A stretch of 64,000 nucleotides of DNA from Agarophyton chilense (lineage: Eukaryota > Rhodophyta > Florideophyceae > Gracilariales > Gracilariaceae): positions 62,001 to 126,000 of the forward strand of contig JARGXX010000027.1 in NCBI GenBank assembly GCA_030374765.1, given 5' to 3'. Of this stretch, positions 1 through 64,000 are shown in pieces. The translations under genes were made by a program, and so were the position numbers. The notes below the pieces were generated by a model. It had not been told where the DNA came from. It saw nothing but the letters and a program-made list of their open reading frames with translations, and ran no database searches. How positions within the stretch are numbered: position 1 is the first letter of the stretch; each line of letters starts with the position of its first letter.

Positions 1-80
1 GGGCAAAGGGGGTGGGGGGCCTGAGGGGAGGGAGAGGAAGGGAGGGAAAGAGGAGGAGGAGGAGGAGGAGGGGGGGGAGG
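1..80. repeat. purine-rich low-complexity tract
   Basis: The first 80 bases are almost wholly G and A on the plus strand, ending in a short GGA triplet run. It is a simple-sequence tract with no coding signal. Confidence 0.8.
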
Positions 81-620
81 ATGGCGCGTCAGAGATGCGA
101 GGCAAGATGAAGGTGTAGTATGAATAACAACGGAGGGCAAACGCGACAGGGAGTGGGCGGAGATGGACAGCAGGTAAGTTGCGGGGCGCAGAGTACATAG
201 CGCAGCGGACGGGTGCGTAGTGAGGTGTTCTGGTGGTGCTTGCTCCCAGTGTGGCATGGTGTAAGCCGTGGAGCGCGTGGCGCCTCTTACTGCTCCGCAT
301 CTACGTGTCGCGCGTACGCTCGCCGAACGCATGGCGCGCTGTAAGAGTGAGAGAGCGAGGCAACACTGTAAGCGCCACTTTGCTCTGCTGGCATGAATGT
401 TCGGTTTTACAGCGGCACACACACAAAGTGAATCGATGGTTGTTTTGAACGTGTGTGAAGTGCGGATACATGGGATGGGGCGGTGGCGGCGATGCTAGCT
501 AGCGGTGCAAGCGTGAATGGCGGTGGTAGTGGTGGTAGAGGGTAGAGATTGTAGGGGTTGCAGAGGTGGAAGCGGTGGAAGCAGCGGTAAACATTATCAT
601 ACAAGGGCTGCAGAAAAAAG
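81..620. other. intergenic, no gene recognised
   Basis: Only short open frames without recognisable motifs occur here. The right part is probably the 3' flank of the minus-strand HNH gene. GGT/GGA-rich stretches near 520-590 look like simple sequence. Confidence 0.5.
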
Positions 621-1436
621 CTATTCGTCGACGTGCATGGAATGCGACCAGTACACGTAATCTCTCCAGCTCTCATGGAGGTAGCGCGGAGGGAAGTTCT
701 TCGCACTCGCTAGCAGTTCAAAACTGGACGGGCGTTTGGGCATTTTCCTCAAGTTGATGTGTTTGAGCTCGCGAAGAAGGTGTCGCCCCTTGCGGTGGTT
801 ACAACTGACACATGCCGTCACCACGTTATGCCAGTTTGTCTTTCCGCCCTTGCATCGAGGGATGACATGATCGAAGGTGAGCTCTTGCGTGGGGAAGCGA
901 CACCCGCAGTACTGACATGAGAACAGGTCGCGGAGAAACACATTGAACCTTGAAAATGCCGGCGAGCGCTTGGCAACCGGCTGATACTCCTTAAGAGACA
1001 CCACGCTGGGCAACGGAAACTCCATGCTGGGGCTGCGAACGCCCACGTCGTAAGTCTCCACGACGGTGACGCGATCGAGAAACACCGCCTTGACAACTTC
1101 CTGCCACGGCCACAGACTAAGCGGCATGTAAGACAGCGGTGAAAAGTCAGCGTTGAGCACAAGCGCAGGACACGATTCTGGGCGCAACTCGGACGCGTGA
1201 CGCACGACTGCGCCATCAATGGGCGTGCTTTTGACGTTGGTACAAGGATGTGTGCGAAGCCATTTCTCAGCTTGTATCTTGTGTCGCGGCATGACGGAGC
1301 GCGACTTGCGGCGGCCGGTGGCGACGATGACGGCCGTGGAGGGGCGCGGCGTGGGGCGGCACTGAAGACTGGAGGGGCAACGCAACGGGTGCGCGGCGGC
1401 GAATGCCGTTGGCACAGAGGGTAGCAGGGCGCACAT
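621..1436 (-). CDS. HNH endonuclease family protein, probably plastid-targeted
   Basis: 271 aa. The C-terminal part is a complete HNH nuclease fold: a CQYC zinc pair (C174, C177), the DH of the first catalytic motif at 189-190, the WHNVV asparagine at about 204, and the CVSCNH block (C209, C212, H214). The segment starting at ALVLNADFSPL (about 91-101) is typical of the short cyanobacterial and plastid HNH proteins, so the core is of cyanobacterial type. Residues 1-80 are rich in Ser, Pro and Arg and poor in acidic residues, as in a transit peptide. The ATG at 1436 sits in a good ACCATG context. It is divergent from the ABC1 kinase gene and shares its promoter. Substrate and role are not known for this family; DNA nicking or cleavage in the plastid is inference. 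Confidence 0.85.
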   Translation of the reverse strand: MCALLPSVPTAFAAAHPLRCPSSLQCRPTPRPSTAVIVATGRRKSRSVMPRHKIQAEKWLRTHPCTNVKSTPIDGAVVRHASELRPESCPALVLNADFSPLSYMPLSLWPWQEVVKAVFLDRVTVVETYDVGVRSPSMEFPLPSVVSLKEYQPVAKRSPAFSRFNVFLRDLFSCQYCGCRFPTQELTFDHVIPRCKGGKTNWHNVVTACVSCNHRKGRHLLRELKHINLRKMPKRPSSFELLASAKNFPPRYLHESWRDYVYWSHSMHVDE

Positions 1437-1915
1437 GGTGCGGCGCTGGCGCTCGCCTCACGGGGGAGCCGGTCGGACGGTGGACCAGACGCGCGAGCCA
1501 GAGCGCTACATACACACAGAATGCGCTCACACAATCGGTTGGCGCACAGCACAAGTCGTTTGCAACGCAATGCATCCTCTCTAGAGAGCTAGCGATGGCA
1601 CACAGTCGTGTTCCACGTGGAACACGTGGTGCGCTGTAATCAGTGCGCGTTCGCCAAGCGCTGCCCAATGGCGTTGCAGCGCGCCCAGATATTTGTGCAC
1701 CGTGTGCACCGCGTGAGGCGTCTTCGCCAAACGTGTGGCCACCCACCCGTGCTGAGATGCGCCCCCGCCGCACCCGCATACCGTGGCAGCGCGCGCTCAT
1801 GTGTGTTCCGCCCCCCTTCGTCGTCACCTGCTCAAAGCATTCCGCCGCCCTCGTCCCATCCTCGCTCCGTCCCTTCGTCCCAAGTTTCACCCTCTCTGTC
1901 GCAGCGTTCCACACC
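1437..1915. other. shared promoter region of divergent HNH and ABC1 kinase genes
   Basis: About 480 bp, GC-rich, without a TATA box that I can see. It holds a pair of CACGTG motifs (1614-1628), described separately. An open frame runs into the kinase from 1643, but it opens with GTG and is unlikely to be translated. Confidence 0.6.
1611..1628. promoter_or_regulatory. paired CACGTG (G-box/E-box) palindromes
   Basis: Two CACGTG hexamers lie at 1614-1619 and 1623-1628, 9 bp apart start to start. The first sits inside a perfect 12-bp palindrome TTCCACGTGGAA. The pair is about 180-290 bp from the two divergent start codons. CACGTG is the core site of bHLH and bZIP factors in eukaryotes; its use here is inferred. 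Confidence 0.55.
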
Positions 1916-3931
1916 ATGGCGTGTCCGCATGGCTTTCCGGCGTTTTTGTCCGCCACTCCGCTGGCGCCCTTGTCTTCACCTCTGACAAAGTCACCGCGAT
2001 GCGCACGCATGGTGCTCGCCGACCGAGACCGCACCGCTGCCGCGCCCGCCAGCCCTGTCAAAACGCACCAGCCCTTGCCGCCTGGCTCGTACATCGGCAC
2101 CCCGGCCCCTGTGCGCCGTGGTACTCTTCGCCTGGATTATGCACAGCGTTTTCTCGACCCCAATCAGCCTAGAAATACTCCGCCGCTGGAAACACGTCGC
2201 TCCACTGCCTGGCAGCGCGGGAACACCACATCTCGCTCTCTCGCTATTTGGAGCTTCATTGGACGCATCCTGTTACAAAATTGGCTCGACTCCAAGCCGC
2301 TTACTTATTGGATGTTTAACAGAACTGATGCTGCCGTCAGCGACAGGCGGAGAAAGCTCGCTGCGTACTCGAGAGAGCAAGTTTTGAGGCTCGGTCCTAC
2401 TATGATCAAAGTTGGTCAGCTGGCCAGCACACGTGCCGATCTCTTGCCTCCGGAGGTCATCGACGAGCTTTCTTCGTTGCAGGACCGCGTACCAGCTTTT
2501 TCATGGCAGACTGCTGAGCAATTGCTCAAGGAGCAGTATGGCCGCGAGATTTCGCAAGTGTTTGCGTTTTTTGACAAAACTCCTATTGCTGCTGCCTCAT
2601 TGGGTCAGGTGTATCGTGCGCGACTTTTCACCGGGGAGGAGGTTGTCGTGAAAGTGCAGCGCCCCAAGTTGAAGCGCTTGTTTGATCTTGATCTCAATGC
2701 GCTCAAGATCGTTGCGCAGTACCTGCAAAAGTCAAAGAAGTACGGTGGAAATGGTAGGGATTGGGTCGCCATTTACGAGGAGGTGGCCAAAGTCTTGTAT
2801 GAGGAGATTGATTACGTGCGTGAGGCCAACAATTGCCAGCGCTTTGGCGACAACTTCAGAAATGCTGCCATTTGGTATGTCAGAGTGCCCAAAGTGTATA
2901 TGCAGTACACAACTACTACCGTTCTTTGTTTACAATATCTGCCCGGTATTAAAGTCACGGACAAGAACACTTTGGAAAGGGCCGGACTGGATTTGTCACT
3001 TATTGCCAATCGACTAGGCGATGCGTTCATTCGTCAGGTATTGGATTTTGCCTTCTTCAGCTCTGATCCACATCCTGGAAATTGCGCAATTGGTGCCAAC
3101 GAAACGATCATCTTCTATGACTTTGGAATGATGGGCGAACTGAACCCTCGCATCAAAGAGCGGCTGATAGATATCTTGCGTGGAGTCATCGAAAAGGATG
3201 CCCAAGTGGTAATGGACGCATTAGTCGATCTGGGTGCTTTGGTATTGCCACCAGACCCAACTCCTGTTCGACGCGCTATACAGTATTTCCTTGACTCTGT
3301 TGGTTCTCGTCCGAATCGAGATCAAACTGTTGCCGCGATCGGTGATGACTTGTATGCTACTGCATATGACAGACCGTTCCGTTTGCCGGCGGCCAGTATC
3401 TTCTTGTTGAGAGCCTTGTCCACATTGGAGGGTCTGGCAAAGAGCCTTGATGATGATTTCAAATTCTCTGAAGTAGCGCTTCCATATGCGGATGAAATTC
3501 TCCGAGAGAGAACGGGCGGTATCAACTCACCACAGCAGGTGTTCCGCTCTCTCATCGCCAGTCTGATAACTGGTCGCCAAGATCCCGTTTCTAGGGAATT
3601 AACAAAACGGTTTGTTGGTGTTGGGACCGACGCTGTGCGGGCGGCTGGTAGAATTGAAAGGATTGAGAAGACTCTCTCACAGCTGGAACGTGGTGACATC
3701 AAGCTACGGTCGCGATCGACGGAAACTGAGAAATTGCTTCGAAAACAATACTCTTTGACGGAAAGCTCTAACTATCTTTTGTCTACCGGCACCACAGCAC
3801 TGGCTGCAACGCAATTGTACGCTGCCGGAAGTCTTGAGCCGGCTGCTGCGATGGCTGTGTTTTCTGCGTTGCTGGGTATGACGTACGTGAGAAAACTGGC
3901 AAAAATCAACAAATCTGACAAGTTTAGGTAA
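1916..3931 (+). CDS. ABC1/AarF-type atypical protein kinase, plastid
   Basis: 671 aa from the ATG at 1916, which has a strong CACACCATGG context; the frame is open further upstream only from a GTG. All family motifs are present: KVGQ (about 165-168), the Ala-rich nucleotide loop AAASLGQV (225-232), the VVVK lysine (246), the EEID acidic motif (296-299), DPHPGN (384-389) and DFG (402-404). An N-terminal stretch rich in Ser, Pro and Arg looks like a transit peptide. A hydrophobic, Ala-rich C-terminus (around 620-655) may anchor it to membrane. Members of the family act in prenylquinone metabolism and at plastoglobules or mitochondria. The N-terminus suggests the plastid branch, but I cannot assign an ABC1K number. 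Codon use becomes less GC-rich after the N-terminal region. Confidence 0.93.
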   Translation: MACPHGFPAFLSATPLAPLSSPLTKSPRCARMVLADRDRTAAAPASPVKTHQPLPPGSYIGTPAPVRRGTLRLDYAQRFLDPNQPRNTPPLETRRSTAWQRGNTTSRSLAIWSFIGRILLQNWLDSKPLTYWMFNRTDAAVSDRRRKLAAYSREQVLRLGPTMIKVGQLASTRADLLPPEVIDELSSLQDRVPAFSWQTAEQLLKEQYGREISQVFAFFDKTPIAAASLGQVYRARLFTGEEVVVKVQRPKLKRLFDLDLNALKIVAQYLQKSKKYGGNGRDWVAIYEEVAKVLYEEIDYVREANNCQRFGDNFRNAAIWYVRVPKVYMQYTTTTVLCLQYLPGIKVTDKNTLERAGLDLSLIANRLGDAFIRQVLDFAFFSSDPHPGNCAIGANETIIFYDFGMMGELNPRIKERLIDILRGVIEKDAQVVMDALVDLGALVLPPDPTPVRRAIQYFLDSVGSRPNRDQTVAAIGDDLYATAYDRPFRLPAASIFLLRALSTLEGLAKSLDDDFKFSEVALPYADEILRERTGGINSPQQVFRSLIASLITGRQDPVSRELTKRFVGVGTDAVRAAGRIERIEKTLSQLERGDIKLRSRSTETEKLLRKQYSLTESSNYLLSTGTTALAATQLYAAGSLEPAAAMAVFSALLGMTYVRKLAKINKSDKFR

Positions 3932-4968
3932 CTTAGCTGTTATATACATGTCTCTTGCATGCAAGTTGGCAGACCGAATTGCACCCTTGTTTGACAAAAT
4001 AAGTGTGTCTCAGTCGTCATAATTGAACATCATCGGTAGCCTTCGTTCTTTTGCTTTTTCTAAGAGGTGTATAAAGAGAATTTTGACCAAAGCGCGGATA
4101 TGACGGGGACCGACAGCAACATGGCACCCCGCCGCCCTTGTCTGAAACAACGAGATCCCCTATGGACTCGGAAAAATATGGGTGAGTATGACCGTCGCAG
4201 GTTTGTCAAACTTCTAAGTTTGCTTCGGTGTATCGTTGCATTTCATGGTTTCGCCCACCCAGGCCCACGGGCTTAAAGGCCTAAGGGCCTAATCGCTCTG
4301 AGGGAGCTTTCATCTTGGAAAATTTGTCACATTGGAGATTGGCATTTAAAGAACCGAGCTGCAATGTCAAACAGACGAAGCCGATTTCTTAGCGCCCTCT
4401 GTCTCAGTTTGCATTCCACTCGTTTCGCATAGCCATCGTTGCTAGGCTGGTTTGTCTCGTGAAAGCTCGCGTTTTGCAACATTTCATGCTGTTCTGTATT
4501 CAATAGGACTAACCTCACAAGACTCAAACACACTCATGAGGTGGTGGGGCATTCTTTTTAAATGTTTTGACCGCTGCAAACTTGATAAGAGCAGAGTGGA
4601 GCAATAAAAATATATATGACAGAAGCAAAGCTCGACCGCCAAAGGCTCACAGAGCACAAATCGCGGGCTGTGTTGCTTGTATCCTTACAATCTACGGACC
4701 TCGTACTTTGAAAGGCATAGAGATATGTGGTATTGCTACCATTCAGTCTAGAATTGGCACCAAGCTGCTACTATGTGAGAGGCGGTAGTTGACGAGACTC
4801 AGTTTTCTCAGGCTTCGGCATTGAACTAACATTTTACGCTCACAATGTAGAAAGGCATTCAACGCGACAGAAAGCACGGGCCCTATCGTTATTCTGTGTT
4901 GGCTCGTGTTTGAGCTAGAAAACTGGTCACTGCAAACGCTCTACATCAAAGAAGAACGACGTAATTAA
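3932..4968. other. intergenic, no gene recognised
   Basis: 3' flank of the ABC1 kinase followed by AT-richer DNA. The small open frames at 4067-4276, 4327-4533 and 4567-4788 show no motifs. It may include decayed upstream parts of the retroelement that starts at about 4969, but I see no reverse-transcriptase motif. Confidence 0.5.
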
Positions 4969-5940
4969 GAATCCTGGTTGGATGCACGCTGCAAGACAGC
5001 CCATTATATCACGGATCCTTCGTACACAAGCCCTAGTAGTGTAGAACTGTATCGCAAACGTCAGCACTCAGCGCCAACAATGTGGATTCATTATGACGAT
5101 GACGTGAAGATGGCATGTAAAGCAGGAGAAGAGAACTTCGTCATAGACTCAGATGGAGACGCTCTGGAAATACAGTATCTTAAATCAGATAACGTTGGAT
5201 CGGCTGCTTACAAAATATGGCGCTGTTCCTCGGGTGAAACAGAAAAGGAAGTTCTTCCGGCAGGGGTAAATATCCGCTCATACACCGAAGAAATTCGGCC
5301 AATGAATGCAGCGGTGACGAAGGTATCCCAAGAAGAAGGAGAGACCGTACGAATATTTACCGACTCACTTGTCCTGGTCCAAGCCTTGCAAGGCAATATC
5401 CGGACCCAATGTACAATTCTGCAACGTCTCGCCCTAGCACTGCATCGGTTGCGGGAGAAAAATACCGTCTGGGTTGCGTGGGTACCCAGCCATTGCGGAA
5501 TCATGGAAAATGAGCGCGTCGATCAACTTGCAAAGACTGGACTGCGTATTTCTTTATCTGAACAGTTTTCTGTAGCTGTTGACCTCGCTGATGTGAACGC
5601 GCAGCTGAAACAAACAGTCAAAAGAAAGAATGTCTTCAATGTCAGTTCTGATTTGTTTTCTACAGACTGAGAGGCAAGATTCGCAGAAGTCACCCTCGCG
5701 CAATTTGCGACGAAACACGTACCGGTTCTACACCCCGCTGCCTCTTATCTGGAGAAGAAAACTGTTCGATGCGACTGTGGCATTGGTGTGAAAAAAGATG
5801 TCGATCACGTCCTTTTTAGATGTCCTCTGACCAATGCTGCTAGACGTGACGAACTCCCTCCTCCCAGACAAAGGGAAGGAAAGTCGCTGATAGATATGAC
5901 AAGACAATGGCCATCCGAGCTGTTGGCCATTCTAAAGTGA
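4969..5940 (+). pseudogene. LINE ORF2 3' end: RNase H plus C-terminal zinc motif, broken by one stop
   Basis: The RNase HI domain shows a plausible full catalytic set: an Asp in VIDSDGD, the Glu in YTEEIRPMNAA, the Asp in IFTDSLVLVQAL, and the His/Asp region WVPSHCGIMENERVDQLAK. A TGA at 5668-5670 interrupts the frame. Immediately after it the same frame continues for 89 codons (through ATKHVPVLHPAASYL), with a CDCG...H...C motif (RCDCG, then DHVLFRCP), and ends with LLAILK and TGA at 5938. A C-terminal CxC...HxxxxC motif of this kind is common in LINE ORF2 proteins. The single in-frame stop with no frameshift points to a fairly recent inactivation. Confidence 0.78.
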
Positions 5941-6018
5941 GAAAACTATATCCAGAGATAGATTTCCTGGCACATCGGAATCAGTCCTGTCAGACCGTAA
6001 TAAAGAAGAAGAAGGAGG
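4969..6018 (+). mobile_element. 5'-truncated non-LTR (LINE-type) retrotransposon remnant
   Basis: The element carries a RNase H domain, a downstream Cys/His motif typical of LINE C-termini, a stop at 5938-5940 and a short 3' untranslated part ending in AATAAAGAAGAAGAAG (5999-6014). The reading frame is closed upstream by a TAA at 4966-4968, and no reverse transcriptase is visible, so the copy is truncated or decayed. The same AATAAA-(AAG)n ending recurs in a second remnant at 8240-8598. I could not identify a target-site duplication for this copy. Confidence 0.75.
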
Positions 6019-6490
6019 TACACTACCGACGCCAAATGACGGTGAAGATAAAGTACTTATGAATATGATTAAACTAAGGCCGTGTAAGTCTTTCACCTAG
6101 TTAAAGAAAGGAAAATATATTTCTCACCTCCTAACTCTTCAAAAGCAAGAGCGCTAGGCCCTGGCAAAAGCAAAGAAGAAAAGTTATCAGCTACAACAAT
6201 GAAAGTTCTTTCCTAGAAGTGAAAAAAGAAAACAGAAGGAAGTTTTATCGATGTTTTGCACAAGTGTTACGGGATATGTCTAATCTACAACAACAAAAAA
6301 CATCATGCAGGACACACGAGGTTCTTCTTCTCTCTTGTTGAACGTGCCTGTGTAATAAATGAATTGCCGGTAAAGTCTTCTCACATTGGGAGTGTTCAGA
6401 CGCTCTTGATCAATACGGAGCCGATGAAAATGACAAGTTGATATTCCAGAGTCAATAATTAGTGTTGTGCTGTACAAGGAAGTCAAAATC
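6019..6490. other. intergenic, AT-rich
   Basis: No gene seen. The region lies between the retroelement tail and the 3' end of the small secreted-protein gene, whose 3' untranslated region probably occupies the right side. Confidence 0.5.
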
Positions 6491-6874
6491 TTAGTTGAAG
6501 ATGTTGAACAGACTGCCGAAATCGGAAGGTGATGCAGTGGCGGGTTGCGGGAACTCAGCACCGAATCCGACGGCGGCTCCGGGGCCGGCAGCGCCGAAAG
6601 CAACATCCTCGCCCTTTGCACCAACTGCACCGGAATCCTTGTTAGCACCAGCAACAACAGCGTTGTCACCAGAGGCAGCGCCAGCAGTTCCATCGGCGAG
6701 AGAGACCATGATGTCATCAGTCATCATTGGAACCGGGGCCGGGGCCGGGGTCGGAGTCGGAGCCGAAGTCGGGGCCGGAGTCGGGGTATGGCTCATGATT
6801 CTGAAGATGGATGGGACTGACACACCATTGGCGGCAGAGAAGATGGCAATAGCAACAAGTGTCTTAATCATCAT
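6491..6874 (-). CDS. small secreted Ala/Gly-rich protein, function unknown
   Basis: 127 aa from the ATG at 6874; a second ATG follows directly. The frame is open upstream to 7255, but a TATA box at 7007-7016 places transcription start inside that extension, so the shorter start is preferred. The N-terminus MMIKTLVAIAIFSAANGVS is a typical signal peptide. After it comes a short Pro/Thr repeat (PTPAPTSAPTPTPAPAP, about 35-52), then an Ala/Gly-rich, mildly acidic body without cysteines, ending DFGSLFNIFN. I recognise no family. A wall or extracellular-matrix protein is a guess from the signal peptide and composition. Confidence 0.65.
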   Translation of the reverse strand: MMIKTLVAIAIFSAANGVSVPSIFRIMSHTPTPAPTSAPTPTPAPAPVPMMTDDIMVSLADGTAGAASGDNAVVAGANKDSGAVGAKGEDVAFGAAGPGAAVGFGAEFPQPATASPSDFGSLFNIFN

Positions 6875-7006
6875 TTTGAAGTATGGGGTTGGGAGGTTAG
6901 AAGCTAAAGAAGATTGCTGAACTCGAAGAGCTGGTTGAGGATGAGAGAGGAGAGAAGATGTGCTTGATGGTTGAGAAGAGTTGGGAGGATCAGAAGTCGC
7001 AGTTTT

Positions 7007-7016
7007 CTTTTTTATA
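7007..7016 (-). promoter_or_regulatory. TATA box of the small secreted-protein gene
   Basis: The minus strand reads TATAAAAAAG, about 133 nt upstream of the ATG at 6874. Confidence 0.6.
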
Positions 7017-8198
7017 GTGTTCTGTTCGGAAGCTAATGCTTGCTGAGGTGAAAGTATGAGCTCTATACTGTAGGTTCCCGCGGAGTCTGATCCAAATGTG
7101 CCGTAGATACGAGCCATGAACAATGTACAAAGCTGTGGGACAAAAGCATTATAAACAAGGCTGTACAAGTCCTTCCAAAACGAATCACCATAGCACCTTT
7201 TCGGCGTAGCATGCCCGTAAAAGAGAGAGAGTGTGTGTGTTTGGCTACCAGACATAAGAAAAGGGGTGTAAGGCCTACCTACGAGAACCAGTTGTCCCTA
7301 TGTACAGTCGGCCAGAAATCTAGAAATTTTGCCATCTACACCTACTAGCTAGAACAATCATGGATGTGAAACGTAAAGCCTCCGTAGAGTTTACAATTAA
7401 AAAGGGTTAGCGATCCCTACCCGGAAGATAATACGCAGGGCCGCCTCAATATCAACCATTCTGTGATGAGGAAAAAATTTTGCTCTTCTGAGAGTTCGTT
7501 CAATGCCCCGGTGAGGTCAACGGCTTTGGACGACGATGTTTGACCCATGCATGGTCAGTATCATTCACAGTTTCCTTGAAATTCATAGCCCATCAATTTC
7601 ATGTGATTTCAGAGAGGGTTATTTAAACCTGCCTATGGGTTCCACGTACGCTACTGTGCAAGACCCTCAGCTGTGTTGCTTCAACGAACCAGGGTCCACG
7701 AAGCATCCCAATGTCACTTGAATTAAAACCAATAGCAATGGTCCCTACTTCTGAGCTGGTTTGCAGCTCTGCATGATGACGAACCTCACATGTCCTGGGG
7801 CCTGAGGAGTTCGAATAAATTTGTTCCGAAGCCATTGACCAGACATTCGATCTCGGTAGGAGCAGGAGTTGCATTGTGACACAATGAAGGTGTTTTGTAA
7901 ATGTTTAATCTGCAACGCTCAGAACAGACGTTTTGACATCGAATGCGATTACGTTGGCTTGCTGTCAAATTGTAAGCTGGTGTCAATATTTCTTCCAGAC
8001 AAGGGCCACTTTAGACGTATCTACGATACATAATTCAAAAGGCAGAATGTTTACAGAATACGAAGATGTTCTAAAAGGCATTGTCTGATGATTGCTTGGT
8101 TAACTTTCTTAGTCCTGCAATATTCTTTTTCCAATGGACAAAGCTAGCCTTGCAAAGGAGAGAGCACTGGCTTGGGCCTACATTATACCAGGAGTGTG
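7017..8198. other. gene-free stretch, no features recognised
   Basis: AT-rich DNA with only short open frames and no domain-like sequence. A GT run occurs near 7231-7242. Confidence 0.5.
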
Positions 8199-8227
8199 TT
8201 GCAATTGATGGAATTGCAATCTGATGG
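8199..8227. repeat. foldback motif copy A
   Basis: Two near-repeats of TTGCAAT...GATGG in tandem. It includes the 15-mer ATTGCAATCTGATGG at 8213-8227, which recurs exactly at 8639-8653 and 8911-8925. Confidence 0.7.
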
Positions 8228-8239
8228 CCATCACAAGGA

Positions 8240-8598
8240 AAAGTAGAGAAAACTTACAAGAGTTAATTCGACATGAACCACAGAAGTTCTTGGCCTTCCT
8301 CAAGAGAGAAAGCTTTTACTGAATGCTTTTGTGAATATTGTGAGTCGGTTACGGTCCGAACTATTTGCGCACAAGATATTTGAACAAGGTTCAAATATAG
8401 GGAACCGTTCTATAGGCTGGAAGGTAGAATTTGCTAGACTACAAGTAGCGCACCAGCTAGAGTTCGTAGAGTTCTACAGCTAAGGGAACCCAGGAAGAGA
8501 CCAAGAAGACCAAGACCAGAAGTAAAGCGAAACATACTTAGCTTTCCTTCAACTTAGTAATGCAAAGCTGTTGACCGCAATAAAGAAGAAGAAGAAGA
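8240..8598 (+). mobile_element. short 5'-truncated LINE insertion with target-site duplication
   Basis: The 10-bp sequence ATCACAAGGA flanks this segment at 8230-8239 and 8599-8608. The segment ends with AATAAA followed by AAG repeats (about 8579-8598), matching the ending of the remnant at 4969-6018. Near its 5' end one frame reads ENLQELIRHEPQKFLAFLK and stops at 8320-8322, resembling the last residues of the other element (LIDMTRQWPSELLAILK). A target-site duplication, 5' truncation and simple 3' tail together are the hallmarks of LINE retrotransposition. Confidence 0.75.
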
Positions 8599-8638
8599 AT
8601 CACAAGGACTGAAATCGGATGTTTTTGTTTTGAAAGAT

Positions 8639-8708
8639 ATTGCAATCTGATGGACGCTCCCCGTGCAATTCTCCCATCAGATTGCACGATTGCAACCCAT
8701 CAATTGCA
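8639..8708. repeat. foldback motif copies B and B' (hairpin)
   Basis: ATTGCAATCTGATGG at 8639-8653 is followed, after a 20-nt loop, by its inverse CCATCAGATTGC at 8674-8685, giving a perfect 12-bp stem. A longer inverse version of copy A continues to about 8708. Confidence 0.7.
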
Positions 8709-8910
8709 GTCATAGGGTTGGGGATGTAGAGCTTGTTAAAGAAGCTTTTGAGCGTTCAAGGCAGTAAGAAGAGGTTGACCTACTAGAATGCAGTCAAAAT
8801 TTCGAAATGAAAAGGTGACGGGTAGAAAAGATGCCGTAGAACTGGTACATGGGATTTGGGATTGCGTTGAGGTCATAGATTGAAATCAGGATTGAGCTTT
8901 TAAGAAAGGG

Positions 8911-8997
8911 ATTGCAATCTGATGGGGGACGGGAATATGCTCAGCAATTAATTGCAAGATTGCACTGAAGCCGAACAATCCTATCACCATCAGATTG
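8911..8997. repeat. foldback motif copies C and C'
   Basis: ATTGCAATCTGATGG at 8911-8925 is paired with CCATCAGATTG at 8987-8997, an 11-bp inverted match across about 60 nt. Confidence 0.65.
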
Positions 8998-10030
8998 TTC
9001 ACACCCCTGGCCTATATGGAAGTAAGATTTCCTTCTGCTTGCAGCGATATGGTCTGGCAGCAGTAGTTTTCGTTGACCTCTTTTCTCGGAGTCTTCTTAC
9101 AACATAATTGGTTGGGGCTGTACGTGATTTTGTAGTGCCACTAATAAAACCACAGGCAAAAGTCTGTCATAACTGCTTTAAAGCTGCAGAAACCGTGGAG
9201 AATGTGAGATATCGCTGCGTCTTCTAATGGATAGAAGCCGAACAGGGCTTCAATCAGTCGATACGTTTTGGAAGGGTTCGTTAATCGCACAGGAGTCCCA
9301 CCAAGAGAGAGAGATTACATTGGCCCTCGCCCCCCCCCCCCCTAACACAAAAAAATCAGGGAGCGCTCACCGATGAGAGACAACAGAGCGGTACCCTTCA
9401 TAGTATCCCTCGAAATATTGCTGAAATGCGAGTGAGAAGTCGGGTTATCTCTCTATTCCCTCCAAACTCTTCCGACAAAACCCTGCGTTCCCTCCCTGCT
9501 TCTGAACCATCTCTGACGATACCGTGATGTGCAAGACAAAGCAATCAAGTCTCCTCCTTGGTGACGCATATCTGTGGCATTGAAAATGTACCCAAAACGG
9601 AAACATCTCGCGGAACGATCTGGAAACGTGATTCCCCGCTGCTCTAAGCACAGCAGTGCTGAGAGCAGCGACTTGAATTGAAAGGAGTTTCCTTGAGCCA
9701 TGGGTGACCGGCCGGACACAGGACAAGGTTAGTGAAGCAAGGGTGACCACTCTCCGGCCATTTTGGGAGAAAGCTCAAAGCCCCACTAGAGGGGTTGGAA
9801 ACGAAGCTGACGTTGTGCCCACGCAACCCTTCTCTCCTTAAATTGAGCTTTCTTGCACCCCCCCACCCCCCCCGAAATGAGAGGGCACAGAACTGCGAGC
9901 CAAAAAGAAAGTCTCTTTCTTTTTTCTTCCTTTGTTTCACTATCGAGAAAATCCAAGTACAACCAGCAACATTCCATTTTGAAACTTCTGGTTCGCCTAA
10001 GGCCAGAAAAGATAAAATAACTGAACAAAC
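8998..10030. other. intergenic upstream of ABC transporter
   Basis: No gene recognised. It contains C-homopolymer runs near 9330-9342 and 9856-9870. The right 200 bp are probably the promoter and 5' untranslated region of the transporter. No clear TATA box was seen. Confidence 0.5.
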
Positions 10031-11950
10031 ATGGAGAAAGAACCTCTACTACAGAAGGGACGAAGAAATGAAAGGGTTCAAAAGAAAGACGACCCGTCCT
10101 TTCTTAAGACCATGGGGTTCTGCTTACCATTTATTGTACCGAATACCTTCTCCCTAAAGCTATATTCGTTTCTGTGCATTCTTTGTGTAACCGGATACAA
10201 GGCATGCTTGCTTGTCCCGGGCCTGTCCATGAAAATTGTTGTGGATGCATTGGCGAGCAGTGATCCAGAAGTCAGGGCTCATCGACCAATATTTGGATTA
10301 TTACTGTTCTTAGGTGGACGTGCACTTGGCGGCGTTCTTGGCCAAGGTCAAGAACTAGCTCAAGAATACTGCGGTTCTCACCTTTCAAAGGTATTTGCAG
10401 TTCGATCCTTTAGTCACATTCAATCGCTTTCATTGTCATATCATACCACTAAGAACACTGGTGAGACGACCTCTATTCTTGGGCGTGGCATTGGATCCAT
10501 AACCAGCCTCTTACGGCTGGTCGTGTTCAATCTCGGACCTACTATTATTGAGGCCATTTTCGTTTCCGGTATATTCTTTCGGCTCGGTTCCCCACTTATA
10601 GCACTGGTAACACTGGTGACAGTAGTCGGATACGTCATCTTCACTGGCTACATGACACAATGGAGAGTTAGATGTGGACGCGAACTTCGAGAGGCACAAA
10701 ACAAGGCGTGGTCGTGTGCAACGGAGACTATTGTAAACTTTGGAACCGTCAAGTCTTTTGGGATGGAGAAGGCCGAAGTTTCAAGATACTCATCCTTGTG
10801 GGAAGTCGCCCAACAAATCGCCGTAAGGTCCACTGGAATCCTCACGGGATTCAAGTTTGGACAAACGTTCATTGTACATTTGGGTACTTTCTTTGGGCTT
10901 GTTATTGCCGCCGTTCACGCCTCAAGGGGTGTGATTACCATTGGCGACTTCACCATGATCCAAGCGTATATTGGTCAGTTGTTTGGCCCACTTTTGTGGT
11001 TTGGAAACTCTTATGGACAGGTTGTATCGGCTCTGACAAACCTTGAGCAAGTTATGGAGCTTTTTGAGAAAGAAAGCGAAGTGCAAGACGCGCCAAATGC
11101 TGAAGAATTGCACATCGACGTGAAAGAAGGAAAACCCAAAGGCGGAGAAATCGTTTTCGACAACGTTTCCTTCGCCTATGGCGGGAAACAACAAACAGAG
11201 TATGGTCCTTCTGTTAAGCGAGGAGGGCAAGTGGAGCGTGTAAACTTCCGAGTTCCTGCCGGGAAAATGGTGGCGTTGGTGGGTCCCTCAGGTGCTGGCA
11301 AATCTACGTTGGTAAAACTGCTTCTCCGCCTATACGATACACAAGAAGGGCGCGTCCTTATTGACGGGAAGGACGTAAAACTGCTCAAACAAGACTCCCT
11401 GCGCCACGCTATTGGGCTTGTAGCCCAAGAAACCACTCTGTTTAACGACACTCTGGAAAAGAACATCAAGTTTGGCAGACCAGATGCGACTGATGATGAA
11501 CTTTGGAGCGCAATTCGCCTAGCCTCTCTGGAAGAATTCGTATTAAAACAACCACTTGGGCTCAAGACGGGCGTCGGTGACCAAGGACTGCGACTATCCG
11601 GGGGGGAAAGACAGCGAGTAGGCATTGCACGCGCGGTGTTGAAAGATCCTGCGATTATGCTGTTGGATGAAGCTACGTCGGCGTTGTCAACAATTGATGA
11701 GCGCCGGATTCAGAAGAACCTGCAACAGCTTTGCCAGGATCGTACAACGGTGGCGGTGGCTCATCGCTTATCAACTGTCATGATGGCAGATGAGATATTG
11801 GTGGTGAACAACGGTCGAATAGTTGAACGTGGTTCACACGATGAGTTAGTGCAAAAGAAGGGATTGTACGGGCATATGTGGGCCATTCAGGCTGGAATGG
11901 TCAACGGAGGTGGCACTGAGGATGGCATAGAACCCACGCACCAATATTAA
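10031..11950 (+). CDS. ABCB half-transporter, ATM1/HMT1-like
   Basis: 639 aa. It has one membrane domain (about residues 35-330, with hydrophobic helices) followed by one nucleotide-binding domain. Seen in the latter: Walker A GPSGAGKST (418-426), Q-loop Gln 466, signature LSGGERQRVGIA (522-533), Walker B IMLLDE (542-547) and H-loop His 578. The stretch HTTKNTGETTSILGRGIGSI and the following VFNLGPTIIEA match the ATM1/ABCB7 and HMT1/ABCB6 branch, whose members export glutathione-linked sulfur compounds, porphyrins or metal-thiol complexes from mitochondria or into vacuoles. An insertion (about 385-400) separates the A-loop region from the next strand. The N-terminus is short and polar without an extra membrane domain, and not clearly a transit peptide, so the location is open. 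It is convergent with NAE1, 260 bp away. Confidence 0.9.
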   Translation: MEKEPLLQKGRRNERVQKKDDPSFLKTMGFCLPFIVPNTFSLKLYSFLCILCVTGYKACLLVPGLSMKIVVDALASSDPEVRAHRPIFGLLLFLGGRALGGVLGQGQELAQEYCGSHLSKVFAVRSFSHIQSLSLSYHTTKNTGETTSILGRGIGSITSLLRLVVFNLGPTIIEAIFVSGIFFRLGSPLIALVTLVTVVGYVIFTGYMTQWRVRCGRELREAQNKAWSCATETIVNFGTVKSFGMEKAEVSRYSSLWEVAQQIAVRSTGILTGFKFGQTFIVHLGTFFGLVIAAVHASRGVITIGDFTMIQAYIGQLFGPLLWFGNSYGQVVSALTNLEQVMELFEKESEVQDAPNAEELHIDVKEGKPKGGEIVFDNVSFAYGGKQQTEYGPSVKRGGQVERVNFRVPAGKMVALVGPSGAGKSTLVKLLLRLYDTQEGRVLIDGKDVKLLKQDSLRHAIGLVAQETTLFNDTLEKNIKFGRPDATDDELWSAIRLASLEEFVLKQPLGLKTGVGDQGLRLSGGERQRVGIARAVLKDPAIMLLDEATSALSTIDERRIQKNLQQLCQDRTTVAVAHRLSTVMMADEILVVNNGRIVERGSHDELVQKKGLYGHMWAIQAGMVNGGGTEDGIEPTHQY

Positions 11951-12210
11951 GAAATAACCTTCGGAGCAGGAGGCGCATTCAATGCTTTTCACTTTATAGG
12001 TTATTTTCTTCTTGTTATTGCCCAAAAAAAGGTACTCGGATTGTTTCGTGCGAATCGCTTATGAAACGTATCTATCTATATACACGGTGCAGCTCGGTGT
12101 TCTACTCTACCAGAGCTCACGAAATGTACAAGGATCGAAAGCGTTGTTGTTACGCATTCTAGAGAAGATATCTGCAAAATCGTTATTTTCACTACTTGCC
12201 AGCATCCAAA
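11951..12210. other. convergent 3' intergenic spacer
   Basis: 260 bp between the stop of the ABC transporter and the stop of the minus-strand NAE1 gene. The AT-rich sequence presumably holds both polyadenylation regions. Confidence 0.5.
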
Positions 12211-14034
12211 TCACGCAGAAAAAGTGGTGCTACTTTGTTCAGCCATGTTCACAACGAGTGTGTTGTCTAGAGGAACAAACTGCTGGGTGACAATTTTGGT
12301 TATCTCCTGCGCAGCAATTCCACCCATGAAGGCGGCTACATTGTGCAGCTCTGCATTTGCATAGCGAACCATTTCTTCTGTTTCGTCTCTCCAAAGGCCA
12401 CTATTTGACTGCAAGCCAAGCTCATCCTTGATTTGAGAGACATATCCATGCATGAGAGCCAAATCATTGTCCTTCATGACAGCATCACTTCCTGGATAGC
12501 GGCCATTCTGACGGTGAAATCTGTCCACGGCTCGAAGTATGGCATAGTAAGGCGAAGCCTTTCCATTGGTGCTAGCGTCCAAGCCGCCCTCCAACATGGC
12601 GGCTTCCTTAAAGGCATCTAGGTTCCAATCGTTAAGCTCTTCTTTGAGACTTTTAGTGGACAAAACGCGTATGGAGTGAACGTTTTTACAAAATGACTTG
12701 ACTGACGTTTCATCAATATCAAGATCGGTCGCACGTTCCTCGGCAATACGCTGCACAAATTGGAATACACGTTTGGCATCCTTATCGGCTTTCTCTGAGA
12801 AAATGCGCTGTATCGCAATGTACGACTCGGTATCGGCAGTCATATCGGGCAAGGACCCCCGAACAGGGAGACGTCCAGATTCTTGCACGAATTGGCGAAG
12901 CGCAGCCATGACCAACCAAAATCGGGCTTGTTGGTATGCGATAATTGTGGCTGCAAAGTTTTCAGAAGTGCTGGTTGTGATCGCGTGCTTGTCATCATCT
13001 TGCACACATTTGAAGGGCTTGTTTTGGTGTTTAGAAAAGTGCACGATTTCCGGAAATAAGTGAACCTGGGGTTGTTGTGGATGGACAAAAAAAGCTTCGG
13101 AAGTTTGTGCATTGCTGTTTGGATGTGAAAGCACAACTTGAAGATTAGGCGGAATGGCGTTGGTTTGAGCGTAACATAGTCGCAAATTGGAGGGCTTGAG
13201 CGCTTCTTCAAAGTTTTGAGCTGTTTGAGGGCAATGGGCTGGACGTAGTGATTGAACGATTTGCTTGAAGAGCTGTTTTTGTTGGGTTGTTTCGGGCAAC
13301 TGATTATTGTTGCGCGATCGGAAAATTTGCACTGCTTTAGTGAGAATGATTACGAAAGGGACGTGTGAGAGCTGAGTGGTGTCGGAAATGGATTGAAGAT
13401 CAGTGGCATTAGCGAGAGATTGCAGCTGGGCAAAAGGGGCGTGCACGCAAAGATCCGGGATAAGATCGTCTTGTCTGGAGTTGAGAATGCAATGCATCGG
13501 GGTCTGAATGCGAAGGTATCCGATCATACCATAAGATCGCAGCAGCACAAATGGGACATTGGCGCGAAAACAAGCATCGGATAGATACTGCACGACGGGA
13601 TGGGTGGTAGGCATGTCGGCAACAACGACGACGGAAAAGCGTAGCACGAATGCATAGGCGGCTGAAGCGGAGTCAATAAAGGTGAGGGCGCGGTGGGGAA
13701 CAAACGAAGTGGCACTCTCGTGATTAAGCTGATGTAAAGAGTGCACTAGGGCGTGGGCGCGGTTGGAAAGCTCATCGGAGGCTTTGGCGAGGAAGAAGTT
13801 GGCGGCGGTGAGGTGGGGCTCGAGGGGGGCGCCGTCGACGATTGTGACTGCGCCGATGGCGGGCAAGACGAGGTTCTTGACGGTCTCTGTGCCGGAGGCG
13901 GAGGCGTGTACGAGGCAAAGGGAGGCGCGGCGGAGAGCGGTCTGGCCGGCGTCGCCCCAGATGCGCAGCTGGCGGTCGTACTTGAGGACGACGGGGGCGA
14001 CGGGGCGCAGCTCTGTGCCAGCGCACTGGGCCAT
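12211..14034 (-). CDS. NAE1: NEDD8-activating enzyme E1 regulatory subunit (APPBP1/AXR1)
   Basis: 607 aa from the ATG at 14034. Upstream open sequence to 14370 is a pyrimidine-rich leader and not protein-like. The start KYDRQLRIWGDAGQTALRRA and the segment SGTETVKNLVLPAIGAVTIVDG are diagnostic for the inactive half of the NEDD8 E1, as is FMGGIAAQEITKIVTQQFVPL near the C-terminus. This subunit pairs with UBA3 to activate NEDD8 for cullin modification and, as in the family, lacks the catalytic cysteine domain. It is longer than the roughly 530-540 residues of animal and plant proteins, mainly through low-complexity loops (about 330-400). Its promoter holds four CACGTG motifs. Confidence 0.92.
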   Translation of the reverse strand: MAQCAGTELRPVAPVVLKYDRQLRIWGDAGQTALRRASLCLVHASASGTETVKNLVLPAIGAVTIVDGAPLEPHLTAANFFLAKASDELSNRAHALVHSLHQLNHESATSFVPHRALTFIDSASAAYAFVLRFSVVVVADMPTTHPVVQYLSDACFRANVPFVLLRSYGMIGYLRIQTPMHCILNSRQDDLIPDLCVHAPFAQLQSLANATDLQSISDTTQLSHVPFVIILTKAVQIFRSRNNNQLPETTQQKQLFKQIVQSLRPAHCPQTAQNFEEALKPSNLRLCYAQTNAIPPNLQVVLSHPNSNAQTSEAFFVHPQQPQVHLFPEIVHFSKHQNKPFKCVQDDDKHAITTSTSENFAATIIAYQQARFWLVMAALRQFVQESGRLPVRGSLPDMTADTESYIAIQRIFSEKADKDAKRVFQFVQRIAEERATDLDIDETSVKSFCKNVHSIRVLSTKSLKEELNDWNLDAFKEAAMLEGGLDASTNGKASPYYAILRAVDRFHRQNGRYPGSDAVMKDNDLALMHGYVSQIKDELGLQSNSGLWRDETEEMVRYANAELHNVAAFMGGIAAQEITKIVTQQFVPLDNTLVVNMAEQSSTTFSA

Positions 14035-14204
14035 GACGAGGGGCGGGCTTAAGGAGGGGGGGGGGGGGGAAGGGAAGACCGGAAGGATGGAGTGGGAATG
14101 GACGACGAGGGTGGTTACGTCTGATGATGCGCGCTGAGATACGCGGCTGCTCGCTGCAGTGCAACTGTGTTGTCTGGAAGCGGAACGAAAGCGGGCATAC
14201 GCAA

Positions 14205-14287
14205 CACGTGTACACCACGTGGCCACAATGCCACGCGCTCCACGTGCATATCGCGCATGCTTGTTGCTCAGCGCACACGCGCACGTG
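14205..14287. promoter_or_regulatory. cluster of four CACGTG motifs upstream of NAE1
   Basis: CACGTG hexamers lie at 14205-14210, 14216-14221, 14241-14246 and 14282-14287, about 170-250 bp upstream of the NAE1 start codon. No TATA box was seen. Confidence 0.5.
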
Positions 14288-16025
14288 CACATGCTCGAAC
14301 ACCCAACCTCGCTGGAGGACGACACTGCACGCGTCAACGGTACGTGCACACGCGCAGCAAAAAAAGGCACGTTCTATTTTTGCCTGGAATGCGGTGCGCG
14401 CTTTCCGCCAGCACAGTAATGCCACGAGATGTCGTGAATGCACCAACGTGTGGTGGGTGGTATGGAACGAAAGAGTTTCGCTTTTCGCTTCACGTTCCAA
14501 CGCGCAGTTTTCGGTTCACGACGGACGTGGGGTTGCTCGCGCGCGCTGGTCGCTCCACCGCCGCTGACGCCTCCTGTTGGCGCTTGATAGCGCGCGCACG
14601 GTCGCGAGACACGTCCGTTGCGTACTGCGCGCTGCGCTATCCAATCAGCGCGCGCGCACGGCACATACGCTCATCTCTTCTCTGCTGAGGCATGTGACTT
14701 TGGTGATGACCTGCCGTTCTTCCCTGTGCTTGCTCTTTCGTTCCCACTCCTCTTTCCACGCAACGTTTTGTCCCTCCACCCTTCCCTCCAACTTGTCGGA
14801 AACGGCCCCTGGCACCTCTCATACAGCCCCTTCCTTATCCTCACCCCTTTCTCCCCGCCCCTCCTGCCAACAGTCCCCCTGAGCCCCAAAAGGTTACAGC
14901 GAAATTCGCTTGGTTACAGAACCTCGCCACAGCTTTGCATCACAGCAGTGTATGCAACGCCAAAATAGCCTTACATGTTTCCCCACCACGGCACAGCCCT
15001 GTGTGCATCTCACGACAATACCCCAAAGGCTGCCAAATGTGCTGCATCAACCCTGGTCCGAAACGGTAAACCAATACACGCTCTCACGCGAGTCCACCAT
15101 CGGTCTACCAACAAGCACAACGCACAACATGCTGGTGTGCCGGCCAGCGCCACACCAGCACGAGACAAGCTCAGCTGTAGAACATTCCAATATGCTCATG
15201 TAGGGCATCATACAAGTGGTGAGCGAGCACAATTGTTGTGCATGATGATGATAATGGCATGCGTTTCGGCTCTCGATTGAGCGCCTCGCGTGTGAGCCAT
15301 GCGCACTGAACACACGAGATAAGTATAATTCGTGCGCTGTTTGTCACAATGTCGCACCACCTGAGCATGCCTTTTTCGTTGTGCACGCGCACGTGTGTTT
15401 TATTGCCATACATGTCGTGCAATTGTGCCCCAGCTGTGTTTTAAAATAACCAAAGCATGCATGCCGCAATGACGTATGCAACCGCTGCATACAGTGCAGA
15501 GGGGAGAGGGGAGAGGGAAAGGGGGAGGGGAAGGGGGGGGGGAACGTGTCTCCACCCCTCCAACAAACAACGATGCTCATCGCACCCCAACTCTAAAGAA
15601 CGCGTTTATTTGTTGAGAGTAAAAACGGTTGTTATAACACACTATGTTCAAAACGGCCTAACACAAAAATAACTGCAGCCGTAGCAGTAGCAGCAACATC
15701 AAAAAGCACACTCGTAGCTGCAAAGCTGCGCAGCAATACGAGGCACTCACTAAACAAGTAACGGTAGTAGTAGCAAAGTGGTAGTAGAAGTAGTAGTAGT
15801 CGTAAAAAGACAAGGGGGCAGACACTAGAGAAAAACGGGTGCGGCCACAAGAACAAACCAAAAGAAAAAAATCACACAAATACACACACGCGCACACACA
15901 CCTGAGAAGAAGCCTTACATTTGAACACAAAAAGAAAGCCACAAAGAAACCACAAGATCGTGCACCTGCCACTATACAGCAGCGGCAGCGACAGCGATAG
16001 CAGTGCCAGACCATAACGCAGCTCG
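14288..16025. other. intergenic, no gene recognised
   Basis: Pyrimidine-rich sequence around 14690-14890 and a G/A-rich tract at 15497-15542. AGT-triplet-rich sequence near 15670-15800 gives spurious open frames. The right end is the 3' flank of the zinc-finger gene. Confidence 0.5.
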
Positions 16026-16820
16026 TTACGAAGGTGTGACACGCTTGGTAACGAGGCCGTGAATCTGACGAGAATGTCGGTTCAAACTGCTTCGCTGTCC
16101 AAAGCAAGCGCCGCACACGTCGCACTGGTGCGGCCTCTGCTTCTCATGTACGGTCGCAATGTGCTGAGTAAGGTGCAGCTTGAAGTGAAATCGGAAGCCG
16201 CAAATATGACACGGATACGGCCGAGAGCCTTCATGAACGGTGCGGCAGTGTTTGAAAACAGCCGAACGTTCTGCAAACGCTTGGCCACAACGATCACAAG
16301 AAAAGTCCCTTCTCTTGAGATGTACGGTGCGGAAGTGGCGGTACTTTGAAGACACATGACCGAACGTGGCCGGGCACTGTTCACAGGCAAAAGGCTTGGC
16401 CTTCTCGTGTCTTGTGCGCACGTGTAAGCGCAGTTGGTTAGCTCTGGCAAACGTGGAGTGGCAGATGGTGCACGGAAACGGCTTGGCAGCAGGAACAGTT
16501 TGATTAGCTGAGGGAAGAGAAGGAAGAGAAGGAAGGACGGAGGCAGGGCGATGTATGGGTTCGGGCTTGACGGGACGCAGATTGGCAGTGGGAAACAGCG
16601 GCGGTAGCGGAGGTAAACTGCGAACAGTCACAGGATGGTGAACGTGGGTCACGGTATGACCCGGATCCAGCACAACGTCCCAGTAGTTCCTCGGGCGCTT
16701 GGCAGGTGGGGGGGAGACAAGAGGCGGCGGTGCAAGGGACTCGGAATGCGGAAAGGGACGTTTGAGCGGAGGGAGAGTGAGGTGAGAATGGGATGCGGCG
16801 GGAGTGGTGACGGCGGCCAT
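16026..16820 (-). CDS. five-finger C2H2 zinc-finger protein
   Basis: 264 aa from the ATG at 16820 (ACCATGG). The frame is open upstream, but a TATA box at 16929-16936 makes the earlier methionine at 16925 unlikely. The N-terminal half is Pro-rich and disordered with a basic PPPAKRPRNYW patch that could be a nuclear signal. The C-terminal half has five consecutive C2H2 fingers beginning FPCTICHSTF, FACEQCPATF, FSCDRCGQAF, YPCHICGFRF and HQCDVCGACF, each ending in an H-x3-5-H pair with short linkers. Likely a nuclear DNA-binding regulator; target unknown. It shares the five-finger layout but little linker sequence with the two paralogues at 46346 and 50758. Confidence 0.88.
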   Translation of the reverse strand: MAAVTTPAASHSHLTLPPLKRPFPHSESLAPPPLVSPPPAKRPRNYWDVVLDPGHTVTHVHHPVTVRSLPPLPPLFPTANLRPVKPEPIHRPASVLPSLPSLPSANQTVPAAKPFPCTICHSTFARANQLRLHVRTRHEKAKPFACEQCPATFGHVSSKYRHFRTVHLKRRDFSCDRCGQAFAERSAVFKHCRTVHEGSRPYPCHICGFRFHFKLHLTQHIATVHEKQRPHQCDVCGACFGQRSSLNRHSRQIHGLVTKRVTPS

Positions 16821-16927
16821 GGTTGGGGAAGGCAGGCGAACGGGAATGGGAGTTAGGTAGGTGGGGGAGCAGCGGCGTGCAGCGGGGGGAAGCAGTGGCG
16901 GTGGCGGAGCAGTGGTGCATACCATGG

Positions 16928-16936
16928 GTATATAAG
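16928..16936 (-). promoter_or_regulatory. TATA box of the C2H2 gene
   Basis: CTTATATAC on the minus strand, about 110 nt upstream of the chosen ATG at 16820. Confidence 0.6.
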
Positions 16937-17370
16937 TACAGAAGATGGGGGGGGCGCAAAAAGGGTGCAGTGGGACAAGGGGTGTCTTTTTGGTTGGGAT
17001 GCTAATTACAGCGAAAAATCTAAAAATAAGCTGAATCGATGAATCGAAGCGTTCAGACTGTGTGCACAATCAAATTACACTCAATTCAGGGTGCGAAAAG
17101 GAGAAAAAGGAGCCTCGAAAAGAAACAATTCAGGCGAAAATAATTCACGCGCAGAGTGGAGGGCGCTCAAATTACACACAGCACGAAGACGACACTGGCG
17201 CAGCACGCAGCTCGCCGGGGGGGGCGACTTGCCCACGTCACCTCTCAGCAGGCGCCGTGATGCGACGAATACCTGTATTCGCGGCAACTTGCGCGCTGCA
17301 ATGCACGTTCCACCGTTTGTTGTACACAACGCGCCAAATATAACTTAGGCGTCCATTGCCGTTGCGTGCG

Positions 17371-17411
17371 TGCTTTGCGCTTTGTGCTTTGCGCTTTGCG
17401 CTTTGCGTTTC
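17371..17411. repeat. 7-bp tandem repeat (GCTTTGC-type)
   Basis: About six imperfect copies of a 7-bp unit, TGCTTTG/CGCTTTG. Confidence 0.75.
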
Positions 17412-17600
17412 GCCCGACACGTGCGCATGAACCGCGACACGCGTCACTGCCGCCATCGCCACGCGTTCCAACCGCTCACAGACGTGTGCGCAGACGTGCG
17501 CAAACGTGCGTGCTTGCCGTGAGCCGTTCTTTATTCGGCGCCGCTCCACGCCCACTCTCGGAGCTCTGGCGGCAGGCTCTGGCAGCTCTCGAAGATGTCG

Positions 17601-17655
17601 TGCAGCTGTGGCAGCTATGGGCAGCTGTCGCAGCTGTCGCAGCTGTCGTAGCTCT
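17601..17655. repeat. 9-bp GCAGCTGTC-type tandem repeat
   Basis: Imperfect copies of GCAGCTGTC/GCAGCTATG, clean in the last three units. Each unit contains the E-box CAGCTG or a near form. Confidence 0.7.
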
Positions 17656-17713
17656 ATCGTCATTCGCCCGCTCCAACGCATCCCTCCCCGCCATGCAAAT
17701 GACACAGTAATTG

Positions 17714-18433
17714 TCAATAGCGCGCCCCAAGTTGCCCGCGCTTTGTTCCGTCCCCATTCACGCGCCGTCTCTTGTTCACGCGCCGGTACGTGTTACACTG
17801 CGCCCGCTCCGGGCATTCGTTTCGGCAATGTGTGCAAATCCATTCAACGCCCTCCTTCATCCCCCACGCCCACCTCACCTGCTCAACACACCGCACGCAC
17901 ACAATCTTCCTGCACATCCCGTGTGCCAAGTTCGCGCACTTCACGTGTTCGCCCTCCTTGCTCGCCCTCGTGCAAATGTGGCAGAATCGGCTCGACTTTG
18001 TGTGCACCGCTTTCTTTGGTCGGTCCAACCCCCGGTCCACCGTCTTGCCACTCGTGTTTCCTCTCTGTTTCGCCACTCTCATTTCACGCAGCTTTTGGTC
18101 TAGGAACTCCGATGCCGTCTTTACATGACAAACGTGTCGCTCGCCAATCACAGCCTCGTCGGCCCCACTTGCACCATCGCTGTCCTCCGCGGGTAGTGCC
18201 CTTTTATTTCGTCTTTCCATCTCGCTGCATGCATCACTTTCCGTCCTCAATCTAATGCGGCCACTGCTATCCTCGCAAGTCTTCTCTGCCACCGCTGCTG
18301 ATATCTCTGACAACTCATTGCCACATTTGCTGCGCGAGCGTTGCTCGTCCGTGTTTCCTTGAGCGCTGCCAGTGGCCAGCTCAGCGCCCACCGATTCACA
18401 GCTTGTCCCTTCAGGACCAATAGTGTTCCCCAT
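17714..18433 (-). CDS. CDCA7-like zf-4CXXC_R1 zinc-finger protein
   Basis: 239 aa from the ATG at 18433; the frame extends 8 codons further only to a GTG. Residues 1-145 are acidic and disordered. Residues 151-213 hold a cysteine cluster, CHIC...C...C...CVRC...WICTHC...C...C, with CRKIVCVRC and WICTHCRNEC closely resembling the CDCA7 (MAOA repressor R1) zinc domain. It is followed by a strongly basic tail (RRVNKRRR). CDCA7 proteins bind DNA and recruit the HELLS/DDM1 remodeller to support DNA methylation. A related RING- or PHD-type finger cannot be excluded because the CDCA7 spacing is not perfectly kept. Confidence 0.6.
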   Translation of the reverse strand: MGNTIGPEGTSCESVGAELATGSAQGNTDEQRSRSKCGNELSEISAAVAEKTCEDSSGRIRLRTESDACSEMERRNKRALPAEDSDGASGADEAVIGERHVCHVKTASEFLDQKLREMRVAKQRGNTSGKTVDRGLDRPKKAVHTKSSRFCHICTRASKEGEHVKCANLAHGMCRKIVCVRCVEQVRWAWGMKEGVEWICTHCRNECPERAQCNTYRRVNKRRRVNGDGTKRGQLGARY

Positions 18434-19247
18434 TTCCAAAGCACAAACGTTCGCCACACAACCACCGCCCCAATTCTGTTTTTTGACTGTCGATGCTGTT
18501 CACCACCTTCGCGCGCACCCCACTTTCTCTGTGCCACTCTGAATAAGGTATTGTGCGATTCGTTGAGCATGCGTCTGCACTCAACGGTCCACCCGTCAGT
18601 TCGACAACTCTCCTTGTTTCTTACGTTTCACTTCATCACAGTTGACCGCCTCTCCCTCGCACCGTTCGTGATCATTGAAATTATTGCCGGCTGAACAACC
18701 TATCACCTTCTGGAATTATGAAAAGAAAAAGAAAAAGGCTCACCTCAACGTTTTAAATGCAAACCAGTACGTCACATTCTCGGTCGTCGTCATCTCCTTG
18801 AGTACGTTATCCGAAGGTAAATTGAATGCGTGTACAGAAATAACACCTGCTGGTATACTCTATGCATCAAAAGTGGCGAGTGAGAAACACATACACAAAA
18901 CCAGAGCCAAACGTTTTTGCAAATAGTACGTCACAACGAGCACCACGGAGCATATCTGGGCGAGTTGCTTTAACCCTTTCAAATTTTGCATTTGTTAGCA
19001 ACGATGAACGTGTTCATGTGTACCCGGTAAGAGCCGTGACCGTGAAACGCCGTGTTAAACCGAGAGATACTCCCGAGCTCAAACTTGGTACGAGCACTCC
19101 CCATGTCTTTCAATTTAAATATACGTGTCCGTCCAGACAGAGTACACACCGTGCCGCGTCATGTATTACCCTTAGTATGTTCCAAATAATAGCTGAAGGT
19201 TGCACTACTGAACGTGGATGATCCATCCCGCCTATTAATAATGACAA
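18434..19247. other. intergenic, no gene recognised
   Basis: The left part is the promoter of the CDCA7-like gene, the right part the 3' flank of the hydrolase gene. No TATA box or coding signal was found. Confidence 0.5.
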
Positions 19248-20669
19248 TTATGCGGTTGCAGCGAAGCGCCCTCCCTCCTCACTTCTTCCCTCAAAAATTT
19301 GCATCTGTGAAGCTTTTGGAACAAGTTCTCGCCCCTTCTCCGTATCCACTCTGTCCATGAATCTTGCAACAGAGTCATAAAACCCTTCCGCTGTCCACGT
19401 TCTATTATGTGTCCCGTTTTCAAATTCTACAAATTCCTTCAACGTCGATTTAGTTGCGAGCGCATGCATCTTCCTCATCATAGCTGGGGGGATATAGCCG
19501 TCCTTTAGACCGCTGAGAAATAGTAACGGAATAGCAATGTTCTTGATCCTTTTCTTGCTTTGCCATCTATTTCTGCTGAGATATCTGAATATGCCCAATA
19601 TCGGAAACTCGAGCTTGATCATGTCAAGAAGACTTGTGAAAGTATTCTCCAAAACAAGCGCATTTATGCAGTCCTGGTACTTGTGGGAAAAATAAACCGC
19701 AACCGCGCCCCCCAGAGATTCTCCGTAAATCCACAAGTTGCCCCCTAGTCCAACATCAACATCTCCACGGCTCTTCAGATATTCATACGCACTTTCGGCA
19801 TCGATTCGAACTCCCCGCTCGTTCGGTTTCCCGGTGGATGGCCCATAGCCTCTGTAAGACAGCAGCAAAATGTTACATTTGCACTTCTCGTACAAACCGA
19901 CAACCTTCCTCAGCCTGAAGCTGGCATTCTTGTCAGTTCCATGAAAGTATATCAGAGTTCGCGCGCTGCGAAAACTCTCAGGGGGCTGTTTGATGAACCA
20001 TCCAATAATTTCAACTCCGTCCATGGTGCAGTGACTGACATCGTCGAAAAAGGGCATTCCATAAGAACCCGGGTTTCCACGCCATACCTTTGTGGGTTTA
20101 TAAACAAGAGAATCTTGAATAATCCAAAACACAGAAATAGTGACAGCCGTTATAATAAAGCTGACGATAGCAGCCAACAAAGCAAGTTTTAAAAGCTTGT
20201 GAAGAAGTGTGTCTGCGGTCGTCGGAATAATTTTACGCACATGTGACTTGGCAGAAAGCCTGGTAACAACGGGAGATTGAACTGTAGCAAGAGCCGGTCT
20301 CGAAATGGTAGTCGCTAGCATGCCAGACGGAGCGTACTTTACCCGCACTACGCGACCCGAAAGCGCATGACTGGCACGGGTTGAGGACGAAATCGATTCA
20401 GAGGATTGCGCAACGGAAAGCGGAGCTGAGTAAACATGCATTGGGACCAAAGGTAATAGTGCGGCGCTTATGGCAGTCGTAATGACGGCTAATCGGGGCA
20501 GCGAAGTTAGCTTGGAGGAGGGCTTGGAGCCCGAGGTCATGCATGGTTGAAGAACGCGAACTGATCGAAGTGGCTGCTGCTTCGGGGAAATGGGGGTCAC
20601 AAAAGTTGACCGATGCAGGCGCGGATGCAAGCAAGCAGATGGTATATATGCGAAGGTGGATCGCTGCAT
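19248..20669 (-). CDS. membrane-anchored alpha/beta-hydrolase, ABHD13/BEM46-like
   Basis: 473 aa from the ATG at 20669. The catalytic triad is visible: nucleophile in GESLGG (Ser 318), Asp 390 in SGLKDGYIPP and His 421 in ENGTHNRTW. The oxyanion segment is LIYFHGTDKN. A single hydrophobic helix (about 159-183) precedes the hydrolase domain, the layout of ABHD13 and BEM46 proteins, which include protein depalmitoylases. The leader from 20669 is rich in Ser, Thr and Arg and could be a transit peptide. A TATATA at about 20642-20647 would instead favour the in-frame ATG at 20540 (430 aa), so the start is uncertain. Substrate unknown. Confidence 0.85.
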   Translation of the reverse strand: MQRSTFAYIPSACLHPRLHRSTFVTPISPKQQPLRSVRVLQPCMTSGSKPSSKLTSLPRLAVITTAISAALLPLVPMHVYSAPLSVAQSSESISSSTRASHALSGRVVRVKYAPSGMLATTISRPALATVQSPVVTRLSAKSHVRKIIPTTADTLLHKLLKLALLAAIVSFIITAVTISVFWIIQDSLVYKPTKVWRGNPGSYGMPFFDDVSHCTMDGVEIIGWFIKQPPESFRSARTLIYFHGTDKNASFRLRKVVGLYEKCKCNILLLSYRGYGPSTGKPNERGVRIDAESAYEYLKSRGDVDVGLGGNLWIYGESLGGAVAVYFSHKYQDCINALVLENTFTSLLDMIKLEFPILGIFRYLSRNRWQSKKRIKNIAIPLLFLSGLKDGYIPPAMMRKMHALATKSTLKEFVEFENGTHNRTWTAEGFYDSVARFMDRVDTEKGRELVPKASQMQIFEGRSEEGGRFAATA

Positions 20670-23600
20670 TGCGATTTGAAAGTGGAACGTTGAGTGTTGG
20701 ACGCAAGGCGGAGATGAACGCAGAGGAATCGTTTTGAATGCAAAATGAGAACGTACTGACGGACGGAGGTGGCATTGCCTGAGGCACAGAAGGGCAATAC
20801 GGAGGTAGATTCCGTGTTGGCTTGCAAAGCTAACGAGCATGTGTCGCGAAAAACATCTGAATGGAAAAAAAAAAAGGCCGAGGCATGACAAGCCCCAACA
20901 CGTGTGTGGTTGAGCATCCAGGCCATCCTCGGCCACAAGCCATGCACCATGCTGATCAGCGATTAGCTTACGTCAGCCTCATGTCCGTACAATTTGCTCC
21001 TCAACGCTCACTCGCTCATCACCTCACAACCTTTGGCATCAACATCACGGTCATCATGACGCTTTCAGTCCTTCAAATTATCACAATACAATGGCTGGAA
21101 AAAGCGCGGAGAACTCTTTGCAGCAATGTGAAAACCTGGGACTACAGGGCTAGGTGGAAGTGAGACGCTATCGCTAGAGAGTGTTTATGTCGCACGTGGC
21201 AGCTTCCCCCTTCGACTGTCCAAGACTGATCTCGCATGCTCAAGCCACTCTTCTGCCACTGTTAACCCTTGATCCTGATACTTAGTCGAGCATGTCATGG
21301 TGCCTCGCTCTGCACTCTGTAAGTCATGAAAGGAAAGAAGAACCTAGACTTTTTCAAGACCTCTGCTTTTCATGCCGCACAGAACCCCAAGAGAAGCACC
21401 ACACAATATCGATTTGAAGCCTCACCCCCTGGTCGAATGAGCTCCACCAACTCTCGCAGAAAAGATGACCGCGACAATCAACGACGACCTTTTAGTTGGA
21501 GTCAGCTGATTATGCCGCCACACGGGTTCACGCGAAGACTCTGTTCTCGACAGCAATAGCTGCAGGACCTCCTTATGTTTTGAACGAATTGTTAGGAGCC
21601 TTCTTTGCAAAGCACGCACTGGGACACGCCCGCTAGCTTAAGGCGTGGACACGGGGAAAGCTTTTCTCCTGGGTACACTTTGATGCTTTGTGAAACTGCT
21701 CCAAAACTTGTTGATAGATGCGCGACCAGGCTGTGAGTACCAGAGAACTTCGACATTGACACTGGCAACAGAAACCGGCAATCTCGCCTGCCTTTACAAC
21801 AGTATCGTCATTTCACAACTCTTTCGCAAACCAATTCTCTTCACCGTTCCTCAGCATTCCCAAACCCAAAACTGTTCTACGCGTTTGTCTTGATTGTACA
21901 AAGCAGTTCGTATCCTTGATAGCGCCCAAGTGTTTGCCCAATAAACACAGGCAAGTACATGCTTCGGGTTGGACATCCTCTGGAAATGGTTTTCGAGACG
22001 ACATGTCCTGACTCGGCGCATCAGACGATATTGAAGATGAAATACATTTATGCTGGGCCGGGGTTTATTTTGAGCGCTCGGCCCGGCGTAAAGGTGTACT
22101 GAACCGTTCAACTCAACGCCTCATCAAATTGCCCCATGGCGAACAAAGGAATGGTACAAACAAGTATCTACGGTTTGGTGATCTCCAAAATGGTCAGGAC
22201 GTATGCCGGGACTAACCTCTCCCGGATGAACGCATGACTAAGAAATATACATACGGCATGTCATCAAATGTCTTGCTTGACCTGACCCCCCGATGGATTA
22301 TCTGGCGCGGGAATGCGCAGCAAGAGAAGGAACTACAAAGCTTAAGAGTGTGCGAACGATAGCCGAATATACAGATAGCCTCACCAGCGCGGTTGAGAAG
22401 CGCTCCTGAGAAGCGCTCTTGAAAAGCGCTCTTGAGGGGGAAAAATACTCTTAACGACCCGATACGGAAGATCCAAGATTCAGCACGAGGAGAAGCGAGT
22501 AAATGGGAAAAGAGTTCAAGTTTTGGAAAGGCAATGTCTACAAGCACTCCAAAAGAGGTCGCGTTTTCTGGGCCGGAGCAGTTCGCATATTACACGTCAA
22601 CATCAAAAGTCTACATGGGTAGATCGACCATTTAACGCATCCCGAAGAAAGTAAATCCCAATGTTTTGAAAGTCGCAATATCAATAGTGAAGCTTCGATG
22701 AGAAAAGCAGTTCCTATCAACAAACATTGGGGGGAGGGGGGGGGTGTTGTGTTGAGCCTGACGAAGAACAAAGGGTCTTCGGATTCGGGTGTCCACAACG
22801 ACAAGCGGAGAGCACCGAACGCTGATACACTGACGCAGGTCAGCCGCGTAAACAGTTTGTTGTCGCGAAAAAAACCCTGTCGAGTCTGAATAAGAATAGG
22901 TAAGGGTCCTTTTTTGGTCCTAAGTAGATAAGAAGCTGCATTAACGAGAGAGATATTGATAGAGCTGTTGTACAAAGCATCGATAAACCGGTTTCGATTG
23001 CAGACGACGCAATAAGATTTCTGGTTGCATAGCTAGAGTCTAAATTCTTGTAAAGTTGCAGTATTTCTCGTTAGAGCGTAGGGCAATGAGCAATGGTTCT
23101 TGCGTAACACACACGAAGTCCATCAAAAGGTGATGGACACAAGCTACTCGAGAGTTTTCACCATGGTGAGTGGCAAACGAACAGAGCTTATACGTAATTC
23201 CTCGTGCACACGGCACAGATCTTGGGATAGATTGAAACCAAATAATCCTATCAAGCTTGAGGCGAACCAGAGAAGGAAGGGTGTAGCAAGTTACAAAAGT
23301 TGCTTGCCGATGGGTTAGTCCAACCATCACTCAATGGGCATGATGGATAACCGTTACCATGCATCATAAATCTACTGGAAAGAACTCAAACCAGCGATGC
23401 GCACCTGCCCCTTCGTAGCTTCGTGCAGAGTTGCCTTAGTGATTTGGAGCGCTGACTTTCAAAAAACGCTTCTCAATCGTCAAAAAAGAGCCTATTCGTC
23501 GTTCCAAACACCGAACCCCATGTGAAGACAGGCGAGGAAGCTCTTCTTACTATTAAGCTGTTGTCAACATGCTCTTCAAGTAGACTAGAGAGACTTCAAG

Positions 23601-23914
23601 ACACTATTATGTCTCTGAAACACAAGTTCAGCACGAGATAGTTTGCAAGCTGGCGCAAACATTATACACAAAACGGATTGTTGCAAAAAGCTGCCGCCGG
23701 CCTTTTATTATTCTGGATCCCTGAATCTGAAACACATGAGGTGAGCGAGATTGAAATGCCGGTCAAAGGATTCCGGAGGCCACAAAGCATCAAAACGCAC
23801 CGGCTCGGTACATTCGTAAGCTCTAATCTCGATCGCACACCTTTGAAGTTTTCCTTGCTGTGGAAGGAATCCTGCGGTTGGGCACATCCATCACCATAGC
23901 ATTTTCACCTGTCC
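20670..23914. other. 3.2-kb gene-free stretch
   Basis: No domain-like open frame was found. It includes one 13-bp tandem repeat (22394-22432) and homopolymer runs near 20862 and 22731. Decayed repeats are likely but not recognisable by eye. Confidence 0.45.
22394..22432. repeat. 13-bp tandem repeat x3
   Basis: Three copies of TGAGAAGCGCTCY, each containing the palindrome AGCGCT. Confidence 0.8.
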
Positions 23915-24619
23915 ATGGGTTTGCTGGAGATCATCAGGGTTTTGTTGTACGTACTCGAATGGATATGGACAATGGTGATTTTGATCATTTTCCCCGCTCG
24001 TTTAGCAACGACAGCTCCAACAGTAACCGGCACAATGGAAAACATATGCCTTTTCAATGCGAACGTCGGAAGAAGTCGTTGTGATTATGGGGTCCGTTCT
24101 GATACCCTTCCTTAACGCAATGAAACCAGTGAAGATCGGGAAGCTTCCCATGACTGACGACTTTTTTGCAAACCGCGCTCAACTTTGATATGAAGCTCAT
24201 GTGGTCTGCGATTGGTCTCGTTATTCTCACAGTCACGATTGCGTGGTATTGTATCGAGTATTGTACTCGTTTCAATTTACCAGGACGTGCCGAGGTGCTG
24301 ATCTTTTCATGGCTTGCACTCTGGTGGGTAAGTTTCTGTGTTCTAGAGAAAACGCCTTCACCTATCTTTCTGCAAAGGAAAAGCCACTTACTAACAATAC
24401 CACATATAGCTTGTTGGAAGTATAACTCTCACAGTTACAAAGTCGAGCAGAGCTCCAATGATCGCATTGATTCCGATCATCTTCGCATGGATGCTTTTTG
24501 CCTTTTGTCTTACGTCTGTATTTGTCGCCAGTCGTAGTCCCATTCGTAAAACATCATCTCGGGCCCAGCAAACAGAAACCCCGCAGCCCGATGGCGTGGA
24601 AGTAGCTACATCCTCGTAG
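23915..24619 (+). CDS. four-TM MARVEL-like membrane protein, three exons
   Basis: Not visible as one frame. Exons: 23915-24091, 24196-24327 and 24410-24619 (172 aa), both introns in phase 0. Intron 2 (82 bp) has donor GTAAGT, a perfect TACTAAC branch site and acceptor TATAG. Intron 1 (104 bp) has donor GTCCGT, a CTGAC branch-like site and acceptor AAG, and is less certain. The joined protein has four hydrophobic helices: LLYVLEWIWTMVILIIF, WSAIGLVILTVTIAWYC, VLIFSWLALWWLVGSITLTV and MIALIPIIFAWMLFAFCLTSVFVA. A polar tail with Ser, Arg and Gln follows. Length, four helices and the W-rich third helix fit MARVEL-domain proteins of membrane microdomains, but the family call is inference. Confidence 0.65.
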
Positions 24620-24953
24620 AGATGAAGCGAAAGCTCGCCCAACAGGAGCCCGCGCCCCTGATTGCTGCGGACGAAGGTTTTGAACCTACCGAAGACCGCC
24701 CGTCGTGCTGCTTGAAACGGAACGTAGGCATTTGTTTGGTTCGGCGGATTTATAGATGAACCGCCGTCAGCGGTGGTGGACCAACGCAGAGAGTACGGAA
24801 GCTCTCTGCGTTGCTCTTCGTTATGTCAGTTGAAGTTATCAACACGAATACAATATTACGTTCGAAGGTATGACAAAGCTATAATAAAGTGAAAACAAAA
24901 TCTACTTTACTTCCGCCTACGTTCTGATTGCTATGGATAAGCCAACTAAATCA
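24620..24953. other. convergent spacer with hairpin
   Basis: Lies between the MARVEL-like gene and the minus-strand malectin gene. It contains the 12-bp hairpin at 24782-24813 and otherwise only AT-rich 3' flanks. Confidence 0.5.
24782..24813. repeat. perfect 12-bp inverted repeat, hairpin
   Basis: CAACGCAGAGAG and its exact complement CTCTCTGCGTTG are separated by 8 nt, about 165 bp after the stop of the MARVEL-like gene. It could form a stem-loop in the 3' region of either convergent transcript. Confidence 0.7.
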
Positions 24954-27900
24954 TTATACATTCATGTAAAGAATTGCGTTTGACAATGTCGCAGATCCGG
25001 CAGAAGTGTTAACCACCACGTCCTTCAGACCAGCAGACGAGGATGGAACTTTGCATATAATTTCCTTATCGGAACTCGTAGAGACAGGGCATGGTGAACC
25101 CGCAATTGTCACTGATGGGCTCGCACCGAAGTTCTGGCCACCTATCACGACAGACGTTCCACCTGCTTTGCCATGACGCCATGGCACAGCGTTGGCAATG
25201 TATATTCCTCCCTTCGTACTCACTTTAGGTCGTAAAACAAATACTCTCTTCTCTCTGAGCATAGGGAAGATAAGATCGCCGTGGGCATTCTCAATGAAAG
25301 CAGTTCCTCCACCTGAGGCAAGGCCGTCTGGACCACTGGTTTTCGAGCCACCATTGACACCCATCCGATAGATAGTACCACCTTTGTGAGTCGACATGAT
25401 AATGTCACCTCGCAAGGCCCCGCAAAAGTGATCACTGCGATATTCTCCAATTCCAGTAACCGAGCTTTTCACCGTTGCCATTGCCTGCTTGTAAATAGAT
25501 GGGGCCGGTTTGTCATCAGCAGTCTTGTGGTCGAAAGGATCAATCCAAGCACATTGACTGCCTCCACGTTGGATGTTTGGATGGCCATACCAACTTCCCT
25601 GTGTAAGATGAACGACCTTGTCGGGTCTACCGATAGAAAACGGAAAACTAGCACAGCCATGTTGAACCATTCCAGGCCAAGTAGTATCTGCAAACATGTC
25701 GTAGGATTCTGCTGCTGCTTCATCGTAGTCGGAGCAAGTGGTTGAGGTGTCACCAAAGTCGCAGTTGGGTCCCTGATCCACACCGTATATGTTCCCACTC
25801 CCTGCCATTGCCATTCCAAAGAGATTACGGAGGCCAGGGCTGTAAATGCTGACATCTCCAGAAATTTGTTGAGACAGCCGAGGCACGTCGGGGTTCGAGT
25901 ACTGGATGTTACCATCGAACTGCCCACCCTTACTGAGTTTCGCAACAACTAACGCAGCTGACAACGGATTTTCCCAGAAGTTACCAAGTTTGTACTGTGG
26001 CAGCCCTGCGTTTGTGAACCCACCCACGGCGATGAGCAGATCGCCTGACTGGGTGAACAGGACTTGATTCACACCGTGATCATGATTCGATACAGGCAAG
26101 CCAGTCACAATGCGTTGATCATATACGAGACAAACCTTCGCGTCTCCAGGGTCACTTCCTTTCTTCAAGCGATCAATAGCGCCATTTCTCCAAGCTCCTT
26201 TGTTCGAGAGGTCAACACGATTCCTATCGTACCAATACAAGGTACTGGTACTGACATATGGTTTTAAGGTTGCGTCCCTCGGATCAAACGTTATGCCAAG
26301 AATGTCACGCTGAGACGGGAAATTTCCTTTCTTGAAGTTGTTGTCAAAGATTGACTTCGAGTAACAGTGTGAATTAACAGTCAATGAAACCGGGTCGTAA
26401 CCTAGTACTTGAACAGTGGCCCCAAGTGTGCCCATGTAAAGCTTTCCGTCTCCTCCAATGGTTACGCACGTTGGAAGCTCTAAAAAGTCAACAGCTCCGC
26501 CACTCGATGTCTTCATGTCCACGGAGTCGAAACCAATCGAGTCACATGTGCTACCGTATGAGAATTCAAGAGAATTGCTTGGCAGACCCCCTCCGGAGGT
26601 TACAGAAACCTGGGCGATGGAAGAAGACCCTGAAGGAGGAGAAGTCACAAAGAATTGCTCGGAATTGATGGTACCACCGGGGGTCACTGCAGTTCCACCG
26701 AATGATACAGTCAGTGGCTGGAAGAGACCATAGCCCGTCACCTTCACTGAGGTTCCGCCAGAGTCGGGACCGTCCGAAGGCGTTAAACCCGCTAAGATAG
26801 GCTTCACAGCTTTTTGGTCGTAGAAGACCTTGGACGCAGCCGGTACTGATCCACTGACCTTGAATTGTACTGCCGCTGTGGCACTCGGTGCGGTACGTTC
26901 AAATATTATCTCGAGAGCAAGCAATCCAACCGCAAGTTCAGTTGTAGTTGAAGCCATACCGTCTGTATCCAGCAGGAGATCTTCACCCTTGTAGACGCGA
27001 GCCGTCCCACCACCAGCACTGACGGAAACCGGCGCCTCTTCTACGGCAGCATCAATCTCAAGGAAGAAGAAGCAGCGTGCCACATACTGTCCGCCATTGA
27101 ACGAGAAGCTAGGGAATCCAAGATTGGGCGTGGATGAAATAGCTGAAAACTGTGGGAACCCAAGAGGGTCACCACCCATGACCATCGATAGCCCGTTGTA
27201 GTAGTAGCAGTACATACCTTGTTGAATGGAACCAGTAACTGTAACTGTTGTCTCAGCTTCATCAGTGGTGCACGAATTGTCGACAACAGCAAGCTTTAAG
27301 CGAGTAGTGCCAAGTGGGAATGTATACGTAAACGCAACATCCTTGGACAGGACTTCACCAGTTTCCACCAAGGTCCATGTGTACTCAGTGATATCCCCAA
27401 TAATGTTGTTTGCGTTATCAAAGAAATGGGAGTGACTACCTGAGCCGTCAATCCGGACTGTCTGGAATCCGTCACCATCGCTGTCAACATAAGACTTGGG
27501 AGAATTTGCATTGATTTGTGGAGGGTAGGCACCTGGGACAGCGTGAGCCGCATGGTCCTCACCGTCTGCCAGTCCTCCTTGACTTGAAGCTGGAATACAT
27601 CCATTCGGCTTCGGGGAAACACTAATATAACTCACGATTGCAGCACCGACAATGGCCTCGAATCGAATAGTAATGGGTTCAGTGATCACAGAGCCAACTG
27701 ACGAAGACACCTTTTCCTCAAGACCCTTAAAGCACCCCACAGTGTCATAGATATCCAAACTTTCAATCTGGATCTCACCACTGACGTATATGTTGAACAC
27801 ACGCTTGCCAGGTTCTGAGCAAAAGCCATTAGTATATTCGGCGAAACCAAGGGTTATGTCATATGCTCCGGGCTGGAGATCGAAGGAATATGTGAAATCT

Positions 27901-29081
27901 GTTCCGCTTCGTCCAGTTTGGAAAGCTCCACCCGAAATAGAAGTCGTTCCAGAGATGGAGCTAGACGAAGAGTACTTGGTAGTGCCAGCCACGGCTGGGT
28001 CTCCGTTTGAGCCAACGTCGATTAAAATACTGCTGGCAACTGCAGGAGCAGGGCTTGAGGAAGGGCTCGGACTCGGCGGTAAAGCAGAAGCAGAGGATGA
28101 CGGAGAAGGAATAGGTGCGCTCGACTGAGAGGCAGAGGCAGAGGGTAAGGGCACAGTGGATGATGATGATGACGGAGAAGGAATAGGTGCGCTTGATTGG
28201 GAGGCAGAAGCCGAGGGCAAGGGCACTGCGGATGATGACGATGAAGGAGAAGGAATAGGTGCGCTCGACTGAGAGGCAGAAGCAGAGGGTAAAGGCACCG
28301 TGGATGATGACGATGATGGGGAAGGAACAGTTGCGCTCGACTGAGAGGCAGAAGCAGAGGGTAAGGGCACCGTGGATGATGACGGTGATGGGAGGACTGG
28401 CGCACTTGAAGTTGAGGGTGAAGGCAAGGGAACTGATGATGATGACGCAGAGGGGGATAGAGCAACCGGTGCAGTAGAAGCGGACGCCGAGGGTGAGGGC
28501 ATCACAGCCGCACTTGATGCAGACGCAGAAGGCGTAGGCACGACGACCACAGGAGTTGGAGCAGAGCCTGCGACAGCGACAACATCAGCTGTAGCGAGCA
28601 TAGGAGGCCCCTGTCCCTGTTTGAGCTCAATTAAAAGTTGTCCATCGTCAAGCACATCAACTTCTTCGGACAGCTGATACGGAACATCACAACCTACGGT
28701 AGCGGCGACATTGATGTCATCAGCAACAGTCACACCGTTGACTACTGCGGTGAACAGGCGGGGGCTGCTCAATGTTTGACAAAAGCTGGGCAACAATTCT
28801 GCAAAACCCAATGTGACCGTGTATCTTCCGGGTGCGACCTCAGCTGTATAGCTGAAGTCACCGTTGCGGGTTGCATAAGAGCGAAACTGGGCAGCAACGG
28901 TAGAAGAGGGAATAGATCTAACTCCGGCGCCTGGCGAGAGTTTTGTTATGTCAATCGCCGTGTAGGGGGTCGGAAGTGGCATAAACGAGCGAGCAAATGC
29001 CAAGTGAAGCTCGGAAGGCTGAGCACTCGTGAGCGATATGCATATCGCCAACACGGTGCATAAAAGACTAGCGGCGCGCAT
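24954..29081 (-). CDS. giant secreted malectin / IPT / beta-propeller protein
   Basis: 1375 aa with signal peptide (MRAASLLCTVLAICISLTSA). Order of parts: malectin-like domain (about 25-165; TVTLGFAELLPSFC); Ser/Pro linker (about 175-345) with near-exact 24-residue repeats; second malectin-like domain (about 348-490; DITLGFAEY); a PKD-like beta domain (about 520-610); a Cys-containing beta region; an IPT/TIG domain (about 765-850; GGTSVKVTGYGL); a six-bladed propeller resembling glucose/sorbosone dehydrogenases (about 855-1270; NHDHGVNQVLFTQSGDLLIAVGG, SPGLRNLFGMA); and a C-terminal IPT (about 1285-1375). Malectin domains bind sugars, so an extracellular carbohydrate-binding or oxidising enzyme in the matrix is inferred. 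Cofactor use cannot be read from sequence. Confidence 0.88.
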   Translation of the reverse strand: MRAASLLCTVLAICISLTSAQPSELHLAFARSFMPLPTPYTAIDITKLSPGAGVRSIPSSTVAAQFRSYATRNGDFSYTAEVAPGRYTVTLGFAELLPSFCQTLSSPRLFTAVVNGVTVADDINVAATVGCDVPYQLSEEVDVLDDGQLLIELKQGQGPPMLATADVVAVAGSAPTPVVVVPTPSASASSAAVMPSPSASASTAPVALSPSASSSSVPLPSPSTSSAPVLPSPSSSTVPLPSASASQSSATVPSPSSSSSTVPLPSASASQSSAPIPSPSSSSSAVPLPSASASQSSAPIPSPSSSSSTVPLPSASASQSSAPIPSPSSSASALPPSPSPSSSPAPAVASSILIDVGSNGDPAVAGTTKYSSSSSISGTTSISGGAFQTGRSGTDFTYSFDLQPGAYDITLGFAEYTNGFCSEPGKRVFNIYVSGEIQIESLDIYDTVGCFKGLEEKVSSSVGSVITEPITIRFEAIVGAAIVSYISVSPKPNGCIPASSQGGLADGEDHAAHAVPGAYPPQINANSPKSYVDSDGDGFQTVRIDGSGSHSHFFDNANNIIGDITEYTWTLVETGEVLSKDVAFTYTFPLGTTRLKLAVVDNSCTTDEAETTVTVTGSIQQGMYCYYYNGLSMVMGGDPLGFPQFSAISSTPNLGFPSFSFNGGQYVARCFFFLEIDAAVEEAPVSVSAGGGTARVYKGEDLLLDTDGMASTTTELAVGLLALEIIFERTAPSATAAVQFKVSGSVPAASKVFYDQKAVKPILAGLTPSDGPDSGGTSVKVTGYGLFQPLTVSFGGTAVTPGGTINSEQFFVTSPPSGSSSIAQVSVTSGGGLPSNSLEFSYGSTCDSIGFDSVDMKTSSGGAVDFLELPTCVTIGGDGKLYMGTLGATVQVLGYDPVSLTVNSHCYSKSIFDNNFKKGNFPSQRDILGITFDPRDATLKPYVSTSTLYWYDRNRVDLSNKGAWRNGAIDRLKKGSDPGDAKVCLVYDQRIVTGLPVSNHDHGVNQVLFTQSGDLLIAVGGFTNAGLPQYKLGNFWENPLSAALVVAKLSKGGQFDGNIQYSNPDVPRLSQQISGDVSIYSPGLRNLFGMAMAGSGNIYGVDQGPNCDFGDTSTTCSDYDEAAAESYDMFADTTWPGMVQHGCASFPFSIGRPDKVVHLTQGSWYGHPNIQRGGSQCAWIDPFDHKTADDKPAPSIYKQAMATVKSSVTGIGEYRSDHFCGALRGDIIMSTHKGGTIYRMGVNGGSKTSGPDGLASGGGTAFIENAHGDLIFPMLREKRVFVLRPKVSTKGGIYIANAVPWRHGKAGGTSVVIGGQNFGASPSVTIAGSPCPVSTSSDKEIICKVPSSSAGLKDVVVNTSAGSATLSNAILYMNV
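28085..28400. repeat. 72-bp coding tandem repeat in the malectin gene
   Basis: Encodes repeats of SSAPIPSPSSSSS plus VPLPSASASQ, 24 residues per unit. About three full copies and partial flanking ones are nearly identical at DNA level, so recent unequal exchange is likely. Confidence 0.8.
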
Positions 29082-29173
29082 GTTTGAACAAGCTAGTGAA
29101 GAGCCGAAGGGAGGCGATATGTTGGATGATCGACATGACGAGAATAGGCAAGATCACTTGAGCGATATGGTGG

Positions 29174-29183
29174 CTTAAATATA
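29174..29183 (-). promoter_or_regulatory. TATA box of the malectin gene
   Basis: TATATTTAAG on the minus strand, about 93 nt before the ATG at 29081. Confidence 0.6.
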
Positions 29184-31091
29184 CCGGAGGCGTGGGGGGA
29201 ATACAGGAAAGGCGGGTTGGCAACTGACAGGACTCACGTGTGTAAATGGAAAATAGGCGAAGCAGCAAGCGAAAAACCCGCCTCGACGGGGTGCGTGAAG
29301 GCGGAGATGGGCGGAGACAACGCAGGGCAACTACGAAGCTCTGTTGGTGTTTGGGGGGGCAGCGAGAGTTTCTGACGCTACACGCGTTGCACAGCAAGCG
29401 AAGTGAGCATCGTTGATGGTGACAAGAATAACGCATCGCGAGTGAGATTGTCTGACGTGGTCAGTGACGGGTGACAGAGGCGCTCGATCGCGAGTTTTGG
29501 TTGGACTTTTCGAGATTTTTTCATGGCTGGTTGGTTGGAGCGAATAACACGCGAAAGACACGCTTCCGTTTGAGGCGATCGCCTCTTACAGCGCACGACT
29601 TACATACAGTGCAGCACCAACGGCAACGCTTCGGTTGGTGGCTTGCGCTCGCCAGCCAATAGTGGCACCGGCACCAGGACAGAGCTACCAACTTCTGCGA
29701 TGCCAAATTCAGCACCTGCCTGCTCGACTGCGGGGCGCGTTGCTCTTTCCCATTTCGAATTGTGGCTCATTGCTATGAGCAGCGCTTGCTTTCATGGAGG
29801 CACAATTCTTCAAAGTCCCACCATGCTCGGCGTTTGTCAAGCGTCCACACCTTTTCCGCCAAACACGCTCATCCCGCGGGCGCTGTCGTGACGCACGTCT
29901 TCAGTTGTGCGTTGAAATCATCCGTGAGCCTTTGTGATAGGGAAGTTAGCGTCGAGCGTTAACAAAATATATCTCCCAATTCTCTTTTTCCAAGCGCTGA
30001 TTAGCAGTTAAGAATCTTCTTCATGTCTCAGTTCTTGACACCTGCCTTGCGATGTCAGGAAGGAGGAGTATCTTGCATTCCTCCCAACCCCCTGTCAAAT
30101 GTCCATCTGTTGCAGAACAAGTCGTCCACATGTCCCGGTCCATATCAGAATATGGCCCCCATTCCCGCACAAGGTGATGTCTCGTTCTTTGCCAGTTACT
30201 CTGTAAACCCCTCTGCGCCACGAGCTGCAAATTCCGCTTGATGCACCTCGCAAAATTAATGAACATACATGAAACGTTGCCGTTTTGCTATCCTCCAGCA
30301 GCACAACTTGTTGTCCACTCATTCAGTACGGTTTTTTCTGATTTCATAGCCATGAAAAGCTCGGCTCACGAAAGGATCTAGAGGAACGGTCCTACAACTT
30401 CGCAAGTATCCTTCTACTCCATGGTCTACGAATTTATCTGCGAACATTTGCGCTGCTCACCACTGCGGTTCGGTTCTCACTGTTTTCCAAATTGACTCTG
30501 TTCCTCATCTTTCAAATCTCTAAATTTTCCACTCAGTTTTTGCGGCCCACATCTCGCCATCTCCAAACATGTTCCTCAGTCTATCACACAATCGTTCCGT
30601 CACTTTGTGAAAACTGATCAGATTTTTATTTTGTCTCTAGTCTTGCTACCCTTCGACCGTACAGTAAACTTTACCTGCTTGGTCATGGACAACACACACC
30701 CAACATGTGCACTTCAAAACACTGCAAGTTACAGTCGCCGGGTGCGTTGGAGAGACAATTACATGTTGCGCACTTCTCTTGAGGTTTTCGTTTGTCACTC
30801 CGATCTACACCTCGTCCTGTCTCGTCATTTCGCTACCCACGAGTCCGTATCTGAACTGCTCATGTTCAGCGCACACGTATTTAACAGTTAGGCAACAAAA
30901 CTCAAGTCCACGCAAGGAGTCACACATACTGAAGTGCGTTACAAGAACCAGCAACAAAGTTCAAAATGCGTACATTGTTCAAATTGTTTTTTCTCTCAAG
31001 CTGTCTCTAGATATACTATCTACTGGTTCCTACTGGTAGATACGTGTGATGTCTGCTAAAGTACTCTTTCATAACACACTGATACTTGCTT
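29184..31091. other. intergenic, no gene recognised
   Basis: About 1.9 kb with short open frames on both strands and no motifs. The right end is the 3' flank of the next minus-strand gene. Confidence 0.5.
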
Positions 31092-31844
31092 TCAAGGGCA
31101 CGTCGTTGAAATCTGCCAATCAGTCCCAGCCCCAGTCCGAATGGAAATTCTTACCACAGACGAGCCTCCCGAAAAATCTACTCTAATAGTACCTTGCAGT
31201 CCAGTTGGTAAGTTATAGCTCAAATCCCCATCGTAGGAAATGGCGAATTGTTCCAAGTCCTTGTTAGTCGTGTACAGGATTTCGAAAAATCCAGACGAGA
31301 CTCCAAGTTCCAGTGAAAAGATTGAAACTCCTCCCTTTCCGGAACGAATAGAAGTGTCACAGCCAGGCTCAAGTGATGCACTTGGCGTCGCGCTAGCAGT
31401 CATCGACGCTGAAGAGGATGGTGACATAGATGGACTGGCGGTCACACTCATGGAAGCCGAACGTGTTGGAGTAGGCGTCACAGATGCTGAAGGCGATACC
31501 CCTAATACCGACACAGCATTCGGTGATACGTGTTCGTCCTGCGTGTCTTCATCATGATGTTCTTCTGCAGCAGGTGTCGATATGTCGCGCAATTTGCAAC
31601 TGCACCGGTAGCACACTCGATTCTCATCTCGGCATTCTATTAACTCTCGATTCCCAGGGCAATGGTGTCGTGCTCGGGTTATAGCCTTGTGTCCACAGAA
31701 GCAAAATCGGCAGCGAACTACATGCTCATGATTAAGTACATGCCGGTCTGTTTTACCGACGATCTCCAATGTAGATTCGTACTCCAAACAAGACACGCAA
31801 AGCACACAGAGAAACAATGAAGCAGCGAACGTCAGAGAATACAT
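31092..31844 (-). CDS. secreted Cys-rich protein with Ser/Thr linker and C-terminal beta domain
   Basis: 250 aa from the ATG at 31844. The frame is open to 31973, but the TATA box at 31977-31985 and the signal peptide MYSLTFAASLFLCVLCVSC support the inner start. Residues 40-85 are a small cysteine-rich module (CRFCFCGHK, CPGNRELIEC, CYRCSCKL). Next is a Ser/Thr/Pro linker (about 115-160) of the same kind as in the neighbouring giant protein. The C-terminal domain (about 163-250; SSGFFEILYTTNKDLEQFAISYDG to the final CP) resembles a beta-sandwich module common at the ends of bacterial secreted proteins; that comparison is from memory. Role unknown, probably wall or matrix. Confidence 0.75.
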   Translation of the reverse strand: MYSLTFAASLFLCVLCVSCLEYESTLEIVGKTDRHVLNHEHVVRCRFCFCGHKAITRARHHCPGNRELIECRDENRVCYRCSCKLRDISTPAAEEHHDEDTQDEHVSPNAVSVLGVSPSASVTPTPTRSASMSVTASPSMSPSSSASMTASATPSASLEPGCDTSIRSGKGGVSIFSLELGVSSGFFEILYTTNKDLEQFAISYDGDLSYNLPTGLQGTIRVDFSGGSSVVRISIRTGAGTDWQISTTCP

Positions 31845-31976
31845 CTTTTTTGGCTCGTGAAATTGCTGTAATGCGAGTAGAGTGAAGGTACGGCGTTTGA
31901 TGGAGATAGAATATGTGAAGGTTGGAGAAAGAATGACGACAGCTTGAGAACAACTGATTATTGAAGCTCCCAATCA

Positions 31977-31985
31977 CTATTTATA
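31977..31985 (-). promoter_or_regulatory. TATA box of the Cys-rich secreted-protein gene
   Basis: TATAAATAG on the minus strand, about 133 nt upstream of the ATG at 31844. Confidence 0.6.
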
Positions 31986-33061
31986 CGCCTTCCTAGAGTC
32001 GCGTTGGTAAAAGAACTTTTGCGTTGGTGAACATAATGATGCTTTTGTCTTCGAGCTGTTGGCAATGCTCTGCTCTATCGTTGATTTCCATTTGAATTGT
32101 TATCTCTCCGTTCAACTTGAAACGGTATTGCACGGCGGGAGTCATCACAATCAAAACCAAGCTTTGCAACGGCTCGTGGGATGATGCATGGTCAAACGTG
32201 CTCAAGTGCTTGACGCTTAACGATGGGCTTGCTTCTCTTTCCGCGATTTTAGCTTCAAGCTGTACTAGTTTTGATGTTCGTTCACTGAGCTACAAACATT
32301 TTACTGTTCGTATGATAGCGCATATATTTCTACCGGTTCTCAACCACTGGCTTTTCGTTGTCGAACACTTTTATATCATGGGAAGAAGAGAGAAGAAATA
32401 ATTAAGCCCGGTTTGAGCACATCCCAATCGTAACGAAAACATGGTGGACATTGTGTGTGCACACTAGAAATCGATATACTAGAAACGTGAACCAAGTACT
32501 GCGCCGTTTTTTCTTCACTCCGACGCAGGTCGAGAGGTTGACATCACACAGAGCTGGGAATTATCGCTGATTAGCTTCTTCCTCAGACCCTTTCCTCAAC
32601 CATTTCTCCCGTCCGCCCTGTGAAGAAACATCAGTCATAAACTTCGTACGTCAGCTACTTCTGCCGCTACAGTTCTACTTTTTGCACACTACCACGTGTC
32701 TTGCGGCGGTTCTCGCCTCCGCCCTCACAGCCAGCCAATAACCCAAATATATCTATCTCTTGCTCCGCAGCGGTTGTAGCGCTGTGGAGCGTAGTGAGAT
32801 ATTTATTCAACGGTGTGGTGCCATTTGCTCGTCGGCGCTTTTCGTCGGCGTGCAAAAAGGGAAATAATACTACAAAAAATTAATTAATTCAAAACACATC
32901 TCGGGAGATGCGTCGAGCTCTCTGACAGATTTGTGTTGGGCGCATGCAACCCACGCACAGAACCCTTTCATACAGCAAAACCAAGCTGGGAAAGTTCGCG
33001 TCATAACAAACACGTAATCCTCCTTTGAAGGGGGCGTTTTGTGTCGTCGTCGCTCGGCTTG

Positions 33062-33090
33062 GAGGGAAAACTCCTCCGTAGTTTTCCCTC
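33062..33090. repeat. perfect 11-bp hairpin
   Basis: GAGGGAAAACT, 7-nt loop, AGTTTTCCCTC. Confidence 0.7.
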
Positions 33091-33214
33091 AGTTTAAGGA
33101 AAACATCGATATTTTTGCTCGTCTCACTGTAATCAGATACGATTTCAGTTTACGAATTACGTGCGCTATATCTTTCTTTCAATTCAGTAGGCAACTGTCA
33201 AAAATGTGCGTATC

Positions 33215-33230
33215 TACCCTTCGAAGGGTA
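33215..33230. repeat. perfect 16-bp palindrome
   Basis: TACCCTTCGAAGGGTA, with partly matching flanks (ATC outside left, GAT outside right). Confidence 0.7.
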
Positions 33231-33730
33231 TTGTAGATATGAAAGCCCACGCCAAGCTGAGGGTAGAATACGATATTCTCTCTCGAAACTTGGAGCGACA
33301 AACGTGTCATTGTCTGTTTGTGAGGGAGAGATTTGAGCCGTTGGGATTTTTTCTTCCCTCACAGCCAAGCAATAATCATTCCTAATCTGGCATAACGGCG
33401 ACGGTATGTGAGGTTTTACAGAGGTCTTGAAAAGAACTTGATTGGACCACACGTCCACCGGATTTGTGGAATGTCTTTCGGAAATTATCTTCGCAAGTTC
33501 GGAGCTCGTCTTAGATACAAGGTCGCCCAAATCGCAAGTCCAGCGGCATCCACGTGTCCTGTTTGTCGAAGAACGCATGGTAAGTCCTAAAAGTTGCTTC
33601 CGAACTCTGAACAGCTCGACATAATAATCTTTGCCATTAAAGGAGCGGTCGAGACACAATCGTGAGTAATTCGAATCTACCCTCGTAATAGTGAAAGGGT
33701 AACCCGTTCTTGCGGTTCAGACACAGCGTG

Positions 33731-35019
33731 ATGTATTGCTTCGTTCCCACCGCTTCTCGTTTCACGCCTCTGCAGGGCCGTGTTTTGCGCCATGGCTCGA
33801 ATCGCACAGCGCGTCGACCATTATGGGTCGGGCCAGTGGCGGAGCGTCAGGTTGCAGCCCCTCAAACAACGCCCACAACTCCCACGATAGACAAAAATCT
33901 TCCGTCAAAACGTATATGCGTGTTCTCCGACGGAAGCTGGAATTCGTAAGTGCTTGTTGATATGGGCGCGGATGGCGGGGGAAGTTGTGTGCGAAAGCTA
34001 ACAGTGTCATGTGTTTCGCGAACGCAAGTCCTGACATAGAGACTCTGACCAATGTTTCTTACCTCGCACAGGCCGTTCAGTATGCGGGTCCAAGCGGAGT
34101 GCCACAGTTGGTGTTCTACGACCAAGGGGTGGGAACAGAAGGTGATGCGCTCGACAAGATTAAAGGCGGGGCGATGGGAGTGGGTATCGACCTGAACATC
34201 AAGCAGCTGTACACGTTCCTCGTGATGAACTATGTAGAGGGGGATGAGATTTACCTGTTTGGGTTTTCTCGCGGCGCATATACGGTGCGCTCTCTTGCAG
34301 GGATGATGTTCGAATCCGGTTTGCTGTACCGAAACAAACTGGACTTTGTGACAGAGGCGTACACGTTGTACCGAGAAAATATAGATGTGGAATCTGAACG
34401 CGCTAAAGAATTTCGGGCCGAGCACGCACGTCGTGTGCCAATCACCGCGCTGGTGTGCTTCGACACGGTAGGGGCGTTGGGAGTTCCGTCATACGCGCCA
34501 TTTCCGTTTTCGCTGTTCTCTCGAAATGAAAAGTACGCGTTTCACGACACGACGCTTTCCGAACTGGTGAACAATGCGATTCACGTGGTGTCCATCGACG
34601 AGGAGATGGTTCCGTTCGAGCCGACGCTGATGTCGCACAACCCCAAGGTTGGGCCGTCGCAACTGACGCAGGTGTACATGCCGGGTCGGCACGGGGGCAT
34701 TGGAGGTGGGAACAAGCAGGCGGAACCGCTGGCTAGAAACGCGCTCAAGTTTGTGGTGGATGAGATGAAGCGAAGGGGGCTTGCGTTGGATGTGGACTGC
34801 AGTGTGGTGCCCGAGGAGTACGTGCTGGATTGCATGCCCAAGGAGCGCGCTTCGAGACTGTCTCTGTTTGGTTTGGTGGGACTGACGATGGGCATGCGAA
34901 GCCGCAAAATCGACTCGTTGGATAGCCTGCACGAGTGCGTTCCGAAGATGTACCGCACACTCAAGTGGCGTCCTGGCGCGCTGGAGCCGTTCAAGGAGCA
35001 GCTGCTCGGCGATGGGTGA
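33731..35019 (+). CDS. DUF2235 alpha/beta-hydrolase, two exons
   Basis: Exons 33731-33945 and 34029-35019 (401 aa). The 83-bp intron has donor GTAAGT, branch-like CTAAC (33998-34002) and acceptor CAAG. Splicing joins CVFSDGSWN to SPDIETLTNVSYLAQAV, restoring the conserved N-terminal DGTWN block of the family. The nucleophile elbow is GFSRGAYTVRSLAG; YDQGVGTEG, VCFDTVGALGVP and MPGRHGGIGGG are further DUF2235 motifs. The family includes fungal and bacterial proteins and type VI secretion phospholipase effectors (Tle1), so a lipase is plausible but unproven. The ATG at 33731 is the first in frame; a Ser/Arg-rich N-terminus of about 65 residues could be a targeting sequence. Confidence 0.85.
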
Positions 35020-35289
35020 GTGCGGTACGTATCTACGAAGGTAAATTAGATGCTTGCAAGTGGGGGCAATTGGTAGCAGTGTTTGCCAGCTGTCAAACAG
35101 ACTGAAATAGACTTGTTCAAGGCGTCTGATGGTGTGCGCGTTGGCCCCGTGTCACGTTTTGATCGAAAGCGCACGCGTGGCGGAATCGAAACTCGAGATT
35201 CAAAAGCAAAGTAATCGTGAGCGAGAAGCGAAAGCGAAAGCAATCGTGAGCGAAGCTACCAACGGTGACGGAGACGGCGGAGACGCGCC

Positions 35290-36459
35290 ATGAGCTGCTT
35301 CTGCTCAGTGTGCGGCAGTGACGGGCGGTACCAATGCGCGCGCTGCGACGCGCGCTACTGCTCCGTGCCGTGCTACCGCGCGCACTCGCCGTCGTGCGTG
35401 CGCGCGTTTTCGCGCCAGGCGTCGGCGCAGCTGGCCGGCGTGCGCGTGTCGCACCGCGAGAGGCAACGTTTTCAGCGCTTGCTTGGGCGTCTGCTGCGGC
35501 AGCCGCAGCCGCAGCTGTTCTATGGCGACCGTGCCCATGATGATGAGCAATTGCTTGGCGATGAAACCAATCGCGAAGAGCAGCACGTTGCAGAGTGTCT
35601 CGAACACCTGGCGGTGGACATGGAGCAAATGCATTTGACGTACGAGCAGGTGCTGGAAAGACTGCCCAGCGAGCTGGCCGACAAATTCGAGCACATGTTG
35701 AGGACAGGCGAGCTGGACGCCATGGTGAAGCCGTGGCGGCCGTGGTGGCAACCCTGCGGCGGGGACGAGCACGCGGAGCACGCGGAGCACGCGGAGCACG
35801 CGGAGCACGCGGAGCACGAGCAAGGGGAAGCATGCGAGCGGCCGCCGCTTCCAAAGGCGGAGCAGCTGCTGGTGGCGCCGGAGGTGGCGCAGCGCACAGG
35901 CTCGGCGCTGCTGCTCAACAGCGTAGTGGACGTGGTAAGCGCCGTGTGCGTGAGCGAACGGCTGCACGACGGCGACTGCGTGTCGGACGCGCGACATGCA
36001 GCCAAGACCATGTGGGCACTATCGGCAGCACTGCACTCGGACGCGCGCCACGCCACGGTGGAGCAGGCGTGCGCGGCGTTCATACAGACGGTGCTTGAGG
36101 CGCGCGGCGCGGAGACGACGGCACTACGCGCGCTACGCGACGCGGCATGCGTGCTGGACGGAGGCATCGACGGCGTGGCACGCAGCTTGTTCCTAGCTCA
36201 GACCGTGCTGCAGCGCGCACGCGGCCAAGTGCGCGATGCGCGCGCGCGTCGCGCCGTCTCGCTACGCGTTAGAAAGATATCCTTCATGCTGGCGTGGACA
36301 CTTTGTCAGCCCGCGGCCGCAATGCGCGCCGCGGCCGCGCGAGTGCGCACCTTCGTCGAGCTGCTTCACGGTCGCTGTGTCGAGTTGCGCGTCGCCGCCG
36401 CCGCCGTACGTCTGCTGCCGCTGCCAGACCGACGCCACTGCGCGCCGCCGCCTATGTAA
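35290..36459 (+). CDS. ZNHIT2: HIT-type zinc-finger protein, ZNHIT2-like
   Basis: 389 aa. The N-terminus is a full HIT zinc finger with eight ligands: C5, C8, C16, C19, C24, C28, H32 and C36. Downstream, LERLPSELADKFEHMLRTGEL followed by VKPWRPWW (about 145-152) matches the region that marks ZNHIT2, a partner of the R2TP chaperone in U5 snRNP and box C/D snoRNP assembly. A HAE repeat (about 160-175) encoded by six 9-bp units follows. The rest is helical, Ala/Arg-rich and poorly conserved. Coding GC is very high. It lies 270 bp after the DUF2235 gene and only 72 bp before the CtpA gene. Confidence 0.82.
   Translation: MSCFCSVCGSDGRYQCARCDARYCSVPCYRAHSPSCVRAFSRQASAQLAGVRVSHRERQRFQRLLGRLLRQPQPQLFYGDRAHDDEQLLGDETNREEQHVAECLEHLAVDMEQMHLTYEQVLERLPSELADKFEHMLRTGELDAMVKPWRPWWQPCGGDEHAEHAEHAEHAEHAEHEQGEACERPPLPKAEQLLVAPEVAQRTGSALLLNSVVDVVSAVCVSERLHDGDCVSDARHAAKTMWALSAALHSDARHATVEQACAAFIQTVLEARGAETTALRALRDAACVLDGGIDGVARSLFLAQTVLQRARGQVRDARARRAVSLRVRKISFMLAWTLCQPAAAMRAAAARVRTFVELLHGRCVELRVAAAAVRLLPLPDRRHCAPPPM
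35767..35820 (+). repeat. 9-bp tandem repeat x6 in ZNHIT2-like gene
   Basis: Six GAGCACGCG units (the last ending GAG), coding for a His-Ala-Glu repeat. Confidence 0.85.
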
Positions 36460-36531
36460 GCCGCGCGCGTTTACAGACGCATCTCCCCGCCAGCTCTTAT
36501 CTGCCGATCGCGTTCTGCACCTTGTGGTTGC

Positions 36532-38121
36532 ATGGGTATGAGCGTGCGCCCGCGCGGCCGCGGAGAAAGGCAGACCATGCGCGTGCGGCGGCTGCATCAT
36601 TCGTGCGCGCACGCCGCTGCGTTGACGCGCGTCGCTGTCGCGCGCGCCGCCGTTGTTGCCGTTGCCGCCACCGTTGCCGCCGTCGCCGTCGTGGCGCCGT
36701 CGCCGGTTGCCGCGCACGTCGTGTACGCCGCTGCGCATGTTGCCCGTCTGCATCGCCGCCGCCGTCGCCGCCACCACCTCCGCGCAGCGTCTGCCGTGCT
36801 GCTACCGCTGCCGCTACTGTGGGAGCGCGACGCGCAGCCGCCCGACGATGCCGACGGCGGCAAGCGCCGCGCGCAGTGGCGCCGCCAAGTGCTGCACGAT
36901 GCGTACCACACGCTGCTCGAGCGCTACGTGGATCACGCCCGCGTGCATTGGCCGCGCGTGCGTCGTCACCTGCAGCGTCGCGCCGTCGCCGCCGCTGAGA
37001 GCGATCTGCAGCTGCAGCGCACGCTGCATTGGCTGCTGGCGCGCTGTCATGACCCCTTCACGCGCTACGTGCCGCCGCACGAGCTGCACGCCATGCGCCA
37101 CGACATTGACGGCACCACCACCGGCGTGGGAATCGAGCTGGGAGCCGAGCAAACCGCAGCGCGCTGGTGGCGCCGCGGCGTGCGCCATCTCGTCGTGCAG
37201 CACGTCGTACGTGCTTCGCCGGCCGCACGCGCCGGTCTGCGTCTAGGCGACCGCATCACCGCCATCGACTTGCGCCCCACTGCGCGCATGCACGAGGCAG
37301 AGGCGCGCGCGCGTCTCGCCGGCGAGCCGGGGCGCACCGTCATGCTATGTTTCCATCGTGCCGGCGTTCACGCTTGCGTGCAACTGCGCCGCTCCCGTCG
37401 CGTGCGATCTGTCAGCGTGTGGGCGCGTCGCATCGTCGTACGCGATGTGGGTGATGTGGCTTATGTGCGCGTGCGTGAGTTCTCTCGATATACCGCTCGC
37501 GACGCCGCTGTCGCGCTGCGCGCGCTGCGTCCACGCCCAGAAGAGCATGATGCGCACGTCGCGCTATGCGTGCTAGACCTGCGCGCTAACGGCGGCGGGC
37601 TGGTGGAACGTGCCGTGCAATTAGCCGCAATGTTCGTGCCGCCGCGCCGTGTGTTGGTGCGTTTTGCGGCGCGCGACGGTAAACAATGGGCGGAGCGCGG
37701 CGGCGCGCGTCACATCATGCGCGCCACGCCCGTGTTGGTGTTGGTGGACGGCGCCACGGCCAGCGCCGCCGAGCTGGTCACCGCCGCGTTACGCGATAAC
37801 TGTCGCGCCGTCGTGCTTGGCGCGCGCACGTATGGGAAAGCGTCCGTGCAGGCCATCGTGCCGCTGAGTGAGGGCGCCGGCGCTATCGCCGTTACTGTTG
37901 CGCGCTATGCTACGCCGCGCGGCGAGCCTGTCGCCGGCTGCGGGCTGCAGCCGGATCGTGTGTGTGCGCATCTGCCGCCGGGCGAGCGTGCAGTGCATCG
38001 TCTTTTTGCGCGAGGCGCGCAGCGCCGGATGCGATGGATTCACCATCGGCTGCGCATGTGCGCGGCGGCTGGCGACTTTGGCGAGGAAGTTGCGACTGTT
38101 TCTTCAAACAAGAACGATTAG
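36532..38121 (+). CDS. CTPA: C-terminal processing protease, plastid lumen type
   Basis: 529 aa. S41 family layout: DPFTRY (174-179), PDZ domain (about 190-290; ASPAARAGLRLGDRITAID), protease core with LDLRANGGG (348-356), Ser 411 in DGATASAAE and Lys 436 in TYGKASVQ, the catalytic Ser-Lys pair. The closest known proteins are the CtpA enzymes that trim the D1 precursor of photosystem II. The N-terminus is Arg-rich with a hydrophobic Ala/Val stretch (about 36-60) ending in a VAA cleavage-like site, as in a bipartite leader for the thylakoid lumen. ATGs at 36532, 36538 and 36577 are all possible starts. Arg content and GC are unusually high. Confidence 0.9.
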   Translation: MGMSVRPRGRGERQTMRVRRLHHSCAHAAALTRVAVARAAVVAVAATVAAVAVVAPSPVAAHVVYAAAHVARLHRRRRRRHHLRAASAVLLPLPLLWERDAQPPDDADGGKRRAQWRRQVLHDAYHTLLERYVDHARVHWPRVRRHLQRRAVAAAESDLQLQRTLHWLLARCHDPFTRYVPPHELHAMRHDIDGTTTGVGIELGAEQTAARWWRRGVRHLVVQHVVRASPAARAGLRLGDRITAIDLRPTARMHEAEARARLAGEPGRTVMLCFHRAGVHACVQLRRSRRVRSVSVWARRIVVRDVGDVAYVRVREFSRYTARDAAVALRALRPRPEEHDAHVALCVLDLRANGGGLVERAVQLAAMFVPPRRVLVRFAARDGKQWAERGGARHIMRATPVLVLVDGATASAAELVTAALRDNCRAVVLGARTYGKASVQAIVPLSEGAGAIAVTVARYATPRGEPVAGCGLQPDRVCAHLPPGERAVHRLFARGAQRRMRWIHHRLRMCAAAGDFGEEVATVSSNKND

Positions 38122-38245
38122 CTTTTTTACTGTAGGAGCGTATGTCCCGCGCGGGCTGCAGCTAGCTAGTAGATTGTGGAGCTCGTAGAAGCGCTCACTA
38201 TAACCCGGCTAACGCATCAGAATGATGCACGTAATGTATGCGCCA

Positions 38246-38518
38246 CTACTTCTGGTCTTCGGCAGCTTGCTTAGCGCTATCGGCAGCGCCCTTGGCCTTA
38301 TCGGCGGCAGTGGAGGCGGCGTCGGCGGCGCTGTCCTTAGCGGACGAGGTGGCGTCCGACAGCTTTTGCGACGCGCTCTTGCCGGCGTCGGAGACGGACG
38401 TGACAACGGCCGATGCAGCGGCGGACACGGCGTCAAGACCCTTCTTGCCAGCGTCTTGGGCGGTGTTGGCGGCGTCCTTGGCGGTGTCCTTTGCCTTGTC
38501 GGAGTCGTTCTGCATCAT
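38246..38518 (-). CDS. LEA-like Ala/Lys-rich helical protein
   Basis: 90 aa, starting MMQNDSDKAKDTAKDA. It consists almost wholly of Ala, Lys, Asp and Ser in an 11-residue-type amphipathic pattern (AKDAANTAQDAGKKG, SDATSSAKDSAADAA), without Cys, Trp or Pro, as in group 3 LEA proteins that protect membranes and proteins during drying or freezing. No signal peptide. A TATA box lies at 38681-38688. A second, related protein is encoded on the same strand 550 bp upstream. Confidence 0.75.
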   Translation of the reverse strand: MMQNDSDKAKDTAKDAANTAQDAGKKGLDAVSAAASAVVTSVSDAGKSASQKLSDATSSAKDSAADAASTAADKAKGAADSAKQAAEDQK

Positions 38519-38522
38519 TGCG

Positions 38523-38552
38523 GCGGATCGGGGCGGATCGGGGCGGATCGGG
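38523..38552. repeat. 10-bp tandem repeat x3
   Basis: Three exact GCGGATCGGG units immediately upstream of the start codon of the LEA-like gene, in its 5' leader. Confidence 0.85.
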
Positions 38553-38680
38553 GCAGGTACGTGGACGGCGGGGGTGGGTGATGCGGCGGGAGAAGCGGTG
38601 CGGTGAAGCTGCTGTGCGTCGACTGGAGCGGGGGGTTGGGGAGAGTGATGGAGAGGGAAGGGTGAGGCGAGAACAGGCGC

Positions 38681-38688
38681 CTTTTATA
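38681..38688 (-). promoter_or_regulatory. TATA box of the LEA-like gene
   Basis: TATAAAAG on the minus strand, about 163 nt upstream of the ATG at 38518. Confidence 0.65.
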
Positions 38689-39069
38689 GGCAGTAGGAAC
38701 ACGAAAGATAGTAGGGAGACACGCGTGTAGGTGTGTGTTTATGTGTGTGTGTGCGAAGCACAACTTTACATTACAAGTACTTTATGTTAGTCGCTAGCGA
38801 CCGGAAAGACATCTAGCGCAAGACACAGTGCGCAACGGGCGGTGGAGAACGCACGCGACGTGAAACACGCGCGCCTCGCGCCTCCCTCAAACAAACGGCT
38901 GGTGGCGCCAAATACTAGGGCTGCTGCGCGGGTGTGACAGTGTGAGGGGGATGCTCTCGACGGAAAGAGGGAGTAGACGGAGGAGAGAGGTAAGGGAGAG
39001 GGACGACGGCGGGGGGAGGGGGTTGGGCGCCTCTCGAGAAAGGGCGCGGACGTGGCGACGTGCGCTCGC
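38689..39069. other. spacer between the two LEA-like genes
   Basis: Contains a GT-rich tract near 38728-38752. No further gene. Confidence 0.5.
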
Positions 39070-39306
39070 TTACTCCTTCTTGTCGGCGGCGGAGTTGCCG
39101 GCGCCAACGATGGCGTCCTTGGTGGCGGTGGCGGCATCGCCGGTCTTGTCGGCGACGGTCTTGCCGGTGTCGACGGCGGCGTTCTTGGTGGCAGTGGCGG
39201 CGTCGGCGGTCTTAGCGGCGGCCACCTTTCCGGTGTCTACGGCAGTGTCGGCAGCCTTCTTGGCGCCATCGGCGGTCTTGTTCATGGTGGACTTAACGCA
39301 ACCCAT
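39070..39306 (-). CDS. LEA-like protein with N-myristoylation/palmitoylation motif
   Basis: 78 aa from the ATG at 39306. Starts MGCVKST: Gly 2 with Ser 6 fits the N-myristoyl transferase consensus, and Cys 3 fits adjacent palmitoylation. The rest is a Lys/Ala/Thr/Asp amphipathic repeat (KTADGAKKAADTAVDTGKVA, KTADAATATKNAAVDTGKTV, DKTGDAATATKDAIVGAG) of LEA type with an 11-residue pattern. This suggests a stress-protection helix tethered to a membrane. The upstream open frame to 39465 is not protein-like. A CACGTG lies at 39508-39513. Confidence 0.7.
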   Translation of the reverse strand: MGCVKSTMNKTADGAKKAADTAVDTGKVAAAKTADAATATKNAAVDTGKTVADKTGDAATATKDAIVGAGNSAADKKE

Positions 39307-39691
39307 CTCGCAAGCAACGTGTAGAGTACAGACGTAAACAACGGCGTGTGGTCTGGAAATGAAAAAAGGCAAGAAGAAGAGCTCGGCGCTGCGGTGACAA
39401 GATTCAAGACAAGAGCGGCTCCACGATGTAGACGCCGTGGCGACGGCGTGCGTTTTATGCGGCACAGACCAACTAACTCATTGCTTACAGCGCGCGTGCG
39501 CGCGCGCCACGTGGCGCGTGTCTTGCGCATCGTCGTGGCGCGCGCGCGCAACGGCGCGCGACGCAACGACAAGACGCGCGTGGATAATGGCGCGCAGTGT
39601 CCGTTGCGCATGGGGGCGGCGGCCCTTTGTTGTGTGCGTCCCCGACTTAATACTTTGGCAATCTGTGTTTACACTGGGGCGCGCAGCTCTC
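39307..39691. other. intergenic, GC-rich
   Basis: Promoter of the MGC LEA-like gene, including CACGTG at 39508-39513, and 3' flank of the Vma12 gene. CGCG-rich; no gene. Confidence 0.5.
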
Positions 39692-40309
39692 TCAGTCGGG
39701 GCGCGGGTCGCGGGGGCGATGGCGACGCGCCTCCGTACGCAAAGCCTCCTTGTCAATGGCGTACAAGCGCGTGACAACCAAAACGGCTTCCACGCACAAG
39801 CCGAGCACCATGGCGGCCAAGCCGCCGGCCAGACCAGCCGCGCGCGACCCCGCGCCGCGGCTAAACACAAAGTAGCCCGCCGTAAAACACGTGCCCATCG
39901 TAACCACCACGTTGGTCACAACGGCCATCTGCGCCCCAACGCGCCCCAATCGCACGCGTTCCCCCCCCGCATCGTTCCGCGGCGCCACGTCTCTCACCAT
40001 GCGCTCGTACTCGCGCGCGCGCTGCGCCTCGCGCAGTCGCAACACGCGGCGCTGCAGGGCGGCGTTCGGGGCGGACGGGGCACGTAGGACGTCGCACGCG
40101 TGTGCGTGAGTGAGAAACAGTTGAGTGTGACGCAGCAGCGCGCGGAGGGAGGGGTTGGTGGTGGTGGTGGTGGTGACGACGAGACGCGTCGCGGCGGCCA
40201 GACGGGCGTGGCTGATGGTTTGGACGCCGTCCGTGGTGTGCAGGTCAGCCTCGCGCCGCGCCGCGCGCAGCACGCTGAGGATGGCGTCGTTGGCGAGCAC
40301 GGCCACCAT
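39692..40309 (-). CDS. VMA12: V-ATPase assembly factor, Vma12/TMEM199-like
   Basis: 205 aa from the ATG at 40309; the frame extends further only to a TTG. The motif EYERMVRDVAP (about 115) followed by two adjacent membrane helices (MAVVTNVVVTMGTCFTAGYF and LAGGLAAMVLGLCVEAVLVV) is the signature of Vma12/TMEM199, an ER membrane factor that helps assemble the V0 sector of the vacuolar proton pump. The N-terminal half is soluble and Arg/Ala-rich. The gene is divergent from the serine palmitoyltransferase subunit gene. The 480 bp between them holds the CACGTG tandem array. Confidence 0.8.
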   Translation of the reverse strand: MVAVLANDAILSVLRAARREADLHTTDGVQTISHARLAAATRLVVTTTTTTNPSLRALLRHTQLFLTHAHACDVLRAPSAPNAALQRRVLRLREAQRAREYERMVRDVAPRNDAGGERVRLGRVGAQMAVVTNVVVTMGTCFTAGYFVFSRGAGSRAAGLAGGLAAMVLGLCVEAVLVVTRLYAIDKEALRTEARRHRPRDPRPD

Positions 40310-40440
40310 GCTGCTGATGCGCGCCTTGCGCTTGGTGCGCGCGCCCCCCAACTGCCCGCCCCGCTGCGTCTTGGCTTTTGCCTACCCCTTAGCCCTCTTG
40401 CTTGGCTTAGCTTACGACGTGCCGCCGCCGCATGCACGCG

Positions 40441-40687
40441 CTGGCCACGTGTGTCTCTCTGGCCACGTGCGTTGCTGAACACGTGTGTCGCTGAACACGT
40501 TCGCCGCTGGCCACGTGTGTCTCGCTGGCCACGTGCGTTGCTGAACACGTGTGTCTCTCTGGCCACGTGCGTTGCTGAACACGTGTGTCGCTGAACACGT
40601 GTGTCGCTGAACACGTGTGTCGCTGAACACGTGTGTTGCTGAACACGTGTGTCGCTGAACACGTGCGCCGCTGGCCACGTGCGTGCC
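40441..40687. repeat. 16-bp tandem array of CACGTG motifs in a bidirectional promoter
   Basis: About 15 units, most exactly 16 bp and a few 18 bp. There are two unit types, CTGAACACGTGTGTCG and CTGGCCACGTGCGTTG. Fourteen units keep CACGTG; one has CACGTT (about 40496-40501). No unique spacers occur, so it is a minisatellite and not a CRISPR array. It lies between divergent Vma12 and SPT-subunit genes, from about 130 bp upstream of the first to 105 bp upstream of the second. A dense array of bHLH/bZIP core sites suggests regulation, but this is inference. Confidence 0.9.
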
Positions 40688-40791
40688 GCGCCCCAAAAGT
40701 GCCCATACGCGTCAGCCCATGTGACGAGGCGGAGGCGGAGGCGGAGGTGGAGGCGGCGGCGGCGCCGTTCTTCGCCATCGGCATCATTGCA

Positions 40792-41162
40792 ATGTCGGCA
40801 CCGGCAGCCTCGGCGCGCCAAGACACGGCGCGCACCGCTCAACCCGCCCCGCCATCGAAGCGCTCCCTCGTGCAGTCCATCAACCTATGGTAAGTAGCCG
40901 CCATGCACACCACAAAGCGCACGCCCAACAGGCGCACGTCAACAAACGCGCCCAGAATCTTACATGTGTGCTTTGTGCCCTCTTCTTCTGTTCGCGCAGC
41001 ATCTATCGCTACAACCTTAGCACCGCCCTGTACATGCTCCAACCGTGGGAGCGCGCTCTCTTTAACACTATTGTTATCGCCATTGTTGCCTACATTGCGT
41101 ACGGTCTGTACAACGCAGCCCTTCACCCCTTGTTCGAACGGCTTGCAATTTCCTACATGTAA
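40792..41162 (+). CDS. SPTSS: serine palmitoyltransferase small subunit, two exons
   Basis: Exons 40792-40889 and 41000-41162 (86 aa); the 110-bp intron has donor GTAAGT and acceptor CGCAG. Exon 2 encodes IYRYNLSTALYMLQPWERAL and a membrane helix (FNTIVIAIVAYIAYGLY), a direct match in pattern to the animal small subunits SPTSSA/B (YLLVTALYMLEPWER). These activate serine palmitoyltransferase in the ER, the first step of sphingolipid synthesis. Exon 1 encodes a Ser/Pro/Ala-rich N-terminus longer than in animals. The start at 40792 is the last ATG before the intron; earlier in-frame ATGs were not seen nearby. Confidence 0.88.
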
Positions 41163-41716
41163 ACACTGTAAAAGCTCTTTACTACATACATACACTTGTC
41201 AAAAATCTCACCCTCCCGTTGTAAGTACGCTTGTTAATTTACAAAAAGTTTCGCACCACCTGCCAGTCGTCAAAAGCCAAAAGCTATCTTATTGCCCACG
41301 GAGCACAAGTTCCAAGCTCCCCGTCCATGTGCGCAACACATCCATGCATCACCCACGCTCTCCATCCTCTTCCGCCATTCTTTCGAACAAACCCATTGCC
41401 ATCATCTTATTTCAGTTCTCAACTCCCAACAAAAACCATCCATCCTGAAAAAAAATCAAGTCTCATGCCATGCGCCCAAAACCTTTGTCCGGCTCTGGCT
41501 CATAAATAATACCCCACTTCCATATCCTCGCGGTAGCCCCCCCGTCTTCATCCACGCCACACTTCAGCAGTGCGCCACCAGCAACCACCTGCATTCTCAT
41601 CACAAAAACCTGCGTCCTACCAGCCATCACCACCAACCCCTTGTTCAGAGCTCCACATCTACAGCTGGTGGATAACTCATCACCCGTCCAATTCGATCAA
41701 AACACTTCTCCAGCCC
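41163..41716. other. convergent spacer, AC-rich
   Basis: About 550 bp between the SPT subunit and PCF11 stops. Strongly A/C-rich on the plus strand, giving long meaningless open frames. Presumably two 3' untranslated regions. Confidence 0.5.
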
Positions 41717-44266
41717 TCAGCTGTTTGGTTGTGCAGCGCATTCCTTTTGCCGCTTCAACTGAGGCTCAGCAACTTCATCATTAGCCAGCTGGGGCGGTGC
41801 TGCCACCATAAAGCTACTCATGTCCACATTACCAACGCTACGCACACCCCCGTCCAACTCACTTCTCCTTCGCTTTTGACTACAAGCTGCCGAACCTGAA
41901 ACAACCGCTGACTCGTCCTTTCTTGCCGGTTCCAAGTGCATAACCTGTATCCCAGTTGTCGCCGCCAGCCATTTCGGTACTTTGGAGATGATCACCTTGC
42001 TCTTCATGTCTTGCCCGCCTACAGTGCCGGACATAGTTTCAGCACAAGTAGAATTCATCCCCATCACGGGAACAATGCGCTTGTCCGATACGTCACCGCA
42101 AACATTCACCACCGGTTCTTGTTTCTGCGGCAGAACAAACGCCGCCGCTTGAGCGTAGTTGACGACGCCCTCATTGTCCGTACCAAGAATACTCGGTTCA
42201 GGTTTCGCAATGCTTATCGGAGCAACCACAGCGCTGTGAAGAATTCGTTGCGGTTCTTCTTTCGCAATCGGCGAGATCGCTGCTGCTTGGACAGTCGTTG
42301 CCGACGGCTCCTCCGCGCTTTGGGAGCTAGTGTTGGTTTGGATATCCTCTGCCTTGCTGCTCGCACTCGTTGGTGCAGTACTCGAAATCTCATTCTCTGT
42401 CTTCGACATTTCATCCCCCGGCTGTTCATGAGTGGATACGTCGGCCGGCTCGTCGTCAGCCAGAGCTGCATATTGCATACACTTTACGTGATACAGTTCA
42501 TCGTCGTCGGTTTTCGTGCAGTCACGCAACATCCAAGCGTGCTTGTCGTCATCCCAAAACGTTTCAAACGCCTCGTGGCAAGCGACGCAAATGTCATTAT
42601 CAGACTTGGATTCAACAACAGACACGGTTCTATCGTCGTTTTCGTCTGCTACATTTTTCTTATTTACAGAAGGGTTCGTTGGTTTAGCATTGGGGTCAAC
42701 TTTGCCCAAGAACACATCCAGTGTGTCAAACCAACCTCGAGATTGACCACCCACAACCACCTGCTCCTTCGTTCCCCGCTTGCGACGATTTTGTCGGAAA
42801 AGCCAGTCGAGATGTTCTCGCAGCGCCTCCTTGGTGGCAAATCTCATGCCATCGCTCTTGGAAAGGAACGGTAAATCGGTGTACAGCGATCGAACGCCCG
42901 CGTGATGAGACATGCCTTTCAAATCGGAAAAAGTTAGCACGGGGGTGGAGGAGGCAGCCGCCGGATAAGACGGTGCGACGGAATCTGGGAGTCGCCTGGG
43001 CACCCCCGACGGTCGAGGCACAGCGACTGGGGAAGGAAGGATACCAGCGCTGGCGGAAGGAAGAGGGCGAGACGATTGCGCTACAGACTGCACTGTGTGG
43101 AGCAGCCCTTGGGGCATTGCGCGAAGCAAATTGGATAGGACAGCGGATACGTGCGGAACAGGGGCTTGGGAGGAAGGAAGAGGCGCAGAAGGGGGTGGGT
43201 TGGCATGGGGAGGCTTGGAGACAGGCGCAGCGCGGTGGCGAGGGGCAGCGGAGATTTCGCGTAGCTGTTGCTGGTAGCGCATTAACGCGTTTCGCTGGAG
43301 ATGGGTGGAAGGGGACTTGAGCTGGGAGGTAATCATCCTGTTGAGAGTAAACAACTGATGGTTTGATGGAAGATTTCCCATGCTAGCATTTCTAATTACC
43401 TGTGACATCATGCGTTCCAACTCAACAAATTCCGGGGGCGGCGGCGGCATGACGGCGGGTGCGGGTGCGGGTGCGGGTGCAGGTGCAGGTGCTGGTGCTG
43501 GTGCTGGTGCGGACGCGGGTGGTGCTGGACGCAAAGTAGAGCGCAGCGGCAAAGCCTTTGTTCCTCCAAGAGGCAACTGGGAGGGCACGACAGCGGGCGG
43601 GCGAATCGGTTGAGAGCGCAGCGCTGCTATCGGCTGCTGCGGACGTGAATCGGCGGGGCGACGCGACATGTGAACGCGCGGTTGCTGGGGGAAATACGGC
43701 GGCGGTTGCTGCGCCGGCATGCGTACAGCAGGCGCATGGGGCGCATGGGGCGCATGAAGCTGTCCGTAAGGAACAGCATCGACCTGATCGGCGCGAGCTG
43801 TCATGGCGTTGACAAGCTCAAAGCCATAGATGTCCGGCCAGGTGCCCAGCATTCTGCGCAGCGACATTCTTGTGGTTGGCGGGGCGACGGAGTAGGCGTT
43901 GGTGAAGGTGTGAAAGAGATTCTCTGCAAAACGCGAGAGATACCTTCTACCTACGTTCTTGACGATGGAGTCCATGAGATAAAGGAATGGAAGCTTCATG
44001 GATGGGGAGGCGTTGAAAATGCGCTGCTCGATGACGGAGCTGATGGCATCGGCAGCGGGGATGTTTTCTGCAGCAATGGTGGTGAGTTGGTTGATAACCT
44101 GCTTGGAATTCCAAGTAAGGTCATTGAGGAAGGCGTCGTACTCGATGGCGGCGGCCTGCAGTGGGGGGGGAATGGAGGAGAGATCGAGAGGTGGGGCTTG
44201 GGGGACGGGACGGGCGGCGGGCGGCTGTGGCGGTGCGTTGGTGACGAAATTCGATTGGTGGAACAT
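41717..44266 (-). CDS. PCF11: PCF11-like pre-mRNA cleavage/polyadenylation factor
   Basis: 849 aa. The N-terminal CID (about 35-165; DLTWNSKQVINQLTTIAAEN, FLYLMDSIVKNVGRRY, LRRMLGTWPD) binds the RNA polymerase II C-terminal repeat. The middle is Pro/Ala-rich with an (AP)n run (about 250-272). The C-terminal region has LYTDLPFLSKSDGMRF...LREHLDWLFRQNRRKRG, then SRGWFDTLD and a CVAC...C...YHVKC zinc motif, as in Pcf11 of other eukaryotes. The first zinc finger is degenerate: both cysteines that normally precede the G-x-R-F segment are Ser here, and one of the two His is Leu. The second is intact. A disordered acidic tail ends with basic nuclear-signal-like patches. Part of cleavage factor II, coupling transcription termination to 3' processing. 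Confidence 0.88.
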   Translation of the reverse strand: MFHQSNFVTNAPPQPPAARPVPQAPPLDLSSIPPPLQAAAIEYDAFLNDLTWNSKQVINQLTTIAAENIPAADAISSVIEQRIFNASPSMKLPFLYLMDSIVKNVGRRYLSRFAENLFHTFTNAYSVAPPTTRMSLRRMLGTWPDIYGFELVNAMTARADQVDAVPYGQLHAPHAPHAPAVRMPAQQPPPYFPQQPRVHMSRRPADSRPQQPIAALRSQPIRPPAVVPSQLPLGGTKALPLRSTLRPAPPASAPAPAPAPAPAPAPAPAPAVMPPPPPEFVELERMMSQVIRNASMGNLPSNHQLFTLNRMITSQLKSPSTHLQRNALMRYQQQLREISAAPRHRAAPVSKPPHANPPPSAPLPSSQAPVPHVSAVLSNLLRAMPQGLLHTVQSVAQSSRPLPSASAGILPSPVAVPRPSGVPRRLPDSVAPSYPAAASSTPVLTFSDLKGMSHHAGVRSLYTDLPFLSKSDGMRFATKEALREHLDWLFRQNRRKRGTKEQVVVGGQSRGWFDTLDVFLGKVDPNAKPTNPSVNKKNVADENDDRTVSVVESKSDNDICVACHEAFETFWDDDKHAWMLRDCTKTDDDELYHVKCMQYAALADDEPADVSTHEQPGDEMSKTENEISSTAPTSASSKAEDIQTNTSSQSAEEPSATTVQAAAISPIAKEEPQRILHSAVVAPISIAKPEPSILGTDNEGVVNYAQAAAFVLPQKQEPVVNVCGDVSDKRIVPVMGMNSTCAETMSGTVGGQDMKSKVIISKVPKWLAATTGIQVMHLEPARKDESAVVSGSAACSQKRRRSELDGGVRSVGNVDMSSFMVAAPPQLANDEVAEPQLKRQKECAAQPNS
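43455..43515 (-). repeat. 6-bp coding repeat, Ala-Pro run in PCF11
   Basis: About ten GGTGCG/GGTGCT/GGTGCA units encoding an alternating Ala-Pro stretch on the minus strand. Confidence 0.8.
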
Positions 44267-44288
44267 GATGGGAACAAGGGAGCAGTCG

Positions 44289-44324
44289 GGGCGAGGGCGA
44301 GGGCGAGGGCGAGGGCGAGGGCGA
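44289..44324. repeat. GGGCGA hexamer repeat x6 in the PCF11 5' leader
   Basis: Six exact GGGCGA units starting 22 bp upstream of the PCF11 start codon (TCGCCC on the sense strand). Confidence 0.85.
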
Positions 44325-46345
44325 GGAAGGAATGTGGAGGGAGAGGAGTGTGGTACGCAGTGTAATCAACAAGTCAGCGAAGGCGCATGCGACGGGGTGT
44401 GGCAGGAGACGGGCAAGCCGCATGGGGGACAGAGAGATGGGACGCGTCGCGCTTTTGAAGCAGAAATGCACGCCCCTGTACAAACAGACTGTCCTTTTGG
44501 CACGCAATCATCAAGCCACTCAGCAAAATTGCAACGACTTCCACCACAAAAAAAAAAATTTCCCTTTTCGCAATGTTTTGGAGAGTCAGTCCCAAACGTA
44601 CTTGCATTTCACGCAGCTTGCAGCAGCTTAGCGCCCGTTGTGGTCTTCGCTTTCCACCATGGCCTTCCAACCTTCGACAGCAGTTTTCGTCCGGAATCCG
44701 ACTCATCACACCCCCAGCCGATGCCCGGCTCGCGCTTACTCTCTTCCTCGGGTGCCCGCGCGCGCGACGCAGCACCGAGAACGTGCAGTTGCTGGGCGAT
44801 CGTCGGCCTGCCTCACGAATCTCACACTTCAAATACATACTGTACTGCTTGTTTCTGCCATGTCTTCTTTCCGTGTCTACACGAGCAAATATGGTCTCCC
44901 TCAACCCAAGTCTACCACGTCTTCTTGTCGCACGATTTTCTAGTTCCCCCCCACCCACACTCTACTCTGCAAACGCATCATAAATATTCTTCACTTGCAG
45001 ACTATCGATACTGAAACACAACTGTACCAAACGCTATTATTAGAGCCTTCAGTAACCGCTCGTGAGCCAGATCAACCAGCACGATCAGTGACCCAACTGC
45101 CAGACATGCCCAACCATCAAGTACCACTTGCGTTGTCATGGATACTTGACCAATTGTTATGCTCTTGGCAACAGGCCATGTGCTACCCGCACGTTTACGC
45201 GAGCACCGTATCTCACACGCTGCTCCGATAATAATCATCGTTTACAGCACAAATTGTAACGCTTATTCCCTTTTCAATCCAGCACTGCTCACGAGCATAC
45301 CTTCCAAAAATATGACAGCCAAGCTTATCAGACATGACATATGACTTTCCCATGTCACACGACTCAGAAATCCTCTCGCAAGTTTATGACATGTTGCGGT
45401 TACCTTCTTCACAGCCCTAAGGTTACCAATACCCTATTTTGCTCTCCACTGTGTCACTGCGAAACAACGCCAACAACGAGAGCCATTTCAGCTGCACATA
45501 CCACAGTGACACTGACCCTGTGTCTACCGACAAAGCGCAGAGAATCAACGTCTTGCTACAGCATCCAAGGGGTCCAAAAATCTCACACAGCAAATGTGCG
45601 TCTTTCTTACATTATCTGATGAAAAGTAAAACTTCAGAATGAGGTATTCTGCCACCACCATCCATTGCGGTGCATTGGCAGGATCATCCGAAACAAGAAC
45701 AACCTGATGAAAACGTACAGGTCATCGATCTACTTCCAAAGTACTCTTCCGGACACGTACTTTACCACTTTTGCGTCCTGTTGCAACAAATCGAGTAGCG
45801 GCGCGAGTGCGCCATGCGAACAACGATAAATTATGAACGTTGTGTTCTGAAACGCTTCTTGACAAACCCGCCATGACAGAGTAAAGTCTCGGTGCCATAA
45901 GATCGATACAGACAATGTCGCATGTATGATTTGACTGTATTCCAAAAAGACAAATCCGTCGGGGATCGAGCTCAATGTGCCAGAAAGACATCTAGAAGCA
46001 AAATGGAATTGGATCGACAATATGTACAGAGTATCCTGCACGAGCATGCATTGTCCACAGCTGATGGAGTGCAACGATTATCGCTCCAGCACTTCAAGCT
46101 CTTTCACTGATTTTTTGCTGTAGAAGCTATTGCAGCATGTGAATGTAGAGTACAAACTTCTCACAAGAGTACATATCACGAGCGTTTTGCGTTCTGCATA
46201 GCTTAAATCATACAAAGTATTTCTTTGTTCTTTGAAACATGTTAACTTTACAAATATACAAATACTACATTGCGTACCCTGTTTCTGCTCTCCCTTCAAC
46301 TCCCCCCTTCTCCACCCCGGCAACAGCACGTCGGCAACAGCACCA
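44325..46345. other. gene-free stretch
   Basis: About 2 kb, no gene recognised. The left part is the PCF11 promoter; around 44550-44990 the DNA is pyrimidine-rich. The right end is the 3' flank of a C2H2 gene. Confidence 0.5.
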
Positions 46346-47965
46346 TCAATGTCTGTCTTGCTCCCTTTCCCGTTCTCTAACATGCGTCATCTGATGCACA
46401 GTCAAATTGCTCGCAGTATTGAACTTTCTTGTGCATGAATTGCATGGGAAAGGTCGAAGGGCCAAGTGCACTGAGTTGATGTGTCGGGATATGTTCCCTC
46501 TCCACTTCGACACGTAGTCACAAGTAGGGCACTTGTGCATCTTGGGCTTTGATGATTGTGCCCCCGCCCTACTACGTCTTCCACTTCGCTTTCTTATCCC
46601 ACCCTGTACTGGTATCCCGGCAGGCACTGAGTGAATCCGCATCGTGTGGATGGATCGAGCTCTATCCGACGAAAAAGAGGCAGGGCAATGATGGCATATG
46701 AAGGGCTCTGGTACGTTTTTGTGCACCGTCTTTAGATGCCGCTTCATATTTCCCTCATTCCGCACTTCGATGGAGCAGATTGGACATCGAACCTTCTCCG
46801 TCTGCTGCACTCTATGAGCCCGGGATGCATGTCTCCGCCACGAAGCAACATTTCCAAATTCCTCATCGCATTGGCTGCACCGAATATGGCCATCACTGTA
46901 TCGATACGCCCTGGCCGTGACTTGGGATAAGAAGGCTTCTGACAAACCTTCACCACCCGGGGAGTTTGGTGTGACGTACTGCCCTGGTTCCCCTTCACTA
47001 AGATCGTCCAATGGCACTGCAGCAGAAACTTGAGGTGCATGACCATCGTGGTGGTAATCAGCCTTCGCCGTCGGGTATCTATGGGCTCTGAGCTCGCGAC
47101 CTGTAGCAGCGAGAGTGATCGGTGGTAACCTTTGACTATGGAAGCCGTAATTTCCATTCCGAGCGAGGTCATGTTGTTGGTCATCACATTGAGGAGCGCC
47201 GGGACCGACTGAGACGGAACCATTTCTCACCGACCTGTATGCGGGATCCACTTCTGTCTGATTTGCGGAAGAATATCGATGGTGGTTGGGGTTGTAAGCT
47301 GGTGTCCGTGAGTCTGCTTGGGGCATATGCGTTCTCTCATAGCGCGGAGCTATGCTTGGTTCCATCAGCGGCAGCGAAGGCGCAGCACGCTCTGCGTAGT
47401 AAACATTTGTAGGCGCCCTATAGTTCTGAGGCGGGTTGGAATTGCCTGTGTGCCCAGGATTATGCGCTTGGTATTGATAGGCGCTCGGATACCGATGGGA
47501 GTAGTAGCCATGACCGGGGCACGAAACCGGTGTGTTTTCAGCATATTCGACGGCGTACCCGTTAGCTGAAACAGACGGATGAGCTTTCTGCATTGTATGC
47601 CAGTGATCCTGATTCGATTGAGGCAGGGAGGCACCGGGGCCAGAATAGTTCGGAATGGTATTGCTTGCCGTTGGCTCTGCATAAGTCTCTGAGACAATGT
47701 TCCGCACAGAAGGAATCCATCCCCGATCCTGTACCGGCGAGTAGCGTGGCTCTGTTAAGTCTTCTCGTGTTGATACTCGATGCATCAACGGTTCTTGTGG
47801 CGCAAAACTCGGTTGAGGTAAGGTTTGTTGGACATTATGAGAGTGAAGAGACGGACGCGGGTAGGGAGGAGCGTTCGGGACTCCGGAAGATACGGCGGTC
47901 GGAGGGGTGGATGTCAGTGTCGCTAACGGCACCATGGACTTGATCATATTCATGTCAGAGTTCAT
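46346..47965 (-). CDS. five-finger C2H2 zinc-finger protein, paralogue 1
   Basis: 539 aa. Residues 1-345 are disordered, rich in Pro, Ser, Tyr and His. Five C2H2 fingers follow: IRCSQCDEEF, VRCPICSIEV, FICHHCPASF, then a long basic linker (RKRSGRRSRAG), HKCPTCDYVS and FPCNSCTRKF. The block LSEAFLSQVTARAY just before finger 1, the fingers and the basic linker are shared with the gene at 50758, which lies on the same strand 2.8 kb upstream. Probable nuclear DNA-binding regulator. The N-terminal region, with aromatic and Gln/Pro-rich segments, could be an activation domain. Confidence 0.88.
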   Translation of the reverse strand: MNSDMNMIKSMVPLATLTSTPPTAVSSGVPNAPPYPRPSLHSHNVQQTLPQPSFAPQEPLMHRVSTREDLTEPRYSPVQDRGWIPSVRNIVSETYAEPTASNTIPNYSGPGASLPQSNQDHWHTMQKAHPSVSANGYAVEYAENTPVSCPGHGYYSHRYPSAYQYQAHNPGHTGNSNPPQNYRAPTNVYYAERAAPSLPLMEPSIAPRYERTHMPQADSRTPAYNPNHHRYSSANQTEVDPAYRSVRNGSVSVGPGAPQCDDQQHDLARNGNYGFHSQRLPPITLAATGRELRAHRYPTAKADYHHDGHAPQVSAAVPLDDLSEGEPGQYVTPNSPGGEGLSEAFLSQVTARAYRYSDGHIRCSQCDEEFGNVASWRRHASRAHRVQQTEKVRCPICSIEVRNEGNMKRHLKTVHKNVPEPFICHHCPASFSSDRARSIHTMRIHSVPAGIPVQGGIRKRSGRRSRAGAQSSKPKMHKCPTCDYVSKWRGNISRHINSVHLALRPFPCNSCTRKFNTASNLTVHQMTHVREREREQDRH

Positions 47966-48148
47966 TTCGATGATACGTCGGGTATGATGAGCGATGTTAA
48001 AGATAGAGTTATGTGAATAGGACTAGTGATGAGAATGATGATAGGAGAGAGGAAAGAAAAAGATGATGAAGCACGAGTGAAAACTAGACAATCAAAGAAC
48101 AAGGACTGCACACTTGCATGATCTATTTGATGTACGATTGATGATAAG

Positions 48149-48194
48149 AAAGAGAGAGCGAGAGAGAGATAGATAGAGAGAGAGAGAGAGAGAT
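48149..48194. repeat. GA/GATA microsatellite
   Basis: GAGA runs interrupted by GATAGATA, about 185-230 bp upstream of the zinc-finger start codon. Confidence 0.85.
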
Positions 48195-50440
48195 TGGAAG
48201 TTGGAGCAAGGTGAGCGCTTATGAAGGGACTTAGAAGTGGAGTGTGGTGGTTGGAACACGGGGGTTTTTAATGCATTGGTACGAGGGCCCTGACCGAAAA
48301 AGGTGCGTGTATAAATGGTGAGCGGGAGCACGTAGTGGTTCTCTTCCGGAAGAAAGTAAACATTGGGTCCAAGCTGAGATGGACAGGAAACAGCAAACGT
48401 GGCTTCACAGGAATCGAAAGAAAGCGTAGGACCACAAGAAAATGGAGGGATTATGCGGAGCTCCGTGGGGGGTGGTGCACTGACAAAGTCCAGCGGGGCT
48501 GATTTGACCGACAGTAAAAGCGAGTGGGGCCGATCCACCGCATTGGAACACGGAGCTGGGAGCGAGCGTATTCACGAGCGTGATGCCCGGTACGAAATGA
48601 TTACCCGTCAGTGTTCTATAACTTTGCACTGGTTCTTGCGAGAGATTTTTGCAGATGTGAGAGGAGAGAGCGACGAGAGCACATAATTCTCCGTGGCTGG
48701 AAGCTTTTGTATATGAAATGAATATCAGCCCACGTTTTCTGAGATCATACTGAGAGGCTACTTGATTCGATCATCCCGTCACCGTGTGATGTTAGATCTA
48801 CATGGAGCACTGAAGATGCATGGACAATATGGGCAACAACCAATGAATTCCAGGAAAGTTTCAAAGGAACGACTTGGCATTCTTTGAGTGGCTGTTTCAT
48901 TTGGAAAGTGGTGGGAACGCCGTGAAGATTTCTCCGTCAAGGGGCTAAGCAAACAATCACTGGTTGAGGTTTTGGGCAGGCGCTGGTTTGAAATGGATCC
49001 CAAACATGCATTGGGAACTGGAAAACTATTTTTGTGTGCGAGAACGGTCCTCTCCCGTGCTCGGGGTCTGTTTGGCATTGAATATGATTATATATAGCTT
49101 CTCTATGTTCCACAGCTAGACACTATTTTGGAACATTACCAGAGTTTTTTTTGCCGTCCATATTCTTGGTTGGAGTCTCAGTCCACCGCAGCGAGAATCA
49201 GTGCAAATTCTTTCGGAGACGTAAAGGTCGTTTCGAACGTACATTGCTTTCGACATTTTGGCGAGCAACACACTCCTTTTATCATCATGCAACGTATTGC
49301 TCAGTGTGTTGCAAAGAGTCTTGGAAGTAATTTCCATAGAATACGAATACTGTTCAGAGCACACGGTGATTTCCGTTTATCAACTCTAACTCAAAAAAAA
49401 CCTGCATCTCGATGGAACACATCTTTCCTGTACATAGTGTAGTCAAGCGATCTTATCCATAGAGCACCTTATGAAGATATCGTGCCATCGGCATAGCTTT
49501 TTCGGAATGTAAAAGACTTGGTTTGATTTCTTGCTGGAACTGTAAATCGTCCATCGTTCCACTTTTGCAGACACTTCGATGTAGGGGATTTCTTGGTTGG
49601 AATAGAGTGGTAGAGGAATTCTGGCCTTTTAACGCACGCCTTGCTCGTGCCCCATTACTTTTGGCATGCCCCCACACGCGCAGTGCTCGTCTTTTTAACG
49701 TAAAAATTCTACCACACCTGCACGTGTACTTCAACTTGCGCACTCATGGAAACCAAAAGAAACGGAAATTGGTGTCGTTTGAAGGGACCCATGTCTCGAG
49801 TCATATAGCGATCACGGAGATTTTCAATTGAATGTAGGACATTTGCGTATACCACTCCTCCACAATTACAGTTGACGCAAATGTCTTTCATGGCATGATG
49901 CTTTTTTTGATTTTTTGTTTTCTCTGCGCAATGCGCTGCCCATCGAAAATGATACTATGTTTGAAACATTGTAGACTGCGCCAGTCCCATTTTCTGGCGC
50001 AATTGTGCTGCCAAGTAAACGAAGCGAGTGGAAAACACAATTATTTCTCCACACTCAGAAATATTTTTCGAAACTTTTCGTGCCTTTCCACCAACACCTC
50101 CGCCTGCCGTCTCTTCTCGCTGCGAACAAGCAGGTTCGAATCGAAACATTCATATCGAACTGCAAACTCCAGCATCCAACCGAAACCGAGTAGAACAATC
50201 TCAAGCGTTCAGCCAAGAAATACGTAGACGTCTCCCTCCGCTTGTTGCTTTCTTGCAGTGCTTTTGGGGATGACTTTTCGCTTTCAACAAAAGACAAGGG
50301 TTGCTTGACGCTTCTGCCTATCAGCTTCTTGTGTGCGTGAGGCAAGCAATCTTCTGCCGCCGACTGTGTCGGTATCGTTCACAGCTACACCCATGGCGGC
50401 AGCATTTCTAATGATTCCACACCACATGACAGGAGGTGCC

Positions 50441-50528
50441 GTGCAGCTGCCGTGCAGCTGCCCTACAGTTGCCGTGCAGCTGCCCCACAGCCACCCTACA
50501 GCCACTCTACAGCCACTCTACAGCCACC
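50441..50528. repeat. 11-bp tandem repeat x8
   Basis: Eight units of 11 bp drifting from GTGCAGCTGCC to CTACAGCCACT. No unit has an insertion or deletion. Confidence 0.85.
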
Positions 50529-50757
50529 CCCCAGCATGTCTTCTTCTTAGAAATAGGAAGCCTTTCAACAACACCATAAGTGATGAGTGCATCATGTGCG
50601 AAAGCTTTCACAAAACGAACGGTCGCGTCCTCCACCTACAAGCACCACGAAGGAACCTGAGGGCATTATCTTTTCAGCTCTACATAGCCCCTTGCTTTTC
50701 ATAGTTTTCCGCCATCTAATCATCGTGCAAAGTGTACAATTTCCTCCAAGACGTATT

Positions 50758-51678
50758 CTAGTATGCGGATCCCGGAGCTTCCTTTCCTCGTCCCTGTCTG
50801 TGCGTCATTTTGTGAACGGAAAGATTACTTGCGGTGTTAAATCGTCTGTCGCATAGATCACAAGCGAATGGTCGAAGATCCAAGTGTACCGCATTTACAT
50901 GTCGGGATATATTACCCTTCCATTTGGACATATAATCACAAGAAGAGCACTTATGCACTTTGTGTCGAGATGCAAGTGCTCGAGAAGTTCCACGTCTTCC
51001 TCTCCGCTTCGCAATCCCACCAAGTTCTGAACGAGAAGTGCCGTTGGAGTGAATTCGTGCTATATGGATCGACCGGGCTCTATCCGACGAAAAAGAAGCA
51101 GGACAGTGCCGGCATATAAACGGTTCAGGCACATCTTTGTGCACTGTGCTTAAATGTCGCTTCATGTTGCACTCATTGCGAAATTCAATTGCGCAGATAG
51201 GACAACGAATGGTCGTCAGCTCTGCTCGGTGCGCCCTCGACGCATGCCTCTGCCATGAGGCGATGTTTCCGAACTCCTCATTGCATTGCGTGCATTGTAT
51301 TTGGCCCTCATCACATTGAAGCGCTCTGGCAGAGACTTGAGAGAGGAAAGGTTCCGTCAAGTCATCCCCATTCGAAGCGTTTGGTTCCACATATTCATCT
51401 CTTTCTCGTTCACTCAAGCCGAAAGAGTCTGTGAAGTGAAAGATATCCTGGTTCTCGTGGATTATATGTTCATCATGGTCAATTGCAATTGGATGGTTGG
51501 GGGCTCTCGTCGTGCACTCTACCTCACGCATCTCTTCATTCGAGAGGGTTAAAGATGGCATGTTTTCTCCACCGGGAACATGATTTACAATGACTCTTGG
51601 ATCATTGAATTCATCGTTGCGTGCGTGGTGTACACATCTCACGGTTTCATAACTTTTTCCCTGGAATATCGGATGCAT
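50758..51678 (-). CDS. five-finger C2H2 zinc-finger protein, paralogue 2
   Basis: 306 aa from the ATG at 51678. The frame extends to 51765 only through a TTG, and the TATA box (51767-51774) supports 51678. Fingers: IQCTQCNEEF, IRCPICAIEF, FICRHCPASF, basic linker (AKRRGRRG), HKCSSCDYMS, FACDLCDRRF. The segment from LTEPFLSQVSARA to the last finger aligns closely with the gene at 46346 without gaps except in the linker. The N-terminal region is much shorter (about 110 residues before the shared block), acidic and His-rich, and not similar. So the DNA-binding part is duplicated but the regulatory part differs. Confidence 0.87.
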   Translation of the reverse strand: MHPIFQGKSYETVRCVHHARNDEFNDPRVIVNHVPGGENMPSLTLSNEEMREVECTTRAPNHPIAIDHDEHIIHENQDIFHFTDSFGLSERERDEYVEPNASNGDDLTEPFLSQVSARALQCDEGQIQCTQCNEEFGNIASWQRHASRAHRAELTTIRCPICAIEFRNECNMKRHLSTVHKDVPEPFICRHCPASFSSDRARSIHIARIHSNGTSRSELGGIAKRRGRRGTSRALASRHKVHKCSSCDYMSKWKGNISRHVNAVHLDLRPFACDLCDRRFNTASNLSVHKMTHRQGRGKEAPGSAY

Positions 51679-51756
51679 TAGAGAAAGGCCGGGGAAGGTG
51701 ATGTAGTCCGCCGGTGTTTTCAAATATTTGCACTGCGTGGAAGTTTTCAGGTAGCA

Positions 51757-51847
51757 ACGCGTCAAGCTTTATAGCTTGTTCCTTGTCAATGTGCTCCCAG
51801 AACATGGGTTTACATTGGCAGAGGATAAGCTATAAAGCTTGACACGT
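51757..51847. repeat. 21-bp inverted repeat carrying two opposed TATA boxes
   Basis: Arms 51757-51777 and 51827-51847 are complementary at 20 of 21 positions. Each arm contains CTATAAAG, on the minus strand at 51767-51774 and on the plus strand at 51830-51837. The left one is placed correctly for the zinc-finger gene starting at 51678. Confidence 0.8.
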
Positions 51848-54800
51848 AACAGTCTAATAAGTGTTACGAAACGGATGCATATGGCAGGTTCGAGAAAAAG
51901 TAACACGGTTACGAAGGTTGAAACGAACTAAGTGCGTCTTCAAAACCTCATATTCTAAGAAATCATTCGATAATGGGAAGCAAACCTGAATAGACCGTTT
52001 CCAGGTTTAAAGCCGGAACGATGGGCATTTCGATAGTTGTTTGATACACGTCAGAACAGGATAGCCAGAATATCTGTAGTACTCTAGGAACCTCTCGGTG
52101 AACTCAGCACTTCGAAAACACTGGTCACTGTTGTATAAGTTTCGGTCGGTTTCATTCATAAATTCAAGAGTCAAGAGACTATCACGAACAAGAAAATGCC
52201 GCCGCCCACGAAGAAAACGGAACAGTTCTTAATCGATCTATCAGTCTCACTTTGTACTGTTTTGAGCTTACCGCCACTCGTAAAGTTCTGCTCATTCATA
52301 TTGTATGCGCATAGAACGAGTTACATCAATAGACCGACACATCGAGTAGAGGACTGTCAGAGTATATTTTTACTTCAATACCTGTTTTTCCTGCATATAG
52401 GAACCCTCCAAGTGTGAATAGCACCTCGTGGACTGTTATGACACCCGTCGAGCATCACGACCAGTGCATGTGACTACATGACGACCGTACCAATACCAAA
52501 AGTATAAAGCTCGTATCGAGTTGGGTCCATGCTGCTTAGATTTCGCCCCCATGTCGGCGGGAGAGGAGACTACATGCAAACGATTCTATACTCAGGACTG
52601 AGTTGTGGTGTCACTCCCCTTCGACCTCTTCAGAAAAGGTAGAGAAGCCATGATACATTTCCACCATTGCACGGTCATCGAACTATCTGGCGAAAAAAAA
52701 CATCAGTTTCATCAAGAACATTCAAATCTTGCGCAATGGTTATCTCGCAGCGCTTTTTCGTTACGGCTTCCAGCCCCATGTACGTAGGAAACTGTTGATA
52801 CTTTAATTTTAAACAAAAATGAAAGGAAGTTGATACGAAGATGGCACATGTAAATGATTTTGTTGCCAATATGGACTCGTCTCGATCTTTCTTTCAGTGT
52901 TGTGACACAACCCTTGATCTATGATGGAATCTTCTTTTCCCCGAATCATAGGTACAAGTAGATGTGAAAATTCCATAGACATTGTTTGAATAGGATTACC
53001 CCTTGAAAAGGAGGGACTATTTTAAATAGAGATAAAAGAATCGAAGTGGAATGTATAACATATTGTCTTTGAATTTTTCCAATATGTTAAACATTCCACT
53101 TCGATTATCTTAATCCACAAAGTCGAAAAAGAGCTTGGTTTGGTCTTCACCTTGCATGGGCGTTGAAGATTGGGAATCAATTGCAAACGAAAAAGATAAT
53201 CACGAGCTGATCAATGTAGACGAACTCCACACTTCTTTCCTGGGAGTTTATTCAGATGTGTATGGGCTGCCTGGGCATTGATACAAATGATTGATGCGGA
53301 GAACTATACGACTAACCTACCTTTCCGTGTCGATGATTTCAGAATGAGCGAGAAGAGACCACGATTAGGTTTTTTTCGAATTATTAGAACGTGAAACGCC
53401 CGTGATCATTGTGTGGCGCCATGCCAAAAGCGCTGGGTGAGAGATAGTAACAAGAGCGCTAGGAATGAAGAAGACAGTATCAATCGGAGTTTCGCATCGG
53501 TACCGACATAATCCCGTGTCGAAAACCTTTAAAATACATTTATTTCTCTCAACATGAGTGGTGACGACGAGTGAGAGTTACACTATTGCCTGATAGAACA
53601 AAAAGCAGCTGGAAAAACCAGACGACTTTATGAAGGTGTACCAAAACTTAAAAAACCTACACGCTATATGAAGTGAATATTTTTACGCATATAAAAAAAG
53701 AAGATGGGAAGATGAAGGTTGTGAAGTCCGAAACATAAAGACAAACTTGCGACGAAAATTTGCGTCCTGAGTCCACTATCGCACGCATATAGAGCCAGGG
53801 TACGCATCTTGTTTCGCAGCTTCCAACATAAAACTTGTTTCATGTTTTTTAGTCTGAGCGATTTTTGTAGAGTACAAAGACGTGTTACTGGGACAGATTA
53901 GACTGATTTATCACATCTAGGCACACACATGGTCCCAGGTCGTGTTCTTCCCCACTCCGGCGTTGTCCATTTCCCGGTGAGCAGTTCCTACTTGACGGAT
54001 GTAAGCAAATTATCGTTCTAGGCAACAAAAACCTTCGTACGAACCAAGAAAAGTGTACACTTAGCTCAGAGCTGTAGATTTCAAAGCGTTCCCTCAAAAT
54101 GTCTCAACTCCTAGCTGGGGGAAGGTGGACAACTACTGCTCTGTGACGCACAGAACGCAAGTGCGAGACAGCAATGAAGTTCGAAATACAAGATATTTGT
54201 ACGACAATGTGCACTCAACCGACCGGTTGCATGTGACCTCAAGGTAGATTGTTACCGCTTCGTTCACATGAGCAAATTTGCTTCACGAGTAGCCTAGCTA
54301 GAGATCTCGCGTGTGTGTGTTCAGACTTGACGTCCGGCAAAAAATGGTTCGTGTCCATGTGGACACATGAACAGCTATACAGCGGTGAAATGCTGGCCTG
54401 CCTCCTTTTGTGTAAGTTTTGTACACGACCTGATGGACTCGAGACTTACAGAACTGCGCCAGGAGCTCTTTTAGGTTCTTGGGATGATGCACCACGATGA
54501 GACACATGGAAGCTCCTTGTCTGTCCTCCCCAGTCCAGAGATCTTCGCTTGTCTTGTTGGTATCATTATGATCACGTTGTTCTAGGAATTTCCCCTGTCT
54601 TCTTGAGGCTCTCTATCGCCGCTCGTCATCGCTTATGTTCAGAGAAGCTCTTTATCAACCGGCTACACACTTTGGTCGAAAGGATGATCAGTGACCCCCC
54701 AGTACTTGACACACTACACACTGCTTGGCATGTGGAGGCAGACTGTATGATACTTGAGGAGTGTTCTTGTTTGCTGAATGTTCTCAGATCTTCATGATCA

Positions 54801-55249
54801 GGTGTTGAGGTTGAGAAGGAGAAACTTGTGGAACGTATCGTATCCTCGCCGACTGAACTGTATCCAGTAGACAATAGTGAGAAAACATTGCATAACTATG
54901 TACCGCCTTTTTCATACCTATGCCTCTTCCTAATCAACAGCTACGGGTGTTTAAGCCTCGTTGTGTCCTACAATATTCTCCGAAAATCTTTGTGCATATT
55001 TCAGTATCGGGAAACTTGGCATGTGGAGAGCAGACAGTGAAAATGGCTACAGGAACATTTACTGCTTGAGAAAAATCGCTTGCGAGTCGCCGTTCCTCTT
55101 TCGTGCACCCCCCACTCCATCCGAAGGCAAAGAAGTTTGCGTGGCCATTGTTTACAACAACTATCTACAATGTTAAACCGTAATGGCCACGGTCTAGTTG
55201 CGGAGGAAGCTCTAGTTAGAGAAAAATGCTTCTACTCCTAAACTAATGG
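51848..55249. other. 3.4-kb gene-free stretch
   Basis: AT-rich, no domain-like open frame. Holds the strong hairpin at 53040-53105. A short near-repeat, CTTGGCATGTGGAG, occurs at about 54723 and 55016. Confidence 0.45.
53040..53105. repeat. 26-bp inverted repeat, strong hairpin
   Basis: Arms 53040-53065 and 53080-53105 match at 25 of 26 positions around a 14-nt loop. The only mismatch is in the middle of the stem. It could be a miniature foldback element or a small-RNA precursor; no gene is adjacent. Confidence 0.75.
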
Positions 55250-56695
55250 TCACCAACTTCTGATCGGACAAAAGTCCGTGAAGTTTGAGGTAGACCATAT
55301 GCCCGACGGGTTGTACGACTCTGTGTGAGCCGACGTCCCTCTACTTGGCCGCAGTGCAAACAGATCCGCAAAACGCGAAGTGCGGCATCTGATCGGCCGA
55401 GGAGCCCGGGCTGTGGACGGGGTGCCTGTCGGAGCGCGAGTGGGGCGGACGGGTGACACCATCGCACCGCCTGTCACCACCTCGCCGGGCGATCTTGAGC
55501 TATCCCTCTCCTCCAAGATCGGTGGTGGATTCGGTGGAGGAGAGGGCACAAGTCTAGGCACCGGCGAGTTTACGCGCCCCAGCGGCGGCATTACCAGGTC
55601 GTCCAACTCCTGGTATCTTGACGCGAGCTGCAGCTTGGCGTAGCGGAATATGCCATCCTCCGCAAAGCCTCGCTGCAGCTCGGTTGCAAACGACTCAGCT
55701 GGCACGCACGGAAAATCGTGATATAGCTGGGCGCGTGCCAGCTGAGCAACCACTTTCCTCCCCTTCATCTCGCATGGAGAGCGCTCCAGAGTTGAAAACT
55801 CGAGCGACTCAATCTCATGCTCATCCTCGTGGTCGTCCACGTCGCACGCCAATCCAGCCGCCATCGACCACAAGCCCGCCGGACTTGTTTCGTCCGGATG
55901 CTTGCCCCATGTTTTCGTTGCGTCAAACGCCTTGTACACGTCTGCAACACGTGCCTTCACAAGGGTTTGGAAAACGTTGAGGCTGGTTATGGAATCCAGA
56001 GCCTCCGTCATGAGGGCAAGCTGGGCATCATGGAACTGTTCCGTGGAGACGAACAGATCGAAGCCGATGGCGGCCGTAAATATGCTCTCCAGTTCGTTGA
56101 GCAGCTGGAGAGACATTCCGAAGAGGCCGGCGAATTGGGCCGAGGAATAGTTGAAGTCCTCGTGCCACTTGGCGGCCAACATGAAGGCCACGCCGAAGAG
56201 CCTTTGCACGTTGCTCCCGGTGACAAAGAGGTGCGGGGCGGCAACGGCGAGGCGGTCCACGTAGACGCAGGCGAGGACGAGCGCCGAACGTGAGACGTCG
56301 GTGTTGTCGAGGACGTGGTCCACGACTGCATCCAGCGTCGGCGCGGTTTCCGGGAGATCGAACACTGTCTGTGTTCGATGCAGTGCGGCGGCATAGAGTT
56401 GGCGCAGCTGGGCTAGAGTGTATTTGCCCAGCCACGGAGTCGGCACGGCCGGAATAAGGGTGGCCATGTCGAACGACTCGATGTCGTCCGCAGAAGCAGA
56501 GGCACAATTGAGCCAATGCTGTCCCTTCTCCGCGCGGCTGTTCATCGCGGCCTTGACTACCATGACAAGGGCGCCGGCGCTTTTGACAAGGGGATAGCGC
56601 GGCATACCCGGGCCCGGCAGGATCGAGGGGATCGGCAGCGGCAGGTTGACGTTCTGCACGCCGTTGGTGTAGCCAAAGTGGTGAATGTTGGCCAT
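55250..56695 (-). CDS. PHO80/P-type cyclin
   Basis: 481 aa from the ATG at 56695 (ACCATGG). The cyclin box (about 110-225) contains ALVLACVYVDRLAVAAPHLFVTGSNVQRLF, VAFMLAAKWHEDFNYSSAQFAGLFGMS and LNELESIFTAAIGFDLFVS, the pattern of PHO80/Pcl and plant P/U-type cyclins, which pair with PHO85-like kinases in phosphate sensing and cell-cycle control. The C-terminal 250 residues are specific and include a Pro-rich stretch (PSPPPNPPPILEE). The kinase partner is not in this window. The promoter side is a long G/T-rich minisatellite. Confidence 0.85.
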   Translation of the reverse strand: MANIHHFGYTNGVQNVNLPLPIPSILPGPGMPRYPLVKSAGALVMVVKAAMNSRAEKGQHWLNCASASADDIESFDMATLIPAVPTPWLGKYTLAQLRQLYAAALHRTQTVFDLPETAPTLDAVVDHVLDNTDVSRSALVLACVYVDRLAVAAPHLFVTGSNVQRLFGVAFMLAAKWHEDFNYSSAQFAGLFGMSLQLLNELESIFTAAIGFDLFVSTEQFHDAQLALMTEALDSITSLNVFQTLVKARVADVYKAFDATKTWGKHPDETSPAGLWSMAAGLACDVDDHEDEHEIESLEFSTLERSPCEMKGRKVVAQLARAQLYHDFPCVPAESFATELQRGFAEDGIFRYAKLQLASRYQELDDLVMPPLGRVNSPVPRLVPSPPPNPPPILEERDSSRSPGEVVTGGAMVSPVRPTRAPTGTPSTARAPRPIRCRTSRFADLFALRPSRGTSAHTESYNPSGIWSTSNFTDFCPIRSW

Positions 56696-56699
56696 GGTT

Positions 56700-56935
56700 G
56701 CGGGGTGTGGAGGTGAGGGTGGTGAGGTGTGGTGGTGAGAGTGGTGAGGTGTGGTGGTGAGGGTGGTGTGGGGGGTGTGGTGGTGAGGTGTGGTGGTGAG
56801 GGTGTGGTGTGGTGGTGAGGGTGGTGTGGGGGGTGTGGTGGTGGTGTGGGGGGTGAGGTGGTGAGGTGGTGAGGTGTGGTGGTGTGGGGGTAGTGTGGGG
56901 GTGGAGTGGTGGGGTTGGTGAGAGCGGGGTGGTGC
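56700..56935. repeat. GGTGGTGAGGTGTGGTG-type minisatellite, G-rich
   Basis: Irregular repeats of GTGGTGAGG, GTGGTGTGG and GGGGTG over about 235 bp, starting 5 bp upstream of the cyclin start codon. The plus strand contains almost no C, so the sense strand of the cyclin gene has a C/A-rich leader. The G-run density would permit G-quadruplexes. Confidence 0.85.
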
Positions 56936-58521
56936 GGCAGCCTAAATAGATGGAGTGCCGAGTTGTTGCGCCAGAGGCGTCCGTGTGTGCAGCGGTGGGG
57001 AGCGGGTGAGCAACAGTGGTTGAGCACGCGCGACCGGAAGTGGCGGCACGAGAAAGTAGTAGGCGGGTGGTGGGAAGCAGGGAGCGACAGTGGAGCGGTT
57101 GGAAGGTGGCCAAGAATGCGAGCGGCGTAAAGCAAGCTTCTCAGCAGTGGGCACAACGACGGCTAGCGTTGCAAAAGGTGGGGTGGAGAGGCGGGATGCG
57201 GGAGAGTTGGTCGGGAAGCGAGGGCGTTGAGTACTGCGTCGGGGAGGCGCGGTACGATCGGAATGGCGGGCGCTGAAGAAATGGCTGAAAGCTTGAAGAA
57301 GGCTGAAGAAGCGGGAAACGGCTGAACAAAAGGTGCGGGGGCGAGGATGAGCAGGAGGATGAGAGGATGGGGAAGAGGGCAGAGGAGACGGCAGAAGTCA
57401 GGAAGCGCGCCGCATTTGTAGTGGCGAGCACGCCATGGGCGTCGGCAAGCTGAACGGGGAATCGAGGGCTTGAATTGAGAGAGGGCGAGGTGTGTACGGG
57501 GAATGCAGGGGTGAAGTGTGGGGGTGACGGACAGTGTGACGGGACGGGTTACGATGTTGGAGGGAGCGGGCGCGACGTGAGGGGAATGCGAGTGAGGGGT
57601 GGGTGGGTGGGGGGGGGGGGGGGCGGGAGAGAAGAAGGGAGGTGGGGGGTGGGGGGGGGGCAGGAGATGCGACGATGCGCGCAAGCGCGACGAATGGGGG
57701 AGGGGATGAGAAAGCGAGGAGAAGGTGGGGGGGCGGTGTGCTTTCCGCGGTTTTGAGCGACGCGCGCGGCGACGGCGCGGGTGGAGGCAACGCGCAGCGC
57801 CCACGACTGATTTTGACGCATTTCACGACAGGGGCAGATTTTTACAAATTTGGCGCGTGCTCTGTTTTCGTAACGGTGCGCTAACCTACACGACGGCGTG
57901 GCCTCCGCTGCGAGAGCTCTGCCGCGGGGGAGCAATTTTTGTGTTGCGAACGGCGAAGCGCAAGCGGCGTGGCGAACGACCACAGGCGCTCTGCAAACGG
58001 CGCTGCAATTCGATTGGACGATTTCTCGAATCTATCCACCCAACCCCCCCGCCGCTACGCTCGGCTCGCTGTGTGCCGTCCACACGCGCGTGCGTCGTGC
58101 GACGTGCGCGTGCGCTGACAGAATTTCTCGCCTGTCCGTGTCATGTGCAATTTTTTATTGCATTGCGTGGGCGTACGTGTACGTGCGCGTGTGTTGGGCG
58201 CGTGCGCACGTTTTTGGTGCTTGCGGTCCGCTGTGCTTTGGCTAGAGAGCGTCTTGTTTGCGTTTCGCTGCGTGTTTGCTGCGTGCGTCTCCTTGCGCTT
58301 CGCCGCTGATTATCAGCGTCGCTGCCGGCGGTCCGCGTTGCGTCACGCTCGCGAGCACGCCTTCGCAGCTTGCCGTCAGCGCGCGTTTCGCTTCGCTTCG
58401 CGCCCGCTTTCGTCTCGCCGCCGAGCTCTCTCGCCTTCGCAACCGCCTCACCCCCGCTCTCCTCCTCCTCCGCTCTCCTCCGCCTCCTCCGCCCCCGCCT
58501 CCGCCTCCCGCCACCTTGCCA
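56936..58521. other. G-rich intergenic, no gene recognised
   Basis: Strong plus-strand G bias to about 57730 with poly-G runs at 57610-57622 and 57651-57660, then GC-rich mixed sequence. The overlapping open frames here reflect base composition. No protein motif was seen. Confidence 0.5.
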
Positions 58522-58968
58522 TCAGCGCTCTCGCAGCACCCTCCGCCGCATCTCCCCGAAAAGCACCCCACCCCTCAACCTCAGCGCCTGCGCCTCGCGA
58601 ACAAGCCTCTCCCCCACCTTCTTCCCTACGCTCAAAGCGCGCTCCGCCGCCGCCCGTCGATCAAAGCCGGCAACGTACCGCTCAAGTCTCGCCAGCCGTG
58701 GCGTGTAGAAAAAGCTCACCAAGCGCCCCCTCGTAAGATGCCCCGAACCCATCGCCGCCACACCGCCCGCCCCGAACCCCACCCCGCAGTACGCGCCCAG
58801 CCCGAATCCAGCGCCGAACAGCACGCGTGCGTTGGCCGCCACGCCCAGTCCGAAGAACGCGCCGGCGCCGCATCCCACCCCAAATGCCCACCCCGTCCCG
58901 CCGAGCAGAAGCATCTTTGGTGGCGGCGGTAGTGCATATTCGCACTGCATTGCCATTGCGCGCCTCAT
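58522..58968 (-). CDS. glycine-rich membrane protein, cadmium-induced AS8-like
   Basis: 148 aa. Residues 20-75 form an uninterrupted Gly/Ala/Phe-rich hydrophobic stretch (GTGWAFGVGCGAGAFFGLGV, FGAGFGLGAYCGVGFGAGG) with GxGxG-type helix-packing spacing. A basic, helical C-terminus follows (ERYVAGFDRRAAAERALSVG). The pattern resembles the small plant and algal membrane proteins annotated as cadmium-induced protein AS8; function unknown in all. The match rests on composition and motif order, so it is moderate. Two more ATGs lie within the first seven codons. Confidence 0.6.
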   Translation of the reverse strand: MRRAMAMQCEYALPPPPKMLLLGGTGWAFGVGCGAGAFFGLGVAANARVLFGAGFGLGAYCGVGFGAGGVAAMGSGHLTRGRLVSFFYTPRLARLERYVAGFDRRAAAERALSVGKKVGERLVREAQALRLRGGVLFGEMRRRVLRER

Positions 58969-59317
58969 GATGGCCTTGCACGCTTTGCGGGCAAGCCCCG
59001 CGCTCTTCGCACCTTCGTCGCTTCACGTCACCCGTCGCCCGAGATGCTTGCGTGCGTGTGTGCGCCGCGTTTGCAGTGTGCTGCGCCGGCCGTGTAATTT
59101 GAGCTCTTTGGGATTGGCTCCCTGATCCCTTTCTTGCCCTCTCCCCCGCTCTTGTTGCCTCGCTAGCTAAATCATCGAGATTCAGTGTCGCTCGAAAACC
59201 GCTGAGCGAGGGTGTAGCTGCATTAGCGCTACCGTTGCACTTTTTCTTTTTGTGCCAAACGTTCATGCTCCATACCTCACCACACGGCTATCCAACGTCA
59301 GCTCATCGCCGCGCACA
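58969..59317. other. shared promoter region, divergent genes
   Basis: 349 bp between the AS8-like gene (minus) and the phycobiliprotein-like gene (plus). No TATA box or CACGTG was seen. Confidence 0.5.
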
Positions 59318-60052
59318 ATGGCTGCTTACTCCATCACCGCCTTCGCTCTTTCACCTTCGCCTCTTGTTCGCTCGCTGCGGCCGTCGAACAACGTCGCATA
59401 CTGCCGCAGCTCCAGCTCCAAAAGAAGCGTACAGTATACTGCCCAATTGCCGCGCAGCGCGGCTCCAGCAACTCCGCCCGTTGCTACAACATCCGTCTCG
59501 CCGAGAGCTAAGCAATTAATCGAACAACAGATACAAAACCCAATATTCGATCCACGCCTTCTGGACAATTCCTTTGGCCCCATGTTTTCCGACTTGCAGG
59601 CTCAATCCCCGCCAGCTTTTGTGCGCTCTTCGCACGTCCCAGATACCACGTCACTAGCCCACCGCTTCGCAATTGACACCATCGCCGAACACTCGGAGGA
59701 AGCCATCGAAGCAGCGCGCGCCTATATATTGCGCGTCTATCCGCGCATCGATCAGCCGGGTGGAGCTCTCTGGCCATCTCAGAGAGCCGTCGCTTGTTGG
59801 CGCGATCTTTCCGCCTTTGCCCGTGTAGCAGCATACTTGGCAATTTGTGAAAATGGTCTGTCCACTCGCGGCATGCACATCATGCAGCAGGTATATTATG
59901 AGATGAATGTCCCTTTGGATGCGGTACGAACCGGTGTGCATTGTATTCGGGAACAACTTGCTGACCGTGCCGCGTACAACAATGATTCAGAGGCCTCAAA
60001 AATTGTGCGAACTGCCTTTGACCAGTTACTCGGCTACCTCTCTACTTTCTAA
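59318..60052 (+). CDS. nuclear-encoded phycobiliprotein-like (phycobilisome superfamily) protein
   Basis: 244 aa from the ATG at 59318 (CACAATGG). Residues 1-60 are Ser, Pro, Arg and Ala-rich without acidic residues, a probable plastid transit peptide. From about 113 the phycobilisome globin pattern is clear: HRFAIDTIAEHSEEAIEAAR, YPRIDQPGGALWPSQRAVAC (helix B-E region), then WRDLSAFARVAAYLAICENG and the helix F-G part MNVPLDAVRTGVHCIREQLADRAA, ending LLGYLSTF. Cys 160 with R162 and D163 corresponds to the bilin-binding Cys 84-x-R-D of phycocyanin and allophycocyanin. Red algal phycobiliprotein alpha/beta genes are plastid-encoded, so a nuclear copy is unusual. It could bind a bilin, act in assembly, or belong to a side family of bilin-related globins. 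Confidence 0.75.
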   Translation: MAAYSITAFALSPSPLVRSLRPSNNVAYCRSSSSKRSVQYTAQLPRSAAPATPPVATTSVSPRAKQLIEQQIQNPIFDPRLLDNSFGPMFSDLQAQSPPAFVRSSHVPDTTSLAHRFAIDTIAEHSEEAIEAARAYILRVYPRIDQPGGALWPSQRAVACWRDLSAFARVAAYLAICENGLSTRGMHIMQQVYYEMNVPLDAVRTGVHCIREQLADRAAYNNDSEASKIVRTAFDQLLGYLSTF

Positions 60053-60315
60053 ACGGCCTTCTTGCCCTGTGCTTTCCATTTCTCCTAACCGTACCCTTTT
60101 TCTTCTGCCTGCTTAGGCTCAGCCATGGCTTCGCCACGCTTGGCCCCTCCACGTATCCCATTCCGTGACCGTCACGCAAACCTGTGCGCCTCGCTCCCGT
60201 GTAACGCCCGCCCCTCATCTCCTCAAACGTTGTACATGCGTCTGGTTGTCGCACCGAATTGTGTCGTGTAGTAGACATTCATCGCCAGGCGCCGCTATCT
60301 TGTGTAATCTGCCGC

Positions 60316-62421
60316 ATGCACGTCAAGGACCTTACCGCGCGCTTCGAGCGCCCCATTCTTGTGGAAACAACTTTACCCCCTGATGCCGTGCCGGTGCCAC
60401 AACTCTCTGGCTCGTCAGTATCGGAATTGCGCCAACGTTTCGAACAAGCCGTTATTGACGAGCAAAAAGAAGTCATTAATGATGAACCTATGCCGAAACA
60501 GCGTGCTGATACGCTGCAACTACCAACCCAGACTCCCTCTGCGGGCAACGAAGCGCGTGGTCTTTCTGCCCCCGCCATAACAACATTTACGAGATTTCCA
60601 TCAGCACTACTTCCTGCAAACGGAAAATCATCTGCCCCCTCAATTGGCAATGCTCCGTTCGAGGAAGACGAAGGACGAGATTCCGCACCCATCGAACGCC
60701 CATCTCAGAGTATTGACGCACAACCCGCGCTTCCTTTTTGCAACACAACTGAACAGAATACGGACCAAATCACAAACGACCTGCAACAAAGCGCACCGAA
60801 ACAACCACAGCGCTTGCCTTCTGAATTTACTGAGGCTTCTTGTACACACTCTCAATCGATGATATCAGGCAGCACTATTTCTCCAACGTCAGACTTTGTG
60901 CCTCAAACGATTGATGACGTAGGTATCATTCCAGACGTCAGCGAAGGGGAATTGGATGACATTGATGGCATCGAAAGAGTGGATGACTACGACTCTCAAG
61001 AAGATAGCCAATTATCCTACTCCTCTTCTGACGATCAGAATGATACATTTCAGCGCGCTGAGACCCTCAGTGATCCACAAGTATCTTATCGAACCGAAGG
61101 CGGTGAGTCATTGCACATCGTAGAGGGCTCTTATTCACAGCAAGAAGGCGATAGCACAAATGACGACTGCAGCGACTACAATAGCGATCAGAGCGAAGAG
61201 GAACAAGAGCGTGTTGTGTTCTCCGAACTCGCGAATACCTTGAGAACACAGAGTCAGTCACACCAAACATACAGCGGCTATTCGTATAGCCATGAGACCG
61301 CTCCTCTGTCCTCGTTTCATGAGTCTCCTATTCCTTCACAAGCGCTGTTCTCAAGGGCGATTACATGCTCTACCAGTGAAGGTTTCAAAAGCGCAAACAA
61401 TGATTTCGTTTCGGCTTCGGACTGCGGACCGCCAGGGGCTCCACTCGATTCTACACCGCGAAAAAGTTTGCAAGAAGAAGCAAATACCCCTTACAATTCA
61501 ACCGTGCCCTTTCCTTCGGCACCTACTGTTCCCCACGCATCATCTCCTCCCACGTCAGTACGCGCGTTGGAAAACACTGCACTATTTATGAAACAAGATC
61601 ATTCTTTGGACGAAGCTGCTTCTGAAGAGGAACTGGAACTTAAAGTGTATAGTCAAAACCGTGTTTGCGTTCATGGATCTATCAAACGCCTCCCGAAAGC
61701 AAAGGTTCTGATTGCTAGAAGAAGGGGTCAGAGTGTCAATTTAGACACAAGCACCAGTAGGGGTGATACAGGGCGACCAGAGAGGAATGCAGCTGTATCA
61801 GCGGATGAAATTGGAAGGCGCCGGCTCGTTCGTGATATCTCAAACCCTGGAGATTTCTTCGCTGGTCAAGTGAGCATGGTGCAGCGAACATCGGAAAATG
61901 ATTTAAGGGAATCAGAAGTGCAAGCGGAAGAATATGACTCACCTCCTTCTCCGAGACGGAAACCGCTTGGGGAATTGAGGACATTCCATCGACAACAGCA
62001 GCGACACGACGCATTTCGAAAGCGATATGATGAATTCATTGATGCCGAAGGTTTGAACAGAACACCAAATTCTGAAGAATCCAGCGTTTCTGAGTCTGAT
62101 CTGCTTGAGGAGAAGGGATCAAGTAAAATGAAATATCGGCCTCGAATGAAACTGTTTGGGAGAAAAAACGCAGCTGTTGGCAAATTGGAGAAGGATCGGT
62201 TGCGGGCAAAGCGGCACGAGAAGCGAAAGGAGGACATTGCGCGTAGGAGTACCATCTTGAGCGGGGCTCTGGATCGGGTTTCTATGGCTGCTGATCCCTG
62301 GATTGACTTCATCACAGACGCGAAGGCCATGCCTGTACCGGAAAAGTCACGGGGATCTTTAAGGCGCGCTGTGAAGCGATTGTTTGGTGGAAAGGGAAAA
62401 CAAGGCTTAATCAAGGAGTGA
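60316..62421 (+). CDS. large acidic, disordered protein of unknown function
   Basis: 701 aa from the ATG at 60316. Open sequence continues upstream to 60259, and an exon starting at the strong ATG at 60125 (GCCATGG) could be joined by a 70-75 bp intron starting at GTAACG (60201), so the N-terminus is uncertain. The protein is rich in Ser, Glu, Asp and Gln with no transmembrane helix. It has an acidic central region (SEGELDDIDGIERVDDYDSQ) and a C-terminal third with charged helical segments (RKPLGELRTFHRQQQRHDAF, LEKDRLRAKRHEKRKEDIAR), ending in a basic SLRRAVKRLFGGKGKQG. No family recognised. A regulatory or scaffold role would be a guess. Confidence 0.7.
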   Translation: MHVKDLTARFERPILVETTLPPDAVPVPQLSGSSVSELRQRFEQAVIDEQKEVINDEPMPKQRADTLQLPTQTPSAGNEARGLSAPAITTFTRFPSALLPANGKSSAPSIGNAPFEEDEGRDSAPIERPSQSIDAQPALPFCNTTEQNTDQITNDLQQSAPKQPQRLPSEFTEASCTHSQSMISGSTISPTSDFVPQTIDDVGIIPDVSEGELDDIDGIERVDDYDSQEDSQLSYSSSDDQNDTFQRAETLSDPQVSYRTEGGESLHIVEGSYSQQEGDSTNDDCSDYNSDQSEEEQERVVFSELANTLRTQSQSHQTYSGYSYSHETAPLSSFHESPIPSQALFSRAITCSTSEGFKSANNDFVSASDCGPPGAPLDSTPRKSLQEEANTPYNSTVPFPSAPTVPHASSPPTSVRALENTALFMKQDHSLDEAASEEELELKVYSQNRVCVHGSIKRLPKAKVLIARRRGQSVNLDTSTSRGDTGRPERNAAVSADEIGRRRLVRDISNPGDFFAGQVSMVQRTSENDLRESEVQAEEYDSPPSPRRKPLGELRTFHRQQQRHDAFRKRYDEFIDAEGLNRTPNSEESSVSESDLLEEKGSSKMKYRPRMKLFGRKNAAVGKLEKDRLRAKRHEKRKEDIARRSTILSGALDRVSMAADPWIDFITDAKAMPVPEKSRGSLRRAVKRLFGGKGKQGLIKE

Positions 62422-63409
62422 GTGAACACCGAACTTGCACAGCCATATCTCGGGCATTTTCTCGTTTACAACAGGAAGATAATTGAAACGGTGACACTCG
62501 TTTGAAAGGTCGATTTAAGCTCTTGTACCAGAGGTACTACGGGTTGTTTATGATGAGCCGCATCTGCATCTTCAGCGTAATGAATTCGTACGGGCTCCTT
62601 CAACGACGGAAACTTCGAATGGTCGAGGTTAAAAGATGTATCGCATTAAACAAAGCAAACCGCAAACCGGACTACCCAAGCCTCTTTGATCATCGGTGCT
62701 TTTTGACCATAGACGCTCTAGAACTTGTGCTTTGGTTCTCTGAGTCCTCCCTCACCAACGCATAAACGGTTGAAAGGCACGCTGTAGTTTTTCACCTCCA
62801 GAGCTAACTGTATTTGGTGTTGATTCGACACATTCTGGCCCCAATTGCACATCAACCTCCGAAAGTCGACACTCTCGACTCTGTAGCCGTTAAATGAATG
62901 TCGGTGCCTCCAGCTTCTGTAGTTGATCATGATTATTAGATTCGTCGTCTAAGCAAAGGGCGATACTGCCGGAGCTGTTCAAAGCCCTTCAGGGCCGAAG
63001 TGGCACTGGGGCAGACACGTTTTGCCCCGGGATACTACCCGACATCTGTCACAAGGGCTTTCACCTGCCTGGCTAACATGCATCAAAGATGCAACGCGGT
63101 GAGGCATTTTGTTCCCCAGCAACAGCACTTCACAGCAGGGCACATTAAAGCTAAACGTTGTGTCCTTCATGCCAATGTAAAGGAACTGACGTGGAAGTAA
63201 ACAGATCTGGCCAGAAACATAGCAGATACGGCTTTCAAGGCATGGGGAAGGGAAAGCCTAAAATGTAATCTTGTGGTGAAGCAACGAGCTGGACCAGCAT
63301 GGTGGGCGAAGAAGGTATGACAGAAGCTTTTCATGAAGCCCATACATAGGGGGAGCCCTGAGTACAAAAGCTGAAGCCACGAAGCTAATCACGGGGTAAT
63401 CATGAAGAT
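62422..63409. other. intergenic, no gene recognised
   Basis: Nearly 1 kb between convergent genes. Short open frames at 62502-62765 and 63000-63200 have no motifs. Confidence 0.5.
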
Positions 63410-64000
63410 TCAGATACCTTGTAAAGTACGAATCAAGTCATCAATGGAATTGATGACCTTATCCTTGTCCACGCTGTGGTAAACGATGGTCTCCGCGATG
63501 CATTCAGTTTCCCGCAGAGCATTCTTGAACTCTGTGTCTTCTACTTGATGTGATAGATTAGCCATCTGCGTAGCTTTTCCCCAAAGGTCGTCTTCATCTA
63601 GTACAGCGTTGATAAGCGACGAGGAGTTTGCCATTTGAATATGAATCGGCTTTGTCTTTTCAGCGAGCTTTTTGGCAAGATCTTCTATCAACGCACTTTG
63701 TATTTGGCATTCGCGCTCAAAAAGTCGCTTTGAGTGGTTCACCTTCTCTTCCAGAGCCTCTATTTCATCGTATGCTTTCTGAAGGGATTGAGGCGAGGGC
63801 GTCGATGGTGCTGACATCGACTTAGCGCTGGCGCTTTCGCTGGAGGGAATCATCATTCTCAGAGTTCCTCCATGCCAAAACCTGCTTTTTGGTTTGAGAC
63901 GTTCGGCGGGGCTGTACTCACGGCAACGGCACTTGAGACATATGTTTCCTAGTCGGGTGTCTTCCACCGGCTTTCGCGTGCTGGACGTCGTCGCACAGCG
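63410..64000 (-). CDS. coiled-coil protein, 5' end outside the window
   Basis: The frame stays open to the right edge without a supported ATG, so the gene, or its last exon, continues beyond 64000. The visible C-terminal part (about 185 residues) has a coiled coil (AYDEIEALEEKVNHSKRLFE to LAKKLAEKTK), then a helical tail ending VINSIDDLIRTLQGI. The order of coiled coil followed by a short two-helix tail is loosely like TSG101/Vps23 proteins of ESCRT-I, but the match is too weak to name it. A GTGAGT donor-like site on the minus strand near 63917 may mean that residues before MMIPSSES are intron. Confidence 0.55.
   Translation of the reverse strand, partial: RCATTSSTRKPVEDTRLGNICLKCRCREYSPAERLKPKSRFWHGGTLRMMIPSSESASAKSMSAPSTPSPQSLQKAYDEIEALEEKVNHSKRLFERECQIQSALIEDLAKKLAEKTKPIHIQMANSSSLINAVLDEDDLWGKATQMANLSHQVEDTEFKNALRETECIAETIVYHSVDKDKVINSIDDLIRTLQGI

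Follow-up and report, generated by a model that had tools for sequence, protein, structure and literature searches.

A nuclear gene of the red alga Agarophyton chilense very probably encodes a member of the AplA (allophycocyanin-like) family, which in cyanobacteria follows phycoerythrobilin synthesis

Nuclear-encoded, plastid-targeted proteins of the PBS family are a kind already known. One such protein has been described from P. purpureum, Erythrolobus, Rhodosorus and cryptophytes, and was tied to the cd12130 allophycocyanin (APC)-like globins, with APC-related functions suggested (Lee et al. 2019, PMC6811547). In the portions of that report available, the protein is recorded only from Proteorhodophytina and cryptophytes, being absent on the Griffithsia side, and nuclear copies of antenna genes are described in Galdieria (PMC6811547). 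Both the PBS protein and the Galdieria copies run counter to the statement in the initial annotation of the locus studied here that only linker-type subunits are nuclear (PMC6811547). The same annotation invoked bilin-biosynthesis-associated globins (BBAGs) as a precedent, which is apt as an analogy: BBAGs are encoded near bilin reductases, like AplA proteins, and bind bilins without lyases, but they go with pre-PcyA or V4R/Fe-S clusters (PMC10151467), whereas AplA goes with PebA/PebB and phycoerythrin. The available text of the BBAG paper mentions neither Apl nor AplA nor 'allophycocyanin-like' (PMC10151467). The protein analysed here resembles that of Lee et al. in being nuclear-encoded and probably plastid-targeted, in falling outside the known subunit families and in being nearest to cyanobacterial APC-like globins, a likeness of description, not of alignment.

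The gene lies in a 64,000-nucleotide stretch of A. chilense DNA (hereafter, the window), which spans positions C27:62001-126000 of contig JARGXX010000027.1 (C27). Its open reading frame encodes a protein of 244 aa, P0001, with the following features (window coordinates; evidence in brackets):

59318..60052, + strand: whole coding sequence, intronless as read, TAA stop included (ORF, Pfam, codon score)
59318..59491, + strand: putative plastid transit peptide, residues 1-58 (composition; AplA motif starts directly after)
59492..59521, + strand: probable AplA N-terminal motif SVSPRAKQLI (cyanobacterial xLSxRAKQLI), residues 59-68 (matrix score; antenna rows gapped here)
59669..60028, + strand: phycobilisome/globin domain PF00502, residues 118-237 (E 1.1e-17, 64.9 bits)
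59795..59806, + strand: bilin site Cys160-Trp161-Arg162-Asp163 (Trp161 AplA-type; alignment rows)

No upstream in-frame ATG was found for this ORF. Over its whole length, the codon score of the P0001 frame, calculated against a reference of nine ORFs from the window, is 0.11, compared to -0.09 to -0.20 for the other five frames; over the leader alone (residues 1-58), the score does not discriminate among frames. The assembly comprises 79.8 Mb in 135 contigs, and C27 (1.21 Mb) carries genes of nuclear type around P0001, including those for a cyclin, an ABC1 kinase, a ThiF-family protein and a malectin protein (Pfam). Across the assembly, PF00502 has 15 matches, namely P0001 on C27 and 14 on contig C39. 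Eight of the latter, named from their sequences, are ApcA, ApcB, ApcD, ApcF, CpcA, CpcB, CpeA and CpeB, and the remaining six correspond to ApcE fragments or to repeats at the overlapping contig end. The P0001 gene is real and sited in the nucleus, as a single copy with its bilin site kept, and the antenna genes reside on the plastid contig C39. Organellar or bacterial DNA is ruled out by the 1.21-Mb nuclear contig and the ordinary nuclear neighbours. Cryptophyte contamination is unlikely on inspection, given that the leader has no obvious signal-peptide part and that the plastid in the assembly is a phycobilisome-bearing one.

Several other features were recorded alongside. The sequence of C39 (227,691 bases) recurs with an offset of 185,684 bases, which would fit a circular molecule of this length whose reading continued beyond the starting point. 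Elsewhere in the window, positions 34009-35016 (+) hold an alpha/beta-hydrolase-type gene on the nuclear contig with the PF09994 domain (Tle1-like phospholipase catalytic domain, E 7e-62), positions 24954-29078 (-) encode a 1374-aa, probably cell-surface protein that combines malectin and IPT/TIG domains with repeats rich in Pro and Ser, and a Gly-rich ORF of 147 aa without a Pfam match (58522-58965, -) is divergent to the globin gene.

PF00502, with a cut-off of 22.2 bits, is the sole Pfam family in P0001, and the Pfam scan detected no signalling domain. The match begins at position 34 of the 155 profile positions, so that the N-terminal helical hairpin of P0001 is not recognisably conserved. 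At the bilin site, the Cys, Arg and Asp are present in all 35 AplA rows and all 40 antenna rows of our alignment, whereas a Trp directly after the bilin Cys is seen in every one of the 35 AplA rows but not in a single antenna row; P0001 has Trp161. Residues 1-68 of P0001 include no Asp or Glu, eight Lys/Arg and 18 Ser/Thr. Because of this composition and because the AplA-like part begins at residue 59, the leader, some 58 residues long, is probably a transit peptide of the primary-plastid type, with import into the plastid presumed. The initial annotation had given the ORF with its coordinates and Cys160, Arg162 and Asp163, all of which stand as read from the translation; its nuclear location, transit-like leader and retained bilin site were likewise corroborated, and the PF00502 profile search that it recommended is significant. 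Its 'full' globin pattern holds for residues 118-237 but not for the N-terminal hairpin.

Queried against seven cyanobacterial genomes, P0001 recovered one family protein of ~190 aa in five of them (55-67 bits), with other phycobiliproteins at 34 bits or less. We built profile A2 from family proteins, including P0001, and ran it over 292 cyanobacterial genomes: the match scored at least 171 bits in 25 of them, 120-138 bits in 12 and 111 bits in one, followed by matches at 106 bits or less; the cut-offs between AplA and APC were chosen after viewing this score list, and matches at or below 106 bits were taken as antenna proteins, without individual checks. The 111-bit candidate (L181 in genome G183) was ApcD-like in the tree and was dropped, and a partial match in G294 (95.9 bits) was left uncounted. 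The 12 genomes of the 120-138-bit class, here called marine, are small (2.1-2.9 Mb), which puts them in the size range of marine Synechococcus. All eight marine loci examined (from eight of the 12 genomes) have a linker gene and a pentapeptide gene no more than 5 kb from the AplA gene, which is directly ahead of the linker in seven. In L173 and L174, the order is unk4-like gene, AplA gene, CpcG-like linker, pentapeptide gene, where the label 'unk4-like' rests on the position of a gene without a Pfam match; the same order has been published for aplA of marine Synechococcus (PMC2246261). Another profile, A3, matched at least 113 proteins of the protein database at E 1e-25 or better among 8000 candidates sharing most words. 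These matches include P0001, by construction, and P0004, which is annotated 'Allophycocyanin-like protein'. Taken together, the published gene order found at L173/L174 and the name of P0004 identify the cyanobacterial family as AplA. No phage carriage of AplA was found in viral_contigs (one pattern) or in phage records (query P0058).

To which side P0001 itself belongs was assessed with models from which it was excluded. The AplA model (35 rows) gives it 96.9 bits, as opposed to 48.2 bits from the best antenna model (beta APC) and 45.9 bits from the all-antenna model. Given that ApcD and ApcA of the alga match this AplA score (98.5 and 93.9 bits, respectively), the evidence lies in the contrast between AplA and antenna models rather than in the AplA score itself: ApcD and ApcA, which contributed rows to the all-antenna model, attain 194 and 217 bits on it, and for each of the eight plastid antenna proteins, all of which are likewise among the rows from which the antenna models were built, the all-antenna score exceeds the AplA score. 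On the model of its own group, in which it is a row, each plastid antenna member attains 297-348 bits; P0001 belongs by score to none of the eight antenna groups, with no value above 48.2 bits. Furthermore, P0001 has 10 of the 17 AplA-diagnostic residues, two of them in the N-terminal motif, and none of the three antenna-diagnostic ones. The motif matrix, for which 11 columns were picked from an alignment including P0001 but filled from the 35 AplA rows without it, gives a score of 14.86 with the best place at residue 59; none of 2000 shuffles scored as high, the top one reaching 14.8.

In a maximum-likelihood tree of 77 rows obtained by a quick search, with L172, L176, L177 and L180 added by hand and L150 left out because only ATG starts were accepted, P0001 groups with the 35 AplA rows (SH-aLRT 100) on an end branch of 2.39, with identity of at most 30% (tree and alignment). 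Its identity to cyanobacterial AplA is 21-30% in the A3 alignment and 34% in one local match. Placing P0001 with the antenna side as a whole is not rejected by the AU test (p 0.51), nor is a position within beta APC (p 0.09), alpha APC (p 0.13) or alpha PC/PE (p 0.17); the log-likelihood cost of placements within antenna clades is 16.7-24.5. It is the sequence signatures that carry the assignment, with which the tree agrees, and we conclude that P0001 is very probably a member of the AplA family. That an antenna gene was simply transferred from the plastid is unlikely in view of the model scores, the diagnostic residues and the full plastid set, although such an origin is compatible with the tree taken by itself. 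The earlier view that P0001 is not simply a moved apcA or cpcA is thus probably borne out by the scores and the missing antenna residues, and that of a non-antenna globin is supported, but the likely family, AplA, had been overlooked; the tree it called for unites P0001 with AplA, with AU p values of 0.09-0.51 for antenna placements.

P0001 shares with cyanobacterial AplA the CWRD site, the N-terminal motif and the profile scores, and differs in its nuclear gene, leader, long branch and largely lost similarity in the N-terminal hairpin. With the antenna phycobiliproteins (ApcA/B/D/F, CpcA/B, CpeA/B) it has PF00502 and the Cys-x-Arg-Asp site in common, but those are plastid-encoded, and P0001 reaches at most 48 bits on antenna models versus 97 on AplA. 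When P0001 alone was searched against a 5.8-billion-protein database and genome_contigs, no close relative was found. Its best sequence matches in the PDB are APC-type subunits. Among the best 60 of 171 PDB matches to the A3 model, the top one being ApcD at 116 bits, there was no solved AplA structure; going by these 60, the AplA family seems to be unrepresented among the solved phycobilisome chains.

The position of the host alga bears on the range of the family. In a tree of the first 500 aa of ApcE (five rows), the alga groups with Griffithsia and not with Porphyridium (100/99), these being PDB entries that we take to be from the respective algae. Its ApcE is 69.9% identical to that of Griffithsia versus 65.8% for Porphyridium, and its LRC1 (407 versus 368 bits) and ApcD (260 versus 238 bits) are also closer to Griffithsia, whereas CpeB shows the opposite (309 versus 320 bits). 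Three of the four plastid proteins compared with Griffithsia and Porphyridium thus suggest that the alga is likelier to be on the Griffithsia side than not, and in this the host of P0001 differs from those of the protein of Lee et al. Provided that Proteorhodophytina forms a single group, the alga more likely belongs to the Eurhodophytina side and would extend the range of the AplA family.

The genomic distribution of AplA in cyanobacteria is linked to phycoerythrobilin (PEB) synthesis. PebB, identified with model NF009723 at E 1e-60 or better, is present in 43 of the 292 genomes, namely in 33 of the 37 with AplA versus 10 of the 255 without (Fisher p 2.7e-30, kinship ignored). The association persists among the 125 genomes with any A2 match (p 4.6e-17). 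At the same threshold, AplA occurs without PebB in four of the 37 genomes: G241, G243 and G259 (L167-L169) and G043 (L172). L167-L169 have none of the sought phycoerythrin neighbours and, like L172, could probe a PEB-independent role of AplA. For the 28 main loci (25 genomes from the 292-genome search and three from the seven-genome search), each neighbour family received its name from NCBIfam and Pfam scans of a few of its members. At a distance of up to 5 kb from AplA, we identified PebA/PebB at 13 loci, CpeS at 13, CpeT at 10, an NblB-like HEAT protein at 14, linkers at nine, CpeA/CpeB at seven and CpeY/CpeZ at four; 22 of the 28 loci have at least one of the phycoerythrin, lyase, HEAT or linker neighbours sought, and six have none. 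The corresponding counts for the eight marine loci are zero for PebA/PebB, one each for CpeS and CpeT and eight for linkers. Directly adjoining same-strand genes are found at seven of the 28 loci in all: pebB upstream of AplA at three (gaps 67, -1 and 42), cpeY upstream at two (gaps 45 and 21) and cpeS downstream at two (gaps -17 and 91). Overall, the cyanobacterial AplA family follows PEB synthesis, often within phycoerythrin clusters, which is a new observation; the clusters are evidence of association rather than of mechanism, and genomes that are related do not count as independent cases. Two genome papers draw AplA and pebB in one cluster figure, and in the available text of open-licence PMC papers we found none proposing a functional link between the two.

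Six plasmid records also match, and the best three (57-59% identity) have AplA in or near phycoerythrin genes, annotated by others. For instance, the plasmid of Rippkaea PCC 8801 (L187) has pebA, pebB and the AplA gene in this order on the same strand; it is the same as locus L158 (G150) and hence not independent of the main loci. Phycoerythrin genes and AplA are located together on plasmids in Rippkaea PCC 8801, Pseudanabaena PCC 7367 (L188) and Gloeothece PCC 7424 (L189), one of which is typed as conjugative and one as mobilizable, a possible mobile phycoerythrin module. The NblB-like HEAT gene near AplA in 14 of the 28 loci (L150-L172, L182-L186) may be an unnamed partner. In the alga, two bilin reductase, three CpeS and three CpeT matches (one CpeT partial and with stops) are located off the plastid contig, along with one CpeY-like match at 306 bits, below the model cut-off of 600.

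The linkage of AplA to PEB genes suggests that AplA handles the PebB product, and because P0001 and every one of the 35 AplA rows retain the bilin site, and P0001 has no signalling domain, the holding or hand-over of PEB appears to be the likeliest role. Under this mechanism, the gene would presumably have moved into the nucleus from the plastid ancestor, with its product returned to the plastid. P0001 would fold as a phycobiliprotein-type globin, carry one bilin on Cys160 and not be a structural phycobilisome subunit. PebA/PebB would supply the PEB and CpeS/CpeY-type lyases would attach it, and P0001 may take it up or hold it during phycoerythrin assembly, as a buffer, a hand-over protein or a reporter of supply. 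As a function for AplA and P0001, PEB handling is possible but tentative. The whole reading, that of a nuclear, plastid-imported, non-antenna bilin globin of the AplA family most likely serving the PEB branch, we regard as having slightly less than an even chance.

Other roles can be envisaged. AplA has been described as a photosensor without a link to the phycobilisome (PMC2246261), and P0001 could accordingly be a light sensor in which the bilin on Cys160 photoconverts or otherwise reports light, signalling its colour or intensity in the plastid. The retention of the bilin site in a single nuclear copy is consistent with such a role, as is the presence of two-component genes (cluster 9) 5-6 kb or nearer to AplA at five of the 28 loci (L154, L156, L183, L185 and L186). 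Pfam assigned the six cluster-9 proteins analysed, from all of these loci but L185, to histidine kinases and response regulators, and in L156 a MASE1 histidine kinase gene is the divergent neighbour of AplA at a distance of 124 bases. These five loci led us to lower our estimate for PEB handling slightly and to raise that for a sensor as slightly. Nevertheless, two-component genes are common in cyanobacteria, so that their proximity may be due to chance, and linkage to PEB synthesis and attachment genes is the commoner one. Considering also that P0001 itself is devoid of a signalling domain and that BBAGs, the analogous globins, were not seen to photoconvert (PMC10151467), a sensor appears somewhat unlikely. 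An involvement in phycobilisome turnover, whereby the protein would collect bilins from degraded phycobiliproteins together with an NblB-like HEAT protein, is suggested by the 14 loci with such a gene within 5 kb, the nearest copy being on the opposite strand in all 14, and by scores of 84.6, 102.2 and 94.8 bits of three HEAT proteins on the NblB model. All three fall well short of the NblB cut-off of 300, so that the HEAT protein could just as well be a partner of lyase type, and genes for synthesis and attachment share the same clusters, which makes turnover improbable, a shade more so than the structural role considered below.

The remaining alternatives place P0001 on the antenna side. A minor phycobilisome subunit or terminal emitter with an APC-related role, moved to the nucleus, would fit the APC-type subunits that head the PDB matches of P0001 and the APC placements left possible by the AU tests, but the plastid already has the APC core genes, the AplA model is ahead of the best antenna model by ~49 bits, and the solved chain closest to the A3 model is ApcD, with no phycobilisome chain apparently being AplA. 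Moreover, the family follows PebB across the 292 genomes, and 88 of the 125 that gave an AplA- or antenna-type match do not have it, all of which renders a structural role improbable. A functionless, decayed antenna gene transferred to the nucleus, with which the high divergence of P0001 and the compatibility of the tree with an antenna origin would agree, is very improbable, considering the intact frame with its coding signal, the preserved invariant residues of the bilin site and the presence of the AplA-specific residues and N-terminal motif.

Extended to the whole family, PEB handling would mean that AplA proteins, from cyanobacteria to the plastids of red algae and cryptophytes, are dedicated PEB carriers which receive the pigment from PebB and either deliver it to CpeS/CpeY-type lyases or keep a buffer of it for them, with the nuclear copy persisting only in PEB-making plastids; in this full form, the proposal is conjectural and more likely wrong than right by a good measure. 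To our knowledge, how bilins are escorted from PebB to the apoproteins is unsettled, and the carrier reading, if true, would fill this gap, that is, the travel of free, reactive bilins from reductase to antenna. The locus described here adds a gene for a non-antenna phycobiliprotein to the nucleus of an alga that is likelier than not to be on the Griffithsia side of red algae, where the family was reported missing, and ties a little-studied branch of the phycobiliproteins to phycoerythrobilin rather than to allophycocyanin, with a job that can be tested directly.
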